DNA of 64,000 nt from Paenibacillus sp. BIHB 4019 (GTDB lineage: Bacteria; Bacillota; Bacilli; Paenibacillales; Paenibacillaceae). Where the stretch lies: positions 2,554,001 through 2,618,000 of the forward strand of contig NZ_CP016808.1 of assembly GCF_002741035.1 (NCBI RefSeq), given 5' to 3'. The notes below the pieces were generated by a model that worked only from the letters and a program-made list of their open reading frames with translations, had not been told where the DNA came from and made no database searches. This document shows, piece by piece, positions 1-64,000 of the stretch. The number at the start of each line of letters is the position of its first letter. Within the stretch, counting starts at the first letter, position 1. A program made the translations under genes and the position numbers.

Positions 1-600
1 GCTTGGATGCAAAGCCTGTTTGCCTAGGGCGTGTATGCAAGCCAGCTCAATACTCTTCATTTCAGGGCTTTAGTCCCTGTAAAAAATTAGACTTGGCGGA
101 CACAGCAGCCGCTATTTTAATAGAATTACGTGTTAAGGCATAGGTTGCGGACTCAGAAGCAGCTAATGCGATGCCACTAGCCATTTTGACGACAAAATGA
201 GGACGATAGCGGATTTCCTGTCCACTTATGGCCTGAAATGGATTCAAAAGCCAAAATAGCGGAATCTCAGTCCTCAAAAAGAAATGAGTGCCCCGAGCTC
301 CCGAGCTCCCAAGCTCCCGCTCGTCCCGAGCACCCGAGCACCCGAGCTATGAGGTCTTTGCAACAATGCTCTCAGCTACAGGCGGTCTCAGTAGCAATTG
401 CATGCTTCGGTTCTCAGGCCCACGGTTCTCAGGCTTCGAATCGCCAGATGAGATTGCCGCGATTAAGCTCTGAACAAGGGGTGGCAGAGCTGCTCCTGTT
501 TACATACACACTCTAGCATCCAACAGCTAATAGCCAGATTTGGGCCAGTGAGCATCCGCGGGCTGCGGTTATGCTGCTGGCTCCGTTTTTATCCAAGCGT
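1..600. other. Gene-free stretch upstream of tsaC
   Basis: No convincing gene is seen here. Several short reading frames overlap one another on both strands, but none has a good ribosome-binding site or a recognisable family. In B. subtilis this position, upstream of ywlC, holds ywlA/ywlB and spoIIR, which are not visible in this window. The stretch holds an 8-bp tandem repeat (292-348), a direct repeat of CGGTTCTCAGGC near 408-434 and a small hairpin near 62-82 (CAGGG/CCCTG followed by A/T). Confidence 0.6.
292..348. repeat. 8-bp tandem repeat (CCCGAGCT type)
   Basis: Seven imperfect copies of an 8-base unit follow one another: CCCGAGCT twice, CCCAAGCT, one 9-base variant, CCCGAGCA twice, and CCCGAGCT. 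The tract is non-coding and C-rich, unlike its A/T-richer surroundings. It is probably a slippage-prone microsatellite. Confidence 0.8.
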
Positions 601-601
601 A

Positions 602-623
602 TGGTATACTTACGGGAGTATAC
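602..623 (+). promoter_or_regulatory. Candidate tsaC promoter with palindromic operator
   Basis: An extended -10 (TGG followed by TATACT, 602-610) is embedded in a perfect inverted repeat: GTATACT (604-610), a 6-nt spacer, AGTATAC (617-623). No good -35 is visible. A palindrome on the -10 is typical of a repressor site, but the regulator is unknown. Confidence 0.4.
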
Positions 624-668
624 AGACTAGAAGGATGACTATAACAGAGCAAGGATTGAAGGATAGAG

Positions 669-1742
669 ATGACTACGACGAAGGTATGGGGCATGACGGA
701 CGAATATGCGGAGGCGTCTATCGCGGAAGCAGCAGAATTGCTTCGCCGTGGCGAGCTTGTAGCTTTCCCGACGGAGACGGTATACGGGCTAGGTGCCGAT
801 GCTCGCAGCTCGGAGGCGGTGGCGCAGATTTTTCAGGCCAAAGGCCGTCCCTCCGATAATCCGCTTATTGTTCACATCGCAATGATTTCGCAGCTTGATG
901 AGCTGGTACTGCCTTACTCGGCACTTGCGAAGCAATTGATGGAGCAGCTGTGGCCAGGACCGCTTACGCTTGTGCTTCCCGTTCAGCCGGGAGCGGTGTC
1001 GCCGCTTGTGACGGCTGGCTTATCCACTGTTGGCGTTCGGATGCCTTCCCATCCGGTGGCGCTGCGCCTCCTTGCAGCTGCTGGCTGTCCGGTTGCCGCG
1101 CCGAGCGCTAATCGTTCAGGCAGGCCAAGCCCTACGCTCGCCGAGCATGTGGCTGAAGACCTCAGTGGCCGGATCAGCGGCATTGTCGATGGCGGCGCTA
1201 CAGGCATCGGCCTTGAATCGACCGTCATTGAACTGACGGGCGAACAGGCGCTTCGCATTTTGCGCCCAGGCGGCGTAACGGTGGAGCAGCTGCGCAAGGC
1301 GGCGCCGCAAGCGGAAATTGACGCGCCTGCGGAAGCTGGGTCGGCAGTGGAGGAGCTGAGTGCGCCACGTTCGCCAGGCATGAAATATACGCATTATGCA
1401 CCGAAGGGCGAGCTAAGCGTTGTACAAGGAAGCTCAGCTGCCAAGCGTGTGGCTTATATGCAGGAGCAGGTGTCGCAAGCCGCGAACGCCGGACTGAAAG
1501 CAGGCGTTCTTGTATTCGATGAGCAGGCCGCTGCTATGGAGGACGGCTCCGCTCTCGTGCTGACCTACGGAAGCGGGCAGCAGCTGGAGCAGGCTGCCCA
1601 CCGCCTGTATGCAGCATTGCGGAAGTTTGATGCTGCTGGCGTTCAGCGAATTTGGGCAGAAGGCTGCGAGCCAGATGGTATCGGAGCCGCACTTATGAAT
1701 CGGCTGCTCAAGGCAGCCGGTCATCGTACCCATCAGGTATAA
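669..1742 (+). CDS. tsaC: Threonylcarbamoyl-AMP synthase (Sua5/YwlC type)
   Basis: Makes L-threonylcarbamoyladenylate from threonine, bicarbonate and ATP, the first step of t6A37 modification of ANN-decoding tRNAs in the cytoplasm. The YrdC-like domain spans roughly residues 10-205, with the start FPTETVYGLGADA, the KGRPSDNPLI loop and the SANRSG segment. A Sua5 C-terminal domain occupies about 215-357, so at 357 residues this is the long two-domain Sua5 form rather than the short TsaC form. The ATG at 669 follows GAAGGA with 6 nt spacing; an ATG at 693 is a possible alternative. It matches the position of ywlC in B. subtilis, followed by ywlD (mntP). Confidence 0.93.
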   Translation: MTTTKVWGMTDEYAEASIAEAAELLRRGELVAFPTETVYGLGADARSSEAVAQIFQAKGRPSDNPLIVHIAMISQLDELVLPYSALAKQLMEQLWPGPLTLVLPVQPGAVSPLVTAGLSTVGVRMPSHPVALRLLAAAGCPVAAPSANRSGRPSPTLAEHVAEDLSGRISGIVDGGATGIGLESTVIELTGEQALRILRPGGVTVEQLRKAAPQAEIDAPAEAGSAVEELSAPRSPGMKYTHYAPKGELSVVQGSSAAKRVAYMQEQVSQAANAGLKAGVLVFDEQAAAMEDGSALVLTYGSGQQLEQAAHRLYAALRKFDAAGVQRIWAEGCEPDGIGAALMNRLLKAAGHRTHQV

Positions 1743-1974
1743 GACCAGACCAGCTTAAGCCGGCGAACTATTTTTTTACTACAAAAATTGAAGGTCGTGC
1801 CGGTTATACCGGTCGTGCCTGCCATGCGATTTTTTGACTTATGTTTTGCGGTTTGCCTGGCGCTTTACAAGGGTAAGAATATCTCCAAGACCGATTAAAC
1901 AAGCTATAGTATGTTTGTCCCCATTGCCGCATATGTTGGGTTAAGAATGTTTGCGGACGTGGGGGGAGATCATT

Positions 1975-2535
1975 TTGTGGAGTAGCCATATGCTTGGAGG
2001 GCAATTTTTCACACTGCTGCTAATGGCGGTTGCGCTTGGCATGGATGCTTTTTCGCTAGGAATTGGAATTGGGCTGCGCGGTATTCGCTGGCTCCATATA
2101 ATAAGATTAAGTGTTATTATCGGTATGTTTCATATTATTATGCCGCTCGGAGGCATGTATGCCGGGAGCTTCGTTAGCGGCTTGCTGGGTCATGTAGCAA
2201 CTGCGGCTGCTGGCGTGCTGTTAGTGCTGCTCGGCGGGCATATGATTTATAGCTCCTTGCGGGGAGAAGATGTGCAAGCCTTCGATCACCGTACCATTTG
2301 GGGGACGCTGCTGTTCGCGCTGGGCGTCAGCGCCGATTCTTTTTCCGTTGGCGTTACGCTTGGCATGTTTGCAGCCGATTTGCTGCTGACGGTGCTGCTG
2401 TTCGGTTTTTTTGGCAGCTTGATGTCGATTATGGGATTGCTGCTTGGAAGAAGAGTCAGCCATCGGCTAGGCGGCTATGGCGAAGCATGCGGCGGCGCGG
2501 TGCTGCTGGTGTTCGGTTTAATGTTTATTTTCTGA
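1975..2535 (+). CDS. mntP: Manganese efflux pump MntP (YwlD)
   Basis: Small integral membrane protein of 186 residues with six predicted hydrophobic segments, in two repeated halves. Each half carries an acidic membrane motif: ALGMDAFSLG near the N-terminus and ALGVSADSFSVGV in the second half. These match the paired Asp motifs of the MntP family, which exports Mn(II). The TTG at 1975 is chosen because GGGGGGAG lies 6-7 nt upstream; an ATG at 1990 is an alternative. No yybP-type Mn riboswitch was recognised upstream. It sits between tsaC and ywlE as in B. subtilis. Confidence 0.88.
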   Translation: MWSSHMLGGQFFTLLLMAVALGMDAFSLGIGIGLRGIRWLHIIRLSVIIGMFHIIMPLGGMYAGSFVSGLLGHVATAAAGVLLVLLGGHMIYSSLRGEDVQAFDHRTIWGTLLFALGVSADSFSVGVTLGMFAADLLLTVLLFGFFGSLMSIMGLLLGRRVSHRLGGYGEACGGAVLLVFGLMFIF

Positions 2536-2634
2536 AAATATAAGAATTTATAAGTTTACATGTATAAATAGGCTTATATTTCATCGCGAAACGGAAGCTT
2601 TGCCATCAAAGGATGGCTTCAGCCGTTTACGCTT
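2536..2634 (+). repeat. Two-hairpin intergenic repeat, copy A
   Basis: Begins right after the mntP stop. Hairpin 1 pairs AATATAAG with CTTATATT and continues with AATTTATA against TATAAAT. Hairpin 2 starts GAAACGG, has an inner stem GCCATC/GATGGC and ends AGCCGTTT. Further copies lie at 2635-2734, 47287-47385 and 50565-50664. The inner stem changes on both sides relative to the other copies, so pairing is preserved. Confidence 0.8.
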
Positions 2635-2734
2635 GAAATATAAGAATTTATAGGTTGGACATCTATAAATATGCTTATATTTCTCGGACTGAAACGAGCT
2701 GTACCGCCAGAGGACGGCGACAGCCGTTTCATCT
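2635..2734 (+). repeat. Two-hairpin intergenic repeat, copy B
   Basis: Tandem second copy immediately after copy A, with the same order: an A/T-rich hairpin (AATATAAG ... CTTATATT), then a GC hairpin opening GAAACG and closing GGCGACAGCCGTTTC. It ends about 25 nt before the ywlE start, so it would be part of any mntP-ywlE transcript. Confidence 0.78.
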
Positions 2735-2761
2735 TGATACACATAGAAAGGGGCATGCGGC

Positions 2762-3340
2762 GTGAAGCGCATTTTGTTCATTTGTACGGGAAATACTTGT
2801 CGTTCTCCGATGGCGGAGGCGATGCTGAAAAATATGGCGGCCCAGCAGGGCGTAGCAGTAGAAGTGCGTTCGGCAGGCATCTCCACCATTGACGGTTTGG
2901 CCGTTTCCGGCCATGCGACAGAGGTGCTGCGCGGTTATGGCATAGAACATCAGAGCTCTTCATGCGCGCTGACAGGAGAAGCGGTAAAATGGGCGGACCT
3001 CGTGCTGACGATGACCGCCAGCCACAAAAGAGGACTGCTCCAATGGTTCCCGGAAGCCGTAGATAAAGCGCACACGCTCAAAGAGTATGTCAATCAAGAT
3101 ACGGGCGTACTGGCAGACATTAAGGAACTGGAGCGGCTGTATACGGAGCTGCACATGAAGCAGACGCTGGGACAGCAGCTGACGGATGGCGAACGCAATC
3201 GCCTGCTGGAGCTGGAGCGCCGTATACCAAGCTTTGATATTATAGACCCGTTTGGCGGAACACTCGGAAATTACAAAAGCTGCGCCGAGGAAATTCGCAG
3301 CTGCTTGCAGCAGCTGCTCTTGCAGTTAAAGCAGGAATAA
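2762..3340 (+). CDS. ywlE: Low-molecular-weight phosphatase YwlE (protein-arginine phosphatase type)
   Basis: The N-terminus carries the LMW-PTP P-loop C8-TGNT-C13-R14-S15 and the general-acid Asp in DPFG near residue 161. A Thr follows the first Cys by three places (CTGNTCRS), the form seen in YwlE, which removes phosphate from protein arginines in B. subtilis. At 192 residues it is about 40 longer than YwlE. The extra, charged and probably helical segment lies roughly at 115-155, just before the DPFG loop. The GTG at 2762 is preceded by GAAAGGGG. Arginine phosphatase is likely by synteny and motif, but tyrosine phosphatase activity cannot be excluded. Confidence 0.85.
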   Translation: MKRILFICTGNTCRSPMAEAMLKNMAAQQGVAVEVRSAGISTIDGLAVSGHATEVLRGYGIEHQSSSCALTGEAVKWADLVLTMTASHKRGLLQWFPEAVDKAHTLKEYVNQDTGVLADIKELERLYTELHMKQTLGQQLTDGERNRLLELERRIPSFDIIDPFGGTLGNYKSCAEEIRSCLQQLLLQLKQE

Positions 3341-3394
3341 GCGGATGGCTGCGGCACAGCAAATGTAAAAGCGCGAATTTAGGCGCGGAACCGA

Positions 3395-3423
3395 TTGATT
3401 TTTCATAAAAATTCGGCTATGAT
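3395..3423 (+). promoter_or_regulatory. Sigma-A promoter of the ZTP riboswitch transcript
   Basis: TTGATT at 3395-3400 and TATGAT at 3418-3423 are separated by exactly 17 nt. Transcription would begin near 3430, just ahead of the first aptamer helix. Confidence 0.6.
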
Positions 3424-3435
3424 GAGTACAGATAT

Positions 3436-3516
3436 ACGGTTTCCGATGTGACTGGCGACGGAAGTGGGTAACCACGGTGGAGCATCGGAACATACGGCCG
3501 GTCGCCTGGGCAAAGA
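3436..3516 (+). promoter_or_regulatory. ZTP/ZMP (pfl) riboswitch aptamer
   Basis: The sequence fits the pfl/ZTP class, which senses the purine-pathway intermediate ZMP/ZTP that accumulates when 10-formyl-THF is short. P1 pairs TTCCGATG (3441-3448) with CATCGGAA (3483-3490). Within it are the conserved ACTGGCG stretch and a GTGG/CCAC hairpin (3464-3475). The 3' element reads GTCGCCTGGGCA, and its GTCGCC (3501-3506) can pair with GGCGAC (3454-3459) as the class-typical pseudoknot. It lies ahead of rpiB-ywlG-glyA; glyA is a one-carbon gene, the kind this class controls. Confidence 0.85.
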
Positions 3517-3527
3517 GCAGCATGCTG

Positions 3528-3550
3528 AAGAGCATGTCATGCTCTTTTTT
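3528..3550 (+). terminator. Expression-platform terminator of the ZTP riboswitch
   Basis: AAGAGCAT (3528-3535), loop GTC, ATGCTCTT (3539-3546), then a T-run to 3550. It starts 12 nt after the aptamer's 3' element, as expected for a transcriptional ON switch in which ligand binding prevents termination. Confidence 0.75.
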
Positions 3551-3671
3551 CGTCTTTTAGGACAAATTTAGGTATAATAAAAGCGTCAAATTGCGGAAGC
3601 GGAGTTATGTGCCGAGCGCCGCAAGTATCATTGCAAGTGCAGCATCGTCATACTTTGGAGGAGGTTTATAC

Positions 3672-4124
3672 GTGAAAATTGCCATTGGCGCGGATCATGC
3701 CGGCTACCGGCTGAAGGACGAAATTGTACCATTTCTGCTATCGCTTGGTCACGAAATTGAAGATTTCGGTTGCGACTGCAATCAATCGGTCGATTACCCG
3801 GATTATGCACTGCCTGTAGCAGAAAAGGTGGCAAACGGGGAAGTGGATCGCGGTATTCTCATTTGTGGAACAGGCATTGGCATGTCGATTGCCGCTAATA
3901 AGGTTAAAGGCATCCGCTGCGCGCTGGTGCACGATTTATTTTCCGCCAAAGCGACGCGCGAGCATAATGATACGAATGTAATTGCACTGGGCGAGCGGGT
4001 CATTGGTCCGGGGGTGGCACAGGAAATTCTTCGTATTTGGCTGGACACGCCATTCTCCGGCGGCGAACGTCATGCGGGACGCATTCATAAAGTAGGCCAA
4101 ATCGAGCAAAAATATAACGCTTAA
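3672..4124 (+). CDS. rpiB: Ribose-5-phosphate isomerase B (YwlF)
   Basis: Interconverts ribose-5-phosphate and ribulose-5-phosphate in the cytoplasm. The 150-residue protein has the RpiB/LacAB fold signatures: N-terminal KIAIGADHAGYRLK, the CGTGIGMSIAANK loop with the catalytic Cys and phosphate-binding turn, and REHNDTNVIALGERV. The GTG at 3672 is chosen because GGAGGAGG lies 9 nt upstream and the family starts there; the frame stays open further upstream but without conserved residues. It is the first gene after the ZTP riboswitch. A weak second -10 (TATAAT at 3573-3578) could give riboswitch-independent transcription. Confidence 0.92.
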   Translation: MKIAIGADHAGYRLKDEIVPFLLSLGHEIEDFGCDCNQSVDYPDYALPVAEKVANGEVDRGILICGTGIGMSIAANKVKGIRCALVHDLFSAKATREHNDTNVIALGERVIGPGVAQEILRIWLDTPFSGGERHAGRIHKVGQIEQKYNA

Positions 4125-4199
4125 GCTAAATCAGCAAGTAAGAAGGCTTTGTTCCATGCTTGCATGGATACGGTTAGTTAGACAAGGAGGCCGCCTGCT

Positions 4200-4823
4200 A
4201 TGGAAGCAAACGAGAAAACGATAGCGATAGCAAGCGCAGTAGAGACGATCGTTCGCGAGCTTGCGGCAGCGGGCAGCCTGCGGGCTGGACAGCTTCTCGT
4301 CATCGGCACGAGCACGAGCGAGGTGCTGGGCCGGCGTATTGGGACGTCAGGCACGCCACAAGCTGCTGCGGAAATTTACGCTGGAGTAGAGGCTGTGCGC
4401 CGCGATATTGGTTTTTATCCGGTGTATCAATGCTGCGAGCATTTGAACCGTGCGCTCGTTATCGAGCGTGCAGCGGCTGAACGTTACGGACTTGAGCTGG
4501 TCGCGGCGATTCCCGTTCCGAAGGCGGGCGGCTCCATGGCGGCTTATGCGTATCGTCACATTAAAGATGCTTGTCTCGTCGAGACGGTAGCCGCGCATGC
4601 TGGAATAGATATCGGCGATACTTTCATCGGTATGCATTTGCGCAGAGTGGCGGTTCCGGTGCGGCCTTCGATTCGCAGCATTGGCGAGGCGCATGTCACG
4701 ATGGCGGTTACGCGGCCAAAGCTTATTGGCGGTGTACGAGCGGTGTATGAGCTGGACGGTGTGGCAGACAGCCGTGATGCTGTTGTCTTGTCTCCGGAGC
4801 AATCCGCTGGGACATGCGATTAA
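4200..4823 (+). CDS. ywlG: YwlG family protein (UPF0340, TIGR01440 type)
   Basis: A 207-residue protein conserved next to rpiB and glyA in Firmicutes, whose biochemical role is not established. Recognisable stretches are LLVIGTSTSEVLGRRIGTSG near residue 30 and the central CCEHLNRALVIER segment with paired Cys and His, a possible metal or catalytic site (inference). AGGAGG sits 8 nt ahead of the ATG. It is placed 75 nt after rpiB, probably co-transcribed from the riboswitch promoter. Confidence 0.87.
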   Translation: MEANEKTIAIASAVETIVRELAAAGSLRAGQLLVIGTSTSEVLGRRIGTSGTPQAAAEIYAGVEAVRRDIGFYPVYQCCEHLNRALVIERAAAERYGLELVAAIPVPKAGGSMAAYAYRHIKDACLVETVAAHAGIDIGDTFIGMHLRRVAVPVRPSIRSIGEAHVTMAVTRPKLIGGVRAVYELDGVADSRDAVVLSPEQSAGTCD

Positions 4824-4875
4824 TCGCAAGCATTCTATAAAGATTTTATTATTGGCGGATGGAGCATGCAGCCCG

Positions 4876-4903
4876 TTGAACAAATATCTGACGAGTCTAT
4901 CAT
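4876..4903 (+). promoter_or_regulatory. Candidate internal promoter for glyA
   Basis: TTGAAC (4876-4881), 16 nt, TATCAT (4898-4903) in the 131-nt gap before glyA. If real, it would allow glyA expression independent of the ZTP riboswitch. Confidence 0.35.
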
Positions 4904-4954
4904 GCTTAATCCTTATCTATATAACAAGCACACACAACTAAGGAGGCATTTATT

Positions 4955-6202
4955 ATGGAAAATCTACGTAAACAAGATCCGGAAGTTTTGAAAGCAATGG
5001 GACTGGAATTGCAGCGTCAACGCGATAACATCGAGCTAATCGCATCGGAAAATATCGTAAGCGAAGCTGTGCTTGAAGCATTGGGTTCTGCTTTGACGAA
5101 CAAATATGCAGAAGGCTACCCAGGCAAACGTTTCTACGGCGGCTGTGAGCATGTCGACATCGTGGAAGATATCGCACGCGATCGTGCAAAAGAACTGTTT
5201 GGCGCAGACCATGCCAACGTACAACCGCATTCCGGCGCACAAGCGAACATGGCTGTTTATTTGGCGGCGCTTAAGCCTGGCGACACGGTACTGGGCATGA
5301 ATTTGGCTCATGGCGGCCACTTGACGCACGGCAGCCCGGTTAACGCATCCGGCTTGCTTTACAACTTCGTAGCCTACGGTGTAAATGAAGATTCCTTCAC
5401 GATTGATTATGAAGAAGTTCGCAAAGCGGCCTTCAAGCACCGCCCTCGCATGATCGTAGCTGGTGCATCTGCGTACCCGCGCATCATTGATTTCGAAAAA
5501 ATGGCTAAAATCGCCAACGATGTAGGCGCACTATTTTTCGTAGATATGGCTCATATTGCAGGTCTTGTAGCTGCTGGTCTTCACCCGAGCCCAGTGCCTC
5601 ATGCGCATTTCGTTACAACGACAACGCACAAAACGCTTCGCGGTCCTCGTGGCGGCTTGATCCTGTGCCGTAAAGAGTGGGCAGCTGCGATCGACAAAGC
5701 GGTATTCCCAGGCACACAAGGCGGTCCTTTGATGCACGTTATTGCTGCTAAAGCAGTGGCACTGGGCGAAGCTTTGCAGCCATCGTTCAAGACGTATGCG
5801 CAAAACGTTGTGAAAAATGCGGCGGTTCTTTCCGATACACTCGTTGCAGCAGGCATTAACATCGTATCCGGCGGCACAGACAACCACCTGATGCTGATCG
5901 ACACGCGTTCCCTGAACATCACAGGCAAGGAAGCCGAGCACGTATTGGATTCAATCGGTATTACTGCTAACAAAAACGCGATTCCTTTCGATCCGACTAG
6001 CCCGTTCATTACTAGCGGTATCCGTCTTGGCACACCTGCTGCGACATCGCGCGGCATGGATGAGAAAGCGATGAAAGTGATCGGCGAAGTGATCGCTGTA
6101 ACGCTGAAAAATCCGAAGGATGAGGCGACGCTTGAAAAATCCCGTCAAATCGTTCGCGATCTGACTGCGCAATACCCGCTTTATCCAGAATTGAAATACT
6201 AA
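4955..6202 (+). CDS. glyA: Serine hydroxymethyltransferase
   Basis: PLP enzyme that converts serine and THF to glycine and 5,10-methylene-THF, the main entry of one-carbon units. The 415-residue length is usual. Visible signatures are [14 protein letters not shown] near the start, [15 protein letters not shown], the [10 protein letters not shown] loop, and the PLP-binding lysine K226 in [14 protein letters not shown]. The start follows AAGGAGG with good spacing. Codon use is strongly biased toward common codons, as in a highly expressed gene. It is third in the ZTP-riboswitch gene group and ends at a strong terminator. Confidence 0.97.
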
Positions 6203-6215
6203 TTTTAAGTTTTTG

Positions 6216-6256
6216 AAAAAAGCCGCATAGGGCCTCGGCCCCTATGCGGCTTTTTT
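6216..6256 (+). terminator. Rho-independent terminator after glyA
   Basis: The stem AGCCGCATAGGG pairs with CCCTATGCGGCT around a short loop, with an A-run before and a T-run after. It ends the rpiB-ywlG-glyA unit. Confidence 0.93.
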
Positions 6257-6399
6257 GCGTGTAAACAAGCGTTTGAAGGCTGCCGTCACGTTATTAAAAA
6301 GGGATTTTTATTCATTTATGGTAGATATAATATGCAGAAAATCCATTTGGCATGCTACAATAGTACTGACAATGCTGAATGGAAGGTGATGGTACAGCC

Positions 6400-7503
6400 A
6401 TGGGCAATACGATTCTTGTTGTTCTGATTTTTGTTGTATTCCTGGTAATCATAAGCATAACTCAATCCAATCGTTCGCGAAAAAGAAATGATACGGGCCA
6501 TTCGCCGGGCAAGCGAAGCTTGTCGTTAGCTTCATGGCCGTCTGAGGAGCCGCCGCTTGCATTAGGCGTGCCTTACGAGCATCCTGCCCGTCCAGCTGCT
6601 GAACGTCTTGAGGCCGCCCTTACGAGTGACTTTGAAAGCCGGATTAAGGATCGCGTGCTCAAGCAGCTGCCGACCCTGTCCGATAAGGAATGGAAATGGA
6701 CCTTCTTCGAGCTGAAGCGCTTCTTCCTAATGTGCGGCCTCTTGCGCGGCGTGCCGATGTATAGCAGCAGGGCAGATGTCATGTGGCATGAAATGCTCAT
6801 GTTTACACGGGAGTACGAGCAGTTTTGCACCGCCTTCTGCGGCGGGCTGATTCATCATGCTCCGCATGCCGAAAATGAGCGCCCAAATGTCGATGGCCGG
6901 GCCTGGTTTGACTGGGTATACGGCGAGCTTTTCCAGCAAACGCCGGCAAGCGGACGGGTGTGGGGCGCATTTTTCAAGACGCCGCTTCCTCGCGATTGGA
7001 CGGATGAGTTTGCCGGGAAATCCGAGCAGGCACTGACGGAAAAATGGTTTAATGCCAAATCCGCAGGGGCCTATCCCGATATGCAGAAGACGATCGATTA
7101 TTTGCTGTGGCGCTTGAAATCGCAGCTTCATAATAGCGATGATGAGCAAGTTAAGCCTTATCCGGTAGGCGCCTCTTCCTCCTGGAAAGGCGGTTATGAT
7201 CCTGTAATCGGAGCGACGGGCATGCTGTCCGGTATGCTCGTTCTCCACTCCATCTCCGCTTCATCTCCTAATGATTTTACCGAGCAGATGAATGCAGCGC
7301 AGACAAAGGCCCAGAGAGAAGCAAATGGCAGCGGGTCCTCGACATACGGCTGTGACGGCTTGGGCTCCACACATGACCGTCATGATTCTGACGGGGGTCA
7401 TGATAGCGGTGGCCATGATAGTGGCAGCGATTCATCCAGCTCCTGCGGAGGCTCCAGTGGAGGAGACGGAGGGGGAGGCTGTGGCGGTGGCTGCAGCAGC
7501 TAA
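6400..7503 (+). CDS. Membrane-anchored protein with GRDP-like core and Gly/Ser/Cys-rich tail
   Basis: 367 residues. One N-terminal membrane segment (NTILVVLIFVVFLVIISI) is followed by a basic linker. The core includes WHEMLMFTREYEQFC and GGLIHHAP, which resembles the WH...FTR.Y...C...IHH.P signature of glycine-rich-domain (GRDP-like) proteins. The last 60 residues are low-complexity: a DGGHDSGGHDSG repeat, then Cys-Gly runs. His and Cys clusters could bind metal (inference). The ATG at 6400 is preceded by GGAAGGTGAT; an ATG at 6379 is less likely. It stands alone between the glyA terminator and the upp promoter. Function unknown. Confidence 0.7.
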   Translation: MGNTILVVLIFVVFLVIISITQSNRSRKRNDTGHSPGKRSLSLASWPSEEPPLALGVPYEHPARPAAERLEAALTSDFESRIKDRVLKQLPTLSDKEWKWTFFELKRFFLMCGLLRGVPMYSSRADVMWHEMLMFTREYEQFCTAFCGGLIHHAPHAENERPNVDGRAWFDWVYGELFQQTPASGRVWGAFFKTPLPRDWTDEFAGKSEQALTEKWFNAKSAGAYPDMQKTIDYLLWRLKSQLHNSDDEQVKPYPVGASSSWKGGYDPVIGATGMLSGMLVLHSISASSPNDFTEQMNAAQTKAQREANGSGSSTYGCDGLGSTHDRHDSDGGHDSGGHDSGSDSSSSCGGSSGGDGGGGCGGGCSS

Positions 7504-7557
7504 AAACGGACGATTTTTCGAAGTGAAAAATCACAGGATGCAACAGGCCTTTTACAA

Positions 7558-7566
7558 TGCTATAAT
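7558..7566 (+). promoter_or_regulatory. Extended -10 promoter of upp
   Basis: TGC directly followed by TATAAT (7561-7566), 60 nt ahead of the upp start. The region at -35 is poor, as is common with an extended -10. Confidence 0.5.
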
Positions 7567-7625
7567 ATACGGGATTGTGTCTACTGATACAGAAATAAGT
7601 TATCACACAGGAGGAATAACGCTCC

Positions 7626-8255
7626 ATGAGCAAATTGGTCATCTGCGACCATCCGTTAATCCAGCATAAGCTGACCTTTATTCGGAATAAAGATACGAAT
7701 ACGAAAGATTTTCGGGAACTGGTTGATGAAGTAGCAACATTAATGGCATATGAGATTACAAGGGACATCCCGCTTGAAACGATTACCGTACAGACGCCGG
7801 TTGCTGAGACGCCATCGAAGGTCGTATCGGGACGCATGCTGGGGCTTGTTCCCATTTTGCGCGCCGGCCTTGGCATGGTAGAAGGCATTTTGAAGCTTAT
7901 CCCTGCTGCGAAGGTTGGCCATATCGGCTTGTTCCGCGATCATGAAACGCTCCAGCCAACGGAATATTATATCAACCTGCCGACGGATGCTCCGAATCGT
8001 CTGCTCGTTGTTGTAGATCCGATGCTGGCAACTGGCGGCTCCGCAATCGCGGCTATTACTGCGCTCAAAAAACGCGACTGCGAGCATATTAAGCTGATGT
8101 GTCTAATTGCCGCGCCTGAAGGCGTGAAGGCAGTACAGGAAGCGCACCCGGACATCGATATTTATATTGCTGCGCTTGATGAGTGTCTGAACGAGAAGGG
8201 CTATATTGTTCCAGGTCTTGGCGACGCGGGCGACCGCATGTTCGGCACCAATTAG
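7626..8255 (+). CDS. upp: Uracil phosphoribosyltransferase
   Basis: Salvages uracil with PRPP to form UMP in the cytoplasm. The 209-residue length is exact for the family. The PRPP-binding loop [12 protein letters not shown] lies near residue 128, and the uracil-binding C-terminus [17 protein letters not shown] is intact. The ATG at 7626 follows AGGAGG. It lies between glyA and the atp genes, as in B. subtilis, with mnaA following after 39 nt and probably co-transcribed. Confidence 0.97.
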
Positions 8256-8294
8256 CGCCTGCCTGGCGCAAGCAGATTATAGGAGTGAATTGTT

Positions 8295-9443
8295 TTGTCC
8301 AAATTAAAAGTAATGACTATTTTCGGTACGCGCCCGGAGGCAGTTAAGATGGCGCCGCTTGTTCTCGAATTGAACAAGCACTCGGACGATATTGAATCTA
8401 TCGTCTGCGTAACTGCGCAGCACCGTCATATGCTCGATCAGGTGCTAGATTTTTTTGAAATCCAGCCGAATTATGATTTGAATGTGATGAAGGACCGCCA
8501 GACGCTGACGGAAACGACCGTGCGCGTTTTGGAGGGCCTTGATCCGATTTTGACGGAAGCGAAGCCGGATATCGTGCTTGTCCATGGCGACACGCAGACG
8601 ACGTTCCTTGCCAGCTACGCGGCTTTCCTGAAGCAAATTCAGGTTGGCCATGTGGAAGCGGGGCTTCGGACTTGGAATAAGCTGTCCCCGTACCCGGAAG
8701 AGATGAACCGCCAGCTTGCAGGCGTGTTGTCCGATGTGCATTTTGCCCCAACCTCTTGGTCGGCAAGCAATTTGCTCAAGGAGAACAAGTCGGAGTCGAC
8801 CATTTATGTTACGGGCAATACGGCAACGGACGTATTCCAGTACACGGTTGATCCTTCCTTTGCTCATCCGGTTATCGACTGGGCGAAAGGCAAACGGATG
8901 ATTTTGATGACGGCGCATCGCCGCGAATCGCTGGGCGAGCCGCATCGCAATATTTTCCGTGCGGTAAAACGCATTGCCGATGAGCATGAAGATGTTGCCA
9001 TTGTGTATGCCGTTCACCCGAATCCGGCTGTCAAAGAGCCGGCAACGGAAATTCTCGGCGGACATCCGCGTATTCAGCTTATCGATCCGCTGGATGTGTT
9101 CGAATTCCACAATTTTTATCCACATGCCTACATGATTTTGACCGATTCCGGCGGCCTGCAGGAGGAAGCTCCTTCGTTTGGAGTGCCAACGCTCGTGCTG
9201 CGCGATACAACAGAGCGTCCTGAGGGCATTGAGGCGGGTACACTTGAGCTTGTGGGTACGGATGAAGAGGTTGTTTACAGCCGGGCAAGCGCCTTGCTGA
9301 ACGATGCTTCCTTGTATGAAAAGATGAGCCATGCGGCAAATCCATACGGTGATGGACAAGCTTCGACACGTATCGTGCAAGCTTTGCTGCATCATTTTGG
9401 AAGAAATTCTGAGCGTCCCGATCCGTTCACACAACGTTCATAG
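8295..9443 (+). CDS. mnaA: UDP-N-acetylglucosamine 2-epimerase (non-hydrolysing)
   Basis: Interconverts UDP-GlcNAc and UDP-ManNAc, the precursor for linkage units and secondary wall polymers. At 382 residues it has the family start MTIFGTRPEAVKMAPL, the HGDTQTT turn, GHVEAGLRT, the catalytic-site stretch MTAHRRESLG and the nucleotide-binding TDSGGLQEEAP. It starts at TTG 8295, eight bases after AGGAGTG. Its product fits the tagA/tagO/csaB wall-polymer genes 46 kb downstream. Placement between upp and the atp operon is seen in several Firmicutes. Confidence 0.95.
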   Translation: MSKLKVMTIFGTRPEAVKMAPLVLELNKHSDDIESIVCVTAQHRHMLDQVLDFFEIQPNYDLNVMKDRQTLTETTVRVLEGLDPILTEAKPDIVLVHGDTQTTFLASYAAFLKQIQVGHVEAGLRTWNKLSPYPEEMNRQLAGVLSDVHFAPTSWSASNLLKENKSESTIYVTGNTATDVFQYTVDPSFAHPVIDWAKGKRMILMTAHRRESLGEPHRNIFRAVKRIADEHEDVAIVYAVHPNPAVKEPATEILGGHPRIQLIDPLDVFEFHNFYPHAYMILTDSGGLQEEAPSFGVPTLVLRDTTERPEGIEAGTLELVGTDEEVVYSRASALLNDASLYEKMSHAANPYGDGQASTRIVQALLHHFGRNSERPDPFTQRS

Positions 9444-9481
9444 TTTACACATGGTCTTATAAATAGCGGCGCAATGCACAG

Positions 9482-9506
9482 CATACAGTTGTACTGTATG
9501 GTTTTG
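9482..9506 (+). terminator. Weak terminator-like hairpin after mnaA
   Basis: CATACAGT (9482-9489), loop TGT, ACTGTATG (9493-9500), then GTTTTG. The stem is perfect but short and A/T-rich, and the T-run is only four. It may instead be a protein-binding palindrome, because related TACAG/CTGTA sites recur at 9546-9567. Confidence 0.4.
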
Positions 9507-9575
9507 TCGGCTCTGAGGGCTTGATTTGACTGGCTTTTGGGCAATCTGTACAGTAAATCTATACAGGATTATCAA

Positions 9576-9605
9576 TTGACAAACCTTGCGCCGCTTGGAT
9601 AAAAT
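9576..9605 (+). promoter_or_regulatory. Promoter of the atp operon
   Basis: A perfect -35 TTGACA (9576-9581), 18 nt, and TAAAAT (9600-9605). Transcription would start near 9612, about 20 nt before atpZ. Just upstream (9546-9567) is CTGTACAG followed by TATACAGG, a repeated half-site arrangement that may bind a regulator. Confidence 0.65.
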
Positions 9606-9632
9606 AAATGAGGATTGACAGGGGTATGGGCC

Positions 9633-9866
9633 ATGGATAAAAAGAACAGAAGAGACAATCCGCTGTTTGCCGCAGGTCTTGTCGGCGGACTAGGACTGCA
9701 AGTCGCTATTTGTATCTTTTTAGGGTACTTTCTCGGATCGTCGCTCGGTGAACGCTTTGGCGGAGGTTCGGGTTGGACGGTTGGAGGCATACTGGTCGGT
9801 CTGGCTGTCGGTCTTCTCTCAGGCATTCTGCTTGTGAAGAAGGTAATGGAGGATGCCGATGGATAA
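9633..9866 (+). CDS. atpZ: ATP synthase accessory protein AtpZ
   Basis: 77-residue membrane protein of the AtpZ (ATPase_gene1) family: a basic start (MDKKNRRDNPLF), then two hydrophobic helices separated by the GSSLGERFGGG turn. AtpZ and AtpI cooperate in Mg/Ca handling or assembly of the ATP synthase ring in some bacilli. The ATG at 9633 is chosen over an in-frame TTG at 9615 because GGGG lies 9 nt ahead. First gene of the atp operon; it overlaps atpI. Confidence 0.8.
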   Translation: MDKKNRRDNPLFAAGLVGGLGLQVAICIFLGYFLGSSLGERFGGGSGWTVGGILVGLAVGLLSGILLVKKVMEDADG

Positions 9867-10227
9867 AATAATGAACACTGCAGTAAGGTCACTGCTCTTC
9901 GCGATGGGTGCATGTCTGCTTGTCTGGGCTTTAATGCCGAACTGGCGAACAGTCGCACTCGGTCTTCTACTGGGACTTGCAGCGAGTTTCATGAATGCGT
10001 TTTTACTGAGGCGCAGAGTGGAAATGATTACGCTTAAAGCAGCAGGAGGAACCTCTCGCAGAATGGGTATGGGACTTGGAAGCCGCATCGCTATGGTGCT
10101 GCTGGTTGCCATGGTTGCTTATCGCTTTCCGGAAGACTTCAGCATGCCAGCCGCATTAATTGGCTGTATGGTTATGCCTTTTATTCTTCTGGTAGCAGCT
10201 TATATTCATAATAGAAATAAACTTTAG
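9859..10227 (+). CDS. atpI: ATP synthase protein I
   Basis: 122-residue protein with four hydrophobic segments, occupying the classical position directly before atpB. AtpI is a membrane chaperone that helps assemble the c-ring. The ATG at 9859 is preferred because GGAGG ends 6 nt before it, although an ATG at 9853 is possible; either way it overlaps the atpZ end by a few bases, which suggests coupled translation. Sequence is poorly conserved in this family, so the call rests mainly on context and topology. Confidence 0.8.
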   Translation: MDKIMNTAVRSLLFAMGACLLVWALMPNWRTVALGLLLGLAASFMNAFLLRRRVEMITLKAAGGTSRRMGMGLGSRIAMVLLVAMVAYRFPEDFSMPAALIGCMVMPFILLVAAYIHNRNKL

Positions 10228-10249
10228 TGGAAAGGGGTGAGAATTTTAC

Positions 10250-11008
10250 ATGCATGAATTTCCGGTGTGGCAGCTCGGATCGCTACAGATCGACATTTCA
10301 ACGTTTATTGCGATAACGGTTTCCGCCATCATCACCTTTGTTGTGGCGAGACTTGCTGTGCGCAATTTATCGGTGGACAACCCTTCCAAGATGCAAAACT
10401 TTTTGGAATGGGCCGTCGAATTTGTTCACAATCTGATTTCCAGCGCAATGCCGCTTAACCGCGTCAAGCCTTTCATTTCCTTGGGTATGACGTTGATTAT
10501 GTTTATTTTCATCTCCAACCTGCTTGGTTTGCCTTTCGGTATCGTGACAGATGTCCATCACGCTTACCCGGCACTAGGTATTACAGAGCAGCTGCTTCAG
10601 GAGAAGGGCGGACATTTGGAGCTGGCTTGGTGGAAATCGCCAACGGCTGACCTTTCCGTAACGGCTGGTCTGGCGCTGATTGTATTCATACTCGTGCATT
10701 ATCTGGGCGTGAGATTGAACAGCAAGCATTACGTGAAACATTATTTCCATCCGTTCCCAATCTTTCTGCCGATCAACTTGATCGAGACAATCTCGAAGCC
10801 AGTAACTTTGGCACTGCGGCTATTCGCCAACATTTATGCGGGCGAAGTGCTGATCTCGACCATATTGATGCTGGGGGTTATCGGAACACCGTTCCTCGCC
10901 GCTTGGCAAGCATTTAGTATCTTTGTCGGTGCGATTCAGGCTTTCTTGTTCACTATGCTTACGATGGTGTACATTTCACAGGCTGCAATTCACGAGGAAG
11001 ACCATTAA
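10250..11008 (+). CDS. atpB: ATP synthase subunit a
   Basis: Stator membrane subunit that forms the two proton half-channels against the c-ring. 252 residues with five or six membrane helices. The essential arginine is R190 in the helix LALRLFANIYAGE, and the last helix carries AIQAFLFTMLTMVYI. The start follows GAAAGGGGTGAG. Typical length for Bacillota. Confidence 0.96.
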   Translation: MHEFPVWQLGSLQIDISTFIAITVSAIITFVVARLAVRNLSVDNPSKMQNFLEWAVEFVHNLISSAMPLNRVKPFISLGMTLIMFIFISNLLGLPFGIVTDVHHAYPALGITEQLLQEKGGHLELAWWKSPTADLSVTAGLALIVFILVHYLGVRLNSKHYVKHYFHPFPIFLPINLIETISKPVTLALRLFANIYAGEVLISTILMLGVIGTPFLAAWQAFSIFVGAIQAFLFTMLTMVYISQAAIHEEDH

Positions 11009-11033
11009 TTTAAGCTTTATGCCTAGGATTTAA

Positions 11034-11306
<273 letters not shown>

Positions 11307-11395
11307 GTTCAAATACGTATCTGGCGGGGAAGGCCTAGCCCTCTTCGCCTTCGTTGTGATTTAGACAATTTTATGGTAGGAAAGGAGTGTCTTTA

Positions 11396-11878
11396 ATGGG
11401 ATGGCATTGGGAATCGACAGTATATGCGATAGTAGCTTTTCTAGTATTGTACTGGTTGCTGAACAAGTACGCATTCGGTCCGCTGCTCAGCGTTATGGAG
11501 AAACGGAGACAACTCGTGCTTGAACAGATGAATACAGCTGAATCTAGCCGTAAACAAGCTGAGCAGCAAATGGTAGAGCAGAAAGCGGCTCTTGAGCAGG
11601 CTCGTAAAGAGGCTTACGAAATTATTGAGCAATCAAGAGTTACAAGCAGCAAGCAAGCCGATGAGATCGTGAACACTGCTAAGACAGAAGCGTCGCGCTT
11701 GAAAGATGATGCTCTTAAAGACATCGAAAGTGAGAAAAACAAGGCAATTGCAGCCCTTCGTTCTGAAGTTGGCGGTATTTCCGTTCAAATCGCTTCGAAA
11801 ATCATTGAGAAGCAAGTTGACGAGAAATCGCAAGAGCAGCTTGTTAATCAATACCTGAAAGAAGTAAGCGGCAAATGA
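11396..11878 (+). CDS. atpF: ATP synthase subunit b
   Basis: Peripheral-stalk subunit of 160 residues: one N-terminal membrane helix (about 6-26), then a long charged coiled coil rich in Gln, Glu, Ala and Lys. The ATG at 11396 follows AAAGGAG with 8 nt spacing; a GTG at 11387 lies inside the ribosome-binding site. It overlaps atpH at ATGA, so translation is probably coupled. Confidence 0.95.
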   Translation: MGWHWESTVYAIVAFLVLYWLLNKYAFGPLLSVMEKRRQLVLEQMNTAESSRKQAEQQMVEQKAALEQARKEAYEIIEQSRVTSSKQADEIVNTAKTEASRLKDDALKDIESEKNKAIAALRSEVGGISVQIASKIIEKQVDEKSQEQLVNQYLKEVSGK

Positions 11879-12423
11879 GCCGGGACGCAGCGGTAGCGAA
11901 GCGCTACGCCAAAGCGTTGTTCGAGCTTGCACAGCAAGGCGGCATTATTTCTGAGGTAGAGCAGCAGCTGCAAGCTATTGCACAAACGCTTGGAGAAGAT
12001 TTGGAAATCCGTAAATTTCTAAGCTATCCGAATATTGATGCTTCGAAGAAGCTGGCCGTTCTTAAAGCCGCTTTTGGTGGAAGCATTTCCGAATTGCTGC
12101 TAAATACGCTGGAGCTGGTTTTTGTGCGCGGGCGTCAGGAGCTAATTGTGGAAATCTACGAAGCATTTACAAAAATCGCAGGCGATGTGCTTAAGCAAGC
12201 GCATGCGACGGTATATACAGCTCGTCTTTTGAATGACGCGGAACTGGCAGAGGTTGCAGCACAGTTTGGCGGATTGACAGGCAAAACTATTATTGCTGAT
12301 CAAGTTGTAGAGCCTGCCCTTCTGGGTGGAGTGAAGGTCCGCATTGGCGACCGCCTTTACGATGGCAGCTTGTCCGGCAAGCTTGAACGGTTAGAAAAAC
12401 AGTTAAAATCTAAAGCACTGTAG
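11875..12423 (+). CDS. atpH: ATP synthase subunit delta
   Basis: 182-residue stator protein linking subunit b to the F1 head. It begins AVAKRYAKALFELA, typical of the family, and the C-terminal domain ends with GGVKVRIGDRLYDGSLSGKL, the signature of delta/OSCP. It starts at the ATG overlapping the atpF stop. Confidence 0.96.
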   Translation: MSRDAAVAKRYAKALFELAQQGGIISEVEQQLQAIAQTLGEDLEIRKFLSYPNIDASKKLAVLKAAFGGSISELLLNTLELVFVRGRQELIVEIYEAFTKIAGDVLKQAHATVYTARLLNDAELAEVAAQFGGLTGKTIIADQVVEPALLGGVKVRIGDRLYDGSLSGKLERLEKQLKSKAL

Positions 12424-13953
<1,530 letters not shown>

Positions 13954-13965
13954 TTTTGGAGCTTG

Positions 13966-13986
13966 CGAGGAACGATAGGTTCCTCT
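13966..13986 (+). other. Intercistronic hairpin between atpA and atpG
   Basis: GAGGAAC and GTTCCTC flank a 5-nt loop within the 158-nt atpA-atpG gap. There is no T-run, so it is not a terminator. It may affect mRNA stability or the relative output of alpha and gamma (inference). Confidence 0.45.
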
Positions 13987-14111
13987 AAGTTCTTATATAT
14001 GCTGCTCGTACCAATCATTAGGCTTCGCAGCCATCCCTTATAGCTTGCGTGGCTCTATATCCGAGCTTGCTTACAGGAAAGCTGCGAGGCAACAAAGGCG
14101 GGTGAAACCAA

Positions 14112-14975
14112 ATGGCTAAAGGTATGCGCGATATTAAACGCGAAATCAAGAGCAAACAAAATACGAAGCAGATTACGAAGGCGATGGAAATGGTCGCGGC
14201 TTCCAGGCTGAGAAGAGCGCAGGAAGCTGCACAGGCATCCCGCCCGTACTCTGAGAAGCTGAAGGAAGTTGTGGCTAGCATCGCTGCTGGTACGAAAGAC
14301 GTTAAGCACCCGATGCTGGAAACCCGTCCGATCAAAAAGACAGGTTATCTTGTCATCACGTCTGATCGCGGTCTGGCAGGCGGCTACAACGCCAACGTGC
14401 TTCGTAAGGTAACGGACACGATTCGCACCAAGCATAAGTCGAACGACGATTTCGTATTGTTCGTCATCGGCAAGAAGGGCCGGGATTATTTCCGCCGCCG
14501 CAATATGCCGATCGTAGAAGAGGTAACCGGTCTTCCGGATGCTCCTACGTTTGCTGACATTAAAATCGTTGCTTCAACAGCAGTTCAGAAATTTGCCGAC
14601 GGCACTTTTGACGAGCTGTACGTGTATTACAATAAATTCGTTAATGCCATTACCCAAATTCCTACGGAAATGCGCCTGTTACCGCTTGATTCGGTAGACG
14701 GAAGCGCAGCTTCTACAGCAGCTTACGAATACGAGCCATCGCCGGAAGGCGTGCTGGAGGCATTGCTGCCTAAATATGCGGAGACGCTTATTTACAGTGC
14801 ATTGCTGGACGGCAAGGCAAGTGAGTTCGGTGCTAGGATGACGGCTATGGGCAGTGCGACGAAAAATGCGACGAAGATGATCAGCGGTTTGACGCTTACG
14901 TACAACCGTGCTCGTCAAGCGGCAATCACACAGGAAATTTCCGAGATCGTTGCAGGAGCAAATGCTCAATCTTAG
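14112..14975 (+). CDS. atpG: ATP synthase subunit gamma
   Basis: Central rotor shaft of F1, 287 residues. The N-terminal coiled coil starts [33 protein letters not shown], with the usual [12 protein letters not shown] stretch. The C-terminal helix includes [14 protein letters not shown] and [17 protein letters not shown], which contact the beta subunits. The ATG at 14112 has only a modest GGCGGGTGA upstream. Confidence 0.97.
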
Positions 14976-14979
14976 GTAA

Positions 14980-16458
<1,479 letters not shown>

Positions 16459-16482
16459 TAGCGAAAGGCGGGAGGAATCCAC

Positions 16483-16881
16483 ATGAGTACCTTTTTGGTA
16501 GAAGTCGTTACTCCTGAGCGTAAAGTGTACGCGGAGAATGCGAATATGATTAGTGTAAAAGGTGTTGAAGGTGAGCTAGGCATATTGCCAAACCACATTC
16601 CACTCGTAACACAGCTTCGTATTGCACCAGTTGTAATCAAGCGCGATGGAAAAGTTGATGTTATTGCTGTAAATGGTGGTTTTATCGAGGTTCGTAAAGA
16701 TAAAATCGTTATTTTGGCGGAAAGCGCCGAGCTTGCGACCGATATTGATGTTGATCGTGCGAAGGCAGCGAAAGCACGCGCGGAGCAGCTTCTGTCTGCC
16801 AAACGCGATGAGATCGATTTCCGCCGTGCGGAGCTTGCTTTGCAGCGTGCAATGAATCGTATCGGCATAGCGCATAAATAA
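16483..16881 (+). CDS. atpC: ATP synthase subunit epsilon
   Basis: 132-residue rotor subunit. The N-terminal beta-barrel contains VEGELGILPNHIPLVT, and the C-terminal helical hairpin follows from about residue 88. In bacilli this domain binds ATP and inhibits hydrolysis. Last gene of the operon, followed by a terminator. Confidence 0.96.
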   Translation: MSTFLVEVVTPERKVYAENANMISVKGVEGELGILPNHIPLVTQLRIAPVVIKRDGKVDVIAVNGGFIEVRKDKIVILAESAELATDIDVDRAKAAKARAEQLLSAKRDEIDFRRAELALQRAMNRIGIAHK

Positions 16882-16894
16882 TATTTGTTACCCA

Positions 16895-16936
16895 AACACC
16901 GTTAATGTCCTGTAAGAGGCGTTAGCGGTGTTTTTT
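16895..16936 (+). terminator. Terminator of the atp operon
   Basis: ACACCGTTAA and TTAGCGGTGT pair (one G-T) around a loop of about 16 nt, followed by six T. Confidence 0.85.
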
Positions 16937-16968
16937 GTAAATAAAACAGCAGGGAGGAGCCCTCCACT

Positions 16969-17754
16969 ATGATTGATATTCATACACATATTCTTCCTGG
17001 TATTGATGATGGTGCGGCCCGCCTAGAGGATTCGCTTGCGCTGGCAAGAGCGGCTGCTGCCGAGGGAATCAGAACCATTATCGCAACCCCCCATCACCAT
17101 AACGGTCGTTATGTGAATCCGGCTCAAGTTGTAGAGGAGCTGACCCGTACGCTCAATAAGCTGCTGCAGGAGCTGGACATTCCGCTTGTTGTACATACCG
17201 GACAAGAAGTGCGGCTGCATCAGGACCTGTTGGACCATTGGCGGGAGGGAAGCTTGCTGACGCTAGCGGGTTCATCCTACATGCTGCTGGAGCTGCCTTC
17301 CTCCCATATTCCTAAAAATACGGAGCAAACCGTCTATGAGCTTGGATTGCTTGGCATTCAAGTGGTGTTCGCTCATCCAGAGCGGAACGCAGCTATCATT
17401 CAGCAGCCTGAGCGGCTGGCTGAGCTTGTACGGTTGGGGGCATTTGGCCAAGTGACGAGCCATTCCTTGCTTGGCGCTTTCGGCAAGACGGTAGAGCGGG
17501 CTTCCTGGAAGCTATGTGAAGCGGGCCTCATTCATCTTGTGTCCTCTGATGCGCATCATGTGGAGCGCAGAGGCTTTAGGTTGAAGGAAGCTTATGACCG
17601 GATACAGAAAATGATGGGCACGGAGTGGTCGGACTATTTTCAGCAAAATGCTGCTTCGCTGTTAAGGGGCGATGCTCTTGCTGATGCACCAGAGTGGCAA
17701 GGCGGGGCAGTGGCAAATCGCTGGCAAGCATTGAAAGCTTTTTTCAAGAAATAA
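16969..17754 (+). CDS. CpsB/YwqE-type PHP tyrosine phosphatase
   Basis: 261-residue metal-dependent phosphatase of the PHP family that dephosphorylates bacterial tyrosine kinases controlling polysaccharide synthesis. Motifs in order are DIHTHILPGIDDG at the N-terminus, ATPHHHNGRY, GQEVRLH, FAHPERN and the C-terminal VSSDAHH, which together supply the His/Asp metal ligands. AGGGAGGAG precedes the ATG. No cognate BY-kinase or capsule gene is adjacent. It sits alone between the terminators at 16936 and 17817. Confidence 0.9.
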   Translation: MIDIHTHILPGIDDGAARLEDSLALARAAAAEGIRTIIATPHHHNGRYVNPAQVVEELTRTLNKLLQELDIPLVVHTGQEVRLHQDLLDHWREGSLLTLAGSSYMLLELPSSHIPKNTEQTVYELGLLGIQVVFAHPERNAAIIQQPERLAELVRLGAFGQVTSHSLLGAFGKTVERASWKLCEAGLIHLVSSDAHHVERRGFRLKEAYDRIQKMMGTEWSDYFQQNAASLLRGDALADAPEWQGGAVANRWQALKAFFKK

Positions 17755-17816
17755 GCGTTTTTTCGTTTATCTATATCAAATGAGCCTTTTGAACTAATCA
17801 TTCAATTTAATGAGTA

Positions 17817-17861
17817 AACCAATCAATTGTACGGAATTCGTACAGATGATTGGTTTTTTTT
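17817..17861 (+). terminator. Terminator after the PHP phosphatase gene
   Basis: ACCAATCA...GTACG pairs with CGTAC...TGATTGGT, followed by eight T. Confidence 0.9.
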
Positions 17862-17989
17862 CACTCATGTCACATTTAAATCAACAATTTTGGTTATAAA
17901 AGCTAACATTCTCCTAGGAAAACGGTTCAAATGTATGTTAATATACTTTACATACAAGAAAATTAAGGAAGGGCATAGGGGGAGTGCGT

Positions 17990-20218
17990 ATGTTTGATTG
18001 GCTAGGTACAAGGACGGGGTTTCCACTGTGGGTATCATGGAAGCTCAATTCTGGCATTAAGGAAGATGTCGAGCACATTTTCGAAGGCGTTGCAGATACT
18101 CGCAAAGAGCTGCTGCTGCAATGGGCGGATGAGTATTGGGGGCATATGGAGCGCCTGTCGAATCAATTGTCGGATGGCCTATCCGCATTGCAAGCTGCTG
18201 CATTTTCTAAGGACCAGCAGAAGTGGATAGCTCCTTTGCTCGAACGATCCTATGCGAGGGGTATGGATTTTACGGAGCTGTTCCTCCTAGACAACCACAA
18301 TCATGTAGCTCACTCCACCTATCCCACCCATATAGGCACCCATTATGGAGAGGGCAGCGCGCTGTCTCCGGGCATGCAGTATTCCCAAGAAGGCGCTTCA
18401 GCAGGCAGCCGCTGTTTTTTTGGTCCTTACGAAGACGGGATTACACTTAAGCTAGGGGCCCGAACCTCCTCTTTTCACGACAAAATGACGATTATGTTCA
18501 TGCAGCCGCTGCTTGTGAACGGCAGCCGGGTCGGAACGTTATGCGGGAGAGTGCCTAATGATGTGCTGGGCGATTTGATCCAGCGCGAGTCAGGACATGT
18601 CTATCCGGATTCGGGCGATAATTATTTGTTTATGGCCGAGCCTAGTTTGCAGCGTAATATCGTACCTGGTACAGCGTTATCCCGCAGCCGTTTTGAGGAC
18701 CGTACGTTCACTCATGGCGAAAATCTAAAGGATGGCGTAACGACAGACTGGGGTACCGTGTCGATTAAGGAGCATACCGAGCTGGAAATTGTTTTCACCG
18801 ATCCGGCAACGGGGGAGCTGCATCCTGGCGTCGCAGGAACCATTCGCAATGGCAGCAATTTATTCGCTCAGTTTCCTGGCTACTCGGATTATCGCCATAT
18901 TGCCGTCATCGGCAAAGGCGTCACTTTCCGAATGCCGCATTGCCCTGATCTATGGGGGATGATGTGCGAGGGCGATCTGGAAGAGGTGTATCGGCTGCGC
19001 AGTATTGGCTGGCGGCAGCGCAAGCTGCAAATGTATGCAGCGCTGCTGCAAAGCGTTCTCACGTTTCTGCTTGCTTCTCTAGTCATTGGCTATATGCCGC
19101 TATGGGGAGCAGCAGCTGTGCTTGGCGGATTTAATTTGCTGTTCGGTGTTTTGTTTGCGATGTCGGTGCAGCGCAAGGAATCGCAGCGGGTAACTGGGCA
19201 TCTAGAGCGGATTAATCGTTTTATTCGCATTAATGCCGAGGGGAAGGGTGATTTGACCCAGCGGCTGTCGACGAAAGAGTTCGATTGCGACGAGACGCAG
19301 GAGCTGGCAAAATGGATTAACAATATGATCGATTCACTCGAAGGCATTATGCTGCAGGTGAAGCTCACCGCTGCCGAGGTGCTGAGCAGCCAGTCCGTCA
19401 TGAATGAGTCGTCTGCCCATACCGCCTTGTCAACGGAGCGTGTAGGCAGCAAGGTGGGCCATATGATTGGCAGCATTCGTCACCAGCTGAAGGATATCGA
19501 CAAGGCAAAAAATGCTGCGGGTGAAATGCGCGATACGCTATCTGTACTGGAGCGCCAAGCGGCAGAGCAAATTGCGGTGGCGCAAACCGAGGTTGGCCGC
19601 ATTGGGGAGAAGATGCAGCATATTTCCACCAAGGTAGAAGATACGAACGGTACGATTCGCAAGTTCATGAAGACGGTGGAGGAAATTCGCGATGTGCTTC
19701 AAGTAATCGAGGAAATATCGTCGCAAACCAATTTGCTGGCACTTAATGCTTCTATTGAAGCGGCGCGTGTTGGCGAGCAGGGCCGAGGCTTCGCGGTCGT
19801 TGCTTCCGAAATCCGCAAGCTGGCGGACTTGACGAAGAAATCGACAGAGGAAGTGCACGGCATTACGCGGCAAATTTATTCAGAAGCCGAGCAGGCCTAT
19901 CATTCAATGGACGAGGGTACGAAGGTTGTAGAAGAGGGTACTGATCTCGTTGCTGCTGCAGCCCGCACCCTGCAATCGGCGCAGGCGGACGATCAGCGCA
20001 AAACGCAGGTTGTAGAGGAAGTGGTAAAACTGATGGAGCAAATTGCCGAAGTCAGCTTGCAAAACCGCTCGGTTTCCTCTGATGTGGAAGGACAAGTGCA
20101 GGAGTTGATTGTGGAGATGGACAACGTTCGCCATACCTCAACGAATGTCGAATCTATTACAATGCTGCTTCAACAGCTCGTGGGCCAATTCAAATTAACA
20201 GAGTCTAGAGTCAGATAG
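17990..20218 (+). CDS. Methyl-accepting chemotaxis protein with no N-terminal membrane helix
   Basis: 742 residues. No membrane segment is seen at the N-terminus. A soluble sensor region of about 345 residues comes first, with Cache-like features ([13 protein letters not shown]), then two adjacent hydrophobic helices (about 348-366 and 368-389), a HAMP region (about 390-450) and the methyl-accepting domain. The signalling tip [20 protein letters not shown] lies near 575, with [16 protein letters not shown] beyond. By this reading the sensor is cytoplasmic, which is uncommon for MCPs. The ATG at 17990 follows AGGGGGAG; a GTG at 17984 is possible. Ligand unknown. Confidence 0.88.
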
Positions 20219-20259
20219 TGGCCCAGCCCAGAGCGTCCCGATAACAGAATAGTAGAGTG

Positions 20260-20308
20260 GAAAAAGGCTTGCAAATCGCGGATTACAGCGGTTTGGCAGG
20301 CCTTTTTG
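20260..20308 (+). terminator. Terminator after the chemoreceptor gene
   Basis: AAAAAGGC with TGC pairs with GCA and GGCCTTTTT across a loop of about 22 nt, ending in a T-run. Confidence 0.7.
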
Positions 20309-20354
20309 CTGGGGGTGCACCTAAAACTCCATCATAGACGGTAGTGGGAGCATT

Positions 20355-20528
20355 TGTTATAATTGTAACTATTATTAGATTAGAAAAGCAGCAAAATTCA
20401 ACCCTTTTTCATCAGATAGTTGAAGGTGACGCCAAGGGGACGATAACGCCAGGTTAAGCAGGCATGCATTGGCGAGGCAAATCCCTTTTTACAAGGACCG
20501 ACGCTTATGATTAGCTCGGTCCTTTTGT
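20355..20528 (+). promoter_or_regulatory. Structured leader (promoter, possible pseudoknot, terminator) ahead of nuoJK
   Basis: An extended -10 (TGT then TATAAT, 20355-20363) should start a transcript near 20370. The leader holds a hairpin TTCAAC/GTTGAA (20397-20424). Then come CGCCAA (20430-20435) and GGGG (20436-20439), which can pair with TTGGCG (20469-20474) and TCCC (20482-20485) in crossing order, an H-type pseudoknot. A strong terminator, AAGGACCGA/TCGGTCCTT with a T-run (20491-20528), ends 32 nt before the first gene. This is a riboswitch-like layout; I could not assign it to a known class. Confidence 0.5.
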
Positions 20529-20559
20529 GTTAAACTTAGGAGAGGGAGAGTGCGGTTCA

Positions 20560-21216
20560 TTGTTTAATGGATGGTTTACGGCAGAAACAACCGCGTTCTT
20601 CCTTTATTCGGCCCTTGTTGTGACGGGCTCTATCATTATGATTCATGCCAGAATGCTGCCTAGGCTGGCTCTGGGCGTAGTGTTGACGATTATTGGAAAT
20701 TCAGGGCTGCTCGTCCGGCTAGATGCCGGTCTGATTGCGCTTTTTCAGGCACTTCTATATGTGGGTACAATGGGAATTTTGCTAGGGTCAGAGATTAGGA
20801 GGCATTCGGAAATAGGCCGGCATAACCGGTCGATTGGAATCGCTTCCCGCGAAATGGCAGCTGCTGCAGGCATTCCGTTTTTGCTCGCTATTCTGATGTA
20901 TGTCATTTTGAAGCTGCCCTATTCTGGCGAAGAAATGCCGCTGCTCCCTGCCCATTTGATGACAGCGGCGACGCTGATGGCTATTGGGGTGTACGGGGCA
21001 ATTGTCAAAAGAAATTCATTGGTGGCCTTGCTGTGTGTAAGTATCATTTTATGCGGAGCCCAGTTGAACATTGCTGCTTTAAGCTTATATGTACATGGAA
21101 TAGAGGAAGGGCTTGGAACTCTTCCTTTGGTGGTTTTTTTCGCGCAGGCTTCAATTGGAGCGGCCGTATTAATTGTATTATACAAACGAGACTCCACCAC
21201 CTCTAATCATGAATAA
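20560..21216 (+). CDS. NuoJ-NuoK fusion, complex-I-like membrane subunit
   Basis: 218 residues. The first half resembles NuoJ (three helices ending LIALFQALLYVGTMGILL). After a linker, the second half resembles NuoK (LMAIGVYGAIVKRNSLVALL, then QLNIAALSLYV, then ASIGAAVLIVLY). In NuoK two membrane glutamates are essential for proton movement. Here the first position reads Ser (CVSIIL where GLELML is usual) and the second Gln (AQASIG where AEAAIG is usual). The TTG at 20560 is chosen because GGAGAGGGAGAG lies upstream; an in-frame GTG at 20527 falls in the terminator. nuoL follows after 27 nt. There is no nuoA-I nearby, so an ordinary complex I role is unlikely. Confidence 0.75.
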   Translation: MFNGWFTAETTAFFLYSALVVTGSIIMIHARMLPRLALGVVLTIIGNSGLLVRLDAGLIALFQALLYVGTMGILLGSEIRRHSEIGRHNRSIGIASREMAAAAGIPFLLAILMYVILKLPYSGEEMPLLPAHLMTAATLMAIGVYGAIVKRNSLVALLCVSIILCGAQLNIAALSLYVHGIEEGLGTLPLVVFFAQASIGAAVLIVLYKRDSTTSNHE

Positions 21217-21243
21217 TAGTTAAACAGGAGGTGATCGTAGCAG

Positions 21244-23109
21244 ATGCAAATGTATGCTGAGGCTGCTTTTCTTATTCCGCTGCTGCCGCTAGCTTCTTTT
21301 TTGATCCTGCTGGCGCTTGGCCGAGGGTCTCATTCTGCTGGCGCCTGGGTTGGAACAGGAGGCGCAGCTGCTTCGCTGCTGTTGTCGCTTCTGGTATGGA
21401 TTGAGCGGTTCCGCTATAGGGCAGTCGATTATAATGATAGCTTTAACTGGATTTCGATAGATCGGCTTACGCTGCGAATTGGATTTGAGGTTACTAACAT
21501 GAGCGCGCTGCTGCTGGTAGGTGTCAGCTTGCTGAGCATGTTGGTTCATATTTATGCCGCTGGTTATATGAAGAAGGATGAACGCTTGACGGTGTTCTAC
21601 AGTTATATGTCCTTATTCACCTTCTCGCTGCTGGCACTCACTCTCGCAGATAACGTACTGGCGTTTTATTTGTTCTGGGAGCTTGCCTCCGTCAGTCTAT
21701 TTTTATTGTTTGGTTTCTGGTACGCGAAGAGCGCGGCGCGTGCGGCTGCCAAGAAAGCTTTTATTATGATGCGTTTAGCGAGTGCGGGATTGCTGCTTGC
21801 AACGCTGATGCTGTTTTGGTTTATGCCGGAGCATGCGCTTGATTTTGCTGCTATACATAACGTTTTTGAAGGGCAATCCGGTGCGATTGCGAAAAATATA
21901 ACAGCATTGATCGCAAGCTTGCTGCTGCTTGCGGCGGCAGGAATGGCTGCGCAGTTTCCGCTCTACGCTTGGCTGCGCAGTGTCGAGCAGGCTCCTGCTC
22001 CAGCGAGCGCGCTGCTGCAAGGAGCAGGCATGATGGCAGGAGCGCTGCTTCTGTCCAAAACGACAGAAATCTTCCAATCGGCTCCAGCCGTAACGGACGC
22101 GGCGCTTTATATTGGCGCTGCGACAGCGGTTTATGCTGCTGCCAGGGCGCTAATGGAGCGGAATGTGAACAAAATATTGATTTATTCGACAATCAGCCAG
22201 CTAGGTATCGTTCAGCTTTCGCTCGCCCTCGGTGCCGCCACAAGCAGCATGCTTTATGTGCTAGTCCATGCGATTTGCAAAACGCTGCTTGTATTGGCAG
22301 CAGGCCAACTATTGAAGGCAGTTGGAACAGCGGATATAGGGAGCATGGGTGGTTTGCGCAAGCATATGCCGCTTGCAGCGTGGACGTTTTTCATTGGCGG
22401 TGTGGCTTTATGCGGCATTCCCCCGCTCACGGGCTTTTGGCTGCAGCAGTCGATTTGGGCGGAAGCATCAGAGCGGAATCTATTGTGGCTGGCTGCAATT
22501 ATGCTTGTACTGCTTTTGACCGCGGCTTATATGTCCCGCATGTATTTTCTTATATTTGAAGGGAAGCCGCGTTCAACTGCAACGGCCATGCTTGATCAAG
22601 GCCATAAGCGTTCGCGCCTTATGAGCTATTCGATATTTGCGCTTGCCGCGATCGTTGTCCTTTCAAGCTTCTTTCAATTGGTCTGGGGCAGCTTGCCTGA
22701 ACGATGGCTCGATGGGGAAGCGGCTGGCGCGCAAGGCAATATGTCCTTAGCATCAATGCTGGCCGCTACTGCAATCCTTCTAGGTGGCGCTTGGCTCGGA
22801 TGGCTCAAAAACAAACGTGAGGCGAACGCGACGGGCACTGGCCCAAATCAGCTGAAGGATGCTTCTGCTGGATGGGCGGCAGGCAAAGCGAGTGCGATCA
22901 AGCAGCCGTTTGCCGCTGCCGGTGAGGCATTAGCGGCGATTGAACATGCGATGGGCATGCCGCTCCAGCTGGCGGCTCGACTGTTGTATGCGATCGGGAG
23001 GCTGGCTGTTAGCTGGAGCCTTCGCAGTACGATTCGGGGAATGGGACTAGCGATCATTTTTGGACTGGTCATCACGATCATCATCATGGCTGCAAAGGGG
23101 GAGTGGTAA
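21244..23109 (+). CDS. NuoL-like antiporter subunit, charge-depleted
   Basis: 621 residues with about 14-16 membrane helices, plus a C-terminal soluble/amphipathic region and final helix (LAIIFGLVITIIIMA), as in NuoL. Conserved: the TM5 Glu (FWELASVSLFLLFGFWY), AAKKAFI, YSTISQLG, the HAxxKxLLxLAAG lysine. Changed: the TM7 Lys of GKSAQFPL is Met (GMAAQFPL), the TM8 His of ALIHA is Gln (ALLQG), and the TM12 Lys-Asp of GFWSKDEI are Gln-Gln (GFWLQQSI). A perfect AGGAGGTGATC precedes the ATG. Proton pumping in the standard manner is doubtful. Confidence 0.82.
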   Translation: MQMYAEAAFLIPLLPLASFLILLALGRGSHSAGAWVGTGGAAASLLLSLLVWIERFRYRAVDYNDSFNWISIDRLTLRIGFEVTNMSALLLVGVSLLSMLVHIYAAGYMKKDERLTVFYSYMSLFTFSLLALTLADNVLAFYLFWELASVSLFLLFGFWYAKSAARAAAKKAFIMMRLASAGLLLATLMLFWFMPEHALDFAAIHNVFEGQSGAIAKNITALIASLLLLAAAGMAAQFPLYAWLRSVEQAPAPASALLQGAGMMAGALLLSKTTEIFQSAPAVTDAALYIGAATAVYAAARALMERNVNKILIYSTISQLGIVQLSLALGAATSSMLYVLVHAICKTLLVLAAGQLLKAVGTADIGSMGGLRKHMPLAAWTFFIGGVALCGIPPLTGFWLQQSIWAEASERNLLWLAAIMLVLLLTAAYMSRMYFLIFEGKPRSTATAMLDQGHKRSRLMSYSIFALAAIVVLSSFFQLVWGSLPERWLDGEAAGAQGNMSLASMLAATAILLGGAWLGWLKNKREANATGTGPNQLKDASAGWAAGKASAIKQPFAAAGEALAAIEHAMGMPLQLAARLLYAIGRLAVSWSLRSTIRGMGLAIIFGLVITIIIMAAKGEW

Positions 23110-23110
23110 A

Positions 23111-24748
23111 ATGGCATTTTTGACAGAGCTGCCGCTTTTGTCTTTAATGTGGCTGGCCCCTGCTGCCGGCATGCTGCTTATCCTGCTCACGCCATCCGGT
23201 CAAGGAAGAGCGATGCAGTCGCTTGCCGTGCTTGCGGCACTGCTCCCGCTGCTTTTCGCTGCTTTTTTATATGCGGCATTTAATCAACAGCAAGGGGGCG
23301 GCGCTTATACGGAGCAGTATACGTGGATTGAGATTCCGCTCCCTTTTGCTTCAACTGTAGGACAAGTATATAGCGAAGCAAAATTATCCTTTTCCTACAC
23401 GGTTGCGGTAGACGGGCTATCGCTGCCGTTGCTGCTTGCCGCCGCGCTGGTGACGGGGCTCGCTGCTGTGACCGCTGTTCAGCTTAGGAAGCGGCGCAAA
23501 GCGTTTTATTTTTGGCTGCTGTGGCTGGAAGCTTCACTGCTGGGGCTTTTTATCGCCAGGGATGTTTTGCTGTTTATCGTATTTTTACAGGCCGCGCTGA
23601 TCGCTCTTTATTTTCTGCTGGGCATATGGGGCAATCCGGACGGCGAGCGGACGGCGAATCGGCTATTGGCTGGGGCAGGGCTAGGTTCTGTGCTGCTGCT
23701 TGTCGTATTCCTTATTTTGACCTGTACGGCGGGCCTTCGTATTGAAAAGGCTGGCGAGCAGCTTCATGCGGTATACAGCGGATCATACGGCGGAATCGCC
23801 CGTGGGCTGCTTGCAGGAGAGACGGCAATGAGCCAAGAGGTGCCGGATGGGAGAGCGGCAGCCGCAGCGCCATTGTCCGAAGGTGTGAAGATGGCGCTGT
23901 TTATTTTGCAGCTTATCGGCTTCGGTTTGTTTATGCCGCTTCTGCCATTTCATACATGGCTAATGAAAGCGCAGGCCAGCGCACCAATACCGGTCGCAAT
24001 GATTATTTCGGGTCTGCTTCCGGCCGCCGGGTCGTATGGACTGCTGCGCTATGGCGTATTTTTGTTTCCAGAGCAAGCGGAGAAAATGGCCTCGGCTCTT
24101 GCTGTTCTCGGCATTATTCAGCTTCTGTACGGGGCTTTGCTGGCTCTGCGCCAGACGGATATGAGGCAGCTGCTTGCTTATGCCTCGCTTAGCCAAATGG
24201 GATTGATTTGGCTTGGAATTGCCGCCTTTAATGAGACAGGGCTGCAGGGGACGATCTTTCAGCTCATGGCGGGCAGCTTATGCTTTGCCCTGTTATGGCT
24301 CGTTGTCGGCAGCTTGCAGGAGCGAGCTAAAACAACGGCAATTTCCGAGCTTGGCGGCTTGGCCCGCTCGCTTCCGTTTATTTGCGGCATTTTCATGGCC
24401 GCGGGGCTGTCGATTATCGGCATTCCCGGCTTGGCTGGCTTTCCCGGGATTTTACTGTCGCTGCTCGGCTTATTCGATTCGCTGCCATGGCTCGCTGCTG
24501 CCGCAATACCGGGAATCGTACTCACTGCCGCTTATATGCTGCGAGGACTGCTGAGCGTAAGCTTCGGGCCGATTGATGAGCGGCATGCGGCATTCAAGGA
24601 TGCCCGCCTTATTGAGGCAGCGCCGATGATTATCTTGCTTGCTTTTATCGTGCTGCTCGGCTGCTTCCCGTCATTTTTGACCGATACGGTGCAGCAAAGC
24701 ATTACGGGGCTTTATAGTCAATTGCTGGCAGGCAGGATGGAGGGATAG
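23111..24748 (+). CDS. NuoM-like antiporter subunit, charge-depleted
   Basis: 545 residues, about 14 membrane helices. The antiporter fold is clear from ALYFLLGIWGNPD, PLLPFHTWL, GSYGLLRYG and LASLSQMGL, yet every charged residue of the usual proton path is replaced: TM5 Glu is Gln (FLQAALIALYF), TM7 Lys is Phe (GFGLFMPLLPF), TM8 Lys is Ala (GLLPAAGSYG), and TM12 Glu is Ile (GFPGILLSLL). The ATG at 23111 follows GGGGGAG, one base after the nuoL stop; the open frame upstream overlaps nuoL and is not conserved. nuoN follows after 3 nt. Confidence 0.8.
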   Translation: MAFLTELPLLSLMWLAPAAGMLLILLTPSGQGRAMQSLAVLAALLPLLFAAFLYAAFNQQQGGGAYTEQYTWIEIPLPFASTVGQVYSEAKLSFSYTVAVDGLSLPLLLAAALVTGLAAVTAVQLRKRRKAFYFWLLWLEASLLGLFIARDVLLFIVFLQAALIALYFLLGIWGNPDGERTANRLLAGAGLGSVLLLVVFLILTCTAGLRIEKAGEQLHAVYSGSYGGIARGLLAGETAMSQEVPDGRAAAAAPLSEGVKMALFILQLIGFGLFMPLLPFHTWLMKAQASAPIPVAMIISGLLPAAGSYGLLRYGVFLFPEQAEKMASALAVLGIIQLLYGALLALRQTDMRQLLAYASLSQMGLIWLGIAAFNETGLQGTIFQLMAGSLCFALLWLVVGSLQERAKTTAISELGGLARSLPFICGIFMAAGLSIIGIPGLAGFPGILLSLLGLFDSLPWLAAAAIPGIVLTAAYMLRGLLSVSFGPIDERHAAFKDARLIEAAPMIILLAFIVLLGCFPSFLTDTVQQSITGLYSQLLAGRMEG

Positions 24749-24751
24749 CTC

Positions 24752-26266
24752 ATGACAAATAGTGAAGCGCTGGGTTCGCAGTTTTGGTTAGGTACGGTGC
24801 AGCTTATTCCTGAGCTGCTCCTCCTTTTGCTGCTGATTACACTTGCTGCTGGCCCCCGGTTTCGCTTGTGGCACCAAGCGGGACCGGCGCCAGGGTGGTT
24901 GACACTGCCTTGGCTGGTCGTCGTATTTGCAGCGGCCTTATGGCGGATGGTAGCGAACGGCACAGAAGCGGCGATAGCGATTGCCGAGGGCAGACAGCCT
25001 GGCGGAGTGGCGGGAATCCCCTATCTGGGCTTAAATGCGGAAAGCTTCATGTTTTTGCTGGTCATGGCGGGAGCTATCATAGCGGTGCTGCTCAGTCTGG
25101 GAGAAGAGCGGGAGCAGCGTATTAACGTTTATTTATATATTCCTGCTGCGCTGCTTGGCATACGTTTGCTGCTTGCGCCTTCCAATCTTATTACGCTCTA
25201 TGTGGGACTTGAGCTATTTAGTTTGGCGGCATTGAGCCTGATTTTGGCCACGTTGAAAAAGCGGCATAAGCATTTGTCTCGGCCTGAACGCCCGGCAGTG
25301 CGCTTCTCGGCCCGTTCTGGCGTTGGAACTGCCCTGCTGCTGTTCGGCATGTCTTATCTTTATGGCTTGACTGGCGAGATGGACTTAGCTGCTATTCGTG
25401 CATCCATTTCTGATATGCAGTCGTATGCTTCGCTTGCATACTTGGCCATTTTGCTCATGGCATGCGGTTTGGGCGTAAAAGTGGCGGCCCTGCCATTTAG
25501 CATTTGGATGTCCAACGAGAATGGAAAAAACACGGGCTTTCCTTATACGGCTGGCGCGATGTTTCTAGTAGTAGCAGGCCAAGGCGCAGCTGCGGCTGCA
25601 TTGTATCATCTGCTCCATGAAACGGAGATAGTCCAGCTATTGGGTTTAAACAGCGCTTATATCGGCTTGCAGGCAATTGCAGCCTGCCAAATCGCTTGGG
25701 GCACATTCGCGATGCTGAGGCAAAAGCAGGCTGCTAACCTATTAGGCTGGGCGAGCGCCATCAATAGCGGCTATTTGCTTGTTCCGGTCGCACTTAGTCT
25801 TGCACCCGCTCATAGCAGCTTATTCGCACCGCTCGGCTATCAATTCGCTGTGCATATGCTGGCCATGTTTGGGGCTACAGCTATTTTGGCAGCTGTTCGG
25901 GAAGCGACAGGGCATGGAAAGCTCAGCGGTCTGGCTGGTTTGTATCATCGGTCGCCTTGGCTTGCGGCAGCGATGGCTGTTTTCGTGCTGTCGCTTGCAG
26001 GCTTGCCGCTAACGGGCGGCTTTTTTGCCAAAGTGTATATATGGCTGGGCAGCGTTGCAGCAGAGGCCTATTGGCTGCTGGGCATTATGGCTGTATGCAG
26101 CCTCGTTGCCGCGTATGCTTATTTCGGCTTTATCCGGCAAATGTTCATGAGAACGGGCAGCGACGAGCGTGCGCTTTCGCTTCCGTTTGCCGCATCTGTA
26201 GGCATTGCTATTTGCGCCGTCGCACTTGTCGTGCTGGGCTTGTTCCCAGGCTTGTTAATGAAGTAA
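24752..26266 (+). CDS. NuoN-like antiporter subunit
   Basis: 504 residues, about 14 helices. More of the proton path is kept than in its neighbours: TM5 Glu (LYVGLELFSLA), TM7 Lys (GLGVKVAALPF) and TM12 Lys (SLAGLPLTGGFFAKVYIW) are present, but the TM8 Lys of GSKAA is Gln (AGQGAA). GGATGGAGGGAT precedes the ATG. It ends the four-gene module; no terminator is obvious in the following 490 nt. Confidence 0.82.
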   Translation: MTNSEALGSQFWLGTVQLIPELLLLLLLITLAAGPRFRLWHQAGPAPGWLTLPWLVVVFAAALWRMVANGTEAAIAIAEGRQPGGVAGIPYLGLNAESFMFLLVMAGAIIAVLLSLGEEREQRINVYLYIPAALLGIRLLLAPSNLITLYVGLELFSLAALSLILATLKKRHKHLSRPERPAVRFSARSGVGTALLLFGMSYLYGLTGEMDLAAIRASISDMQSYASLAYLAILLMACGLGVKVAALPFSIWMSNENGKNTGFPYTAGAMFLVVAGQGAAAAALYHLLHETEIVQLLGLNSAYIGLQAIAACQIAWGTFAMLRQKQAANLLGWASAINSGYLLVPVALSLAPAHSSLFAPLGYQFAVHMLAMFGATAILAAVREATGHGKLSGLAGLYHRSPWLAAAMAVFVLSLAGLPLTGGFFAKVYIWLGSVAAEAYWLLGIMAVCSLVAAYAYFGFIRQMFMRTGSDERALSLPFAASVGIAICAVALVVLGLFPGLLMK

Positions 26267-26758
26267 ACAGCCCCTGATTGGAAGGAGCCCAATAGGGTAA
26301 GAAAACAATATGGATTCAGAAAGCTGGGCCTTTGGTCGCTATATTAAACCGGAACAAGGACAAGCCTGCTCCAAGCGCGAAAGTTAATGGGAGAGATAGC
26401 AGATCCAACAGTATGCGAATGAGAGATTTAGCAGATACAACGGCAAGCAACAGGTTAAGGTGCAATGGAATATGAAGCAATGTGATGATGTAGGTAGGGA
26501 TAAGTAAACGGAATTAAGTGCGAATATAAGTGCGGAAGTTAAGTGCGGATGTAAATGCGAGAATTGCATGAATCGTAAGTGAGAATGCCAAGTGCGGATG
26601 TAATTGCAAGAATTATACGAATGGTAAGTACGAATGCCAAGTGCGGATGATTAGGTATAAATGATAAGAGCGAATGATATGCACGAATGAAAAGTGTGAA
26701 TGAAAAGTACAAAAGATAGGCACGAGAAAAATACGAATGCAAAGGCAGAATAAATAAC
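26267..26758. other. Gene-free purine-rich spacer with tandem repeats
   Basis: 492 bases between nuoN and the protease gene with no credible gene. The plus strand is A/G-rich, built of loosely repeated units such as AAGTGCGGATG and GTACGAATG. A clear 49-bp tandem repeat lies at 26541-26651. The weak site AAAGG near 26741 is the only ribosome-binding candidate for the next gene. Confidence 0.7.
26541..26651. repeat. 49-bp tandem repeat, about 2.3 copies
   Basis: Units at 26541-26589 and 26590-26638 have the same length and differ at about ten positions; a third begins at 26639 and decays after about 12 nt. Each starts AAGTGCGGATGTAA and ends GAATGCC. Confidence 0.85.
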
Positions 26759-29299
26759 ATGAAGTTTAATCATGGTAGGTTCCGCAGTTTGCGCCGCCAG
26801 CTTGCTGCGCTGCTGGCGGTTATGTTGCTCTGCGGCGTTGTATCCGCCGCAGAGCCTTGGGCGGCGGAGCGTATTGACGCCGCCCCAAGTGCAAAAGAGG
26901 AGCCGCCGCAAAGCTGGCTCCTCAAATGGAGCGACCCCGCGCAAGCAGCTGAGCTGCGCGGGACGCTCGTGATCCGCCGCCAGGCTGAGGCGGCGGTCGA
27001 TGTTGTACGTCCGGCCGAAGCATCGGCGGACGTCGAAGCATGGCTGCGCCGGCTGCGAAGCACGCCGGGCGTCGAATACGTGTACCCGAATGGACGGGTA
27101 CACGCCTTAGAGCTGTCCGCCGCACCGCAGGCGGACGACAGCCCTCCAGCCGAAGCTGCCTCCGGCGAGGCTTCGGCCCTTACAGCCGCCGCCGCGAAGG
27201 CAGCGGCGGCCAACGATCCCGAGCTTGCGAAGCAAAGCTATCTCAAGCAGATCGGCGCGCTAGCCGCTTGGAAAACCGTGCGCGAGCAAACCGCGCTGAC
27301 GATCGCGATTGTCGATACGGGCATCGATCTCGACCATCCCGATCTCAAAAAAAATCTCGTCCCCGGCATCAACTTGATCGACACGGATACGCCGCCTGAG
27401 GACAATAACGGCCACGGGACAAGCGTGGCTGGAGTAATTGCTGCTTCCGGCAACAATGGCATTGGCGTATCCGGCATTTTGTGGAAGGCGAAGCTGATGC
27501 CGATCAAAGCGCTTGATCATAATGGCGATGGGACAGAGCAGGATTTGGGCGAAGCGATTTTGTATGCGGTGCGCAAGCAGGCCAAGATCATCGTGCTCTC
27601 CGTGGGATTATACCGTTATTCTCCTTATATGCAGGACATTGTAAATTATGCAGAGAGCAAAGGGGTGCTGCTGGTAGCAGCAGCGGGCAATGATGGACAG
27701 ACGCTAGGAAGTATGGCAGCTGTAAAATATCCCGCCGCCTATTCGACGGTGCTGGCAGTTGGCGGCGTAAAAGCGGACAATTCGCCGGATTTGCGTTCGA
27801 ATCCCGGTACGGAGCTGGATTTGTCAGCGGCCTGGAATGTGTATACGACAGCAGTAGGCGGGACCTATAAGAAAGAAGAGGGCACGTCGATGGCCGCCCC
27901 TCAGGTAGCAGCAGCGGCGGCACTCATCTGGGCCCGTTATCCGAAGCTCAAAACGTATCAAGTCAGGGAGCTGCTGCGCCAAACGACGCGCAACATTGGC
28001 GGCTCGGGCTTCGATAATCGTACAGGCTATGGGCTGCTGCAAATCGATAAAGCGCTGAGCACACCTGTTATAGCCGATGGTTTTGAGCCGAATGATACGA
28101 GGGCCACAGCTGCCTTTCTCCCCTTGAACAAGCAAATATCCGCCGTACTCAATACGGGCAAGGATATCGACTGGTACACCGTGGAGGCGCCATATGACGG
28201 CAAGCTCACGATGAAGTACCAATCACTGACTGAATCAGGGGCCGCGATTCCGCCTATTCGGCTGCTGCATTATGTGAATGGTGTCCAGAAAAATACTTAT
28301 ACGACGAAGCTTGCCAGCGGCAATGCCGAGTTCACGGTAAAAAAAGGGACCCAAAAAATAGGCGTCCAGTTCATGAACAGCGATAATGCAGCCCGTCAGC
28401 CCTATTTGCTGGACTCCTCTTTTATTATGAAACCTGATGCTTATGAATCGAATGACCAGACGTACGAAGCGTTCGCTTTGTCGCCGCGCAGCCAGACGGT
28501 AGTGGGCAATTTCCATCAGAAGGCGGATCGCGACTGGTATGCGATTACCTTCAAGCAAAGCGGCACGCTGCGGCTTACCTTGGAGGGGAATACGGCGCGA
28601 ATCGATCCGGGCCTTGCCGTTCAGCGGGCCGGACAGTCGCTTCGAACCTATGATGAGGAGTCGGAGGGCCAGGCAGAAATATCGCCAACATTGACAGTAA
28701 CACCCGGGAAATATTATATTCGTGTGCATAATGCTATTTCGTCTGAGGCCAGCCCCGTCATTGGGCAATACACGCTGAAAATCAACTATGTGCCGAAATA
28801 CGATGATCCTAATGAGCCGAATAATCAATATTACGAAGGCTTGAGCATACGCAGCGGCACAGAATATGTAGGGGTCATTGACAGCAGCACCGATGTCGAT
28901 TGGTTCCAGCTGCGCCTCGCCCAAGCGAGCCAAATTGATTTGCAGCTGTTTAATGTTCCTTCAGGAAAGGTAATGCAAGTCATAGCATACGATAAAAAGC
29001 AGCAGCAGCTTTTTTCACAGAAAACAGGCAGCACAGGCAAGCTGGATGTGAAAAACAAGCGGCTTCCTGCGGGCGTTTATTATTTTAAACTGACAGCCAA
29101 TGAGCCCTTCGACAAGCAATATTACCGTTTCAAGGTAACGGTCAAAACGTCCTTTGCCATCGCTCCTGCAATTACAGAGCAGCAGCTTCCGGCCAGCGAA
29201 GCGGGAGCCGATGAAGGACTCCGCATGTTTAGAGTGGAGGACCCTGCCGTGGAAAGCAGTGGAGAGCCATTTGCAAAAGAGCGGCTGCTCGTGCAATAG
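26759..29299 (+). CDS. Secreted subtilisin-like (S8) protease with three PPC-like domains
   Basis: 846 residues. Signal peptide (LRRQLAALLAVMLLCGVVSA), an acidic/Ala-rich propeptide to about 165, then the catalytic domain with triad D186 (AIVDTGIDLDHPDL), H219 (NGHGTSVAGV) and S377 (GTSMAAPQVA). Three bacterial pre-peptidase-type repeats follow, each opening with E(P/S)ND/N and containing DxDWYxV or a similar sequence (from about 442, 562 and 682). The first 600 bases are much more GC-rich than the rest. Secretion is expected; no anchor is seen. The ribosome-binding site is weak. It is inserted between the nuo-like module and ywzB. Confidence 0.9.
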   Translation: MKFNHGRFRSLRRQLAALLAVMLLCGVVSAAEPWAAERIDAAPSAKEEPPQSWLLKWSDPAQAAELRGTLVIRRQAEAAVDVVRPAEASADVEAWLRRLRSTPGVEYVYPNGRVHALELSAAPQADDSPPAEAASGEASALTAAAAKAAAANDPELAKQSYLKQIGALAAWKTVREQTALTIAIVDTGIDLDHPDLKKNLVPGINLIDTDTPPEDNNGHGTSVAGVIAASGNNGIGVSGILWKAKLMPIKALDHNGDGTEQDLGEAILYAVRKQAKIIVLSVGLYRYSPYMQDIVNYAESKGVLLVAAAGNDGQTLGSMAAVKYPAAYSTVLAVGGVKADNSPDLRSNPGTELDLSAAWNVYTTAVGGTYKKEEGTSMAAPQVAAAAALIWARYPKLKTYQVRELLRQTTRNIGGSGFDNRTGYGLLQIDKALSTPVIADGFEPNDTRATAAFLPLNKQISAVLNTGKDIDWYTVEAPYDGKLTMKYQSLTESGAAIPPIRLLHYVNGVQKNTYTTKLASGNAEFTVKKGTQKIGVQFMNSDNAARQPYLLDSSFIMKPDAYESNDQTYEAFALSPRSQTVVGNFHQKADRDWYAITFKQSGTLRLTLEGNTARIDPGLAVQRAGQSLRTYDEESEGQAEISPTLTVTPGKYYIRVHNAISSEASPVIGQYTLKINYVPKYDDPNEPNNQYYEGLSIRSGTEYVGVIDSSTDVDWFQLRLAQASQIDLQLFNVPSGKVMQVIAYDKKQQQLFSQKTGSTGKLDVKNKRLPAGVYYFKLTANEPFDKQYYRFKVTVKTSFAIAPAITEQQLPASEAGADEGLRMFRVEDPAVESSGEPFAKERLLVQ

Positions 29300-29368
29300 C
29301 TGAGTAAATGAGCAATCAAGCGGCACATGGGAACTTAAGGCGAACAAAAGGAGGCATCTGGAGCACAG

Positions 29369-29635
29369 ATGGGTTTGACTCAGGATATGTTGAACAACAT
29401 GCAGACAGCCACAGGAGTTACGGGACTGTTCTCCATCGTTGTAACGCTCGTTAGCATTGTACTTATATGGTTTATTATGCAGGAGCTGAAATGGGAAGCG
29501 TTTTTTGCATTTCCCCGCAGCCCCAAGGCTCGCATGTTTCAGGCGGTTATTGCGATCATACTGGGGCACGCTTTTGCCAGCTTCATTTTGGATTACTGGT
29601 CTTGGACGACAATGCTGAAGAGTTTTGTCGAATAA
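29369..29635 (+). CDS. ywzB: DUF1146 family membrane protein YwzB
   Basis: 88 residues with two hydrophobic helices (about 17-38 and 57-75) and the connecting motif QELKWEAFF. DUF1146/YwzB sits between the atp operon and murA in many bacilli; its function is not known. Here it is separated from atpC by 12 kb of inserted genes. GGAG lies 5 nt before the ATG and a stronger AAGGAGG lies 14 nt before it. A terminator follows. Confidence 0.85.
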   Translation: MGLTQDMLNNMQTATGVTGLFSIVVTLVSIVLIWFIMQELKWEAFFAFPRSPKARMFQAVIAIILGHAFASFILDYWSWTTMLKSFVE

Positions 29636-29677
29636 CGAGAGCGGAATATGTTAACAATGGGTAGTACATGACGGACT

Positions 29678-29723
29678 TAAAATCCCGCCTGCTTCCGAAC
29701 GCTATACAAGTGCGGGAATTTTG
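29678..29723 (+). terminator. Terminator after ywzB
   Basis: AAAATCCCGC pairs with GCGGGAATTTT around a loop of about 23 nt. Confidence 0.7.
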
Positions 29724-29946
29724 TTCCAGTATCAGGCAGGGCAACACCTAAAAGCATCGTTCAGCATAGGATGTTAGGGTCAGGATCGGGCTGCTTTAAA
29801 TGCTGTTGTTACATGGAAATTTAAAGCTTGTCGATTAGTGTAGATAAGTGTTAATATGGAGTTTGGATTAAGACGGGAATTTTTCACTTTTAAACAATAA
29901 TTTTAAAGCGAGAGACAGAAATTCAGTTCGCGGAGGGAACCATAAG

Positions 29947-31383
29947 ATGACCAAAATTATCGTCCGCGGAGGCAAGCGTTTATCGGGAACGGTACGTGTC
30001 AGCGGTGCAAAAAATGCAGTACTCCCCATTCTAGCAGCCTCTTTACTTGCGACGGAAGGAGACAGCGTCATCTGTGACGTTCCCCTCCTCGACGATGTCA
30101 TGACTATACAGAAGGTATTGGCATCATTAGGCGCAACGATATCGTATCAAGATACAACAATGAGAATTTCGGCGGGAACGATTGCTTCTTACGAGGCGCC
30201 CTATGAGCTGATTCGCAAAATGCGCGCTTCCTTCCTTGTTATGGGACCGCTGCTTGCACGGATTGGCAAGGTGCGTATTTCGCTTCCGGGCGGCTGCGCG
30301 ATTGGAACACGTCCGATTGATCAGCATTTGAAAGGCTTCGAAGCGATGGGAGCGGAAATTACGCTCGGACACGGCTTCATTGAAGCAAGCACAAGCACGC
30401 GTCTTAAGGGCGCAAAAATATATCTCGACGTAGCAAGCGTAGGCGCTACTGAGAACATTATGATGGCTGCTGCACTCGCAGAAGGCACCACACTGCTTGA
30501 AAATGCTGCAAAGGAACCGGAAATCGTCGACCTCGCTAATTATTTGAATGCGATGGGCGCGAAGGTTCGCGGCGCAGGCACAGGCCTCATTCGCATTGAA
30601 GGCGTTGAAAGCTTGCATGGTGTGACGCATCATGTTATTCCTGACCGTGTAGAAGCGGGCACCTATATGATTGCTGCAGCGATTACAGGCGGCGACGTGT
30701 TTGTAGAAGGAGCAATTGGCGATCATTTGACACCGGTCATTTCCAAGCTGCAAGAGATGGGCGTGGAGGTGCTTGAGTCGGATAACGGCATTCGGGTTAA
30801 AGCGGATCATCCGCTGAAATCGGTAGACGTGAAGACGTTGCCGCACCCGGGCTTCCCGACGGATATGCAATCGCAAATGATGGCGCTGCTGCTCGTATCC
30901 GAGGGTACGTCGGTTGTAACCGAAACGGTATTTGAGAATCGCTTTATGCATGTGGAAGAATTCCAGAAGATGAATGCGCATATTAAGATCGAAGGCCGTT
31001 CCGCTATCGTTAGCGGAAATATGCCGCTAACTGGCGCGAAAGTATGTGCGACGGACCTGCGTGCAGGCGCAGCCTTGATCTGTGCAGCATTGCGTGCTGA
31101 TGGCGAGACGGAAGTAACGGGCATCCACCACGTAGATCGCGGTTATGTAGATATTACAGGCAAACTGGCTTCGCTTGGAGCGCTTATTCACCGCGTTGAA
31201 GCGGAGGAGGAAGAGAAGCAGGCGGCTGTTGTGGAAAATGCACTTCAAGCTAAAGCGGTCGCTGCTGTAGAACAAGCGAAGGAAACGGCTGCTGTTATCG
31301 CAGCAGTTGAGCTGGATTCGGCTTCAAGCTTCAAGCGGGAGAAGGAAGCAACGGTTTTGAAGGTTCAGCCTACTTGGGCTTAA
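29947..31383 (+). CDS. murA: UDP-GlcNAc 1-carboxyvinyltransferase with C-terminal tail
   Basis: Commits UDP-GlcNAc to peptidoglycan synthesis by adding enolpyruvate from PEP; cytoplasmic. The usual landmarks are [20 protein letters not shown], active-site C117 in [11 protein letters not shown] (the fosfomycin target), [10 protein letters not shown] and [16 protein letters not shown]. The family normally ends just after this point (about 417-436 residues), but here about 58 extra residues follow, rich in Ala, Glu and Val and likely helical. RBS GCGGAGGG. Position before spoIID (here with insertions) matches murAA. Confidence 0.96.
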
Positions 31384-31404
31384 CCCTTTAATAAGCATAA
31401 GAGC

Positions 31405-31456
31405 AGAGCTGTTTGCAGACGCGCCGGATGGGGCGATGTGAACGGCTCTTTTTTTG
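31405..31456 (+). terminator. Terminator after murA
   Basis: AGAGCTGTTTGCA pairs, with G-T wobbles, to TGTGAACGGCTCT, followed by seven T. Confidence 0.75.
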
Positions 31457-31635
31457 AGATTAAAACCTTATAAGCTGCTCTTTGACCCTACCCTGCCATT
31501 TCTTCTTAAAACGAGCGTTGCCATCTATAACGGGCAGCGCCGTTTGTATTTTAAATATAAAGATTGTTTTCGTGTGGTATGATGAAAGCATAATTTGTAA
31601 GCGTATAACTTTCTGGATAATGAGAAGGAGATTTT

Positions 31636-32613
31636 ATGGCTACTATTCATGATGTCGCGAAGAAGGCGAAAGTATCGGTTACGACGGTCTCCCGCGTATT
31701 AAACAACAGGGGGTATATTAGCGAGACGACTCGCAATAAGGTGTTCCAGACGATGAAGGAGCTGAATTATCAGCCGAACGAGCTGGCGCGTTCTTTGCTG
31801 CGCAAGCAGTCCAATGTGATTGGGCTCATTATTCCGAATGTGGCGCATCCTTTCTTCGCTGAGCTGGCCAGCTATGTTGAACGTTATGCCTACGAGAACG
31901 GCTATAAAATTATGCTCTGCAACTCGCATCTTGATCCTGTGAAGGAGAAGGAATACATTGATATGCTCAAGCGCAACCGGGTAGACGGCATTATTATGGG
32001 CAGCCATACGCTTGAGGTTAAGGAGTACAAGGAGCTGCATTCCCCGATTGTGACGATAGACCGGCAGATTAGCGAGGAAATCCCGTTTATTTCATCGGAC
32101 AATTACGAGGGTGGCCGGCTCGCGGCACAGCTGCTTGTAGACAAAGGGTGCAGAAAAATTGCGCATATTTGCGGGAATTTAGAGCTTCAGATGATGGCGA
32201 ACCTGCGAACGGCTGCCTTTCGTGACGTGATGGCGGCAAATGAGATTGAGCCAATTATCATCCAGACGGATATGAACGTATTCGACGAGCAGCAGTACGA
32301 GCAGATTATGAGCCGCCTGTTTGCGGAGCATCCGGATATCGATGGTTTGTTTGCGACAAGCGATATTATCGCTTCCTTCGCGGTGAAGGAATGCCGCAAG
32401 GCGGGCAAGTCTATTCCGGAGCAGATCAAAATAGTAGGCTATGATGATGTGAGCGCGGCCAACTGGATAACGCCAGCGCTAACGACGATTCGCCAGCCGA
32501 TTGCCGAAATCGGACGGATTGCGGTTGATTCAATCATCCGGCAAATGAACGATGAGCCGCTGGAGCACAGGTATGTTTTGGATGTCGAGCTGGTGGAGCG
32601 CCTGACGACTTAG
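31636..32613 (+). CDS. LacI-family transcriptional regulator of the sugar operon
   Basis: 325 residues: N-terminal HTH ATIHDVAKKAKVSVTTVSRVLNN, hinge helix ARSLLRKQS, then a periplasmic-binding-protein-like effector domain (GLIIPNVAHPFFAEL ... VDGIIMGSH ... LFATSDIIA). It probably represses the downstream transporter/hydrolase genes by binding the double palindrome at 32665-32696 (inference from adjacency and operator type). Effector is probably sucrose or a fructo-oligosaccharide. It has its own terminator. RBS GAAGGAG. Confidence 0.93.
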   Translation: MATIHDVAKKAKVSVTTVSRVLNNRGYISETTRNKVFQTMKELNYQPNELARSLLRKQSNVIGLIIPNVAHPFFAELASYVERYAYENGYKIMLCNSHLDPVKEKEYIDMLKRNRVDGIIMGSHTLEVKEYKELHSPIVTIDRQISEEIPFISSDNYEGGRLAAQLLVDKGCRKIAHICGNLELQMMANLRTAAFRDVMAANEIEPIIIQTDMNVFDEQQYEQIMSRLFAEHPDIDGLFATSDIIASFAVKECRKAGKSIPEQIKIVGYDDVSAANWITPALTTIRQPIAEIGRIAVDSIIRQMNDEPLEHRYVLDVELVERLTT

Positions 32614-32622
32614 GAGAAGCTG

Positions 32623-32654
32623 AAATCCCTTATACAGCAAGGGATTTTTATTTT
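32623..32654 (+). terminator. Terminator after the LacI-type regulator gene
   Basis: AAATCCCTT pairs with AAGGGATTT around ATACAGC, followed by a T-rich tail. Confidence 0.85.
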
Positions 32655-32664
32655 TATAATGTAA

Positions 32665-32696
32665 TGTCAATCGTTTGACATGTCAAACGATTGACA
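32665..32696. promoter_or_regulatory. 32-bp perfect palindrome, tandem LacI-type operator
   Basis: TGTCAATCGTTTGACA is directly followed by its exact reverse complement. Each 16-bp half is itself a near-palindrome centred on CG (TGTCAA-wCGw-TTGACA), the format of LacI-family operators, so two dimers could bind side by side. The right end is the -35 of the next promoter. Confidence 0.85.
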
Positions 32697-32719
32697 TATT
32701 ATTTTGCACCGACTATAAT
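32691..32719 (+). promoter_or_regulatory. Consensus sigma-A promoter of the sugar-uptake operon
   Basis: TTGACA (32691-32696), 17 nt, TATAAT (32714-32719): all twelve bases fit the consensus. The -35 lies within the palindromic operator, so repressor binding should block RNA polymerase. Confidence 0.9.
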
Positions 32720-32725
32720 ACGTTA

Positions 32726-32739
32726 TGAAAGCGGTTTAT
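32726..32739. promoter_or_regulatory. Candidate CcpA cre site
   Basis: TGAAAGCGGTTTAT matches 12 of 14 positions of TGWAANCGNTNWCA and lies at the start of transcription, a typical place for catabolite repression. Confidence 0.45.
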
Positions 32740-32790
32740 AAATCGGTTCCAGCATAGAATATTTATCATTTAGAATCGGGGGACGAACGA

Positions 32791-34134
32791 ATGAAATCTT
32801 GGAAAAGCTTGCAGGCTCTGCTCGTATCTTTGGTAATGGTTATCGTAGTAACGGCTTGCGGAGGCAACGCTGGCTCAACACCTACAGATTCATCCACAGC
32901 TGAAGGCGGCGCAACTAGTGGAAGTGCTTCAGGAGAGGTGAAAATTACGCTGCTGAATTCCAAAGGCGAAATTTTGACGCAGCTTGAAGATGCAGCAAAA
33001 GCCTTTAAAGAGGATTATCCAAACATTACGTTGGAAATTATTCCGGTTGCAGCAGGACAATCGCCATTTGAGAAAGCCTCAGCGTTGTATGCGGCGAACA
33101 GCCCATCGACCATTACGATGCTGGATACAGGGGATGTCGAGAAGTTCAAAGATCGCCTCCTTGATCTGAGCGGGGAAAAATGGATGTCCGATGCCGTTGA
33201 CGGCAGCAATGACCTGACGACATTTGACGGTAAAAACTATGCGTTCCCTCTCTCGATAGAAGGCTACGGCTTTATTTACAACAAAGCGGTCGTAGATAAG
33301 GCGGTCGGAGGCAGCTTTGATCCAGCTGCCATTACGACGACGAAAGCGCTGGAAGATTTATTTAAAAAAATCGAAGCTTCCGGCACAAGCGCTTTAATCG
33401 TGTCGCCTATGGATTGGTCGCTTGGCGCCCACTATCTGCCACTTTCTTACGCAGGGCAATCAGCAGATAAAGCGGCAGTTAACCAGTTCATTGCCGATCT
33501 GAAGGCCGGCAGCGTAGACCTTGCTTCTAATAAGGTGTTTAACGGGCTGATGGATACATTCGACCTGATGAAGCAATACAATATTGATAAAGCTTCTCCT
33601 CTTGCAGGCACGTATGAGAGAGGGCCGGAAGTGCTTGGCAAAGGCGAGGTTGGCGTCTGGTTCCAGGGCAACTGGGCTTGGACGGAAATTAGCAGCTTTG
33701 ATACGGCGAGCGGCGAATACGGTTTTCTGCCCGTACCAGTCAGCAACAACCCGGAAGATTTCGGCAACACGCAAATTTCCGCTGCTGTATCGAAACGCCT
33801 CGTAATAGATAAAGAGAAGAGCACACCCGAGCAGCAGGCAGCAGCCAAGACGTTTCTGGAATGGCTAGTTTATAAGGAGAAGGGCCAAGACTTCCTGGTC
33901 AATAAAGCAAGCATTATCCCTGCGTTCAAAAACATTACTCTTGAGCAGAAAAATGCACTGGCCAAGTCGATTCAAGCTTATATTACAAACGGCAAAATCG
34001 AGGAGTCGATGAGCGCGCTCCCAGCGGACCACTGGAGCAAGCTAGGCGCTTCGATGCAAAAATATTTAGCTGGGGCCGCTGACCGCGCCACCTTGGCGAA
34101 GGAAATTCAAGATTATTGGACTTCTGTAAAGTAG
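32791..34134 (+). CDS. ABC sugar transporter, substrate-binding lipoprotein
   Basis: 447 residues. Lipoprotein signal peptide (LLVSLVMVIVVTAC, with the lipid-modified Cys near residue 23), a Thr/Ser/Gly linker, then a family-1 (MalE/MsmE-like) extracellular solute-binding domain with WFQGNWAWTEI near the C-terminal lobe. It captures an oligosaccharide for the two permeases encoded next. The adjacent GH32 hydrolase suggests sucrose or fructo-oligosaccharides. Confidence 0.92.
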   Translation: MKSWKSLQALLVSLVMVIVVTACGGNAGSTPTDSSTAEGGATSGSASGEVKITLLNSKGEILTQLEDAAKAFKEDYPNITLEIIPVAAGQSPFEKASALYAANSPSTITMLDTGDVEKFKDRLLDLSGEKWMSDAVDGSNDLTTFDGKNYAFPLSIEGYGFIYNKAVVDKAVGGSFDPAAITTTKALEDLFKKIEASGTSALIVSPMDWSLGAHYLPLSYAGQSADKAAVNQFIADLKAGSVDLASNKVFNGLMDTFDLMKQYNIDKASPLAGTYERGPEVLGKGEVGVWFQGNWAWTEISSFDTASGEYGFLPVPVSNNPEDFGNTQISAAVSKRLVIDKEKSTPEQQAAAKTFLEWLVYKEKGQDFLVNKASIIPAFKNITLEQKNALAKSIQAYITNGKIEESMSALPADHWSKLGASMQKYLAGAADRATLAKEIQDYWTSVK

Positions 34135-34238
34135 ATTAAAGTAGACAAACAATCAACAGCTGCGAAGCGGAAGCAGTGGAGAAGCCCATGCGACTTGTCC
34201 ATTGCTTCGCTTCCATGAAACGTTAGCGAGGGATAACG

Positions 34239-35123
34239 ATGATATCGGAAAAAGGACGTTGGAGCCGCCTTCGGCTGCGGTTATTGTTCACCGGGCCCAC
34301 CCTGTTTGCTTTTGCCACCGTTATGATTGTGCCTTTTCTGTACGGCATTTATTTAACGTTTACGGATTGGGACGGCATTTCCACAACGAGCACGATGGTC
34401 GGTTTTGAAAACTATGCCAGCGTGTGGAAAGACGCGGTGTTTTGGAAATCTTTTTATTTGACGCTTAAATATGTGTTTATCAGCGTGGCGCTCGTCAATG
34501 TGGTGGCCTTCTTGCTAGCCTATTTTTTATCAAGCGGCTTGAAGGGCCAGAGCTTTTTCCGGGCCGGATTTTTCATTCCAAATTTGGTCGGCGGCATTGT
34601 GCTTGGATTTGTATGGCAATTTATTTTCTCGAACGTACTCGTATCCATAGGACAAAAAGCAGGCATCTCCGTATTCGGCACGTCTTGGCTCGCTGATCCG
34701 GATAAAGCATTTTTGGCGCTTATTATTGTAACGGTGTGGCAATATGCCGGTTATATGATGGTTATTTATGTGGCGGGCCTCATGAATGTGCCGAAGGATA
34801 TTATGGAGGCGGCCAGCATTGATGGGGCAACGGCATTCCGCAAGCTGCGGACGATGATTTTGCCGCTGATGGTGCCATCCTTTATCGTATGTGTATTTTT
34901 ATCGCTGCAGCGCACGTTTATGGTTTACGATTTGAACCTGACGCTGACGAAGGGCGGACCGTTCAAAAGCACGGAAATGGTCTCGATGCATGTGTATGAG
35001 AAAGCGTTCCTCTCAAGAGATTATGGGGTAGGCCAGGCGGAAGCGCTTGTACTGTTCCTGCTCGTAGCGGGCATTACGCTATTGCAAGTGTATTTCAGCA
35101 AGAAGCTGGAGGTGGAGGCCTGA
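34239..35123 (+). CDS. ABC sugar transporter permease (MalF/MsmF type)
   Basis: 294 residues, six membrane helices, with the EAA loop EAASIDGATAFRKLRTMILPLMVP that docks the ATPase. It shares its last base with the start of the second permease gene. No ATP-binding subunit is encoded here, so a shared MsmX/MsmK-type ATPase elsewhere is expected. Confidence 0.93.
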   Translation: MISEKGRWSRLRLRLLFTGPTLFAFATVMIVPFLYGIYLTFTDWDGISTTSTMVGFENYASVWKDAVFWKSFYLTLKYVFISVALVNVVAFLLAYFLSSGLKGQSFFRAGFFIPNLVGGIVLGFVWQFIFSNVLVSIGQKAGISVFGTSWLADPDKAFLALIIVTVWQYAGYMMVIYVAGLMNVPKDIMEAASIDGATAFRKLRTMILPLMVPSFIVCVFLSLQRTFMVYDLNLTLTKGGPFKSTEMVSMHVYEKAFLSRDYGVGQAEALVLFLLVAGITLLQVYFSKKLEVEA

Positions 35124-35950
35124 TGAAGCGCTGGAAAGCCTCTATGGAATGGAGCAAGTTTATTGTTTTGCTGGTTGGCCTTGTGGCCTTCGTCTTTCCA
35201 TTTATTTTGCTAATCGTCAATTCCTTTAAGGAAAATAAAGTGATCACCGCTTCGCCGCTTTCTCTGCCTGGCAGCTTCAATCTGGCGAATTACGAGTCGG
35301 CGTTTACGAAAATGAATTATGTATCCGCGTTTACGAACACGGTTATCATTACGGTGCTGAGCGTATTGCTCATCTCGGTGCTTGCGGCCATGACTGCCCA
35401 TTTCTTTGTGCGAAACCAAAGCAAATTTAATCAATATACGTTTTTTCTGATGGTAGCCGCGATGATTATTCCGTTCCAGGCAATTATGATTCCGCTTGTG
35501 AAGGTGTATGGCAATCTGCATCTGCTGGATAACAAATGGACGCTGATTTATATGTATCTCGGCTTTGGAAGCCCGCTTGCGGTGTTCATTTATCACGGTT
35601 TTGTAAAAAGCATTCCGGCGGAGCTGGAGGAGGCCGCAATGATTGATGGCTGCACGCGGACACAGACGTTTTTCCGCATTGTGTTTCCGGTGCTCACTCC
35701 AACGTCGGTGACAATTGCGATTTTGAATGTATTATGGATCTGGAATGACTTCCTGCTTCCATCGCTTGTGCTGACTTCATCGGAGCAGCGCACGCTGCCG
35801 CTCTCGACCTTTTATTTCTATGGCACTTATACCGTCGATTACGGACCGCTGATGGCAGGACTTCTGTTGACTATTTTACCGATACTCGTCGTCTATTTGT
35901 TCGCACAGAAATTTATTATTCAAGGCGTCATGCAAGGCTCCATTAAATAA
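35123..35950 (+). CDS. ABC sugar transporter permease (MalG/MsmG type)
   Basis: 275 residues, six membrane helices, EAA loop EEAAMIDGCTRTQTFFRIVFPVLTP. Forms the heterodimeric pore with the upstream permease; TGATG overlap implies translational coupling. Confidence 0.93.
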   Translation: MKRWKASMEWSKFIVLLVGLVAFVFPFILLIVNSFKENKVITASPLSLPGSFNLANYESAFTKMNYVSAFTNTVIITVLSVLLISVLAAMTAHFFVRNQSKFNQYTFFLMVAAMIIPFQAIMIPLVKVYGNLHLLDNKWTLIYMYLGFGSPLAVFIYHGFVKSIPAELEEAAMIDGCTRTQTFFRIVFPVLTPTSVTIAILNVLWIWNDFLLPSLVLTSSEQRTLPLSTFYFYGTYTVDYGPLMAGLLLTILPILVVYLFAQKFIIQGVMQGSIK

Positions 35951-35975
35951 ACGCGTAAGAATAGGATGATTGATC

Positions 35976-37457
35976 ATGTTGTATACGCTCGACAATGCCG
36001 AGCAGTTTGTGGCGGAAAGAAAGCATCTGCTGCGGCCGCAGTACCGTCTTGGCTATCATTTGATGGCGGAGTTTGGCTGGATGAACGACCCGAACGGTTT
36101 TATTTTTCATGAAGGGCAGTATCATTTGTTTTATCAATATTACCCGTATCAGCCGGCATGGGGGCCGATGCATTGGGGCCATGCGATTAGCCGTGATTTG
36201 GTTTCTTGGGAATATGCGCCGGTTGCGCTCGCGCCAGATCAGCCTTATGACAGCGGCGGGTGCTTCTCTGGGAGCGCGATTGTCCATGAAGGCAAGCTTC
36301 ATCTTATGTATACGGGACATGTCGTGACAGGCCCGAATGGGGATACGGACTATTATCAGACGCAAAATATAGCGATATCAGACGATGGCTTGGCATTCGC
36401 TAAGCTGGCGAGCAATCCGGTGCTTGGGCTGGAGCAAATTCCGGCTGGAGCGAGCCGCAAAGATTTTCGCGATCCGAAGGTGTTTGAGCGTGACGGCTGC
36501 TATTATACGGTCATCGGCTCGAATGACGGTGCAGGGCACGGCTTGATTTTGCTCTACCGTTCACAGAATCTTGTGAATTGGACCTTTGTTGGCGAGATGG
36601 CGCGCAGCGACGGACAGATGGGCGACAATTGGGAATGCCCGGATTTGTTCCCACTGGGCGACTATGATGTACTGATGATGTCGCCGCAGCGGATGCCAGC
36701 TCAGGGCGACCACTATCGTAATTTGCATTCCACCACTTATATGGTAGGAAAATTAAATGCGGAGACAGGCTCGTTCTCGTATGACGGCTATGAGCCGGTT
36801 GATTACGGCTTTGATTTTTATGCGCCGCAGACGGCACTCGACTCGCAAGGCCGGCGCATCGTCATCGGCTGGATGGAAACGTGGGAGCAGGAAATTCCGA
36901 CCCAGCTCGGACATTATTGGGCCGGGGCGATGACGCTGCCGCGTGAAGCTGTGCTGCGCAGCAGCGATAGGAAGCTGCTGTTTCAGCCGCTGGAAGAGCT
37001 GAAGGCGTACCGCCGCAATGGCTTTGAGCTGAGGGAGTTGGAGCTTGCAGGGGAGCAGCTGCTTACTGCTCGTGGGGATTGCTATGAGCTTGAAGTGGTG
37101 TTCCGTATCGGCAGCGCCCGTGAGCTCGGCTTGAAGCTGCGGACGAATGGGGCAGGAGAAAAGACGGTGCTTGCCTATCATGCAGAAGAAGGGCTGTTCC
37201 GCTTCAACCGGGATTGCTCAGGTATCGGGCAAGGCGGCGAAAGAAGGACGGCCATTGCGCTTGCGGAAGGCGAAGAGCTTTCGCTGCGTATTTTCGTCGA
37301 TCAGTCGTCGGTGGAGGTGTTTCTCCAAGGCGGGGAAAAAGTGATGACCGGACGTATTTATCCGGGCGAAGCCTCGACAGGCATTGCCGCCTTCGCCTCG
37401 GGCGGAACGGGTACACTCGTTTCATTTAAAAAATGGGATATTGAACGCCAGCTTTAA
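35976..37457 (+). CDS. GH32 beta-fructofuranosidase (sucrose/fructan hydrolase)
   Basis: 493 residues, cytoplasmic (no signal peptide). The five-bladed propeller carries the nucleophile D38 in MNDPNGF, the transition-state stabiliser D166 in FRDPKVF and the acid/base E220 in WECPDLF. A C-terminal beta-sandwich includes LRIFVDQSSVEVFLQGGE. It cleaves imported sucrose or fructo-oligosaccharides. The ATG at 35976 is chosen after AGGATGATTG; a TTG at 35970 is in frame. Last gene of the sugar operon. Confidence 0.93.
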   Translation: MLYTLDNAEQFVAERKHLLRPQYRLGYHLMAEFGWMNDPNGFIFHEGQYHLFYQYYPYQPAWGPMHWGHAISRDLVSWEYAPVALAPDQPYDSGGCFSGSAIVHEGKLHLMYTGHVVTGPNGDTDYYQTQNIAISDDGLAFAKLASNPVLGLEQIPAGASRKDFRDPKVFERDGCYYTVIGSNDGAGHGLILLYRSQNLVNWTFVGEMARSDGQMGDNWECPDLFPLGDYDVLMMSPQRMPAQGDHYRNLHSTTYMVGKLNAETGSFSYDGYEPVDYGFDFYAPQTALDSQGRRIVIGWMETWEQEIPTQLGHYWAGAMTLPREAVLRSSDRKLLFQPLEELKAYRRNGFELRELELAGEQLLTARGDCYELEVVFRIGSARELGLKLRTNGAGEKTVLAYHAEEGLFRFNRDCSGIGQGGERRTAIALAEGEELSLRIFVDQSSVEVFLQGGEKVMTGRIYPGEASTGIAAFASGGTGTLVSFKKWDIERQL

Positions 37458-37554
37458 TGCAGCTTCAATTCAGCGTCCCTATAAGCGAGGGCAGCCTCGC
37501 GGCTAGTTTAGAGCGGCGCTGCAAACGTGAGCGTGATTGGCGCAAGCCAGGTTT

Positions 37555-37591
37555 GAGAACAGGACAGAGGTTGTGTCCTGTTCTCTTTTTT
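37555..37591 (+). terminator. Terminator of the sugar operon
   Basis: GAGAACAGGACA pairs with TGTCCTGTTCTC around GAGGTTG, followed by six T. Confidence 0.93.
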
Positions 37592-37686
37592 ATTTTCAGC
37601 GGCAGAAACGATGGAGGTTCTTGCAGCGCGGTACTAGCTAGGGCGGATCCTCGGCCAGGCTTGTTCATTCTCCGTTCATTTTTTCA

Positions 37687-37707
37687 TGCTATATTCGTCA
37701 CGAATAT
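37687..37707 (+). promoter_or_regulatory. Extended -10 promoter overlapped by an inverted repeat, exporter operon
   Basis: TGC followed by TATATT (37687-37695) is an extended -10. ATATTCG (37691-37697), TCA, CGAATAT (37701-37707) is a perfect inverted repeat spanning -10 to +1, a likely repressor site. No regulator gene is adjacent. Confidence 0.45.
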
Positions 37708-37733
37708 GTCAGTCGGAGGGTGGAATACAGTCG

Positions 37734-39347
37734 ATGAAAAAGTGGAAGCTATGGCTTGGTATTATCCTTGTAGTAGGCGCGGCCGGCGGAGGCGGTGCCT
37801 ATTATTATTTGAAGATGGGGCAGCCGGCGACGGTGCAGGCGGCAACCTCGCAAACGGTGAAAGCGACGCGGGGCAATATTGAGCTGAAAATAAGCGCGAC
37901 AGGCAGTGTAGAAGCCAACTCTCGCGAAACCGTAACGTCCGGCGTATCCGGTACGATTGCAAAGCTGAACTTCAAAGTCGGCGATAAGGTGAAGGCAGGC
38001 CAAGTGCTGGCAACGTTTGAATCCGAGAAGGACTACGATAGCCAGATTGAGCAGACGGAGCTTTCGATCAAGAAGCAGCAGGTGCAGATGGAGCAATATC
38101 AGACCAAATATAAGGAAGCTGCGGGCACGGAGGATGAATTGGCGACCCAGCAAAGCATCAAAACGGATATGGAGATGCTGGCGCTGGAAATCAAGCAAAA
38201 CCAAGACAGCCTGACCACGATGAGGGAAGATCAGCTGAAGGTGACGGAAGTTGTGGCGACGATTGATGGCGAGGTGACGGAAAGCGAGGTTTCCGTTGGT
38301 GATGAGGTTGTAGCGAATACGGTTATTGCATCTATCGTCAATTACGATTTGCTTGATTTTGTCGTGCAGGTCGATGAGCTTGATATTCCATCGGTCAAAG
38401 TAGGCCAAGTGGTGCAAGTTTATTTGAGTGCCCTGACGGACAAGACGATCGAAGGCAAAGTAGCCAGCTTGGCTCGCGAGGGCACGGCATCGAATGGCGT
38501 ATCCGCCTATGAGGTAACGATTTCGCTGGACACAATTGATGGCGTGATGACGGGCATGTCGGGGGAAGCGGACATTATTTTGGAGTCGAGAAATGATGTC
38601 GTCGTTGTACCGGTAGACGCTGTTATTGAACGTGGCGGCAAATCCTTCGTTCGCGTGCCAACAGGCACGCAAAGTGCGACCGGCACTCAAGGTGCGAACG
38701 GAGCAGCAGGGGCACAAGGAGCTGCTGGAGGGTCAGGCGGACAAGGCACGGATGGAGCTGCCGGAGCTCAAGGCTCGAACGGTGCGCAAGGTACTACGGG
38801 CACACAAGGCCAAGGCGCACCAGGCGCTCAAGGTGCCGGCGGGACACAAGGCGCTGCCGGTGATCAAGGTGCAAACGATGCTCAAGGCGGCACGGGTACA
38901 CAAGGAACACGCGGAGCACAAGGTGGAACCGGCGGCCAAGCTGCGGGCGGAGCTGTCCAAGGTACAGCTGGCACCCAGGGAACACGTGGAACACAAGGCG
39001 CAGCGGGTACTCAAGGTACTGGAGCAGCAGGTACGGGCGGAACGGCGCAAGGCACGACAAACATGCAGCGCGGCGGCGCCCAGATGGAAGGCCAGCTAGT
39101 CGAAGTGGAAGCGGGAATCAGCGATGAAACGTATGTGGAAATTATTTCGGGGCTGAATGAAGGCGACTCCGTACTCATTCCAACGCCGCAGGGCACAGTG
39201 GGCATGACAACAACGACGACCCAGCAAAATCAAGCGACTATGGGAGGCGGCATGATGCAAGGCGGATTCGGCGGTGGAGGTGGCGGATTCGGCGGCGGTG
39301 GCGGCGGGTTCACTGGCGGCGGCGGAGCAGGCGGTGGTCGCCCATGA
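37734..39347 (+). CDS. MacA/YknX-like efflux adaptor with collagen-like insertion
   Basis: 537 residues. An N-terminal membrane anchor (WKLWLGIILVVGAAGGGGAYYYL) precedes the lipoyl/barrel-sandwich half (SGTIAKLNFKVGDKVKAGQVLATF), a coiled-coil hairpin of about 80 residues, a beta-barrel and a membrane-proximal domain. Residues of about 308-441 form an imperfect G-X-Y tract dominated by GTQ, GAQ and GAA. It splits the last domain, which resumes at GQLVEVEAGISDETYVEIISGLNEGDSVL. A second Gly-rich tail ends the protein. The ATG at 37734 follows TCGGAGGG. It overlaps the next gene by 4 nt. Confidence 0.87.
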   Translation: MKKWKLWLGIILVVGAAGGGGAYYYLKMGQPATVQAATSQTVKATRGNIELKISATGSVEANSRETVTSGVSGTIAKLNFKVGDKVKAGQVLATFESEKDYDSQIEQTELSIKKQQVQMEQYQTKYKEAAGTEDELATQQSIKTDMEMLALEIKQNQDSLTTMREDQLKVTEVVATIDGEVTESEVSVGDEVVANTVIASIVNYDLLDFVVQVDELDIPSVKVGQVVQVYLSALTDKTIEGKVASLAREGTASNGVSAYEVTISLDTIDGVMTGMSGEADIILESRNDVVVVPVDAVIERGGKSFVRVPTGTQSATGTQGANGAAGAQGAAGGSGGQGTDGAAGAQGSNGAQGTTGTQGQGAPGAQGAGGTQGAAGDQGANDAQGGTGTQGTRGAQGGTGGQAAGGAVQGTAGTQGTRGTQGAAGTQGTGAAGTGGTAQGTTNMQRGGAQMEGQLVEVEAGISDETYVEIISGLNEGDSVLIPTPQGTVGMTTTTTQQNQATMGGGMMQGGFGGGGGGFGGGGGGFTGGGGAGGGRP

Positions 39348-40102
39348 GTAGCGAGGGCAGCGGCATTTTAATCGACATTAACCATCTCGTCAAAAATTAC
39401 GTGATGGGCCGGGAAACCGTGACGATTCTTAAAGGCGTATCCTTTCAGGTGGAAAAAGGCGATTTTGTCGCTATTGTCGGGCCTTCCGGCTCGGGAAAAT
39501 CAACAATGATGAATGTCATCGGCTGTCTGGATACGCCGACCGATGGCAGCTATAAGCTGGACGGCATCGAGGTAAGAGGGATGAGCGAGAATAAGCTGGC
39601 GGATATTCGCAATAAGAAGATCGGGTTTATTTTTCAAGGCTTTCACCTGCTGCCACGGCTTACCGCACTTGAAAATTGCGAGCTGCCGCTCATTTATCGA
39701 GGGCTGCCTGCGAAGCAGCGCAGAGCTATGGCGATGAAGGCGCTGGAGCAGGTCGGCCTTGGAGAGCGGGTGCATCACCGTCCGAGCGAGCTGTCGGGCG
39801 GACAGCAGCAGCGGGTTGCCATCGCCCGGGCGCTGGCGACAAACCCGCCGATTTTGCTGGCGGATGAGCCGACTGGAGCACTCGATATGAAGACGGGGCA
39901 GGAAGTGCTGCAGCTCATGGAGGACTTGAATCGGCAGGGCCATACGATTGTGCTGATTACGCATGATATGGAGGTCGCTCATCGGGCAAGCCGTACGGTT
40001 ATTATGCGGGACGGCGTGCTGACCGAGGAAAGGAGGGAAAGGGATGAAGCTGACGCAAGGGTTCAGGATGGCGATCAAGAGCGTCTTGTCAAGCAAGCTT
40101 AG
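39344..40102 (+). CDS. MacB/YknY-like ABC transporter ATPase
   Basis: 252 residues. Walker A GPSGSGKST, Q-loop FQGFHLL, signature LSGGQQQR and Walker B ILLADEPTGALD mark a MacB/LolD-type ATPase. It starts at the ATG overlapping the adaptor stop and its end overlaps the permease by 59 nt. It powers export or membrane-stress relief with the adaptor and permease. Confidence 0.95.
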   Translation: MSSEGSGILIDINHLVKNYVMGRETVTILKGVSFQVEKGDFVAIVGPSGSGKSTMMNVIGCLDTPTDGSYKLDGIEVRGMSENKLADIRNKKIGFIFQGFHLLPRLTALENCELPLIYRGLPAKQRRAMAMKALEQVGLGERVHHRPSELSGGQQQRVAIARALATNPPILLADEPTGALDMKTGQEVLQLMEDLNRQGHTIVLITHDMEVAHRASRTVIMRDGVLTEERRERDEADARVQDGDQERLVKQA

Positions 40103-41216
40103 AACGGCCCTCTCCATGCTGGGCATACTGATCGGCGTAGCGACGGTTATTGCGCTGGTCGGTATGGGGCAAGGCTCGACGAAGCAAGTGGAGGAGCAGG
40201 TTGCCAGCCTTGGCACCAACTCCTTGTCGGTAACTATAACAGGCCGCGGAACGGCAACCTCCCTTTCGCTAGACGATGCGATGGCTTTGGGTGATATTCC
40301 GAATGTGGAGGGCGTATCCCCGACGGTAAGTGGCAGTGCAACGGTGAAGTATGCGAAAAATAGTACGAGCGTGACGGTAGAGGGCATTACGCCGGATTAC
40401 GAGCAGGTGAGCGATTTCAGCGTGCAGTCCGGCAGATACATCGCCTCGATGGATGTGAAAAACACCCAAAAGGTTGCATTAATCGGGGTTGATACGGCAA
40501 CGGAGTTATTCGAAGAAGAGGACCCGATTGGCAAAACGATTCAAGTGAATGGCAGCCGCTTTACGATCGTCGGGCTTTTGGAGGCGAAAGGCAGCTCGCT
40601 CACCGGCTCCAACGATGAAAAAATTGCGATTCCAATTACGACGGCGCAAAAGCTTTTTGATAGTGTCGGTGTGCGTACAGTCGCTCTCAAGGTGACCGAT
40701 CTTGATCTGATGGATATAACCGTCGCAGCGCTTGAGGCCAAGCTGCTGGAAAAATTCAGGGGGGACGACAGCAGCTATCGGGTGTTCAACCAGCAGGATG
40801 CGGTAGAGACGCTTAATTCGGTCAACGAGACGATGAATACGATGCTGCTTTATGTGGCAGCTATTACGCTGCTTGTCGGCGGCATTGGAGTCATGAATAT
40901 TATGCTGGTGTCCGTTACGGAGCGGACGCGGGAAATCGGCATCCGCAAGTCGCTCGGTGCAAAGCGCAGAGATATTTTGTTCCAGTTTCTTGTGGAGGCC
41001 GTTGTCATTAGCGGCATGGGCGGCGCGCTCGGCATCGGATTCGGTTATTTGGGCTCCTATGTCATTGGGGTGGTGAATGGGACGGATACTTCGGTTCCGT
41101 TTAATACAGTCATTTTGTCGTTTGCCTTCTCTGCTTTTGTCGGAATCGTGTTCGGCATTTTCCCGGCCAATAAAGCTTCGAGGCTGAAGCCAGTCGACGC
41201 GCTGCGCCACGATTAG
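40044..41216 (+). CDS. MacB/YknZ-like ABC transporter permease
   Basis: 390 residues: TM1 near the N-terminus (ALSMLGILIGVATVIALVGM), a large extracytoplasmic MacB domain, then three C-terminal helices with the FtsX-type sequence GGIGVMNIMLVSVTERTREI. GGAGGGAAAGGG precedes the ATG at 40044, supporting a true long overlap with the ATPase gene. In B. subtilis the related YknWXYZ resists the SdpC toxin; the substrate here is unknown. Confidence 0.92.
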   Translation: MKLTQGFRMAIKSVLSSKLRTALSMLGILIGVATVIALVGMGQGSTKQVEEQVASLGTNSLSVTITGRGTATSLSLDDAMALGDIPNVEGVSPTVSGSATVKYAKNSTSVTVEGITPDYEQVSDFSVQSGRYIASMDVKNTQKVALIGVDTATELFEEEDPIGKTIQVNGSRFTIVGLLEAKGSSLTGSNDEKIAIPITTAQKLFDSVGVRTVALKVTDLDLMDITVAALEAKLLEKFRGDDSSYRVFNQQDAVETLNSVNETMNTMLLYVAAITLLVGGIGVMNIMLVSVTERTREIGIRKSLGAKRRDILFQFLVEAVVISGMGGALGIGFGYLGSYVIGVVNGTDTSVPFNTVILSFAFSAFVGIVFGIFPANKASRLKPVDALRHD

Positions 41217-41314
41217 CTCTCCTTTCTGTTCTACCCTATTAAATCCGCTCATAGAATGGACTATCCAGTTAAGCAGGATGGCATTGCTATAAAAAGGTGG
41301 CGGAAGGAGCAGGG

Positions 41315-42496
41315 ATGAGACGAAGGAGAATCGAACGCAGAGTGTCAGAAGCGCTGCAACGCTTGAAGAGCAGCCGCTGGGTGCCTATTTTTTCAATAGG
41401 CCTATTGCTTGGCATTACCGTAGCTTTAATGAAAGTTTCCCTTGGAGGTATGCCGGCCCGCATGCCCGCGACTCTAGCGAATGCACAGCCGGAAGGGGCA
41501 GCGGGGACGGTCTTTGAGCAGCCCGGCACGGGCAGCGGCAGCGGGGCGAATAAAGTCGAAGCGGGCAGCGCTGTTATTGCGCAGCATATGGGCGGGCTGT
41601 TGCCCAAAACGACAGGCGCGCTTAACGGGCTCATCGTACGCACTTATATGATGAAGGAACAGCGTACGGAAAGCTTGCCGCTGGAGGAATATGTGCGCGG
41701 CGTTATCGCCGCGGAAATGCCAGCGGATTTCGAGCTGGAAGCGCTCAAGGCGCAGGCGATAGCTGCTCGCACCTATATCGTACGCCGCCTCGCTTCCGGG
41801 GATGACAGCGGCGTGGAAAATATAGAGGCAGATGTAACGGACACGATTGCCCATCAAGCCTATTTGCCGCTCTCGCAGCTGAAGCAGCATTGGCAAGGAG
41901 CCAAGCAGACCGCTAATATGAAGAAGCTGAATGAAGCGGTGAAGCAGACGGAGGGACTAATCGTCACGTATAATGGCGAGCCGATCCAAGCCGCTTTTTT
42001 TTCCACAAGCAGCGGGTATACAGAAAATTCCGAAGACTATTGGTCGGGCGAGATTCCTTATTTGCGCAGCGTCGCGAGTCCATGGGACATCAAGCTGTCG
42101 CCGCGATACAAAGAAAGCGTGGAGCTGACGCTGGCGCAATTTTATGAGAAGCTTGGCCTTCAGGGGGAGAGCAGGGTTCAGCCTTCCATTCGGGTATTAG
42201 CTGCAACGGCAGGAAAAAGCATCAGCAAAATCGAAATCGCCGGAACGGTATTTACAGGCCGCGAGGTGCGCGAACGATTGGGACTAGCCTCAGCCGCTTT
42301 TACATGGAAAATGAACGATAAGGCCATCACCATTACAACTTACGGGTATGGACATGGCGTCGGCATGAGCCAATGGGGAGCGAACGGAATGGCAAAGCTA
42401 GGCTATTCGGCGAAAGATATATTAACCTATTACTATACGGGTGCGAAGGTAGAGCAGGCTTCCAAGTTCTCGGCAGCGCTGCTCGGGCGCTCCTAG
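41315..42496 (+). CDS. spoIID: Stage II sporulation protein D
   Basis: 393-residue peptidoglycan lytic transglycosylase needed for engulfment. N-terminal membrane helix (WVPIFSIGLLLGITVALM), then the SpoIID/LytB domain with ESLPLEEYVRGVIAAEMP (catalytic-site Glu), AQAIAARTYIV, AFFSTSSGYTENSE and YGHGVGMSQWGANGMA. The ATG at 41315 follows GGAAGGAG. Gene order spoIID-spoIIQ-spoIIID-mbl is as in B. subtilis. Expected in the mother cell under sigma-E; I could not find a clear sigma-E promoter. Confidence 0.95.
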   Translation: MRRRRIERRVSEALQRLKSSRWVPIFSIGLLLGITVALMKVSLGGMPARMPATLANAQPEGAAGTVFEQPGTGSGSGANKVEAGSAVIAQHMGGLLPKTTGALNGLIVRTYMMKEQRTESLPLEEYVRGVIAAEMPADFELEALKAQAIAARTYIVRRLASGDDSGVENIEADVTDTIAHQAYLPLSQLKQHWQGAKQTANMKKLNEAVKQTEGLIVTYNGEPIQAAFFSTSSGYTENSEDYWSGEIPYLRSVASPWDIKLSPRYKESVELTLAQFYEKLGLQGESRVQPSIRVLAATAGKSISKIEIAGTVFTGREVRERLGLASAAFTWKMNDKAITITTYGYGHGVGMSQWGANGMAKLGYSAKDILTYYYTGAKVEQASKFSAALLGRS

Positions 42497-42568
42497 CGCA
42501 GGGAAACACAGGCTTTTTCGAAATCTTAAAGTCTCTATATTTTTATCGATTATTCCATCTGCCCTCAC

Positions 42569-42596
42569 GTATAAACCTAGCGAATCTGGCAACAAT
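42569..42596 (+). promoter_or_regulatory. Candidate sigma-F promoter of spoIIQ
   Basis: GTATA (42569-42573), 14 nt, GGCAACAAT (42588-42596), close to the sigma-F pattern GYATA-N15-GGNNANANT. The predicted start falls very near the ribosome-binding site, which is a weakness. Confidence 0.35.
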
Positions 42597-42615
42597 GGCT
42601 AGTGAGGTGATAGAA

Positions 42616-43359
42616 ATGAACAATCAAAATAAACCAAAGCAAGGCTCAGAGGAAACTCCCAAAAATGGACTGGGAGCATCATCTGCCGCGGGTTCAGGCA
42701 ATGGATTTAAAAGGCTGCTGGCACGCAAATGGGTTTCGCCAGCAATATTTATGGCCGCGGCAGCAATTATCGTAACCTTAATGTGGGTCTACCAGGGAGC
42801 GGATGACAGCAAGCAAACGACAGCCTCAGAACATCCGGGCCAATCGGAAGCCACAGTAGGCGAGGGTACGGCAACACAACCGGAGGGCGCAGTGGATGAA
42901 GTCATTCGCGAAGGCGAGCAATTGCAATGGCCGGTTGTAAACAAGGATGCGCTGCAAATCGAGACACCTTTCTATGATGCTAACGCGAGCAGTGATGAGC
43001 GTCAGGCAGCTATGGTGCAGATGGGAAATACTTTCTCGCCGCATATGGGTATCGATCTTGTAGACCCGAATGACCAGCCGTTTGATGTGGTAGCCGCTAT
43101 GTCGGGCAAAGTGAGCCTCGTGCTCAATCATCCGACAAATGGCAGCATTATCGAAATCAACCATGGCGACGGTCTTGTGACTACCTACCAAAGCCTTAGC
43201 GACGTGAATGTGGCGGTAGGCGATGAAGTGAAGCAGGGAACGATTATTGCCAAAGCGGCTCGCAACGAGCAGGAAAAGGATTTGGGCGTCCATCTGCACT
43301 TTGAAGTGCGTGAAAACGGAAAAGCCGTCAATCCAAGCACCGTAGTCGGCGAGCAATAA
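42616..43359 (+). CDS. spoIIQ: Stage II sporulation protein Q with intact LytM metal motif
   Basis: 247 residues: short cytoplasmic N-terminus, one membrane helix (PAIFMAAAAIIVTLMWVYQ), then an M23/LytM domain. It is forespore-made and pairs with SpoIIIAH across the intermembrane space. The zinc motif appears complete: H143 and D147 (HMGID), and H226/H228 (HLHFEV). B. subtilis SpoIIQ has lost the first His and is inactive, so this one may be an active endopeptidase, as in clostridia. The ATG at 42616 follows GAGGTGA. Followed by a terminator. Confidence 0.92.
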   Translation: MNNQNKPKQGSEETPKNGLGASSAAGSGNGFKRLLARKWVSPAIFMAAAAIIVTLMWVYQGADDSKQTTASEHPGQSEATVGEGTATQPEGAVDEVIREGEQLQWPVVNKDALQIETPFYDANASSDERQAAMVQMGNTFSPHMGIDLVDPNDQPFDVVAAMSGKVSLVLNHPTNGSIIEINHGDGLVTTYQSLSDVNVAVGDEVKQGTIIAKAARNEQEKDLGVHLHFEVRENGKAVNPSTVVGEQ

Positions 43360-43388
43360 ACGCTGGCAAAATAGGTCTTCAGGCCTTG

Positions 43389-43417
43389 CAGGCAGGGGAA
43401 TATCCCCTGCCTGTTTT
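43389..43417 (+). terminator. Terminator after spoIIQ
   Basis: CAGGCAGGGG, loop AATAT, CCCCTGCCTG, then TTTT. Confidence 0.92.
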
Positions 43418-43469
43418 GTATTTTTATGAAAATTTTATGACAAACTGGCTTGTCAGGCTTGACCATAAA

Positions 43470-43497
43470 GAATATATACCCGCGCCCCTCATATAAT
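43470..43497 (+). promoter_or_regulatory. Sigma-E-type promoter of spoIIID
   Basis: GAATATA (43470-43476), 13 nt, CATATAAT (43490-43497). This fits the sigma-E pattern KMATATT-N13..16-CATACAAT, and spoIIID is sigma-E dependent in B. subtilis. Confidence 0.65.
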
Positions 43498-43530
43498 GTA
43501 CCAAACTATCTCGAGTAGGGAGGCGGGAAC

Positions 43531-43818
43531 GTGCACGATTACATCAAAGAGCGAACCATTAAAATAGGCCGTTGCATCGTGGAGACGAAGCATACGGTAC
43601 GAACGATCGCCAAGGAGTTCGGCGTATCCAAGAGTACGGTCCATAAGGATTTAACCGAACGGCTGCCGGAAATTAACCCCGACCTGGCGGATCAGGTGAA
43701 GCACATTTTGGAGTATCACAAGTCAATCCGCCATCTGCGCGGGGGAGAAGCGACGAAAATCAAATATAAGAAAACGAGCACGAAGAAGAGGGAAGTTCTG
43801 GCAGCCGGGAAAACATAA
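43531..43818 (+). CDS. spoIIID: Sporulation transcription factor SpoIIID
   Basis: 95-residue mother-cell DNA-binding protein. The HTH TVRTIAKEFGVSKSTVHKDLTERLPEIN and the basic C-terminus match the family. It acts after sigma-E to switch genes on or off before sigma-K. Starts at GTG 43531 after AGGGAGGCGGG. Confidence 0.97.
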   Translation: MHDYIKERTIKIGRCIVETKHTVRTIAKEFGVSKSTVHKDLTERLPEINPDLADQVKHILEYHKSIRHLRGGEATKIKYKKTSTKKREVLAAGKT

Positions 43819-43951
43819 TTTATTCGCAAATTATTACAAACGGGTAGAGGATTTTATAGTTTTTTGGCGAATAATGTACGTTAGGGGTTTCTACGTCGTG
43901 GGAACTAATTGACCGTAGCGTTTACACTATTCGTTGGAGGACTTACGCCTT

Positions 43952-44953
43952 ATGCTGAGCAAGGACATTGGAATTGATTTGGGAACGGCTAACGTATCTA
44001 TTCATGTAAAAGGGAGAGGCGTTGTGCTCGATGAGCCGTCTGTCGTCGCGATTGAGAGCGACACGAAGAAGGTGCTTGCCGTTGGTGAGGAAGCTCACCG
44101 GATGGTCGGCCGTACGCCAGGAAACATTATTGCAATCCGCCCGTTAAGGGATGGGGTTATTGCTGACTTCGAAATAACGGAAATTATGCTGAAAGCGTTT
44201 ATTGATCGGGTAGAAGGGCGTAAATGGCTGAGCCGTCCGCGCATCTTGATTTGCGCGCCAACGAATATAACATCCGTTGAGCAAAAGGCGATTCGTGAAG
44301 CGGCGGAACGCAGCGGAGCCAAGGAAGTATTTTTGGAAGAGGAAGCTAAAGCTGCCGCTATTGGGGCTGGAATGGACATCTTCCAGCCTAGCGGCAACAT
44401 GGTTGTAGATATTGGCGGAGGCACGACGGATGTAGCGGTCCTGTCCATGGGCGACGTCGTGACCGCCTCTTCTATAAAAATCGCCGGAGACAAGTTCGAC
44501 GCTGCGATCATGAAGTATATTAAAGATAAGTACAAGCTGCTGATCGGCGAGCGGACAAGCGAGGATATCAAGATCAAAATCGGTAAAGTTTACGAGGACG
44601 GACAACGCTCGGAAATGGATATCCGTGGACGCGATATGGTAACGGGCTTGCCGCTGACCATGACGATTCATTCGGAAGAGATTCAAGAAGCGCTTTGGGA
44701 TTCGGTCATGTCCATCGTGGCTACGGCGAAGTCCGTACTGGAAAAAACGCCGCCTGAGCTGTCGGCAGATATTATTGACAGGGGCGTTATTTTGACCGGT
44801 GGCGGTGCATTGCTGAATGGCCTGGATACGCTGCTTGCGGAAGAACTCAAGGTTCCGGTGCTGATTGCGGAAGATCCGATGCATTGCGTCGTTAAAGGTA
44901 CCGGCATTCTGCTTGATAACTTGGACAAGCTTGGCAAAAAGCCCCGCTTCTAA
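43952..44953 (+). CDS. mbl: MreB-like protein Mbl
   Basis: 333-residue actin homologue forming membrane-associated filaments that guide lateral wall synthesis. IGIDLGTANVSIHVKGRG (phosphate 1), VDIGGGTTDVAVLSMG (phosphate 2) and ILTGGGALLNGLD (adenosine) are intact. The ATG at 43952 follows GGAGGA by 10 nt and gives the same length as B. subtilis Mbl. Lies between spoIIID and flhO as in that species. Confidence 0.95.
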   Translation: MLSKDIGIDLGTANVSIHVKGRGVVLDEPSVVAIESDTKKVLAVGEEAHRMVGRTPGNIIAIRPLRDGVIADFEITEIMLKAFIDRVEGRKWLSRPRILICAPTNITSVEQKAIREAAERSGAKEVFLEEEAKAAAIGAGMDIFQPSGNMVVDIGGGTTDVAVLSMGDVVTASSIKIAGDKFDAAIMKYIKDKYKLLIGERTSEDIKIKIGKVYEDGQRSEMDIRGRDMVTGLPLTMTIHSEEIQEALWDSVMSIVATAKSVLEKTPPELSADIIDRGVILTGGGALLNGLDTLLAEELKVPVLIAEDPMHCVVKGTGILLDNLDKLGKKPRF

Positions 44954-45058
44954 GGAGTTAGGCAGAAGCAGCGCTTGCATAGCCGTTTGCGCGGGTAGGG
45001 CGTTTAAAAGGGGACGCGCCGAGGCGTTAAATTGAGTCAAAGGTCGCATAGGAAGCTA

Positions 45059-45086
45059 TAACTGAAGTCATGCCAATAACCGATAT
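45059..45086 (+). promoter_or_regulatory. Candidate sigma-D promoter of flhO-flhP
   Basis: TAAC (45059-45062), 16 nt, ACCGATAT (45079-45086), near the flagellar pattern TAAA-N15-GCCGATAT. flhO-flhP is sigma-D dependent in B. subtilis. Confidence 0.35.
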
Positions 45087-45149
45087 ATAAATAGTGGCAT
45101 ATACAGCGAGAGGGAACAGCCTTATACGATCTTCGAGGAGGCAATTGCA

Positions 45150-46019
45150 ATGCTTAGAGGGCTTTACACAGCAGCTGCAGGCTTGACGGCCCAGCAGCGC
45201 AGACATGATACCGTAACGAATAATATTTCAAATATAAATACACCGGGCTATAAGCAGACGAATGCGGTCACGCGTTCGTTCCCGGATACGCTGCTTTCCA
45301 TGACAGGGGTACAGGGAGAGCCAAGCAAGTCCATCGGTCGTCTCGGCATGGGGGTATTTGCAGAGGAGAGCTTGTCGCTGCATGTTCAAGGGGACTTGTC
45401 CCAGACGGACAAGTCTACTGATTTCGCACTCGTGTCCAACATTGCGGTGGAGGGTGCGGCGTTTGACGAGTCCGGCAAATATGTGGCTGATGACGGTACG
45501 GTAACGTTCCAGCCGCAAGCATTCTTTACGCTTCAGGATGCGCAAGGGGATCTTCGCTATACGCGGGGCGGCTCCTTTACGCTGACAGCGGACGGTTTTC
45601 TCGTTAACGGAGACGGAGCCAATGTGCTCGGAGCTGATGGAAATCCTATTCAATTCGCAGCAGGCATTGGGCTTGAGCAGCTGTCGCTGACGAAGGATTT
45701 GCGTTTTGTTAATTCACAAACCGGTGTGGATAGTGGCGTACAGCCGCTTTTGGTGACGCGAATAAACGAGCCGAACCAACTCGTACGCGCCGGAGACGGC
45801 CAGTTCCGTTTTAATGGAGACGCCGCGCAGGCTGTAGCGCTTCAGGGAACGGATCAGGTAGAGGTGAAGCAAGGCTATGTGGAGCGTTCTAACGTAGATG
45901 CGGCACAATCCTCCGTTGATTTAATGGCGGCGCTTCGCGCTTATGAAGCCAACCAGAAGGTTGTGCAATTTTATGATCAAAGTCTGGAGAAGGCTGTAAC
46001 GGAAGTAGGCCGCGTTTAA
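45150..46019 (+). CDS. flhO: Flagellar rod/hook-basal-body protein FlhO
   Basis: 289 residues of the FlgF/FlgG rod family. N-terminal LRGLYTAAAGLTAQQRRHDTVTNNISNINTPGYKQT and the C-terminal VERSNVDAAQSSVDLMAALRAYEANQKVVQFYDQSLEKA helices that form the rod core are both present. AGGAGG precedes the ATG. Forms an operon with flhP 36 nt on. Confidence 0.95.
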   Translation: MLRGLYTAAAGLTAQQRRHDTVTNNISNINTPGYKQTNAVTRSFPDTLLSMTGVQGEPSKSIGRLGMGVFAEESLSLHVQGDLSQTDKSTDFALVSNIAVEGAAFDESGKYVADDGTVTFQPQAFFTLQDAQGDLRYTRGGSFTLTADGFLVNGDGANVLGADGNPIQFAAGIGLEQLSLTKDLRFVNSQTGVDSGVQPLLVTRINEPNQLVRAGDGQFRFNGDAAQAVALQGTDQVEVKQGYVERSNVDAAQSSVDLMAALRAYEANQKVVQFYDQSLEKAVTEVGRV

Positions 46020-46055
46020 GACGAAATCAGCAACGGAACGTGAAGGAGGCAGACG

Positions 46056-46901
46056 ATGAACGGCTCAATGATTAATGCGGTAGTCTCGATGGGTGGACTC
46101 CAGCAGAAGCTTGATATGATCGCTGATAATATCGCCAACGTGAATACAGTAGGCTATAAGCGGAAGGAAGCAACCTTTGAGGATTTGTTGACGAATGTCA
46201 GCAAGCAGCCAAATGAATTTAAACAGCCGGGCCGTATGACGCCGCTTGATTTTAACCAAGGCTGGGGCTCCCAGTTGACGATGATTAAGCCGAATCTGGA
46301 GCAAGGAACGATTGCGACAACAGGTAAGGACACGGACTTTGCAATTGAAGGAAATGCGTTGTTCGAGGTCATTGTGAACGCTAATGGCGACCGTGCTTAT
46401 ACGCGCAACGGTGCGTTTCAGTTGACGGTTAATGCAAACGGTGATAACATTTTGGCAACGGCTGAAGGCTATCCTATTGTTTCGACGGTAGTGACCCAGC
46501 CAGGAAATGTAGTAGTTGAGCAGCCAGTAACTGTTCCAGATGGCTATAAGCTGGTTATTGGTGCTGATGGCAGTGCGCAAGGTGTTGCTGCTGACGGTAC
46601 AACCATTAATTTAGGCACAATTAAATTGATGCAAGCAACCCGGCCTTCTGCTCTTACTCAGCTGGATGACAATTTGTTTTCCGTAGCTGAAGGGCTGAAT
46701 GTGGGTGATGTAATCCAAGAGGTTACTCCTGACGCGGATAATGCGATCGCGCTGCGCCAAGGCTCTCTTGAGCAATCCAATGTGGATATGAGCAGCGAGA
46801 TGACTGAGCTGATTAATGTACAACGTGCTTACCAACTGGTAGCTAGGGCATTAACATCAAGCGATTCGATGATGGGGTTGGCGAACGGCTTGCGCAGATA
46901 G
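46056..46901 (+). CDS. flhP: Flagellar rod/hook-basal-body protein FlhP
   Basis: 281 residues, FlgG-like. N-terminal MINAVVSMGGLQQKLDMIADNIANVNTVGYKRKEATFEDL and C-terminal SLEQSNVDMSSEMTELINVQRAYQLVARALTSSDSMMGLANGLRR are the paired rod helices. It is probably the distal rod component with FlhO. Followed after 17 nt by epuA. Confidence 0.95.
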   Translation: MNGSMINAVVSMGGLQQKLDMIADNIANVNTVGYKRKEATFEDLLTNVSKQPNEFKQPGRMTPLDFNQGWGSQLTMIKPNLEQGTIATTGKDTDFAIEGNALFEVIVNANGDRAYTRNGAFQLTVNANGDNILATAEGYPIVSTVVTQPGNVVVEQPVTVPDGYKLVIGADGSAQGVAADGTTINLGTIKLMQATRPSALTQLDDNLFSVAEGLNVGDVIQEVTPDADNAIALRQGSLEQSNVDMSSEMTELINVQRAYQLVARALTSSDSMMGLANGLRR

Positions 46902-46918
46902 ATAGGGTGATGGTGGTA

Positions 46919-47224
46919 ATGAGTACGACGAATGAACGAGCTGATTTTGCGGATGACAGGCTGGAAGATGAACAAGCAGAACAGACCCGCAGCAGCTCGC
47001 GCAGGAAGGGGCAAGGCTCCGCTCCAGAGAAGAAGAAGCGGCCCCTGGTACTGAGAATCATATTATGGATTTTGCGCCGCAGCATTGTGCCTTGCATCAT
47101 GGTCATTATGCTGATTGCGGGCCTCTATATCGGTTATACGGTGCTGGGCAAGCAATCGGGAGATGATGTGTTCCAATGGTCAACTTGGCAGCATGTCTAT
47201 GATCTTGTATTTTCGGATTCGTAG
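46919..47224 (+). CDS. EpuA-like small membrane protein
   Basis: 101 residues: a charged, basic N-terminal 40 residues (SSSRRKGQGSAPEKKKRP), one membrane helix (IVPCIMVIMLIAGLYIGYTVLG) and a C-terminal DVFQWSTWQHVYDLVF. This fits the EpuA family, often annotated as 'DNA-directed RNA polymerase subunit beta' because of its place near RNAP genes elsewhere; nothing here suggests a polymerase role. The start could be GTG 46907, ATG 46910 or ATG 46919; the last has AGGGTGAT 8 nt ahead. Confidence 0.7.
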   Translation: MSTTNERADFADDRLEDEQAEQTRSSSRRKGQGSAPEKKKRPLVLRIILWILRRSIVPCIMVIMLIAGLYIGYTVLGKQSGDDVFQWSTWQHVYDLVFSDS

Positions 47225-47248
47225 TTCGCACCGTACGATTGGTTAAAG

Positions 47249-47285
47249 GCGGTATTCGCAGCTTATTGCGGATGCCGCTTTTTTT
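47249..47285 (+). terminator. Terminator after epuA
   Basis: GCGGTATTCGCA pairs with TGCGGATGCCGC (two G-T pairs), followed by seven T. Confidence 0.85.
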
Positions 47286-47286
47286 G

Positions 47287-47385
47287 CAAATATAGGAAAG
47301 GATATGATTTTTCTATCCTTGCTCTATATTTCCTGGTATGAAAGGCGCTGCGCCGCCCAAGGGCGGCGACAGCCGTTTCACCTTG
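47287..47385 (+). repeat. Two-hairpin intergenic repeat, copy D
   Basis: AAATATAG ... CTATATTT with an inner AAGGATA/TATCCTT stem forms hairpin 1. GAAAGGCGCTG, GCCGCC/GGGCGGC, then GACAGCCGTTTC forms hairpin 2. Hairpin 1 differs from copies A-C on both arms but still pairs. Confidence 0.75.
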
Positions 47386-47413
47386 GTCGTCTGCCGGGAT
47401 AAGATCAGCAGAT

Positions 47414-47467
47414 AAAAAAAGAACACCGATCCGTTTGTTTAAAAAACAAGCGGAAGGTGTTCTTTTT
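47414..47467. terminator. Bidirectional terminator, serves the minus-strand Ig-like protein gene
   Basis: AAAAAGAACACC pairs with GGTGTTCTTTTT, with an inner CCG...CTTG region. T-runs occur on both strands. It lies 16 nt past the stop of the minus-strand gene. Confidence 0.88.
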
Positions 47468-47482
47468 CATAAAATCATTGGC

Positions 47483-49684
47483 TTATTTTACAGTTACACG
47501 CATCGATACTGTTTTGCCGTCAAAGGTAGCTTTAATGGTAGCGGAACCTTTGCTCAGAGCGATAATTTTGCCATTGGATACAGTAGCTACGCTCGCTTTA
47601 CTTGTTACCCAAGCTGCGTTCGTTGTTACATCTACTGGATTGCCAGTTGTATAATTGGCTTGCAGCTTCAGCGAATAAGAAGCGCCTGGGCTAAGTTTAA
47701 GCGATTTATCCGAAAGGGTTAGCGATTTAAGCTTAGGCGAAACCGTAATCGGAATTTCCAGCGTTTTGCCTTGATAAGAGCCAGTCAGCTTGCCGCTGCC
47801 TACAGCCAGCGCTTTGACGGTGCTGCCATTAACCGTTGCCAAGGTGCTGGAAGAAACGGTCCAGTTCATTTTGGAGCTCAGAACTACTTTCTTGCCGCTC
47901 ACATAGTAGCCTGTTACTTTAACCGACTTGCTTTTGCCTGGGTAGAGCTCAAGGCTGGATGGTTCTGCTACCAGCTTCTCGATCTCTTCTTCAACGTAAG
48001 CTTTGACGGTAGTTGTTTTAGTTAAATAGGTTGCTGTTAATGTCACTTTGGAGGCTTCAAGCCCCTTTACTTTGCCATTAACGACAATTGCATTATCCGA
48101 TGATGTTTTCCACGTTGCTTTGGAGGAAACATCCTCTTCCGATCCATCTTGATTGACAACCGTAATCGTAGGCAGCGCCGAATCCTTGCCGATAACTACG
48201 CTAAGTTCTTTGGTGCTTGGGACGAGCTTCACAGGTGTAAGGTGTACATTGAGCTCAAATGTCGCTTTCAGGCCATTAAGCTCGGCTGTTACGACCGTTT
48301 TGCCTACAGTATCCGCTGTCCATTTGCCATCTTTAATAGTAGCAATTTTTTCGTCGGCTACCGTCCATTTCACAATTTTGGAAACGTCAGCTGTATCTCC
48401 GCCGAAAGTAGTGCCGCTCACTTTAGGCAGCGTCTCGCTTTTTTCCGGGAATGTATCGATAGACTCTTTATCGATTGTCAGCTCGGTGACGCTAGGGAAA
48501 ACTGTAATGTCAATGCTCCGGCTGATGCCTTTGATAGAAGCTGTAATTTTAGTTGTTCCAACTGCTTTTGGCGTAACAAGTCCATTCGTTACTGTAGCGA
48601 CTAACAGGTTGGAGGATGTCCATTCCGCTTGCGTAGTCACGTTTTCGTCATTGCCGGAAAGCTCCTGAACTTCAGCTGTAATTTGCAAGCCTGGGCTGTT
48701 CAGCATCATTTGATATTCCTTGGCTGGCGACAGCTTGATCGATTGGTATGGCGTACGAACGACAACATCAATAGTCGAGCTTACACCAAGATAAGTTGCG
48801 GTAATCTTAGTTTGACCAGTCGCAACTGGAGTTACGACACCATCCTCGACGGTTGCAACAGCAGCGCTGCTAGTTGTCCAGGTCGCTTTTGCCGTTACCG
48901 TTTCTGTCGAGCCGCTAGTCGTTGTAGCTATTGCTTGAATCGTCTGGTCATCGTCGCCCATATCGATTTCAAGCAGCGTCTTTGGCGACAAAGCCAGTGA
49001 TTTATAAGGGGAAGTGACGACGAGCTTAACCGTGTCGGTCTTTCCTTTATATTTGGCTGTAATGGTTGTTGTTCCTACGCCTACCAGCGTGACTGTACCG
49101 TCGTCGACTGTCGCGACGGAAGAGCTGGAGGATGTCCAGGTTGCATTGGTAGTAATGTTTTCATTGGAGGCGCCGCTCTTAATGCCGCTAAGCGTAAACA
49201 CTTGCTCTGCGCCAAGGCTTACATCATAGCTTTCTGCGGCGTTGCTGCCATTTTTCAAAATTTGTACAGAATCATATACGTAATCGGATGTAACTTTAAT
49301 ATTTTGCGTGTATCCGCCATAAGTAGCGCTAATCGTAGCCGTTCCTTTGCCTACAGCCGTCAGGACGCCCTTGTCCACTTTGACGTAGGAGGTGTTGGAA
49401 GATTTCCAAGTAGCGGAGGCGCTAACGTCCTTCTTGGTGGAAGAGCTTGAAGTGGCAGCCAGCAAGGAGACGATAACGGCATCGTCATCAATAAATACTT
49501 CCAGTGAAGAAGTGCTGGTATTGTAATCCCAAGAATCATAGCTTAGTTCAATGCCTGTTACAGTTTCGTCCGCAGCACTCGCGATGCTGCTGAATGTGGT
49601 AGCGATGAGCATGACAGATAGAACGGCGGCGAGCCATCTCCTGATTTCCCTGAGCGACTTGTTCCCGTTTACACTTAAATTCAC
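47483..49684 (-). CDS. Secreted protein of about eight bacterial Ig-like (Big_2) domains
   Basis: 733 residues. Signal peptide (IRRWLAAVLSVMLIATTFSSIASA, with cleavage near residue 40), then about eight consecutive repeats of 80-90 residues, each with the Big_2 pattern WxSSxxxVATVxxGxVxxxGxGTxxITATYxG. No catalytic domain, LPXTG, SLH or choline-binding module is seen, so it is released or held by other contacts. Starts at GTG 49684 after AGGGATAGGAT. Only gene on this strand, inserted between flhP/epuA and fabZ. Adhesion or a wall-matrix role is inference. Confidence 0.87.
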   Translation of the reverse strand: MNLSVNGNKSLREIRRWLAAVLSVMLIATTFSSIASAADETVTGIELSYDSWDYNTSTSSLEVFIDDDAVIVSLLAATSSSSTKKDVSASATWKSSNTSYVKVDKGVLTAVGKGTATISATYGGYTQNIKVTSDYVYDSVQILKNGSNAAESYDVSLGAEQVFTLSGIKSGASNENITTNATWTSSSSSVATVDDGTVTLVGVGTTTITAKYKGKTDTVKLVVTSPYKSLALSPKTLLEIDMGDDDQTIQAIATTTSGSTETVTAKATWTTSSAAVATVEDGVVTPVATGQTKITATYLGVSSTIDVVVRTPYQSIKLSPAKEYQMMLNSPGLQITAEVQELSGNDENVTTQAEWTSSNLLVATVTNGLVTPKAVGTTKITASIKGISRSIDITVFPSVTELTIDKESIDTFPEKSETLPKVSGTTFGGDTADVSKIVKWTVADEKIATIKDGKWTADTVGKTVVTAELNGLKATFELNVHLTPVKLVPSTKELSVVIGKDSALPTITVVNQDGSEEDVSSKATWKTSSDNAIVVNGKVKGLEASKVTLTATYLTKTTTVKAYVEEEIEKLVAEPSSLELYPGKSKSVKVTGYYVSGKKVVLSSKMNWTVSSSTLATVNGSTVKALAVGSGKLTGSYQGKTLEIPITVSPKLKSLTLSDKSLKLSPGASYSLKLQANYTTGNPVDVTTNAAWVTSKASVATVSNGKIIALSKGSATIKATFDGKTVSMRVTVK

Positions 49685-50123
49685 TACATCCTATCCCTTC
49701 GTCTATAGAATAAAAGAACTCTCTATCCTATATAACGGCTTACATATAGAGGAAATGAATAAAGATGTCGTATTTTGTTTGAAAAAAATCATTTGCCGCC
49801 GCAATTGTACCTGCAAGTCCCAAGTTTAGCCATACGAGGGCTATGGCAGTTTTATTTTTGATACGGTAGTTGTATAATGGTTTGGAGCCTTAATGCCGCG
49901 CCCGCCAAGGGGTAGAATGCTTGCCAATCTGCACTTGCGTGCCACCAGGGAGTCCATAGGGATTCGCGGTAAAATGAAAGAAGCTTGGCCGCAGACGCTT
50001 CGGGTCCGCACAGCCAAGCCCTCTATCTCAACCTTCACAAACTGCAGCTTCATGAAGGATATCTATAGTTTCAGTAAAAATTGCATTTTTTATACCCTCG
50101 ACAACAAGGAAGGAGCTTTATTC
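49685..50123. other. Divergent intergenic region between the Ig-like gene and fabZ
   Basis: 439 bases with no gene I can support. A frame open upstream of fabZ (from 49893) has no conserved residues or good start. A -10-like TATAAT lies at 49873-49878 with a weak TTTTAT 17 nt upstream, a possible fabZ promoter with a long leader. The promoter of the minus-strand gene should lie in 49700-49800, but I see no strong match. Confidence 0.5.
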
Positions 50124-50555
50124 ATGCTCGATATTAATCAAATTCAGGAAATTATCCCTCACCGCCCGCCTTTTTTGCTCATTGACCGTATTTTGGAGGT
50201 AGAGCCGGGTGTCAGAGCGGTTGGCCTGAAAAATGTAACGATGAACGAACCTTATTTTGTAGGACATTTTCCAAACTATCCAGTTATGCCTGGCGTGCTT
50301 ATCGTTGAGGCGCTGGCGCAGGTTGGTACTGTCGCAATGCTTATGCTGGAAGCCAACAGAGGCAAATTGGGCTTTTTTGCAGGCATTGATGGCTTTCGGT
50401 TCCGCGGTCAGGTAAAGCCTGGCGATACGCTTACGCTTGAGGTCGTCATTACCAGATTGAAAGGCAGCATCGGCAAAGGACAAGCAACTGCAAAAGTGGG
50501 AGATCAAGTGGTTGCCGAAGGCGAGCTTATGTTTGCCCTGTCCGATCCGTCTTAA
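50124..50555 (+). CDS. fabZ: 3-hydroxyacyl-ACP dehydratase FabZ
   Basis: 143-residue hot-dog-fold enzyme that removes water from 3-hydroxyacyl-ACP in fatty-acid elongation. Begins [22 protein letters not shown], with the catalytic His in [20 protein letters not shown] and the Glu in the following helix. The ATG at 50124 follows AAGGAAGGAG. FabZ next to flhO-flhP is also the B. subtilis order. Confidence 0.97.
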
Positions 50556-50564
50556 ATTTTTTAA

Positions 50565-50664
50565 AAATATAAGAATTTATAAGCTTGATCTTTATCAAAC
50601 GGCTTATATTTCACACGCGAAACGGTAGCTTTGCCGCCATAGGGCGGCGACAGCCGTTTACGCT
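50565..50664 (+). repeat. Two-hairpin intergenic repeat, copy C
   Basis: Starts 9 nt after the fabZ stop. Hairpin 1: AATATAAG ... CTTATATT. Hairpin 2: GAAACGG, TAGCTTT, GCCGCC, ATAG, GGCGGC, GACAG, CCGTTT. This is the clearest copy, and it ends about 30 nt before the next start. Confidence 0.82.
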
Positions 50665-50695
50665 AGTTTCATTTATATATAAGGGAGAGATTCGT

Positions 50696-52405
50696 ATGAG
50701 TCAAAATGAAGCGGCAATGCAGCGTTACAACGCTTGGTTAAATGATCCATTGATCGATGAAGCGACCAAAGAGGAGCTTCGCGGCATCGCGGGCGATGAG
50801 AAGGAGATTACAGACCGTTTCTATCGCGATCTGGAATTCGGTACAGGCGGATTGCGCGGCGTTATGGGCGCGGGCACAAACCGTCTTAATACTTACACTG
50901 TAGGAAAAGCGACGCAAGGGCTCGCGAACTGGCTGCTGGGCAATGCTGCGGGAAATGCTCCTTCAATGGTTATTGCTCATGACTCACGCAACTATTCACC
51001 GGAATTTGCGCTGGATTCAGCGCTTGTGCTGGCGGCTAACGGCGTGAAAACATATTTGTTCCCATCGCTGCGCGCAACGCCACAGCTGTCTTATGCTGTA
51101 CGCTCGCTTAAAGCCTCCAGCGGTATTGTGATTACGGCAAGCCATAATCCGCCTGAATATAATGGCTATAAGGCGTATGGGGCTGACGGCTGCCAGCTCA
51201 TTCCTGAGGATGCGGAGCAGGTTATCGCTTCCATTCAGCATGTGACGGGTTTTGATCAAGTGAAGCGTCTGAGCCGTGAAGAAGCAGAGGCACAAGGCTT
51301 GCTCGTATGGCTGGGCGAGGATGCCGACGAATCCTACATTAATACGGTGGTCGCGCAAAGCCTGAATGTGGAGCTTCTCCGCAGCGGTGTTGGCGAGCAG
51401 TTCGGCGTAGTATTCACCCCTCTTCATGGAACAGGTAATATACCCGTTCGCGAGGTGCTTGCGAAAGTCGGATTTAGCAATGTACATATTGTCGCGGAGC
51501 AGGAGCAGCCGGATGGCTATTTTAGCACGGTCAAATCTCCTAACCCGGAAGAACGTGAGGCGTTTACGCTAGCGATCAAGCTGGCGCAGCAGGTCAATGC
51601 CGATATTATTATCGGAACAGACCCGGATGCAGACCGGATGGGCGCAGTTGTGAAAAACAATAACGGCGAATATGTCGTGCTGACAGGCAACCAGTCGGGC
51701 GCTTTGATGGTGAATTATGTGCTCAGCCAGTTGGAGGAGCGCGGACAATTGCCGGATAACGGCGTTGTTATCAAAACGATTGTTACGAGCGAGATGGGTG
51801 CGGATATTGCCCGCTCTTACGGTGTAGCTGTTGAGAATACGCTCACTGGCTTTAAATATATCGGCGAGAAAATGACAGGCTATGAAAAAACGGGCGAGCG
51901 CTCGTTCCTTTTCGGCTATGAGGAAAGCTACGGTTATTTGACTGGAACTTACGCGCGGGATAAGGATGCTATTGTAGCAGCTTTGCTGATTTGTGAAGCA
52001 GCAGCATATTATAGAAGCTTAGGTAAAACACTATATGATGTATTGCTTGAGCTGTATGAGAAGCATGGCGTTTATTTGGAAGGTTTGGAATCCCGGACGC
52101 TGAAAGGCCTTGACGGCGTACAAAAAATTGCTGGCATTATGGATAGCTGGCGCAATCAGCCGCCCGTTGATATTAACGGCGTGAAGGTAGAGAAGGTGCT
52201 CGATTACAAGCTCGGATTAGACGGTCTCCGCCCGGAAAACGTGCTGAAATATATGCTTGCTGATGGCTCATGGTTCTGTCTTCGTCCATCGGGTACCGAG
52301 CCGAAGATTAAAGTTTATTTTGCGGTTCGCGGCGAATCGACTGCGCAAGCTGAAGAAGCGCTGAATGCTTTGCGTCAGGCGGTTATGGCAAGAGTAGACG
52401 GATAA
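50696..52405 (+). CDS. pgcA: Phosphoglucomutase/phosphomannomutase (PgcA-like)
   Basis: 569 residues, alpha-D-phosphohexomutase family. Catalytic serine loop GIVITASHNPPEYNGYKAYG, metal loop GTDPDADRMGA, sugar-binding GYEESYGYL and the phosphate-binding SGTEPKIKVYF close the active site. Converts glucose-6-P to glucose-1-P (and probably the mannose forms), supplying UDP-glucose for wall polymers. The ATG at 50696 follows AAGGGAGAG. Confidence 0.93.
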   Translation: MSQNEAAMQRYNAWLNDPLIDEATKEELRGIAGDEKEITDRFYRDLEFGTGGLRGVMGAGTNRLNTYTVGKATQGLANWLLGNAAGNAPSMVIAHDSRNYSPEFALDSALVLAANGVKTYLFPSLRATPQLSYAVRSLKASSGIVITASHNPPEYNGYKAYGADGCQLIPEDAEQVIASIQHVTGFDQVKRLSREEAEAQGLLVWLGEDADESYINTVVAQSLNVELLRSGVGEQFGVVFTPLHGTGNIPVREVLAKVGFSNVHIVAEQEQPDGYFSTVKSPNPEEREAFTLAIKLAQQVNADIIIGTDPDADRMGAVVKNNNGEYVVLTGNQSGALMVNYVLSQLEERGQLPDNGVVIKTIVTSEMGADIARSYGVAVENTLTGFKYIGEKMTGYEKTGERSFLFGYEESYGYLTGTYARDKDAIVAALLICEAAAYYRSLGKTLYDVLLELYEKHGVYLEGLESRTLKGLDGVQKIAGIMDSWRNQPPVDINGVKVEKVLDYKLGLDGLRPENVLKYMLADGSWFCLRPSGTEPKIKVYFAVRGESTAQAEEALNALRQAVMARVDG

Positions 52406-52492
52406 GGAATATTTGGCTTTAACCGTGGGCAACCGCTCGGCAATAGAGCAGTAGGAAGCGGAATGACAAGGATCGATGAACGGAGGATTTTC

Positions 52493-54643
52493 GTGCTTCA
52501 AAACTGGCTGCAATGGAATCGCAGAGCTAAGCAGTGGCTCTGGATCATTACGCTCATTGGCGTGATGGCGGCACTTCCTATTGGTTATAACCGTATGAAT
52601 ACGGAGTCGACGTCAAAGCAAGTGGAATATGTGTTTGATTATCGCGACTTGATCGAAATTGCGGAATATTCGGCAAAGCCGCAGGATTTTATATCGCAGC
52701 ATCTTATTTTTATGAAAGAAGCCGGCATTTCAACCATGGCTGTCTATGAAAGCTCGCTTCGCGAGCTGATGCAGGCAGGCAGATTGACCTACTACAACTC
52801 CAAGGAGGCGGCTTTGCTCCAAGGCAAGCTGGAGACGCCGGGTCAAAATTTCACTTATATTTTGTATTCCGGCAGTGCTGAGAAGGAGCAGATTGGACCG
52901 ATTGTTCGCGCAGCATTTGACCGGGCGGGCATCGTCTATCGGGACTGGTCCTTCGATGGCCGCGATGGCCTTGTGGTGGAGCTGCCGCTGCAAAATTCGC
53001 TGCTTCAACCGCTTGGCTTTGATCCGATGTCGCTCGAAAGAATCCAAGCAGCAGGCTTCCGTGTTTTGCCTCGTTTGACCGACCGGGTTCTTCCGTATTC
53101 ACAGGAAGAAGCAGAGGCGACTCTTGCCCAGTTGAAAAATTATGGCGTTACACGGATTTTGTTCGACGGCGATAAAGTAAAAGGCTACACCGACAACGCC
53201 GAGGAGAAGAGCTTGCGCGCATTTGCCGAGCTGCTTAACAAATATCAAATCGGTGTAACGACCATCGAGAATTTGAAAAAAGAGCAATCAGGCATGACGA
53301 CACTCGCCTACCTGACAGACTATAATATTGTACGTCTTTATTCGTTGTCCCCTACGGACGCGATGAGAATGAAGCCGGAAGATATTGCCGACCGCTTCCT
53401 GCTTGCAGCAAAGGATCGCAACATTCGGATGTTTTTCCTGAATGGTGCGCCTGCATCGAGCCAGGACAAATCGGCGGTTATTAATCCGCTGGACAACCTC
53501 TACCTGTCCCTTAAAGGGGAGGATGGAAACAAAGGCACAATTCAGCGTTTGGCTGATGCCGGATTTGCTCCGGGTACAGCGGAGCCCTTTGACCGGGAAT
53601 ATCCGTCATGGGTTAAAATGCTGAAAGGAATCGTCGTCATTGGCGCTATCGCTTTGATTGCGCTGTTAATTAATGCTTTTCTGCCAGGTACGCTTATTGC
53701 GGTATTCCTGCTCGGTATTGCCGGAAGTGCCGGCTTGTATGTGCTGAGCAGCTCCGTGTTAGAGCAGGCTCTTGCGCTTGGGGCGGGCATTAGTGCGCCA
53801 ACGCTTGCGCTAATCTGGGTTATGAACCGGATTTATAGCAGGACGGAAGGGAACCAGCGTTTTGTTGGTGGAGCGGATTGGACTTTCCGCAGCAAAGAAA
53901 AAGGACAAGGCGTCGTTATTCCGCTGAGCAGCTCCGGTGATGCTGGTAGCAAGTGGGTATTTGAAGGCTTGCCGGCACGCCGACGTCTGGGACTTGCTTT
54001 TAGCTGGTTTATTGTAGTAGCGCTGATGTCGCTTATTGCAGTGCCTTATGTGTTCGGTTTGCTGAACAATATAACGTATATGCTTGTGCTTCAACAATTC
54101 CGTGGAGTTAGCCTGCTGCATCTCGCGCCGATTGCGCTTGTTGCGATCTACGTTGTGTTTTACACAGGACATGCTCCAATTGCCCGCATTCGCAAAATGC
54201 TGTCAACCCCGATTAACGTGCTTATGGTTGTCGTTGGTTTAATTGTGGTAGCTGCGGGTATGTATTATTTATCACGTACAGGTAATGAGGGGCAGACGCT
54301 GCCATTTGAGCGTCCTTTCCGCGAATGGCTGGAAGGCACGTTTGGCGTCCGTCCGAGAAATAAAGAGTTTCTGCTTGCGCATCCGCTGCTGTTAGTGGGA
54401 TTGTTCGCTGCGCTGCGTTACCGCGCAGCCTGGCTGTTCGTAATTATTGGCTCCATTGGCCAGCTTTCGATGGTCGACACATTTGCGCACATCCATACGC
54501 CGCTGCATATTTCCATCATCCGCGTATTCCTTGGCCTCGGCCTTGGCGCGGCAGTCGGATTTATACTCATCGGAGTGTGGCAGCTGCTGGAAGGAGTCTG
54601 GTCTAAATGGTCGCCGGCCCTCAAACGCATATTCGCCGAATAG
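52493..54643 (+). CDS. DUF5693 family membrane protein
   Basis: 716 residues. One N-terminal helix (WLWIITLIGVMAALPIGY), a large extracytoplasmic domain to about 370, then roughly nine or ten helices in the C-terminal half. DUF5693 proteins are found next to csaB in Paenibacillaceae and related Firmicutes. A role in export or pyruvylation of the wall polymer is plausible by context, but not shown. The GTG at 52493 is chosen because CGGAGGA lies 6 nt before it. Overlaps csaB by 37 nt. Confidence 0.85.
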   Translation: MLQNWLQWNRRAKQWLWIITLIGVMAALPIGYNRMNTESTSKQVEYVFDYRDLIEIAEYSAKPQDFISQHLIFMKEAGISTMAVYESSLRELMQAGRLTYYNSKEAALLQGKLETPGQNFTYILYSGSAEKEQIGPIVRAAFDRAGIVYRDWSFDGRDGLVVELPLQNSLLQPLGFDPMSLERIQAAGFRVLPRLTDRVLPYSQEEAEATLAQLKNYGVTRILFDGDKVKGYTDNAEEKSLRAFAELLNKYQIGVTTIENLKKEQSGMTTLAYLTDYNIVRLYSLSPTDAMRMKPEDIADRFLLAAKDRNIRMFFLNGAPASSQDKSAVINPLDNLYLSLKGEDGNKGTIQRLADAGFAPGTAEPFDREYPSWVKMLKGIVVIGAIALIALLINAFLPGTLIAVFLLGIAGSAGLYVLSSSVLEQALALGAGISAPTLALIWVMNRIYSRTEGNQRFVGGADWTFRSKEKGQGVVIPLSSSGDAGSKWVFEGLPARRRLGLAFSWFIVVALMSLIAVPYVFGLLNNITYMLVLQQFRGVSLLHLAPIALVAIYVVFYTGHAPIARIRKMLSTPINVLMVVVGLIVVAAGMYYLSRTGNEGQTLPFERPFREWLEGTFGVRPRNKEFLLAHPLLLVGLFAALRYRAAWLFVIIGSIGQLSMVDTFAHIHTPLHISIIRVFLGLGLGAAVGFILIGVWQLLEGVWSKWSPALKRIFAE

Positions 54644-55806
54644 CGATTTCTGGCTACTACGGCTTTCAGAATAGCGGCGACGAGGCTGTGCTGCGTTCTA
54701 TTTTGCTGGCGCTTGCCGAGCAGAGCAAGGCGCATGGGCTTGAAGTGCAGCCGGTCGTGCTGTCGGGCGATCCGGCTTGGACGAAGGCGATGTACGGCGT
54801 AGAGGCCGTACATCGGATGCGCCCCGCGGACGTGTGGGGCGCGCTGCGCAGCTGCGATGGGCTGATCAGCGGCGGCGGAAGCCTGCTGCAGGATGCCACA
54901 GGCACGAAGACGATTCCGTATTATACCGGAATCGTGAAGCTTGCCCAATTGCTGGGCAAGCCGACATTCATTTATTCGCAGGGCATCGGGCCGGTGAACC
55001 GCCGGTGGATGGACCCGATGATCCGCCACGTTATGCGGCGGAGCGCTTATGTTTCGGTGCGGGACGATCAATCAGCCGCTTTGCTGGGGCGGATGGGCGT
55101 GCCGCATGACCGGATCGAGGTAGTACCCGATCCGGTGATGGGCTTGCCGCTGCCGCTAGGCGCAGCGGCGGCCGGGGCGCCAGGCGGCGAAGCAACCGCG
55201 GCGGCTGCGCCTGGCGGTGCGGGGACCGCGCAGTCCGGCAGCGAAGCTATGCCGGTCGTCGGCGTGTCCCTGCGCCGCTGGCGCGAAGACGGCGCGGATC
55301 TTGCGCGCGCCGCCGATGCGCTAATCGCGCTGACGCGCCGCCGCCAGGTACGGCTGCGCTTTCTCCCGTTCCATACCCCGGATGATGTGGAAACATCGAA
55401 GCAGGTCATGGAACGGCTGCAAGGGCAGCTCGCCAGCGGAAGCATCGCTGAGCTGGCGACGCCGGGCGACGACCCGCAGCAAATGCTGCTGGAAGTAAGC
55501 CATTGCGATATTTTATTCGGGATGCGGCTGCATGCGTTAATTTATGCAGCAAACCAGATGGTACCCATGCTTGGCTTATCCTATGATCCGAAAATCGATC
55601 AATTTCTGAAACGGATCCATCTGCAGCCAATTGGCTCAACAGAGCTGCTTGATGCAGAAGCTTTCGCCGATGAGGCGGAGCGGATGCTGGCGAACGGCGA
55701 CAGCTGGCGCAGATCGCATCAGGAAGCTATATCAAAGTTGAAGCAACAAGCGCAGCAGCCTGCTGAGCAAATAATAAAACTGCTGCTCCATCCCATATCG
55801 AGGTGA
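54607..55806 (+). CDS. csaB: Polysaccharide pyruvyl transferase CsaB
   Basis: 399 residues. Transfers pyruvate from PEP to the secondary cell-wall polymer, creating the ketal that SLH domains bind. Motifs: IAISGYYGFQNSGDEAVL, the GGGSLLQD turn, YSQGIGPV and the late FGMRLHALIYAA. Residues about 180-215 form an Ala/Gly-rich, GC-rich insertion (GAAAAGAPGGEATAAAAPGG) between the two lobes. Starts inside the DUF5693 gene; tagA follows after 7 nt. It should act with tagA and tagO to anchor the two SLH proteins downstream. Confidence 0.95.
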   Translation: MVAGPQTHIRRIAISGYYGFQNSGDEAVLRSILLALAEQSKAHGLEVQPVVLSGDPAWTKAMYGVEAVHRMRPADVWGALRSCDGLISGGGSLLQDATGTKTIPYYTGIVKLAQLLGKPTFIYSQGIGPVNRRWMDPMIRHVMRRSAYVSVRDDQSAALLGRMGVPHDRIEVVPDPVMGLPLPLGAAAAGAPGGEATAAAAPGGAGTAQSGSEAMPVVGVSLRRWREDGADLARAADALIALTRRRQVRLRFLPFHTPDDVETSKQVMERLQGQLASGSIAELATPGDDPQQMLLEVSHCDILFGMRLHALIYAANQMVPMLGLSYDPKIDQFLKRIHLQPIGSTELLDAEAFADEAERMLANGDSWRRSHQEAISKLKQQAQQPAEQIIKLLLHPISR

Positions 55807-55813
55807 TATTCGT

Positions 55814-56575
55814 TTGTCGAACCATGTTCCAACCGTATCTATTTACGGCATACCCTTCTCTAAAATGACAATGGATGAGACGGTCAGCTACTTAGTGAAA
55901 GCTATTGAGGAGAAGCGTCAAACGCATGTCATTACAGCTAATCCGATTATGGTGATGTCTGCTCTGGAGAGTCCGGATTATTACCGGATGATGACGAAGG
56001 CAGAGCTTATTGTTCCTGACGGCGCAGGCGTTGTATGGGCCGCCAATTATGTGGGCACGCCTGTAGCCGAGCGAGTTGCCGGCTTTGACCTGATGCACCG
56101 TTTAATGCGCGAAGGCGAGCAGCGCAAATGGACGGCTTATCTGCTCGGAACATCCCAGGAGGTTATTGAAGCGGCAGCCGAAAAGCTGCAGCTCCAATAT
56201 CCGCAGGTGCGAATTGTTGGATACCGCAACGGATATTTTGGTCCCGATCAGGATCAGGAAGTTGTGGAGGCGATTCGCCAGGCAGCGCCGCATATTTTGC
56301 TCGTTGCCAGGGGAGCCGAAACGCAGGAGCCTTGGATTGCTAAGTATAAGCATCAACTGGGTGTCCCTTATATAATGGGCATTGGCGGCAGCTTCGATAT
56401 TATTGCGGGCAAGCTGAAGCGCGCGCCGATGATTTTTCAAAAGCTGCGCTTAGAGTGGTTTTATCGTCTGCTTCAAGAGCCCAAAAGGCTGCCAAGAATG
56501 CTCGTTTTGCCGAAATTCGTTGTGAAAGTGATGCGCGACAAAGAAAACGTAACAAAACCTGGGCCATTATCGTAA
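55814..56575 (+). CDS. tagA: WecG/TagA/CpsF glycosyltransferase (ManNAc transferase)
   Basis: 253 residues, GT26. Adds ManNAc (supplied by MnaA) to undecaprenyl-PP-GlcNAc to form the wall-polymer linkage unit. Recognisable: YLVKAIEEKRQTHVITANP with the TAN motif, PDGAGVVWAA (catalytic Asp), YLLGTSQEVIE and the late GIGGSFDIIAGKLKRAP. Starts at TTG 55814 after GAGGTGAT. Confidence 0.94.
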   Translation: MSNHVPTVSIYGIPFSKMTMDETVSYLVKAIEEKRQTHVITANPIMVMSALESPDYYRMMTKAELIVPDGAGVVWAANYVGTPVAERVAGFDLMHRLMREGEQRKWTAYLLGTSQEVIEAAAEKLQLQYPQVRIVGYRNGYFGPDQDQEVVEAIRQAAPHILLVARGAETQEPWIAKYKHQLGVPYIMGIGGSFDIIAGKLKRAPMIFQKLRLEWFYRLLQEPKRLPRMLVLPKFVVKVMRDKENVTKPGPLS

Positions 56576-56678
56576 AAACTCGTGAAAACCGTTGAAATTG
56601 AATGAAAACGGGATTGGAGTTTCTTTTTCGATCGGAGTATAATTCACTTCGGTAGAAACAAAAGGGGAGCTGCATTAC

Positions 56679-57821
56679 ATGCCAGAAGGCTTATTGTATT
56701 CGATTGGTTTTATTCTTGCTCTGACGTTAGCGCTTGTCATGACACCGCTTGTAAAAAAATTCGCTTTTTTCGTCGGTGCAATTGATAAGCCGAATCATCG
56801 GAAGGTTCATACCCGCATTATGCCACGCATGGGTGGTTTGGCAATTTATGCTGCATTTGTTGCAGGTTTTTTATTGCTGTTCCCGTTCATTCCTGATGGA
56901 ATGCTGACAGATGCAAATATGAATATGATTAAAGCGCTGCTTGTAGGCGGCACGATTATTATTTTAATAGGCGCCTTGGATGACCGTTTTGAGCTGTCCG
57001 CCAAAGTGAAGCTGCTGGGACAGCTGGCTGCGGCAAGCGTCGTCGTATTTGGCTTTGGCATCAAGATCGATTTGGTTAACATTCCGTTCGGAGATGCTAT
57101 GCAGCCGATTGCAGGCTGGATTGCTGTTCCGATTACGATTCTCTGGATTGTTGGCGTGACCAATGCAATCAATTTGATTGATGGCTTGGATGGGCTCGCG
57201 GCTGGTGTTTCTGGTATCGCGATCTCTACTATTTTGATTATGGCGATTATTATGGGCAATATCCCCATTATTCTGCTTTGCAGCTTGCTGCTTGGCGGCA
57301 TCGTCGGATTTTTATTTTTCAACTTCCATCCTGCGAAAATTTTTATGGGCGACTCGGGCTCGCTGTTCCTTGGATTCAGCCTTGCCACATTGTCTATGAT
57401 TGGCTTTAAGCAGGTTACGATTGTTTCGTTCGTTACACCGTTGCTGATTATTGGCGTTCCGCTTTCGGATACCTTTTTTGCGATCGTCCGCCGCTGGGTG
57501 AATAAACGCCCGATTTTTGCGCCGGATAAAGGGCACTTGCATCATTGCTTGCAGGAGCTTGGCTTTAGCCATCGCCGTACCGTTCTGATTATCTGGTGTG
57601 TGGCGGCGATATTCGGAGGGTTTGCGATTTTGCAATCTACCGTTATACAGTCTACCGCAGCTAATTGGGTCACGTTCTCCGTCATTTGTTTGCTGATGTT
57701 CAGCCTGCAAATTGGCGCCGAACTTATTGGTATCGTTGACAAGACGCGCCGCCCGGTAATTAACTTCTTTAATCGCGTGCTGCTGCGGACAAAGGTAGAT
57801 GCGCAATCGCGTTCGAAATAA
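56679..57821 (+). CDS. tagO: Undecaprenyl-phosphate GlcNAc-1-phosphate transferase (TagO/WecA type)
   Basis: 380 residues, about 11 helices. Starts wall-polymer and teichoic acid assembly by loading GlcNAc-1-P on undecaprenyl phosphate. MraY/WecA motifs are present: KPNHRKVHTRIMPRMGG, IGALDDR, NAINLIDGLDGLAAG, the metal site KIFMGDSGS, and the cytoplasmic DKGHLHHCL. The last gene of the csaB cluster, ended by a strong terminator. Confidence 0.95.
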   Translation: MPEGLLYSIGFILALTLALVMTPLVKKFAFFVGAIDKPNHRKVHTRIMPRMGGLAIYAAFVAGFLLLFPFIPDGMLTDANMNMIKALLVGGTIIILIGALDDRFELSAKVKLLGQLAAASVVVFGFGIKIDLVNIPFGDAMQPIAGWIAVPITILWIVGVTNAINLIDGLDGLAAGVSGIAISTILIMAIIMGNIPIILLCSLLLGGIVGFLFFNFHPAKIFMGDSGSLFLGFSLATLSMIGFKQVTIVSFVTPLLIIGVPLSDTFFAIVRRWVNKRPIFAPDKGHLHHCLQELGFSHRRTVLIIWCVAAIFGGFAILQSTVIQSTAANWVTFSVICLLMFSLQIGAELIGIVDKTRRPVINFFNRVLLRTKVDAQSRSK

Positions 57822-57863
57822 TTTAGCATTCCCGCTATTATTTATTAATAGGATTTTATGATG

Positions 57864-57905
57864 AAGCTCCACAGCCTTTGCAAAGGCTGTGGAGCTTTTT
57901 TTGCG
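57864..57905 (+). terminator. Terminator after tagO
   Basis: AAGCTCCACAGCCTTTG pairs with CAAAGGCTGTGGAGCTT, followed by a T-run. Confidence 0.95.
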
Positions 57906-57962
57906 TAACTTTCCCAAATAGACTAAAAATATAGGCCGGAATAACCGATAACAACAGTACGG

Positions 57963-57990
57963 AACTTTTCTTGGGTCTTTGCGTCTAATT
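57963..57990 (+). promoter_or_regulatory. ECF-sigma-type promoter upstream of SLH protein 1
   Basis: AAC (57963-57965), TTTT and 12 nt, then CGTCTAATT (57982-57990). The AAC/CGTC pair with a 16-nt gap fits the ECF sigma factors of bacilli (SigW/SigX type). The same motif with the same gap lies upstream of the second SLH gene. Confidence 0.6.
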
Positions 57991-58065
57991 GTAACAAACA
58001 ATGGCAAACATTCACTCAAGAGGGAGAAGGAGGAAAGTTTATAGAGTAGAGAACGATAAGCTCTT

Positions 58066-58093
58066 TTGTACGATATCAACGTTTGTCTATACA
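58066..58093 (+). promoter_or_regulatory. Candidate sigma-A promoter of SLH protein 1
   Basis: TTGTAC (58066-58071), 16 nt, TATACA (58088-58093), 90 nt before the start. Confidence 0.4.
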
Positions 58094-58181
58094 GCAAGAT
58101 CATAAACCATTTTTATGACGAACAGGTATCGGCTATTGAGATATTTGTTCAAAGCAATGCATATAAGGAGGAACCAGTGTG

Positions 58182-61100
58182 ATGAGAAAGTGGAAACAAG
58201 TGTTAAGCTTATTTTTATCAATTGCTTTGATTGTAACGTTGGCTCCGCTCCAACCGGCGAAAGCTGCGTCAATCTATTTCCAATTTACCGATTTTAGTAC
58301 AGTAGAGGCAAGTCCAACTATCGTTAATACGAGTACAGTTGATTTGCGAGGCTCATTCAGTGATGTGTCTGCAAACTCGATTACATTTAAAGTAGAACGT
58401 CTAGTGAATGGTACTGTAGTCGCCACCTCTAATGGAGCGCTTACCCCTTCTATAGTCGGAAATACCTTTTTGTTTGCAGGGGTACAGCTTTACGAGGGAT
58501 TGAATAAAATTACGGTTACGGGCATGAGCAGCAGCATTACTGGAAATGGAGGGACAGTAGAAGGAGTCAGCTATGTCAGCTATGGCAATGTCCCTGTAAT
58601 TTCAAGTATTGCTCTGGCTGATGGGACTGTCTTGCAAGAAGGACAATCGAAAATTGTAACGACTGCACGTCCTTCTTTAATTGTAAAGGCGGCAAATGCT
58701 ACGGAAGTTTTGATTAACGGAACTTCTATGTTCAACGGTGGTGCAGGTACGTTCGTAACGTCAGATTTGCAACTACAGCTTGGATTAAACAAGCTGCAGA
58801 TTGTTTCACGCAATGGAGATAAAAGTTACACGCTGAATCGTGAACTAGTATATTTTCAGGCAAATACACCGGTTGCTTATAATGTATTCGCCAATACGAC
58901 TCAGCTTGATGGCAATCCAATAATCTCGCCTATTTCAAATCAAACGGTTACAGGTAGACTATTGTTTTCAACACCTGCAACTGCAACAGCAGCCCCGACA
59001 GTAACGTTAGAGCTTATTGATGATACTGCGACTATTGTGAGCACCCATACCGCTACAGTAACGGCAGGCACAAGCAACTCCACTTACACGGAATTTAGGT
59101 TCACTTCCGATACAGCTATTTCTGCAGCATCAAGTGGCAAATATCAATTGCGTGTAAGGAGCTCCATATATAGCGGGCAGGAAGCTAATTTTCCAGTCGA
59201 TTTTACGGTTAGAACAGCTACTGCACCATATATTACAGGATTAAAACAGGTATATGATGCAACTGAATCAGGCACTACCGTAAACTATACTTCGAGCGGT
59301 ATTTTTTCAAATAACGCTGTAGTATCGCAGTTGCCTCTTTATGTTGCTATTGATACGTCAAATTTCAATTTAGGCAGTGGATCTACAACTCTTACAGCAA
59401 AGCTAAATGGTACTGCAATTACAGGTTCGTCCTTCAGTTCAGTAGCACTGAGCACATCAGATTCACAAAGAGTTTATCGTATTGATTCGATGCCGCAAGG
59501 CGAAATTGAATTGACATTTACCGTTATAAAAGGTGCCGAGAAAGATGTCGTCACAAGAACATTCAATTTCAATCCTATATCTTCCATTCAAGTAACGAAC
59601 ACCTTCAATGGCGCTGTGTTTTATGGAGCAGGATTGGCTGAATTGAAAGGTAAGCTGTTGAACTTTAATTTAGCGACAGATATTGGTACTGTTGCCTTCA
59701 AGTTGAATGGTGCAGACATTCCATTGACTGCTGCTATGTTTAATGGATCTCAGTTTACAATTCCATTGCTAGACGCCGTGAGTGGGAGCTCTAAGCTTGT
59801 TTTTGGCAGCAATGAGTTGGTATTAAGCGGTCGTGCTAATGGTGTTTATGTCACCAATACTTTATTGATTTATCGTTTCTCGGATCAACAGCCTGCGGTT
59901 ACTAAGCTCGTTCCTGTTCCATATAAAATCGATCCTACTCAAGATACTGGTAATACACGCTATCAGAGCGACATTGACAATAAGTTTATCTTAGGTGATA
60001 AAGCGGATAATTATGTTACCACACAAAAAAGCGTGGATTTATTGTTTACCGTGGCCAAACTTGCAAATCTAATTGTAACTATAGATGGCCAAACCTATGC
60101 GACAGCTTCTGTTAATGCAAGTGACCAACTGGTTTATCAAGTCGCTAATAAATTATTTTTAGAGCCTGATGGAACAGATACAAATAATAAGACATATCGT
60201 TTGCGGCTTTATAATGTTCCTCTCCCAGTCACAGGGGCATCAAGTATTACGGTCACTTCTCAAGTAGGAACAGAGAGTGTCAGTCAGACTGTAACGATTA
60301 CGAGAGAGCGTCCTACTTATGAAATTTTATCGCCTAAACTGCCACAAGAAGCCGTTATCAACCAAAACTTCCTTAATGTAAGTATTTTGGCAGAAGGTGC
60401 AGACTCCATTACAATCGGTAAAAATGAAATGAACAAAAGCCTTATTGATGATATTTTCAGATACGAGATGACTGGTCTGAAAGCAGGAGTCAACAAGGTT
60501 AAATTTACAGTTCTCCGTGGTACCCAAAAGATAAATGGAGAGTTCTCAGTAAATTACGCAGCTGACAATTCACCTGGGGCACAGTATAAAACATCTATTA
60601 CTAAGGCTGGAAAAGCATCGGCTTTTAAAGGAGAGGTATCGGTTAACTTTCCGAAAAATACATTCCTGCGAAAAGCAAATGAAAGTCCTGGCCAAGATGT
60701 AACAACCATTGATATGTTTGATAATCAGCAAGTTTTGTTCTCTATTGCTGATCGTGCAGACGGCAGAACTGTAAAAACATATAATGCAGTTGGTGAATAT
60801 ACCGGCGGTACCCAATCTGTTGCTAAAGATGGCACTTTTACTCAAATTGGTTATGATGATTATGGTGCGGCAGTTCTGCGTCCATCTGCTCACTTCGGTT
60901 ATGCGTCCAAACTGTTTTGGATCGATCCCGGTTATGTTGATGGAACGAAAAGTACAGGATATACGTTTCATAAAGGGACTCAGCCATATGATTTGACGAA
61001 TCTGTTCCACCAGCGCCCGCTATCACGGTGGCTTGAGACAACAAATCCAGGCACAATAACACTTAAATATGATTCAGGTATTATTAATACAGCGGCTAAC

Positions 61101-61844
61101 ACACTGAGCATTTGGCGCTATTATAATGGGCAATGGACCAATATGGGTGGTAAAGTCAACACGGGAAGTAAGACTATTACAACACCTATTGATGGATTTG
61201 GTTATTATGTAGTTATGCAGTTGCGTTATAGCTTTACAGATATTATCGGCCATTCATATGCACGGAACTCAATGGAGCTTATGTTCGCTCGGGGCGTGAT
61301 GATCTCAACCAGCAACAATGAATTTGGTGTTTATGATAATATCACACGCGGCGAATTCGCACAGTTGCTAGTGAAAATGTTCCAAATTCCGCTGGATTAC
61401 AATCCAAATGATATGACGTTCGATGATGTTATTCCTGTCATTGGTATAAGTCGACTATGGGATTATCGTTATATTGAAACGGCAGTAAGAAAAGGTATTA
61501 TTCGAGGTAAAGGTCCTCGTCAGTTCTTGCCGAATGAAGCATTGACAAGAGAGGAAGCGGCAGTAATGATTGCTCGTGCTGCTAATCTTTTGAAGGATGG
61601 CAAGGATGATCAAACAAAAGACAGAGCAACGCTTCAAAAACAGTTTACGGATGCCAACTCTATTGACGGGTACTCCTTAAGCTCGGTTATTGCAGTAGTC
61701 AAAGCTAAGTTTTTAGAAGGACTACCTAATACAACTACTGGCACAGCGAAACCAACCTATCGCTTTGATCCTAAAGCTAATCTTAAACGTGCTGATGCTG
61801 CAATTATCGCAGAGCGCGTGATGAGAAAGAACAAACTTCTGTAA
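58182..61844 (+). CDS. Large surface protein with C-terminal SLH domains
   Basis: 1220 residues. Signal peptide (VLSLFLSIALIVTLAPLQPAKAA), a long region of beta-rich, Thr/Ser/Asn-rich, Ig-like repeats to about 1000, then three SLH domains: about 1020-1065 (ITRGEFAQLLVKMF), 1080-1130 (LTREEAAVMIARAAN) and 1145-1215 (LKRADAAIIAERVM). The first two keep the TRxE motif that contacts pyruvylated polymer. The ATG at 58182 follows AAGGAGGAA; a GTG one codon earlier is possible. No enzyme domain recognised; structural or adhesive surface role likely. Confidence 0.9.
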   Translation: MRKWKQVLSLFLSIALIVTLAPLQPAKAASIYFQFTDFSTVEASPTIVNTSTVDLRGSFSDVSANSITFKVERLVNGTVVATSNGALTPSIVGNTFLFAGVQLYEGLNKITVTGMSSSITGNGGTVEGVSYVSYGNVPVISSIALADGTVLQEGQSKIVTTARPSLIVKAANATEVLINGTSMFNGGAGTFVTSDLQLQLGLNKLQIVSRNGDKSYTLNRELVYFQANTPVAYNVFANTTQLDGNPIISPISNQTVTGRLLFSTPATATAAPTVTLELIDDTATIVSTHTATVTAGTSNSTYTEFRFTSDTAISAASSGKYQLRVRSSIYSGQEANFPVDFTVRTATAPYITGLKQVYDATESGTTVNYTSSGIFSNNAVVSQLPLYVAIDTSNFNLGSGSTTLTAKLNGTAITGSSFSSVALSTSDSQRVYRIDSMPQGEIELTFTVIKGAEKDVVTRTFNFNPISSIQVTNTFNGAVFYGAGLAELKGKLLNFNLATDIGTVAFKLNGADIPLTAAMFNGSQFTIPLLDAVSGSSKLVFGSNELVLSGRANGVYVTNTLLIYRFSDQQPAVTKLVPVPYKIDPTQDTGNTRYQSDIDNKFILGDKADNYVTTQKSVDLLFTVAKLANLIVTIDGQTYATASVNASDQLVYQVANKLFLEPDGTDTNNKTYRLRLYNVPLPVTGASSITVTSQVGTESVSQTVTITRERPTYEILSPKLPQEAVINQNFLNVSILAEGADSITIGKNEMNKSLIDDIFRYEMTGLKAGVNKVKFTVLRGTQKINGEFSVNYAADNSPGAQYKTSITKAGKASAFKGEVSVNFPKNTFLRKANESPGQDVTTIDMFDNQQVLFSIADRADGRTVKTYNAVGEYTGGTQSVAKDGTFTQIGYDDYGAAVLRPSAHFGYASKLFWIDPGYVDGTKSTGYTFHKGTQPYDLTNLFHQRPLSRWLETTNPGTITLKYDSGIINTAANTLSIWRYYNGQWTNMGGKVNTGSKTITTPIDGFGYYVVMQLRYSFTDIIGHSYARNSMELMFARGVMISTSNNEFGVYDNITRGEFAQLLVKMFQIPLDYNPNDMTFDDVIPVIGISRLWDYRYIETAVRKGIIRGKGPRQFLPNEALTREEAAVMIARAANLLKDGKDDQTKDRATLQKQFTDANSIDGYSLSSVIAVVKAKFLEGLPNTTTGTAKPTYRFDPKANLKRADAAIIAERVMRKNKLL

Positions 61845-61858
61845 AACCCAGCTTAAAT

Positions 61859-61902
61859 TGGAACAGGGAAGGGTTAGCTCCTGGCTGATCCTTCCTGTTC
61901 AT
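61859..61902 (+). terminator. Terminator-like hairpin after SLH protein 1
   Basis: GAACAGG...AAGG pairs with CCTTCCTGTTC across an inner AGC/GCT turn. The stem is strong but no clear T-run follows. Confidence 0.5.
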
Positions 61903-62098
61903 TAAAACAATGAGTAAGATTATCCATGGAAAATCTTTTGCATCGACGTAATGCATGAAGCCAAGCTATACTAAACAAGTAATAAAACATAGAAGTGCAT
62001 TTAGAACCAAAGCGACCGTTTTTTGAAGATCGCATGCAGTTGTTTCGATGCTACATAGCGAGGGTAAAACTTTTTTGAAATTATTTTTTGGGGGGCGC

Positions 62099-62126
62099 AA
62101 CTTTTTTAAAGCCCGTGCGTCTAATT
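62099..62126 (+). promoter_or_regulatory. ECF-sigma-type promoter upstream of SLH protein 2
   Basis: AAC (62099-62101), TTTTTT and 10 nt, then CGTCTAATT (62118-62126): same elements and 16-nt gap as at 57963-57990. Confidence 0.6.
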
Positions 62127-62212
62127 AAGTGGTGTTACATCAATCGCCAAAAAAATCATACTTTAGACTTGCCTAATATCAGAGTTAGTTGGAATGAATT
62201 CTCAACTTTCTC

Positions 62213-62241
62213 TTTACGATAAGGGTATGCCATTGTATAAT
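62213..62241 (+). promoter_or_regulatory. Sigma-A promoter of the S-layer gene
   Basis: TTTACG (62213-62218), 17 nt, TATAAT (62236-62241). Further -10-like hexamers follow within 16 nt, so initiation may be multiple. Confidence 0.65.
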
Positions 62242-62457
62242 GTTATAGTGGTATAAAGGTCTAGCAATTTTCTGCGTGTTTACGAGTTTCTGCGACATGT
62301 TATTACATAGGGTTAAACATGGCGACAGACATTATTTATACTAAATACTGCTCAACTCTGGGAAGGGGGTGACACACACATGAGGGAAACGAGCAATTCA
62401 TTTTCTAAACAAAACTCTCAACAACCGAAGCAATTTAGAGGAGGAGAAAAAAAGGTT

Positions 62458-64000
62458 ATGAAGAAAAGTTTATTGGCATCCGTGCTATCTCTCTCCCTTG
62501 CTATGGCCGTAGCAGTTCCAGCATTTGCTGCAACCCCTACTGATGTAGCAGGCGTGAAAGAACAAAGTGCAATTGAGGAGCTTGTAGCTCTTGGAATTAT
62601 CAATGGTTATACTGACGGTACATTCAAACCAGGCAACAGCATCACTCGTGCTGAGCTTGCTAAAATTATCGTTATCGCAACTGGTAGCGAGCAAGCTGCT
62701 ACTGCTCTGCAAAACGTTAAATCCCAGTTCTCAGACGTTAAAACAAACGAATGGTACACTGGTTACATCAACGTAGCAACTGGCAAAGGTTTGCTGCTTG
62801 GTGACAAAGGTACTAAAAACTTCCGCCCGAACGCTAACATCAAGTTCGAAGAAGTTGCTGCAATCGTGGTTCGTGCTCTTGGTTACCAAGATGCTAACCT
62901 GACTGGTTCGTGGCCTTATAACGTCACTTTGAAAGCTGAAGAAGTTGGCGTATTCAAAAAAGTTGATCTAGCTCTTGGTACTGCAGCAACTCGTGGTGTT
63001 GTAGCTCAACAAGTTAGCAACGCACTTGGTACTGACCTAGTTCAATGGATTGCTGATGCTAAAGTTTACAGCAGCACTGGCAAAAAATTGATCTCCCGTC
63101 TGGGAACAACGACTGAAGAAGTTGTTACTTCTGCAGTTCTTGATGACAATGGTCGTCTTTCGTTGAACGGTCTTTCCAAAACTTTGGCACCTAACTTCAT
63201 CATCACTGGTGGAGTGAAACTGGTTGACCTGCTTGCTCACAACGTAACTGTTTTGGCTGATACTGATGGTCGCGTTCGCGCTATCACTGACAACCAAAAT
63301 GAAAACAATGTAGTAACTGGTAAACTGAATGTTGATTTCAACAACGCTCTACAAGTTGAAGTTAAAAACGGTACTGCTGTTACTAAGTACAACACTGTAG
63401 GAAACTCGGTTTACTACTTCAACAGCGATTCTGTTGCTGGTACTGACTCGAACCTGAAAAAAGATGCTGATGTGTCTGTTTACCTGTTCGATAACAATTC
63501 CACTAACGTTAACGCTGGTGTAGTTGGTAAAGTCCGTGCAGTAGTTGTTTCTAAAGCTAATGGTGCTGACAAGTTGCTTGATTCTTATATCGCTGCAACT
63601 TCGACTGCTAAAGCTCGTCTTCTAACTCAAGACAACCTTTCTGTATCGCTTAATGACTCCACTTCTATCGTTCTGAACGGTGAAGCTAAAGCTGCAACTG
63701 ATCTTGCTAAAAACGATGTTCTTGACATTGTTTATAACAAAGACAGAGTAGCAGTTAAAGTTGTTGCGACTCGTAATGTTGTTGAAGGTAAAGTTACACT
63801 TGTAAGCACATCTGCTGATGGTACATTCGTTTACACTATCGATGGTAAAACATATGCAAGTGTATCCGGTGCTAACCTGACTGGTTCGAAAGCTGTTACT
63901 AAAGACGGTACTTTCAAACTGTTCTTGAACAAAGACGGTAAAGTTGCTGGTGCTGAATTGTTGAGCGGTGGAAGCTCCGATGCTAAATACGGTGTTATCC
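62458..64000 (+). CDS. S-layer protein with N-terminal SLH domains (partial, runs off window)
   Basis: The first 514 residues are visible with no stop. Signal peptide KKSLLASVLSLSLAMAVAVPAFAA, then SLH 1 (ELVALGIINGYTDGTFKPGNSITRAELAKII), SLH 2 (FSDVKTNEWYTGYI ... FRPNANIKFEEVAAI) and a degenerate SLH 3 (about 150-190). Only SLH 1 keeps TRAE. The rest is Asn/Thr/Val-rich beta sequence. Codon use is extremely biased (GCT, GTT, GGT, AAC, GAC), pointing to very high expression. An in-frame ATG at 62380 with its own site GGAAGGGGGTGA would add 26 residues; the ATG at 62458 has AGAGGAGGAG 11 nt ahead. Confidence 0.92.
   Translation, partial: MKKSLLASVLSLSLAMAVAVPAFAATPTDVAGVKEQSAIEELVALGIINGYTDGTFKPGNSITRAELAKIIVIATGSEQAATALQNVKSQFSDVKTNEWYTGYINVATGKGLLLGDKGTKNFRPNANIKFEEVAAIVVRALGYQDANLTGSWPYNVTLKAEEVGVFKKVDLALGTAATRGVVAQQVSNALGTDLVQWIADAKVYSSTGKKLISRLGTTTEEVVTSAVLDDNGRLSLNGLSKTLAPNFIITGGVKLVDLLAHNVTVLADTDGRVRAITDNQNENNVVTGKLNVDFNNALQVEVKNGTAVTKYNTVGNSVYYFNSDSVAGTDSNLKKDADVSVYLFDNNSTNVNAGVVGKVRAVVVSKANGADKLLDSYIAATSTAKARLLTQDNLSVSLNDSTSIVLNGEAKAATDLAKNDVLDIVYNKDRVAVKVVATRNVVEGKVTLVSTSADGTFVYTIDGKTYASVSGANLTGSKAVTKDGTFKLFLNKDGKVAGAELLSGGSSDAKYGVI

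Follow-up and report, generated by a model that had tools for sequence, protein, structure and literature searches.

Antiporter-type subunits can also pair with partners of the hydrogenase or carbonate type, and their contribution to complex I (NDH-1) itself is a matter of long-standing debate. Paenibacillus complex I is encoded by an 11-gene operon, nuoABCDHIJKLMN. In the Mrp multisubunit Na+/H+ antiporter, antiporter-like membrane subunits occur without a redox arm, and in DabAB (DAB2), an inorganic carbon uptake system, a NuoL-type protein works without complex I. Mutants of the Paracoccus NuoM-type subunit identified a Glu-Lys pair and the terminal Glu as essential for catalysis, and variants at two NuoM His and at K265 as retaining part of the activity (PMC9802314). 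Escherichia coli NuoM E407K still pumps, at about 1.5 H+/e- (PMC9271201).

Our window, 64,000 nt of the soil bacterium Paenibacillus sp. BIHB 4019, contains on its forward strand a NuoJ-NuoK fusion (20560..21216, 218 aa), followed by genes for a NuoL-like (21244..23109, 621 aa), a NuoM-like (23111..24748, 545 aa) and a NuoN-like protein (24752..26266, 504 aa). All four frames are open and the gaps between them measure 27, 1 and 3 nt; together with Pfam and alignment, this confirms the description of four intact, tightly packed genes in the first-pass annotation. The NuoK-type domain PF00420 scored above its cut-off in the fusion, and each of L, M and N contains PF00361. The NuoJ-type domain PF00499 reached 20.2 bits in the fusion, below its cut-off of 33.2, and the NuoJ half was assigned by alignment to genus NuoJ (28–33% identity over the aligned stretch); about the first 116 of 171 NuoJ residues are joined to NuoK. 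When 5.8 billion proteins were screened by a word-based method, five entries with such a fusion came up, the window's own counted. The model of the fusion (pLDDT 58.6) served only to count about seven long helices. The NuoL-like protein is predicted to adopt the antiporter fold (pLDDT 78) and resembles the NuoL-type chains in solved structures of complex I, with a tail helix of low confidence and an rmsd near 14–19 Å in most full-length superpositions. No published description of such a module was found in the literature searched.

The closest likeness is to complex I, with which the module shares the locus, a promoter block, the antiporter fold, the order J-K-L-M-N, homologous NuoK, L, M and N and most of NuoJ, truncated and below the Pfam cut-off. 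It differs in lacking the redox arm (tested for NuoB and NuoD) and NuoH, in the fusion of J and K with loss of the J end, and in the loss of most residues along the proton path in K, L and M. An Mrp system was rejected, as there are no MrpA/MrpD-type subunits in an mrp operon and the best matches of both chains compared, L and M, were complex I chains (for M, 1.5e-54 vs 4.9e-27 and 4.9e-23 for antiporter D chains). The host genome contains three PF00361 proteins, all inside the module, and no other antiporter-type (Mrp/Nuo) protein. DabAB was likewise ruled out, by the absence of DabA from the host genome (no PF10070 match; the control was positive in 2 of 14 genomes, B. subtilis and H. volcanii) and by L matching NuoL-type chains at 1e-71 vs 4e-15 for DabB2; the module is, moreover, a four-gene J/K-L-M-N set.

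The host genome is a single contig of 7.25 Mb, 99.96% complete, and yielded no match to NuoB (PF01058), NuoD (PF00346) or NuoH, the quinone-chamber membrane subunit (PF00146), with positive controls for each in 11 of 14 genomes. The genome-wide search covered these three; the earlier statement that nuoA-I and NuoH are missing thus holds genome-wide for NuoB, NuoD and NuoH. Judged by the same three profiles, arm genes elsewhere that would complete a normal complex I were not seen, which rules out such an enzyme as far as these subunits go. A working enzyme completed by a redox partner from elsewhere in the genome, as the known pairings of antiporter-type subunits with hydrogenase- and carbonate-type partners might suggest, is largely refuted and highly improbable: the complete genome has no NuoB-, NuoD-, NuoH- or DabA-type protein, and the proton-path residues are lost. 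Neither a partner gene nor a conserved new neighbour was found for the module, and we therefore assign it no specific new role.

The surroundings of the module reveal its origin. A block at 20325..20366 on the forward strand, with TAGACG, a 17-nt spacer and TATAAT preceded by TG (hexamers at 20335-20363), scored as promoter-like computationally and recurs with an 81–95% match in all but two of the 42 genus genomes that carry NuoD; in L047, L071, L072 and L073 it lies about 8–50 nt upstream of the nuoA frame. Among the three other orphan loci, that is, orthologous modules likewise without the arm, two have an identical block and the third differs at 10 of 42 positions; in the arm-less genome G020 the block lies 23 nt upstream of L. 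The 5′ leader that follows (20367..20559, forward strand) is conserved in an alignment of four loci. It includes a hairpin at 20493-20524 and, at 20495-20532, what may be a relic of nuoA, a weak match of 38 nt with 79% identity to the nuoA DNA of L054 when two loci were searched (E 6e-4). A riboswitch was rejected, since Rfam gave no match at gathering score in the leaders of six loci (L042-L047), three matches of the window leader fell far below theirs, and the fold of the whole leader is not exceptional (z-score -1.68). Upstream stands a syntenic gene that we take to be methyl-accepting chemotaxis-like (17984..20218, forward strand), with a neighbour 95–96% identical in all three other orphan loci; in G020 and G061 the identity is 60% and 64%. 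The syntenic genes downstream are presumably S8 serine protease-like (26759..29299, forward strand), then ywzB-like (29369-29635) and murA-like (29947-31383). This locus is shared by all four orphans and by full operons. Because of the common locus, the retained nuoA promoter block (up to 95% identical) and the homology, the module is an in-place deletion derivative of a full nuo operon, as the first-pass annotation had supposed.

Alignment against E. coli K-12 Nuo showed every charge loss named earlier to be real, with none of the charges restored at shifted positions, and added further ones. NuoK has lost both glutamates (E36S, E72Q). NuoL carries K229M, H254Q, K399Q and D400Q and, beyond the earlier list, D178S and H334Y, and retains E144, H338 and K342. 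NuoM carries E144Q, K234F, K265A and E407I and additionally H322Q and H348G, and retains H241 and most loop charges. NuoN was said to lose only the TM8 Lys; that change (K247Q) is present, but H224 is lost too (H224S), and E133, K217 and K395 are retained. The named losses are common to all four orthologous orphan modules. The scored path positions are intact in all 16 operons read out from the 42 genus genomes with NuoD, NuoK included, and in the canonical rows, all from operons with redox-arm genes (NuoL D400 being D in 20 and E in 2). These rows number 22 for L and 21 each for M and N, because in G131 only L was aligned, its frameshifted M and its N being omitted; NuoK was scored on 16.

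Among the path residues of K, L and M set beforehand, 10 of 11 are changed, whereas NuoN keeps three of four; the idea of removed charges is for this reason limited to K, L and M. The single path position kept in these three compares with 246 of 403 other canonical-invariant columns (p 7e-4), and in NuoM none of the four path positions is kept vs 12 of 18 other invariant titratable columns. When hydropathy rather than known role decided which transmembrane charges were scored, the excess of losses was not significant, either for the four proteins (p 0.12) or for K, L and M alone (p 0.058). Since NuoB, NuoD and NuoH are absent and K, L and M have lost nearly every path residue, the module very probably neither pumps protons, in line with the earlier proposal, nor conducts them by the known route.

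Purifying selection maintains the module. Among the orphan modules dN/dS is 0.17–0.33 for JK, 0.18–0.24 for L, 0.15–0.18 for M and 0.16–0.22 for N at unsaturated dS (0.20–0.58), and the four genes are open in each of the four genomes. Neutral drift was simulated at 0.2 substitutions per site: an average of 8.6–10.6 stops arose in L, M and N, which stayed open in none of 1000 runs each, whereas JK stayed open in 3.3%. Values of 0.15–0.33, rather than near 1, and unbroken frames throughout argue strongly against decay, and a pseudogene cluster was rejected for this clade, as the first-pass annotation had argued from the open frames. A slower variant, in which the promoter-nearest genes were deleted and the functionless distal membrane genes are merely lost more slowly, draws on several observations. 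Loss of NuoM is common in the family (no match at 1e-60 in 159 of 295 genomes), G070 resembles a fresh deletion with its charges intact, and L is frameshifted in G132, while in G061 it is short and N is a piece of 119 aa; constraint on the orphans is also weaker than on full operons (dN/dS 0.04–0.16 in the 34 of 36 comparisons that were computable, at larger dS) and on flanking genes of the same genomes (receptor 0.04–0.07, S8 0.09–0.19). Set against this are the open frames and low dN/dS just described, the breakage of nearly every L, M or N run in the simulation, the conserved promoter and leader, and the focus of charge loss on path residues. We regard slow decay as unlikely for this clade; it suits at least one other lineage, as G061/G132 appears decayed.

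A NuoM match at 1e-60 was present in 136 of the 295 Paenibacillaceae genomes searched, and 10 of these lack NuoD. On an rpoB tree, a single gene with open forks, a single origin of the arm-less state was rejected (AU p 6e-7); the best tree has five changes, of which well-supported branches alone force only two. The origin count relies on this tree because the L and M gene trees, which recover the orphan clade solidly (100/100) and a pair G098+G108, leave the other arm-less rows on long unresolved branches. Similar erosion thus took place more than once in the family, judged by one gene. The other modules resemble ours in locus, in the loss of the arm and part of the path residues and, in some, in the promoter block; they differ in having no J or K, only L, M and the C-terminal half of NuoN, and they do not form one clade with it on rpoB. 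All five of their NuoN pieces have Lys or Arg at K395. Excluding G070, with its apparently fresh deletion, and the unsure G132 NuoL E144 cell, which falls on a frame break, arm-less rows kept 10 of 44 path cells (p 8e-8), or 15 of 44 with Lys/Arg and Asp/Glu counted as kept (p 1e-4). For the half-N lineages G098/G108, synonymous sites are saturated, so that pN (0.32–0.40) vs pS (0.71–0.80) is given instead of dN/dS. A contig scan retained 80 loci, by title mostly complex I relatives from other phyla, with NuoD and NuoH in all four that were read.

We consider it somewhat probable that the module, the arm-less remnant of the nuoA-D,H-N operon, is a membrane-arm complex that does not pump and has been retained for a structural role or another one not involving protons. 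The stretch from nuoA into nuoJ-K was lost by deletion at the original locus, downstream of the promoter that served the operon; the J-K fusion, L, M and N are what remains. Most probably the four proteins are made and still form a J/K-N-M-L membrane slab, which may be kept for instance as a membrane scaffold or as a partner of another complex. Neutralisation of the wires after arm loss would have stopped an uncoupled proton leak with the folded scaffold left intact. NuoN sits uneasily with this, as a pure scaffold would not need its three retained path residues. It could instead be the centre of an ion channel that still passes protons or a different cation, K, L and M serving as its inert scaffold; E133, K217 and K395 are present in all four orphans, and Lys/Arg at K395 in the pieces from other lineages agrees. 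Yet the central K247 and H224 are lost, the NuoK glutamates that would couple NuoN are gone, no driving component remains, and the N-terminal half with E133 and K217 is absent from the other lineages, so that such a channel seems improbable.

Under the favoured reading of a retained non-pumping complex, evolution has, apparently on several occasions, separated antiporter-like subunits from the redox arm, and the recurrence in relatives suggests that these membrane parts may have a second job. Each settled lineage altered part of the mutant-supported residue set, which amounts to a mutagenesis experiment on the proton path carried out by nature. The features retained (loop charges, fold, NuoN path residues, NuoM His241) show what else is selected. 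More tentatively, and with rather less confidence, the antiporter subunits of complex I might possess a second selectable function apart from electron transfer and pumping, exposed repeatedly in Paenibacillaceae; a slab kept with its proton wires stripped after arm loss, even one cut down to L, M and half of N, would then represent a new class of membrane complex that converts no energy. Should the module have a role, the subunits of complex I would be capable of more than energy conversion, and the annotation "NADH-quinone oxidoreductase subunit" would mislead metabolic models.

The four open frames of the module stand close together, a NuoJ-NuoK fusion (JK, 20560-21216) being followed by NuoL-like (L, 21244-23109), NuoM-like (M, 23111-24748) and NuoN-like (N, 24752-26266) genes with intergenic gaps of 27, 1 and 3 nt. 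In JK, residues ~1-116 of NuoJ are joined to NuoK and the final stretch of NuoJ is absent; Pfam placed NuoK above its cut-off and left NuoJ sub-threshold, and assigned L, M and N to antiporter-type proteins. In sequence, L and M came closest to their NuoL and NuoM counterparts in solved structures of complex I, with matches to Mrp and DabB chains well behind. An AlphaFold2 model of the NuoL-like protein (45 sequences, pLDDT 78) matched NuoL-type chains of solved complex I with a best E of 3e-30 and a TM up to about 0.8, at an rmsd of 14-19 Å in most rows. Its low-confidence C terminus, a 40-residue helix plus a final helix, is tentatively what a transverse helix would predict; one study describes that helix as having a structural role alone in subunits of the ND5/NuoL type (PMC9802314), in keeping with a scaffold that was retained. 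The quality of the JK model was too poor for interpretation. A word-based query with JK against 5.8 billion proteins gave five entries, the window's own counted, those with names being from P. algorifonticola (two) and Paenibacillus sp. KS-LC4, and the best 120 of 636 NuoL matches included orthologues (85-96%) in Paenibacillus sp. Leaf72, P. algorifonticola and Paenibacillus sp. FSL H8-0537.

The host genome (G000), a Paenibacillus judging by its relatives, is complete, in one contig of 7.25 Mb. The first-pass annotation had noted that the module has no nuoA-I and no NuoH, and genome-wide searches gave no match to NuoB, NuoD or NuoH (controls positive in 11 of 14 named genomes for each), nor to DabA (2 of 14). 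NuoD is present in 42 of 51 genus genomes, and four carry the module without it (G000, G002, G047 and G048, hereafter the orphan clade). The latter three have a NuoM with 86-89% identity to that of the window, vs 46-53% in NuoD genomes. The host has three PF00361 proteins, every one inside the module, and thus no Mrp-type antiporter; other genus genomes, G002 and G047 included, have a further antiporter-type match of ~500 aa elsewhere. In 39 of the 42 genomes the PF00346 match of NuoD is split in two around model position 165-195, probably through divergence from the model; G008, G026 and G050 have it unbroken.

All four orphan loci share one gene order, from the atp genes through a phosphatase-like and a receptor-like gene to JK-L-M-N and on to an S8 protease-like gene, with ywzB behind it in the stretches long enough to include it; we take these flanks to be tyrosine-phosphatase-like, chemotaxis-receptor-like, S8 protease-like and ywzB. 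Full nuo operons occupy the same spot. In a DNA search the window's leader matched 45 of 51 genomes of the genus. The match spanned almost the whole leader in the four orphans, and was a 36-nt block in G020 and a block of ~42 nt (81-95%) in 40 of 42 NuoD genomes, with no match in G023 and G027. The block, which lies ~8-50 nt upstream of the nuoA frame in loci L047, L071, L072 and L073, resembles a promoter (TAGACG, 17 nt, TATAAT). Two of the three other orphans carry it unchanged; the third has 10 of 42 mismatches with the core preserved, and none of 200 shuffles had fewer than 19. From promoter to JK the leader is conserved in all four. The leader may also hold a shred of nuoA, by a weak match of 38 nt (79%; E 6e-4 when two loci were searched). 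The proposed origin from a full nuo operon is thus borne out by the common locus and the retained promoter block, and the module arose by in-place deletion.

Between promoter and JK lies a hairpin (20493-20524) with stem arms identical in all four orphan loci and a short T run, possibly an attenuator, at which the terminator scan made no call. The interval between the NuoN-like and S8 protease-like genes holds an imperfect 49-nt tandem repeat (26527-26649, 2.5 copies) with sub-repeats of 12-13 nt around it. Upstream of nuoA, two full-operon loci carry genes that we presume to be spore-germination-like (L046 1798-6166, directly after the receptor-like gene; L047 12408-15157); orphan loci have none between the receptor-like gene and JK.

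Pairwise dN/dS among the four orphan genomes (Nei-Gojobori, Jukes-Cantor corrected) fell within 0.17-0.33 (JK), 0.18-0.24 (L), 0.15-0.18 (M) and 0.16-0.22 (N), at dS 0.20-0.58. Neighbours in the same genomes gave 0.04-0.07 (receptor), 0.09-0.19 (S8), 0.07-0.19 (phosphatase), 0.04-0.12 (AtpC) and about 0-0.02 (AtpA, AtpD). The module is therefore under purifying selection, weaker than on most neighbours. Twelve close pairs of full operons gave 0.04-0.16 in the 34 computable comparisons of 36, with larger, rougher dS. When neutral drift was simulated to 0.1 substitutions per site, an open frame survived in 0.2-0.7% of 1000 runs for each of L, M and N and in 13% for JK; after 0.2, L, M and N were open in no run and JK in 3.3%. 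Ratios far from 1 and the rarity of frames that remain open under neutrality argue strongly against simple decay in the orphan clade, which the first reading had also doubted.

Most proton-path residues are lost (E. coli K-12 numbering). All four orphans show E36S and E72Q in NuoK; D178S, K229M, H254Q, H334Y, K399Q (H in G047) and D400Q in NuoL; E144Q, K234F (L in G048), K265A, H322Q, E407I and a variably replaced H348 in NuoM; and K247Q and H224S/G in NuoN. The charge losses named in the first-pass annotation all stand, except that NuoN has lost H224 and not only its TM8 Lys. Retained are NuoL E144, H338 and K342, NuoM H241, and NuoN E133, K217 and K395. In operons with redox-arm genes (22 L, 21 M, 21 N) the scored path positions are intact, NuoL D400 being D or E. 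At the pre-set positions (TM5 Glu, TM7 Lys, TM8 His/Lys, TM12 Lys-Asp/Glu, two NuoK Glu), K, L and M together kept 1 of 11, vs 246 of 403 other canonical-invariant columns (Fisher p 7e-4) and 21 of 46 other titratable columns (p 0.037). A blunter, hydropathy-based split was not significant (p 0.12; K, L and M alone 0.058) and counts against the sharper claim of path-specific charge loss.

Arm loss had more than one origin. Among 295 family genomes, NuoM matched at 1e-60 in 136 and NuoD exceeded its cut-off in 126; comparing the lists leaves the orphan clade plus G020, G061, G070, G098, G108 and G132. The neighbours of these six loci (S8-ywzB-murA, atp genes or both) put them at the module's site. 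Four of the genomes, from three genera (G020, G098, G108, G132), have L-M and, beside an intact NuoM, a NuoN cut to its C-terminal half of 204-230 aa (L065 10835-11470, L066 7812-8426, L067 8572-9264, L045 5601-6227); L is frameshifted in G132. Database proteins P0008 and P0009 share 95% and 80% identity with the G020 half, and P0027 resembles a frameshifted copy of the G098 half. G061 has a shorter L, an M and an N piece of 119 aa. G070 retains nuoA and the last part of nuoJ ahead of L, M and N (L064 7317-13411), apparently a fresh deletion, although misassembly of this draft is possible. The promoter block stands 23 nt upstream of L in G020 (10 of 42 mismatches), is recognisable in G070 (10), weaker in G098 (15) and G132 (16), and no better than shuffles in G108 (20) and G061 (24). 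On an rpoB tree (30 genomes, one gene), a single clade was rejected for the ten arm-less genomes (AU p 6e-7) and for the five with L-M and part of N (p 8e-4); the best tree has five state changes (orphan clade, G020, G098+G108, G061+G132, G070), although well-supported branches alone force only two. In an order-wide sample of 296 genomes, NuoM occurred in 149 and NuoH in 146; NuoM without NuoH was found in G000, G047 and G061, and in none of 125 NuoM-bearing genomes of other families. Two full operons have one split gene (nuoM in G131, L068 8869-10505; nuoN in Cohnella kolymensis, L107 11562-13156), either sequencing errors or first steps of loss.

Charge loss is convergent. In the nine genomes with a settled arm-less state (the orphan clade, G020, G061, G098, G108, G132), NuoM E407 (Lys in G132), NuoM H322 (Gln in eight) and NuoL K399 (Arg in two) are altered in all and NuoM K265 in eight; NuoM H241 is kept and NuoN K395 is Lys or Arg throughout. 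Of the five genomes outside the orphan clade, one retains NuoM K234, three have Arg there and one has Ser, and NuoL E144, kept in the orphan clade, is altered in all (G132 unsure, at the frame break). Their L and M path cells were kept in 10 of 45 cases vs 1063 of 1667 (p 4e-8, cells not independent), or in 15 of 44 (p 1e-4) with the unsure cell dropped and Lys/Arg and Asp/Glu counted as kept. G070 keeps all scored residues save NuoL K342; this single early case suggests that the arm was lost first and the wires after.

Published mutants point both ways. Catalysis in Paracoccus requires the Glu-Lys pair and terminal Glu of the NuoM-type subunit, in which the TM8 Lys-to-Gln variant retains 18%, and the two His variants retain 57-78% and still pump (PMC9802314). 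The path proposed in E. coli is K265-H322-E407, with the K229/D178 pair in NuoL, and E407K still pumps, about 1.5 H+/e- (PMC9271201). Since the path residues were lost jointly, pumping by the module is implausible. A channel through NuoN is a less likely alternative, suggested by three of its four pre-set path positions being kept. For the G061/G132 lineage, with frames broken or shortened, slow decay is a fair account. The open-access literature at title/abstract level, with most subscription papers outside it, gave no description of arm-less nuo modules. In the orphan clade, we infer that the module proteins would still assemble in their old order and move no protons, and that their use may be structural or act via a partner.
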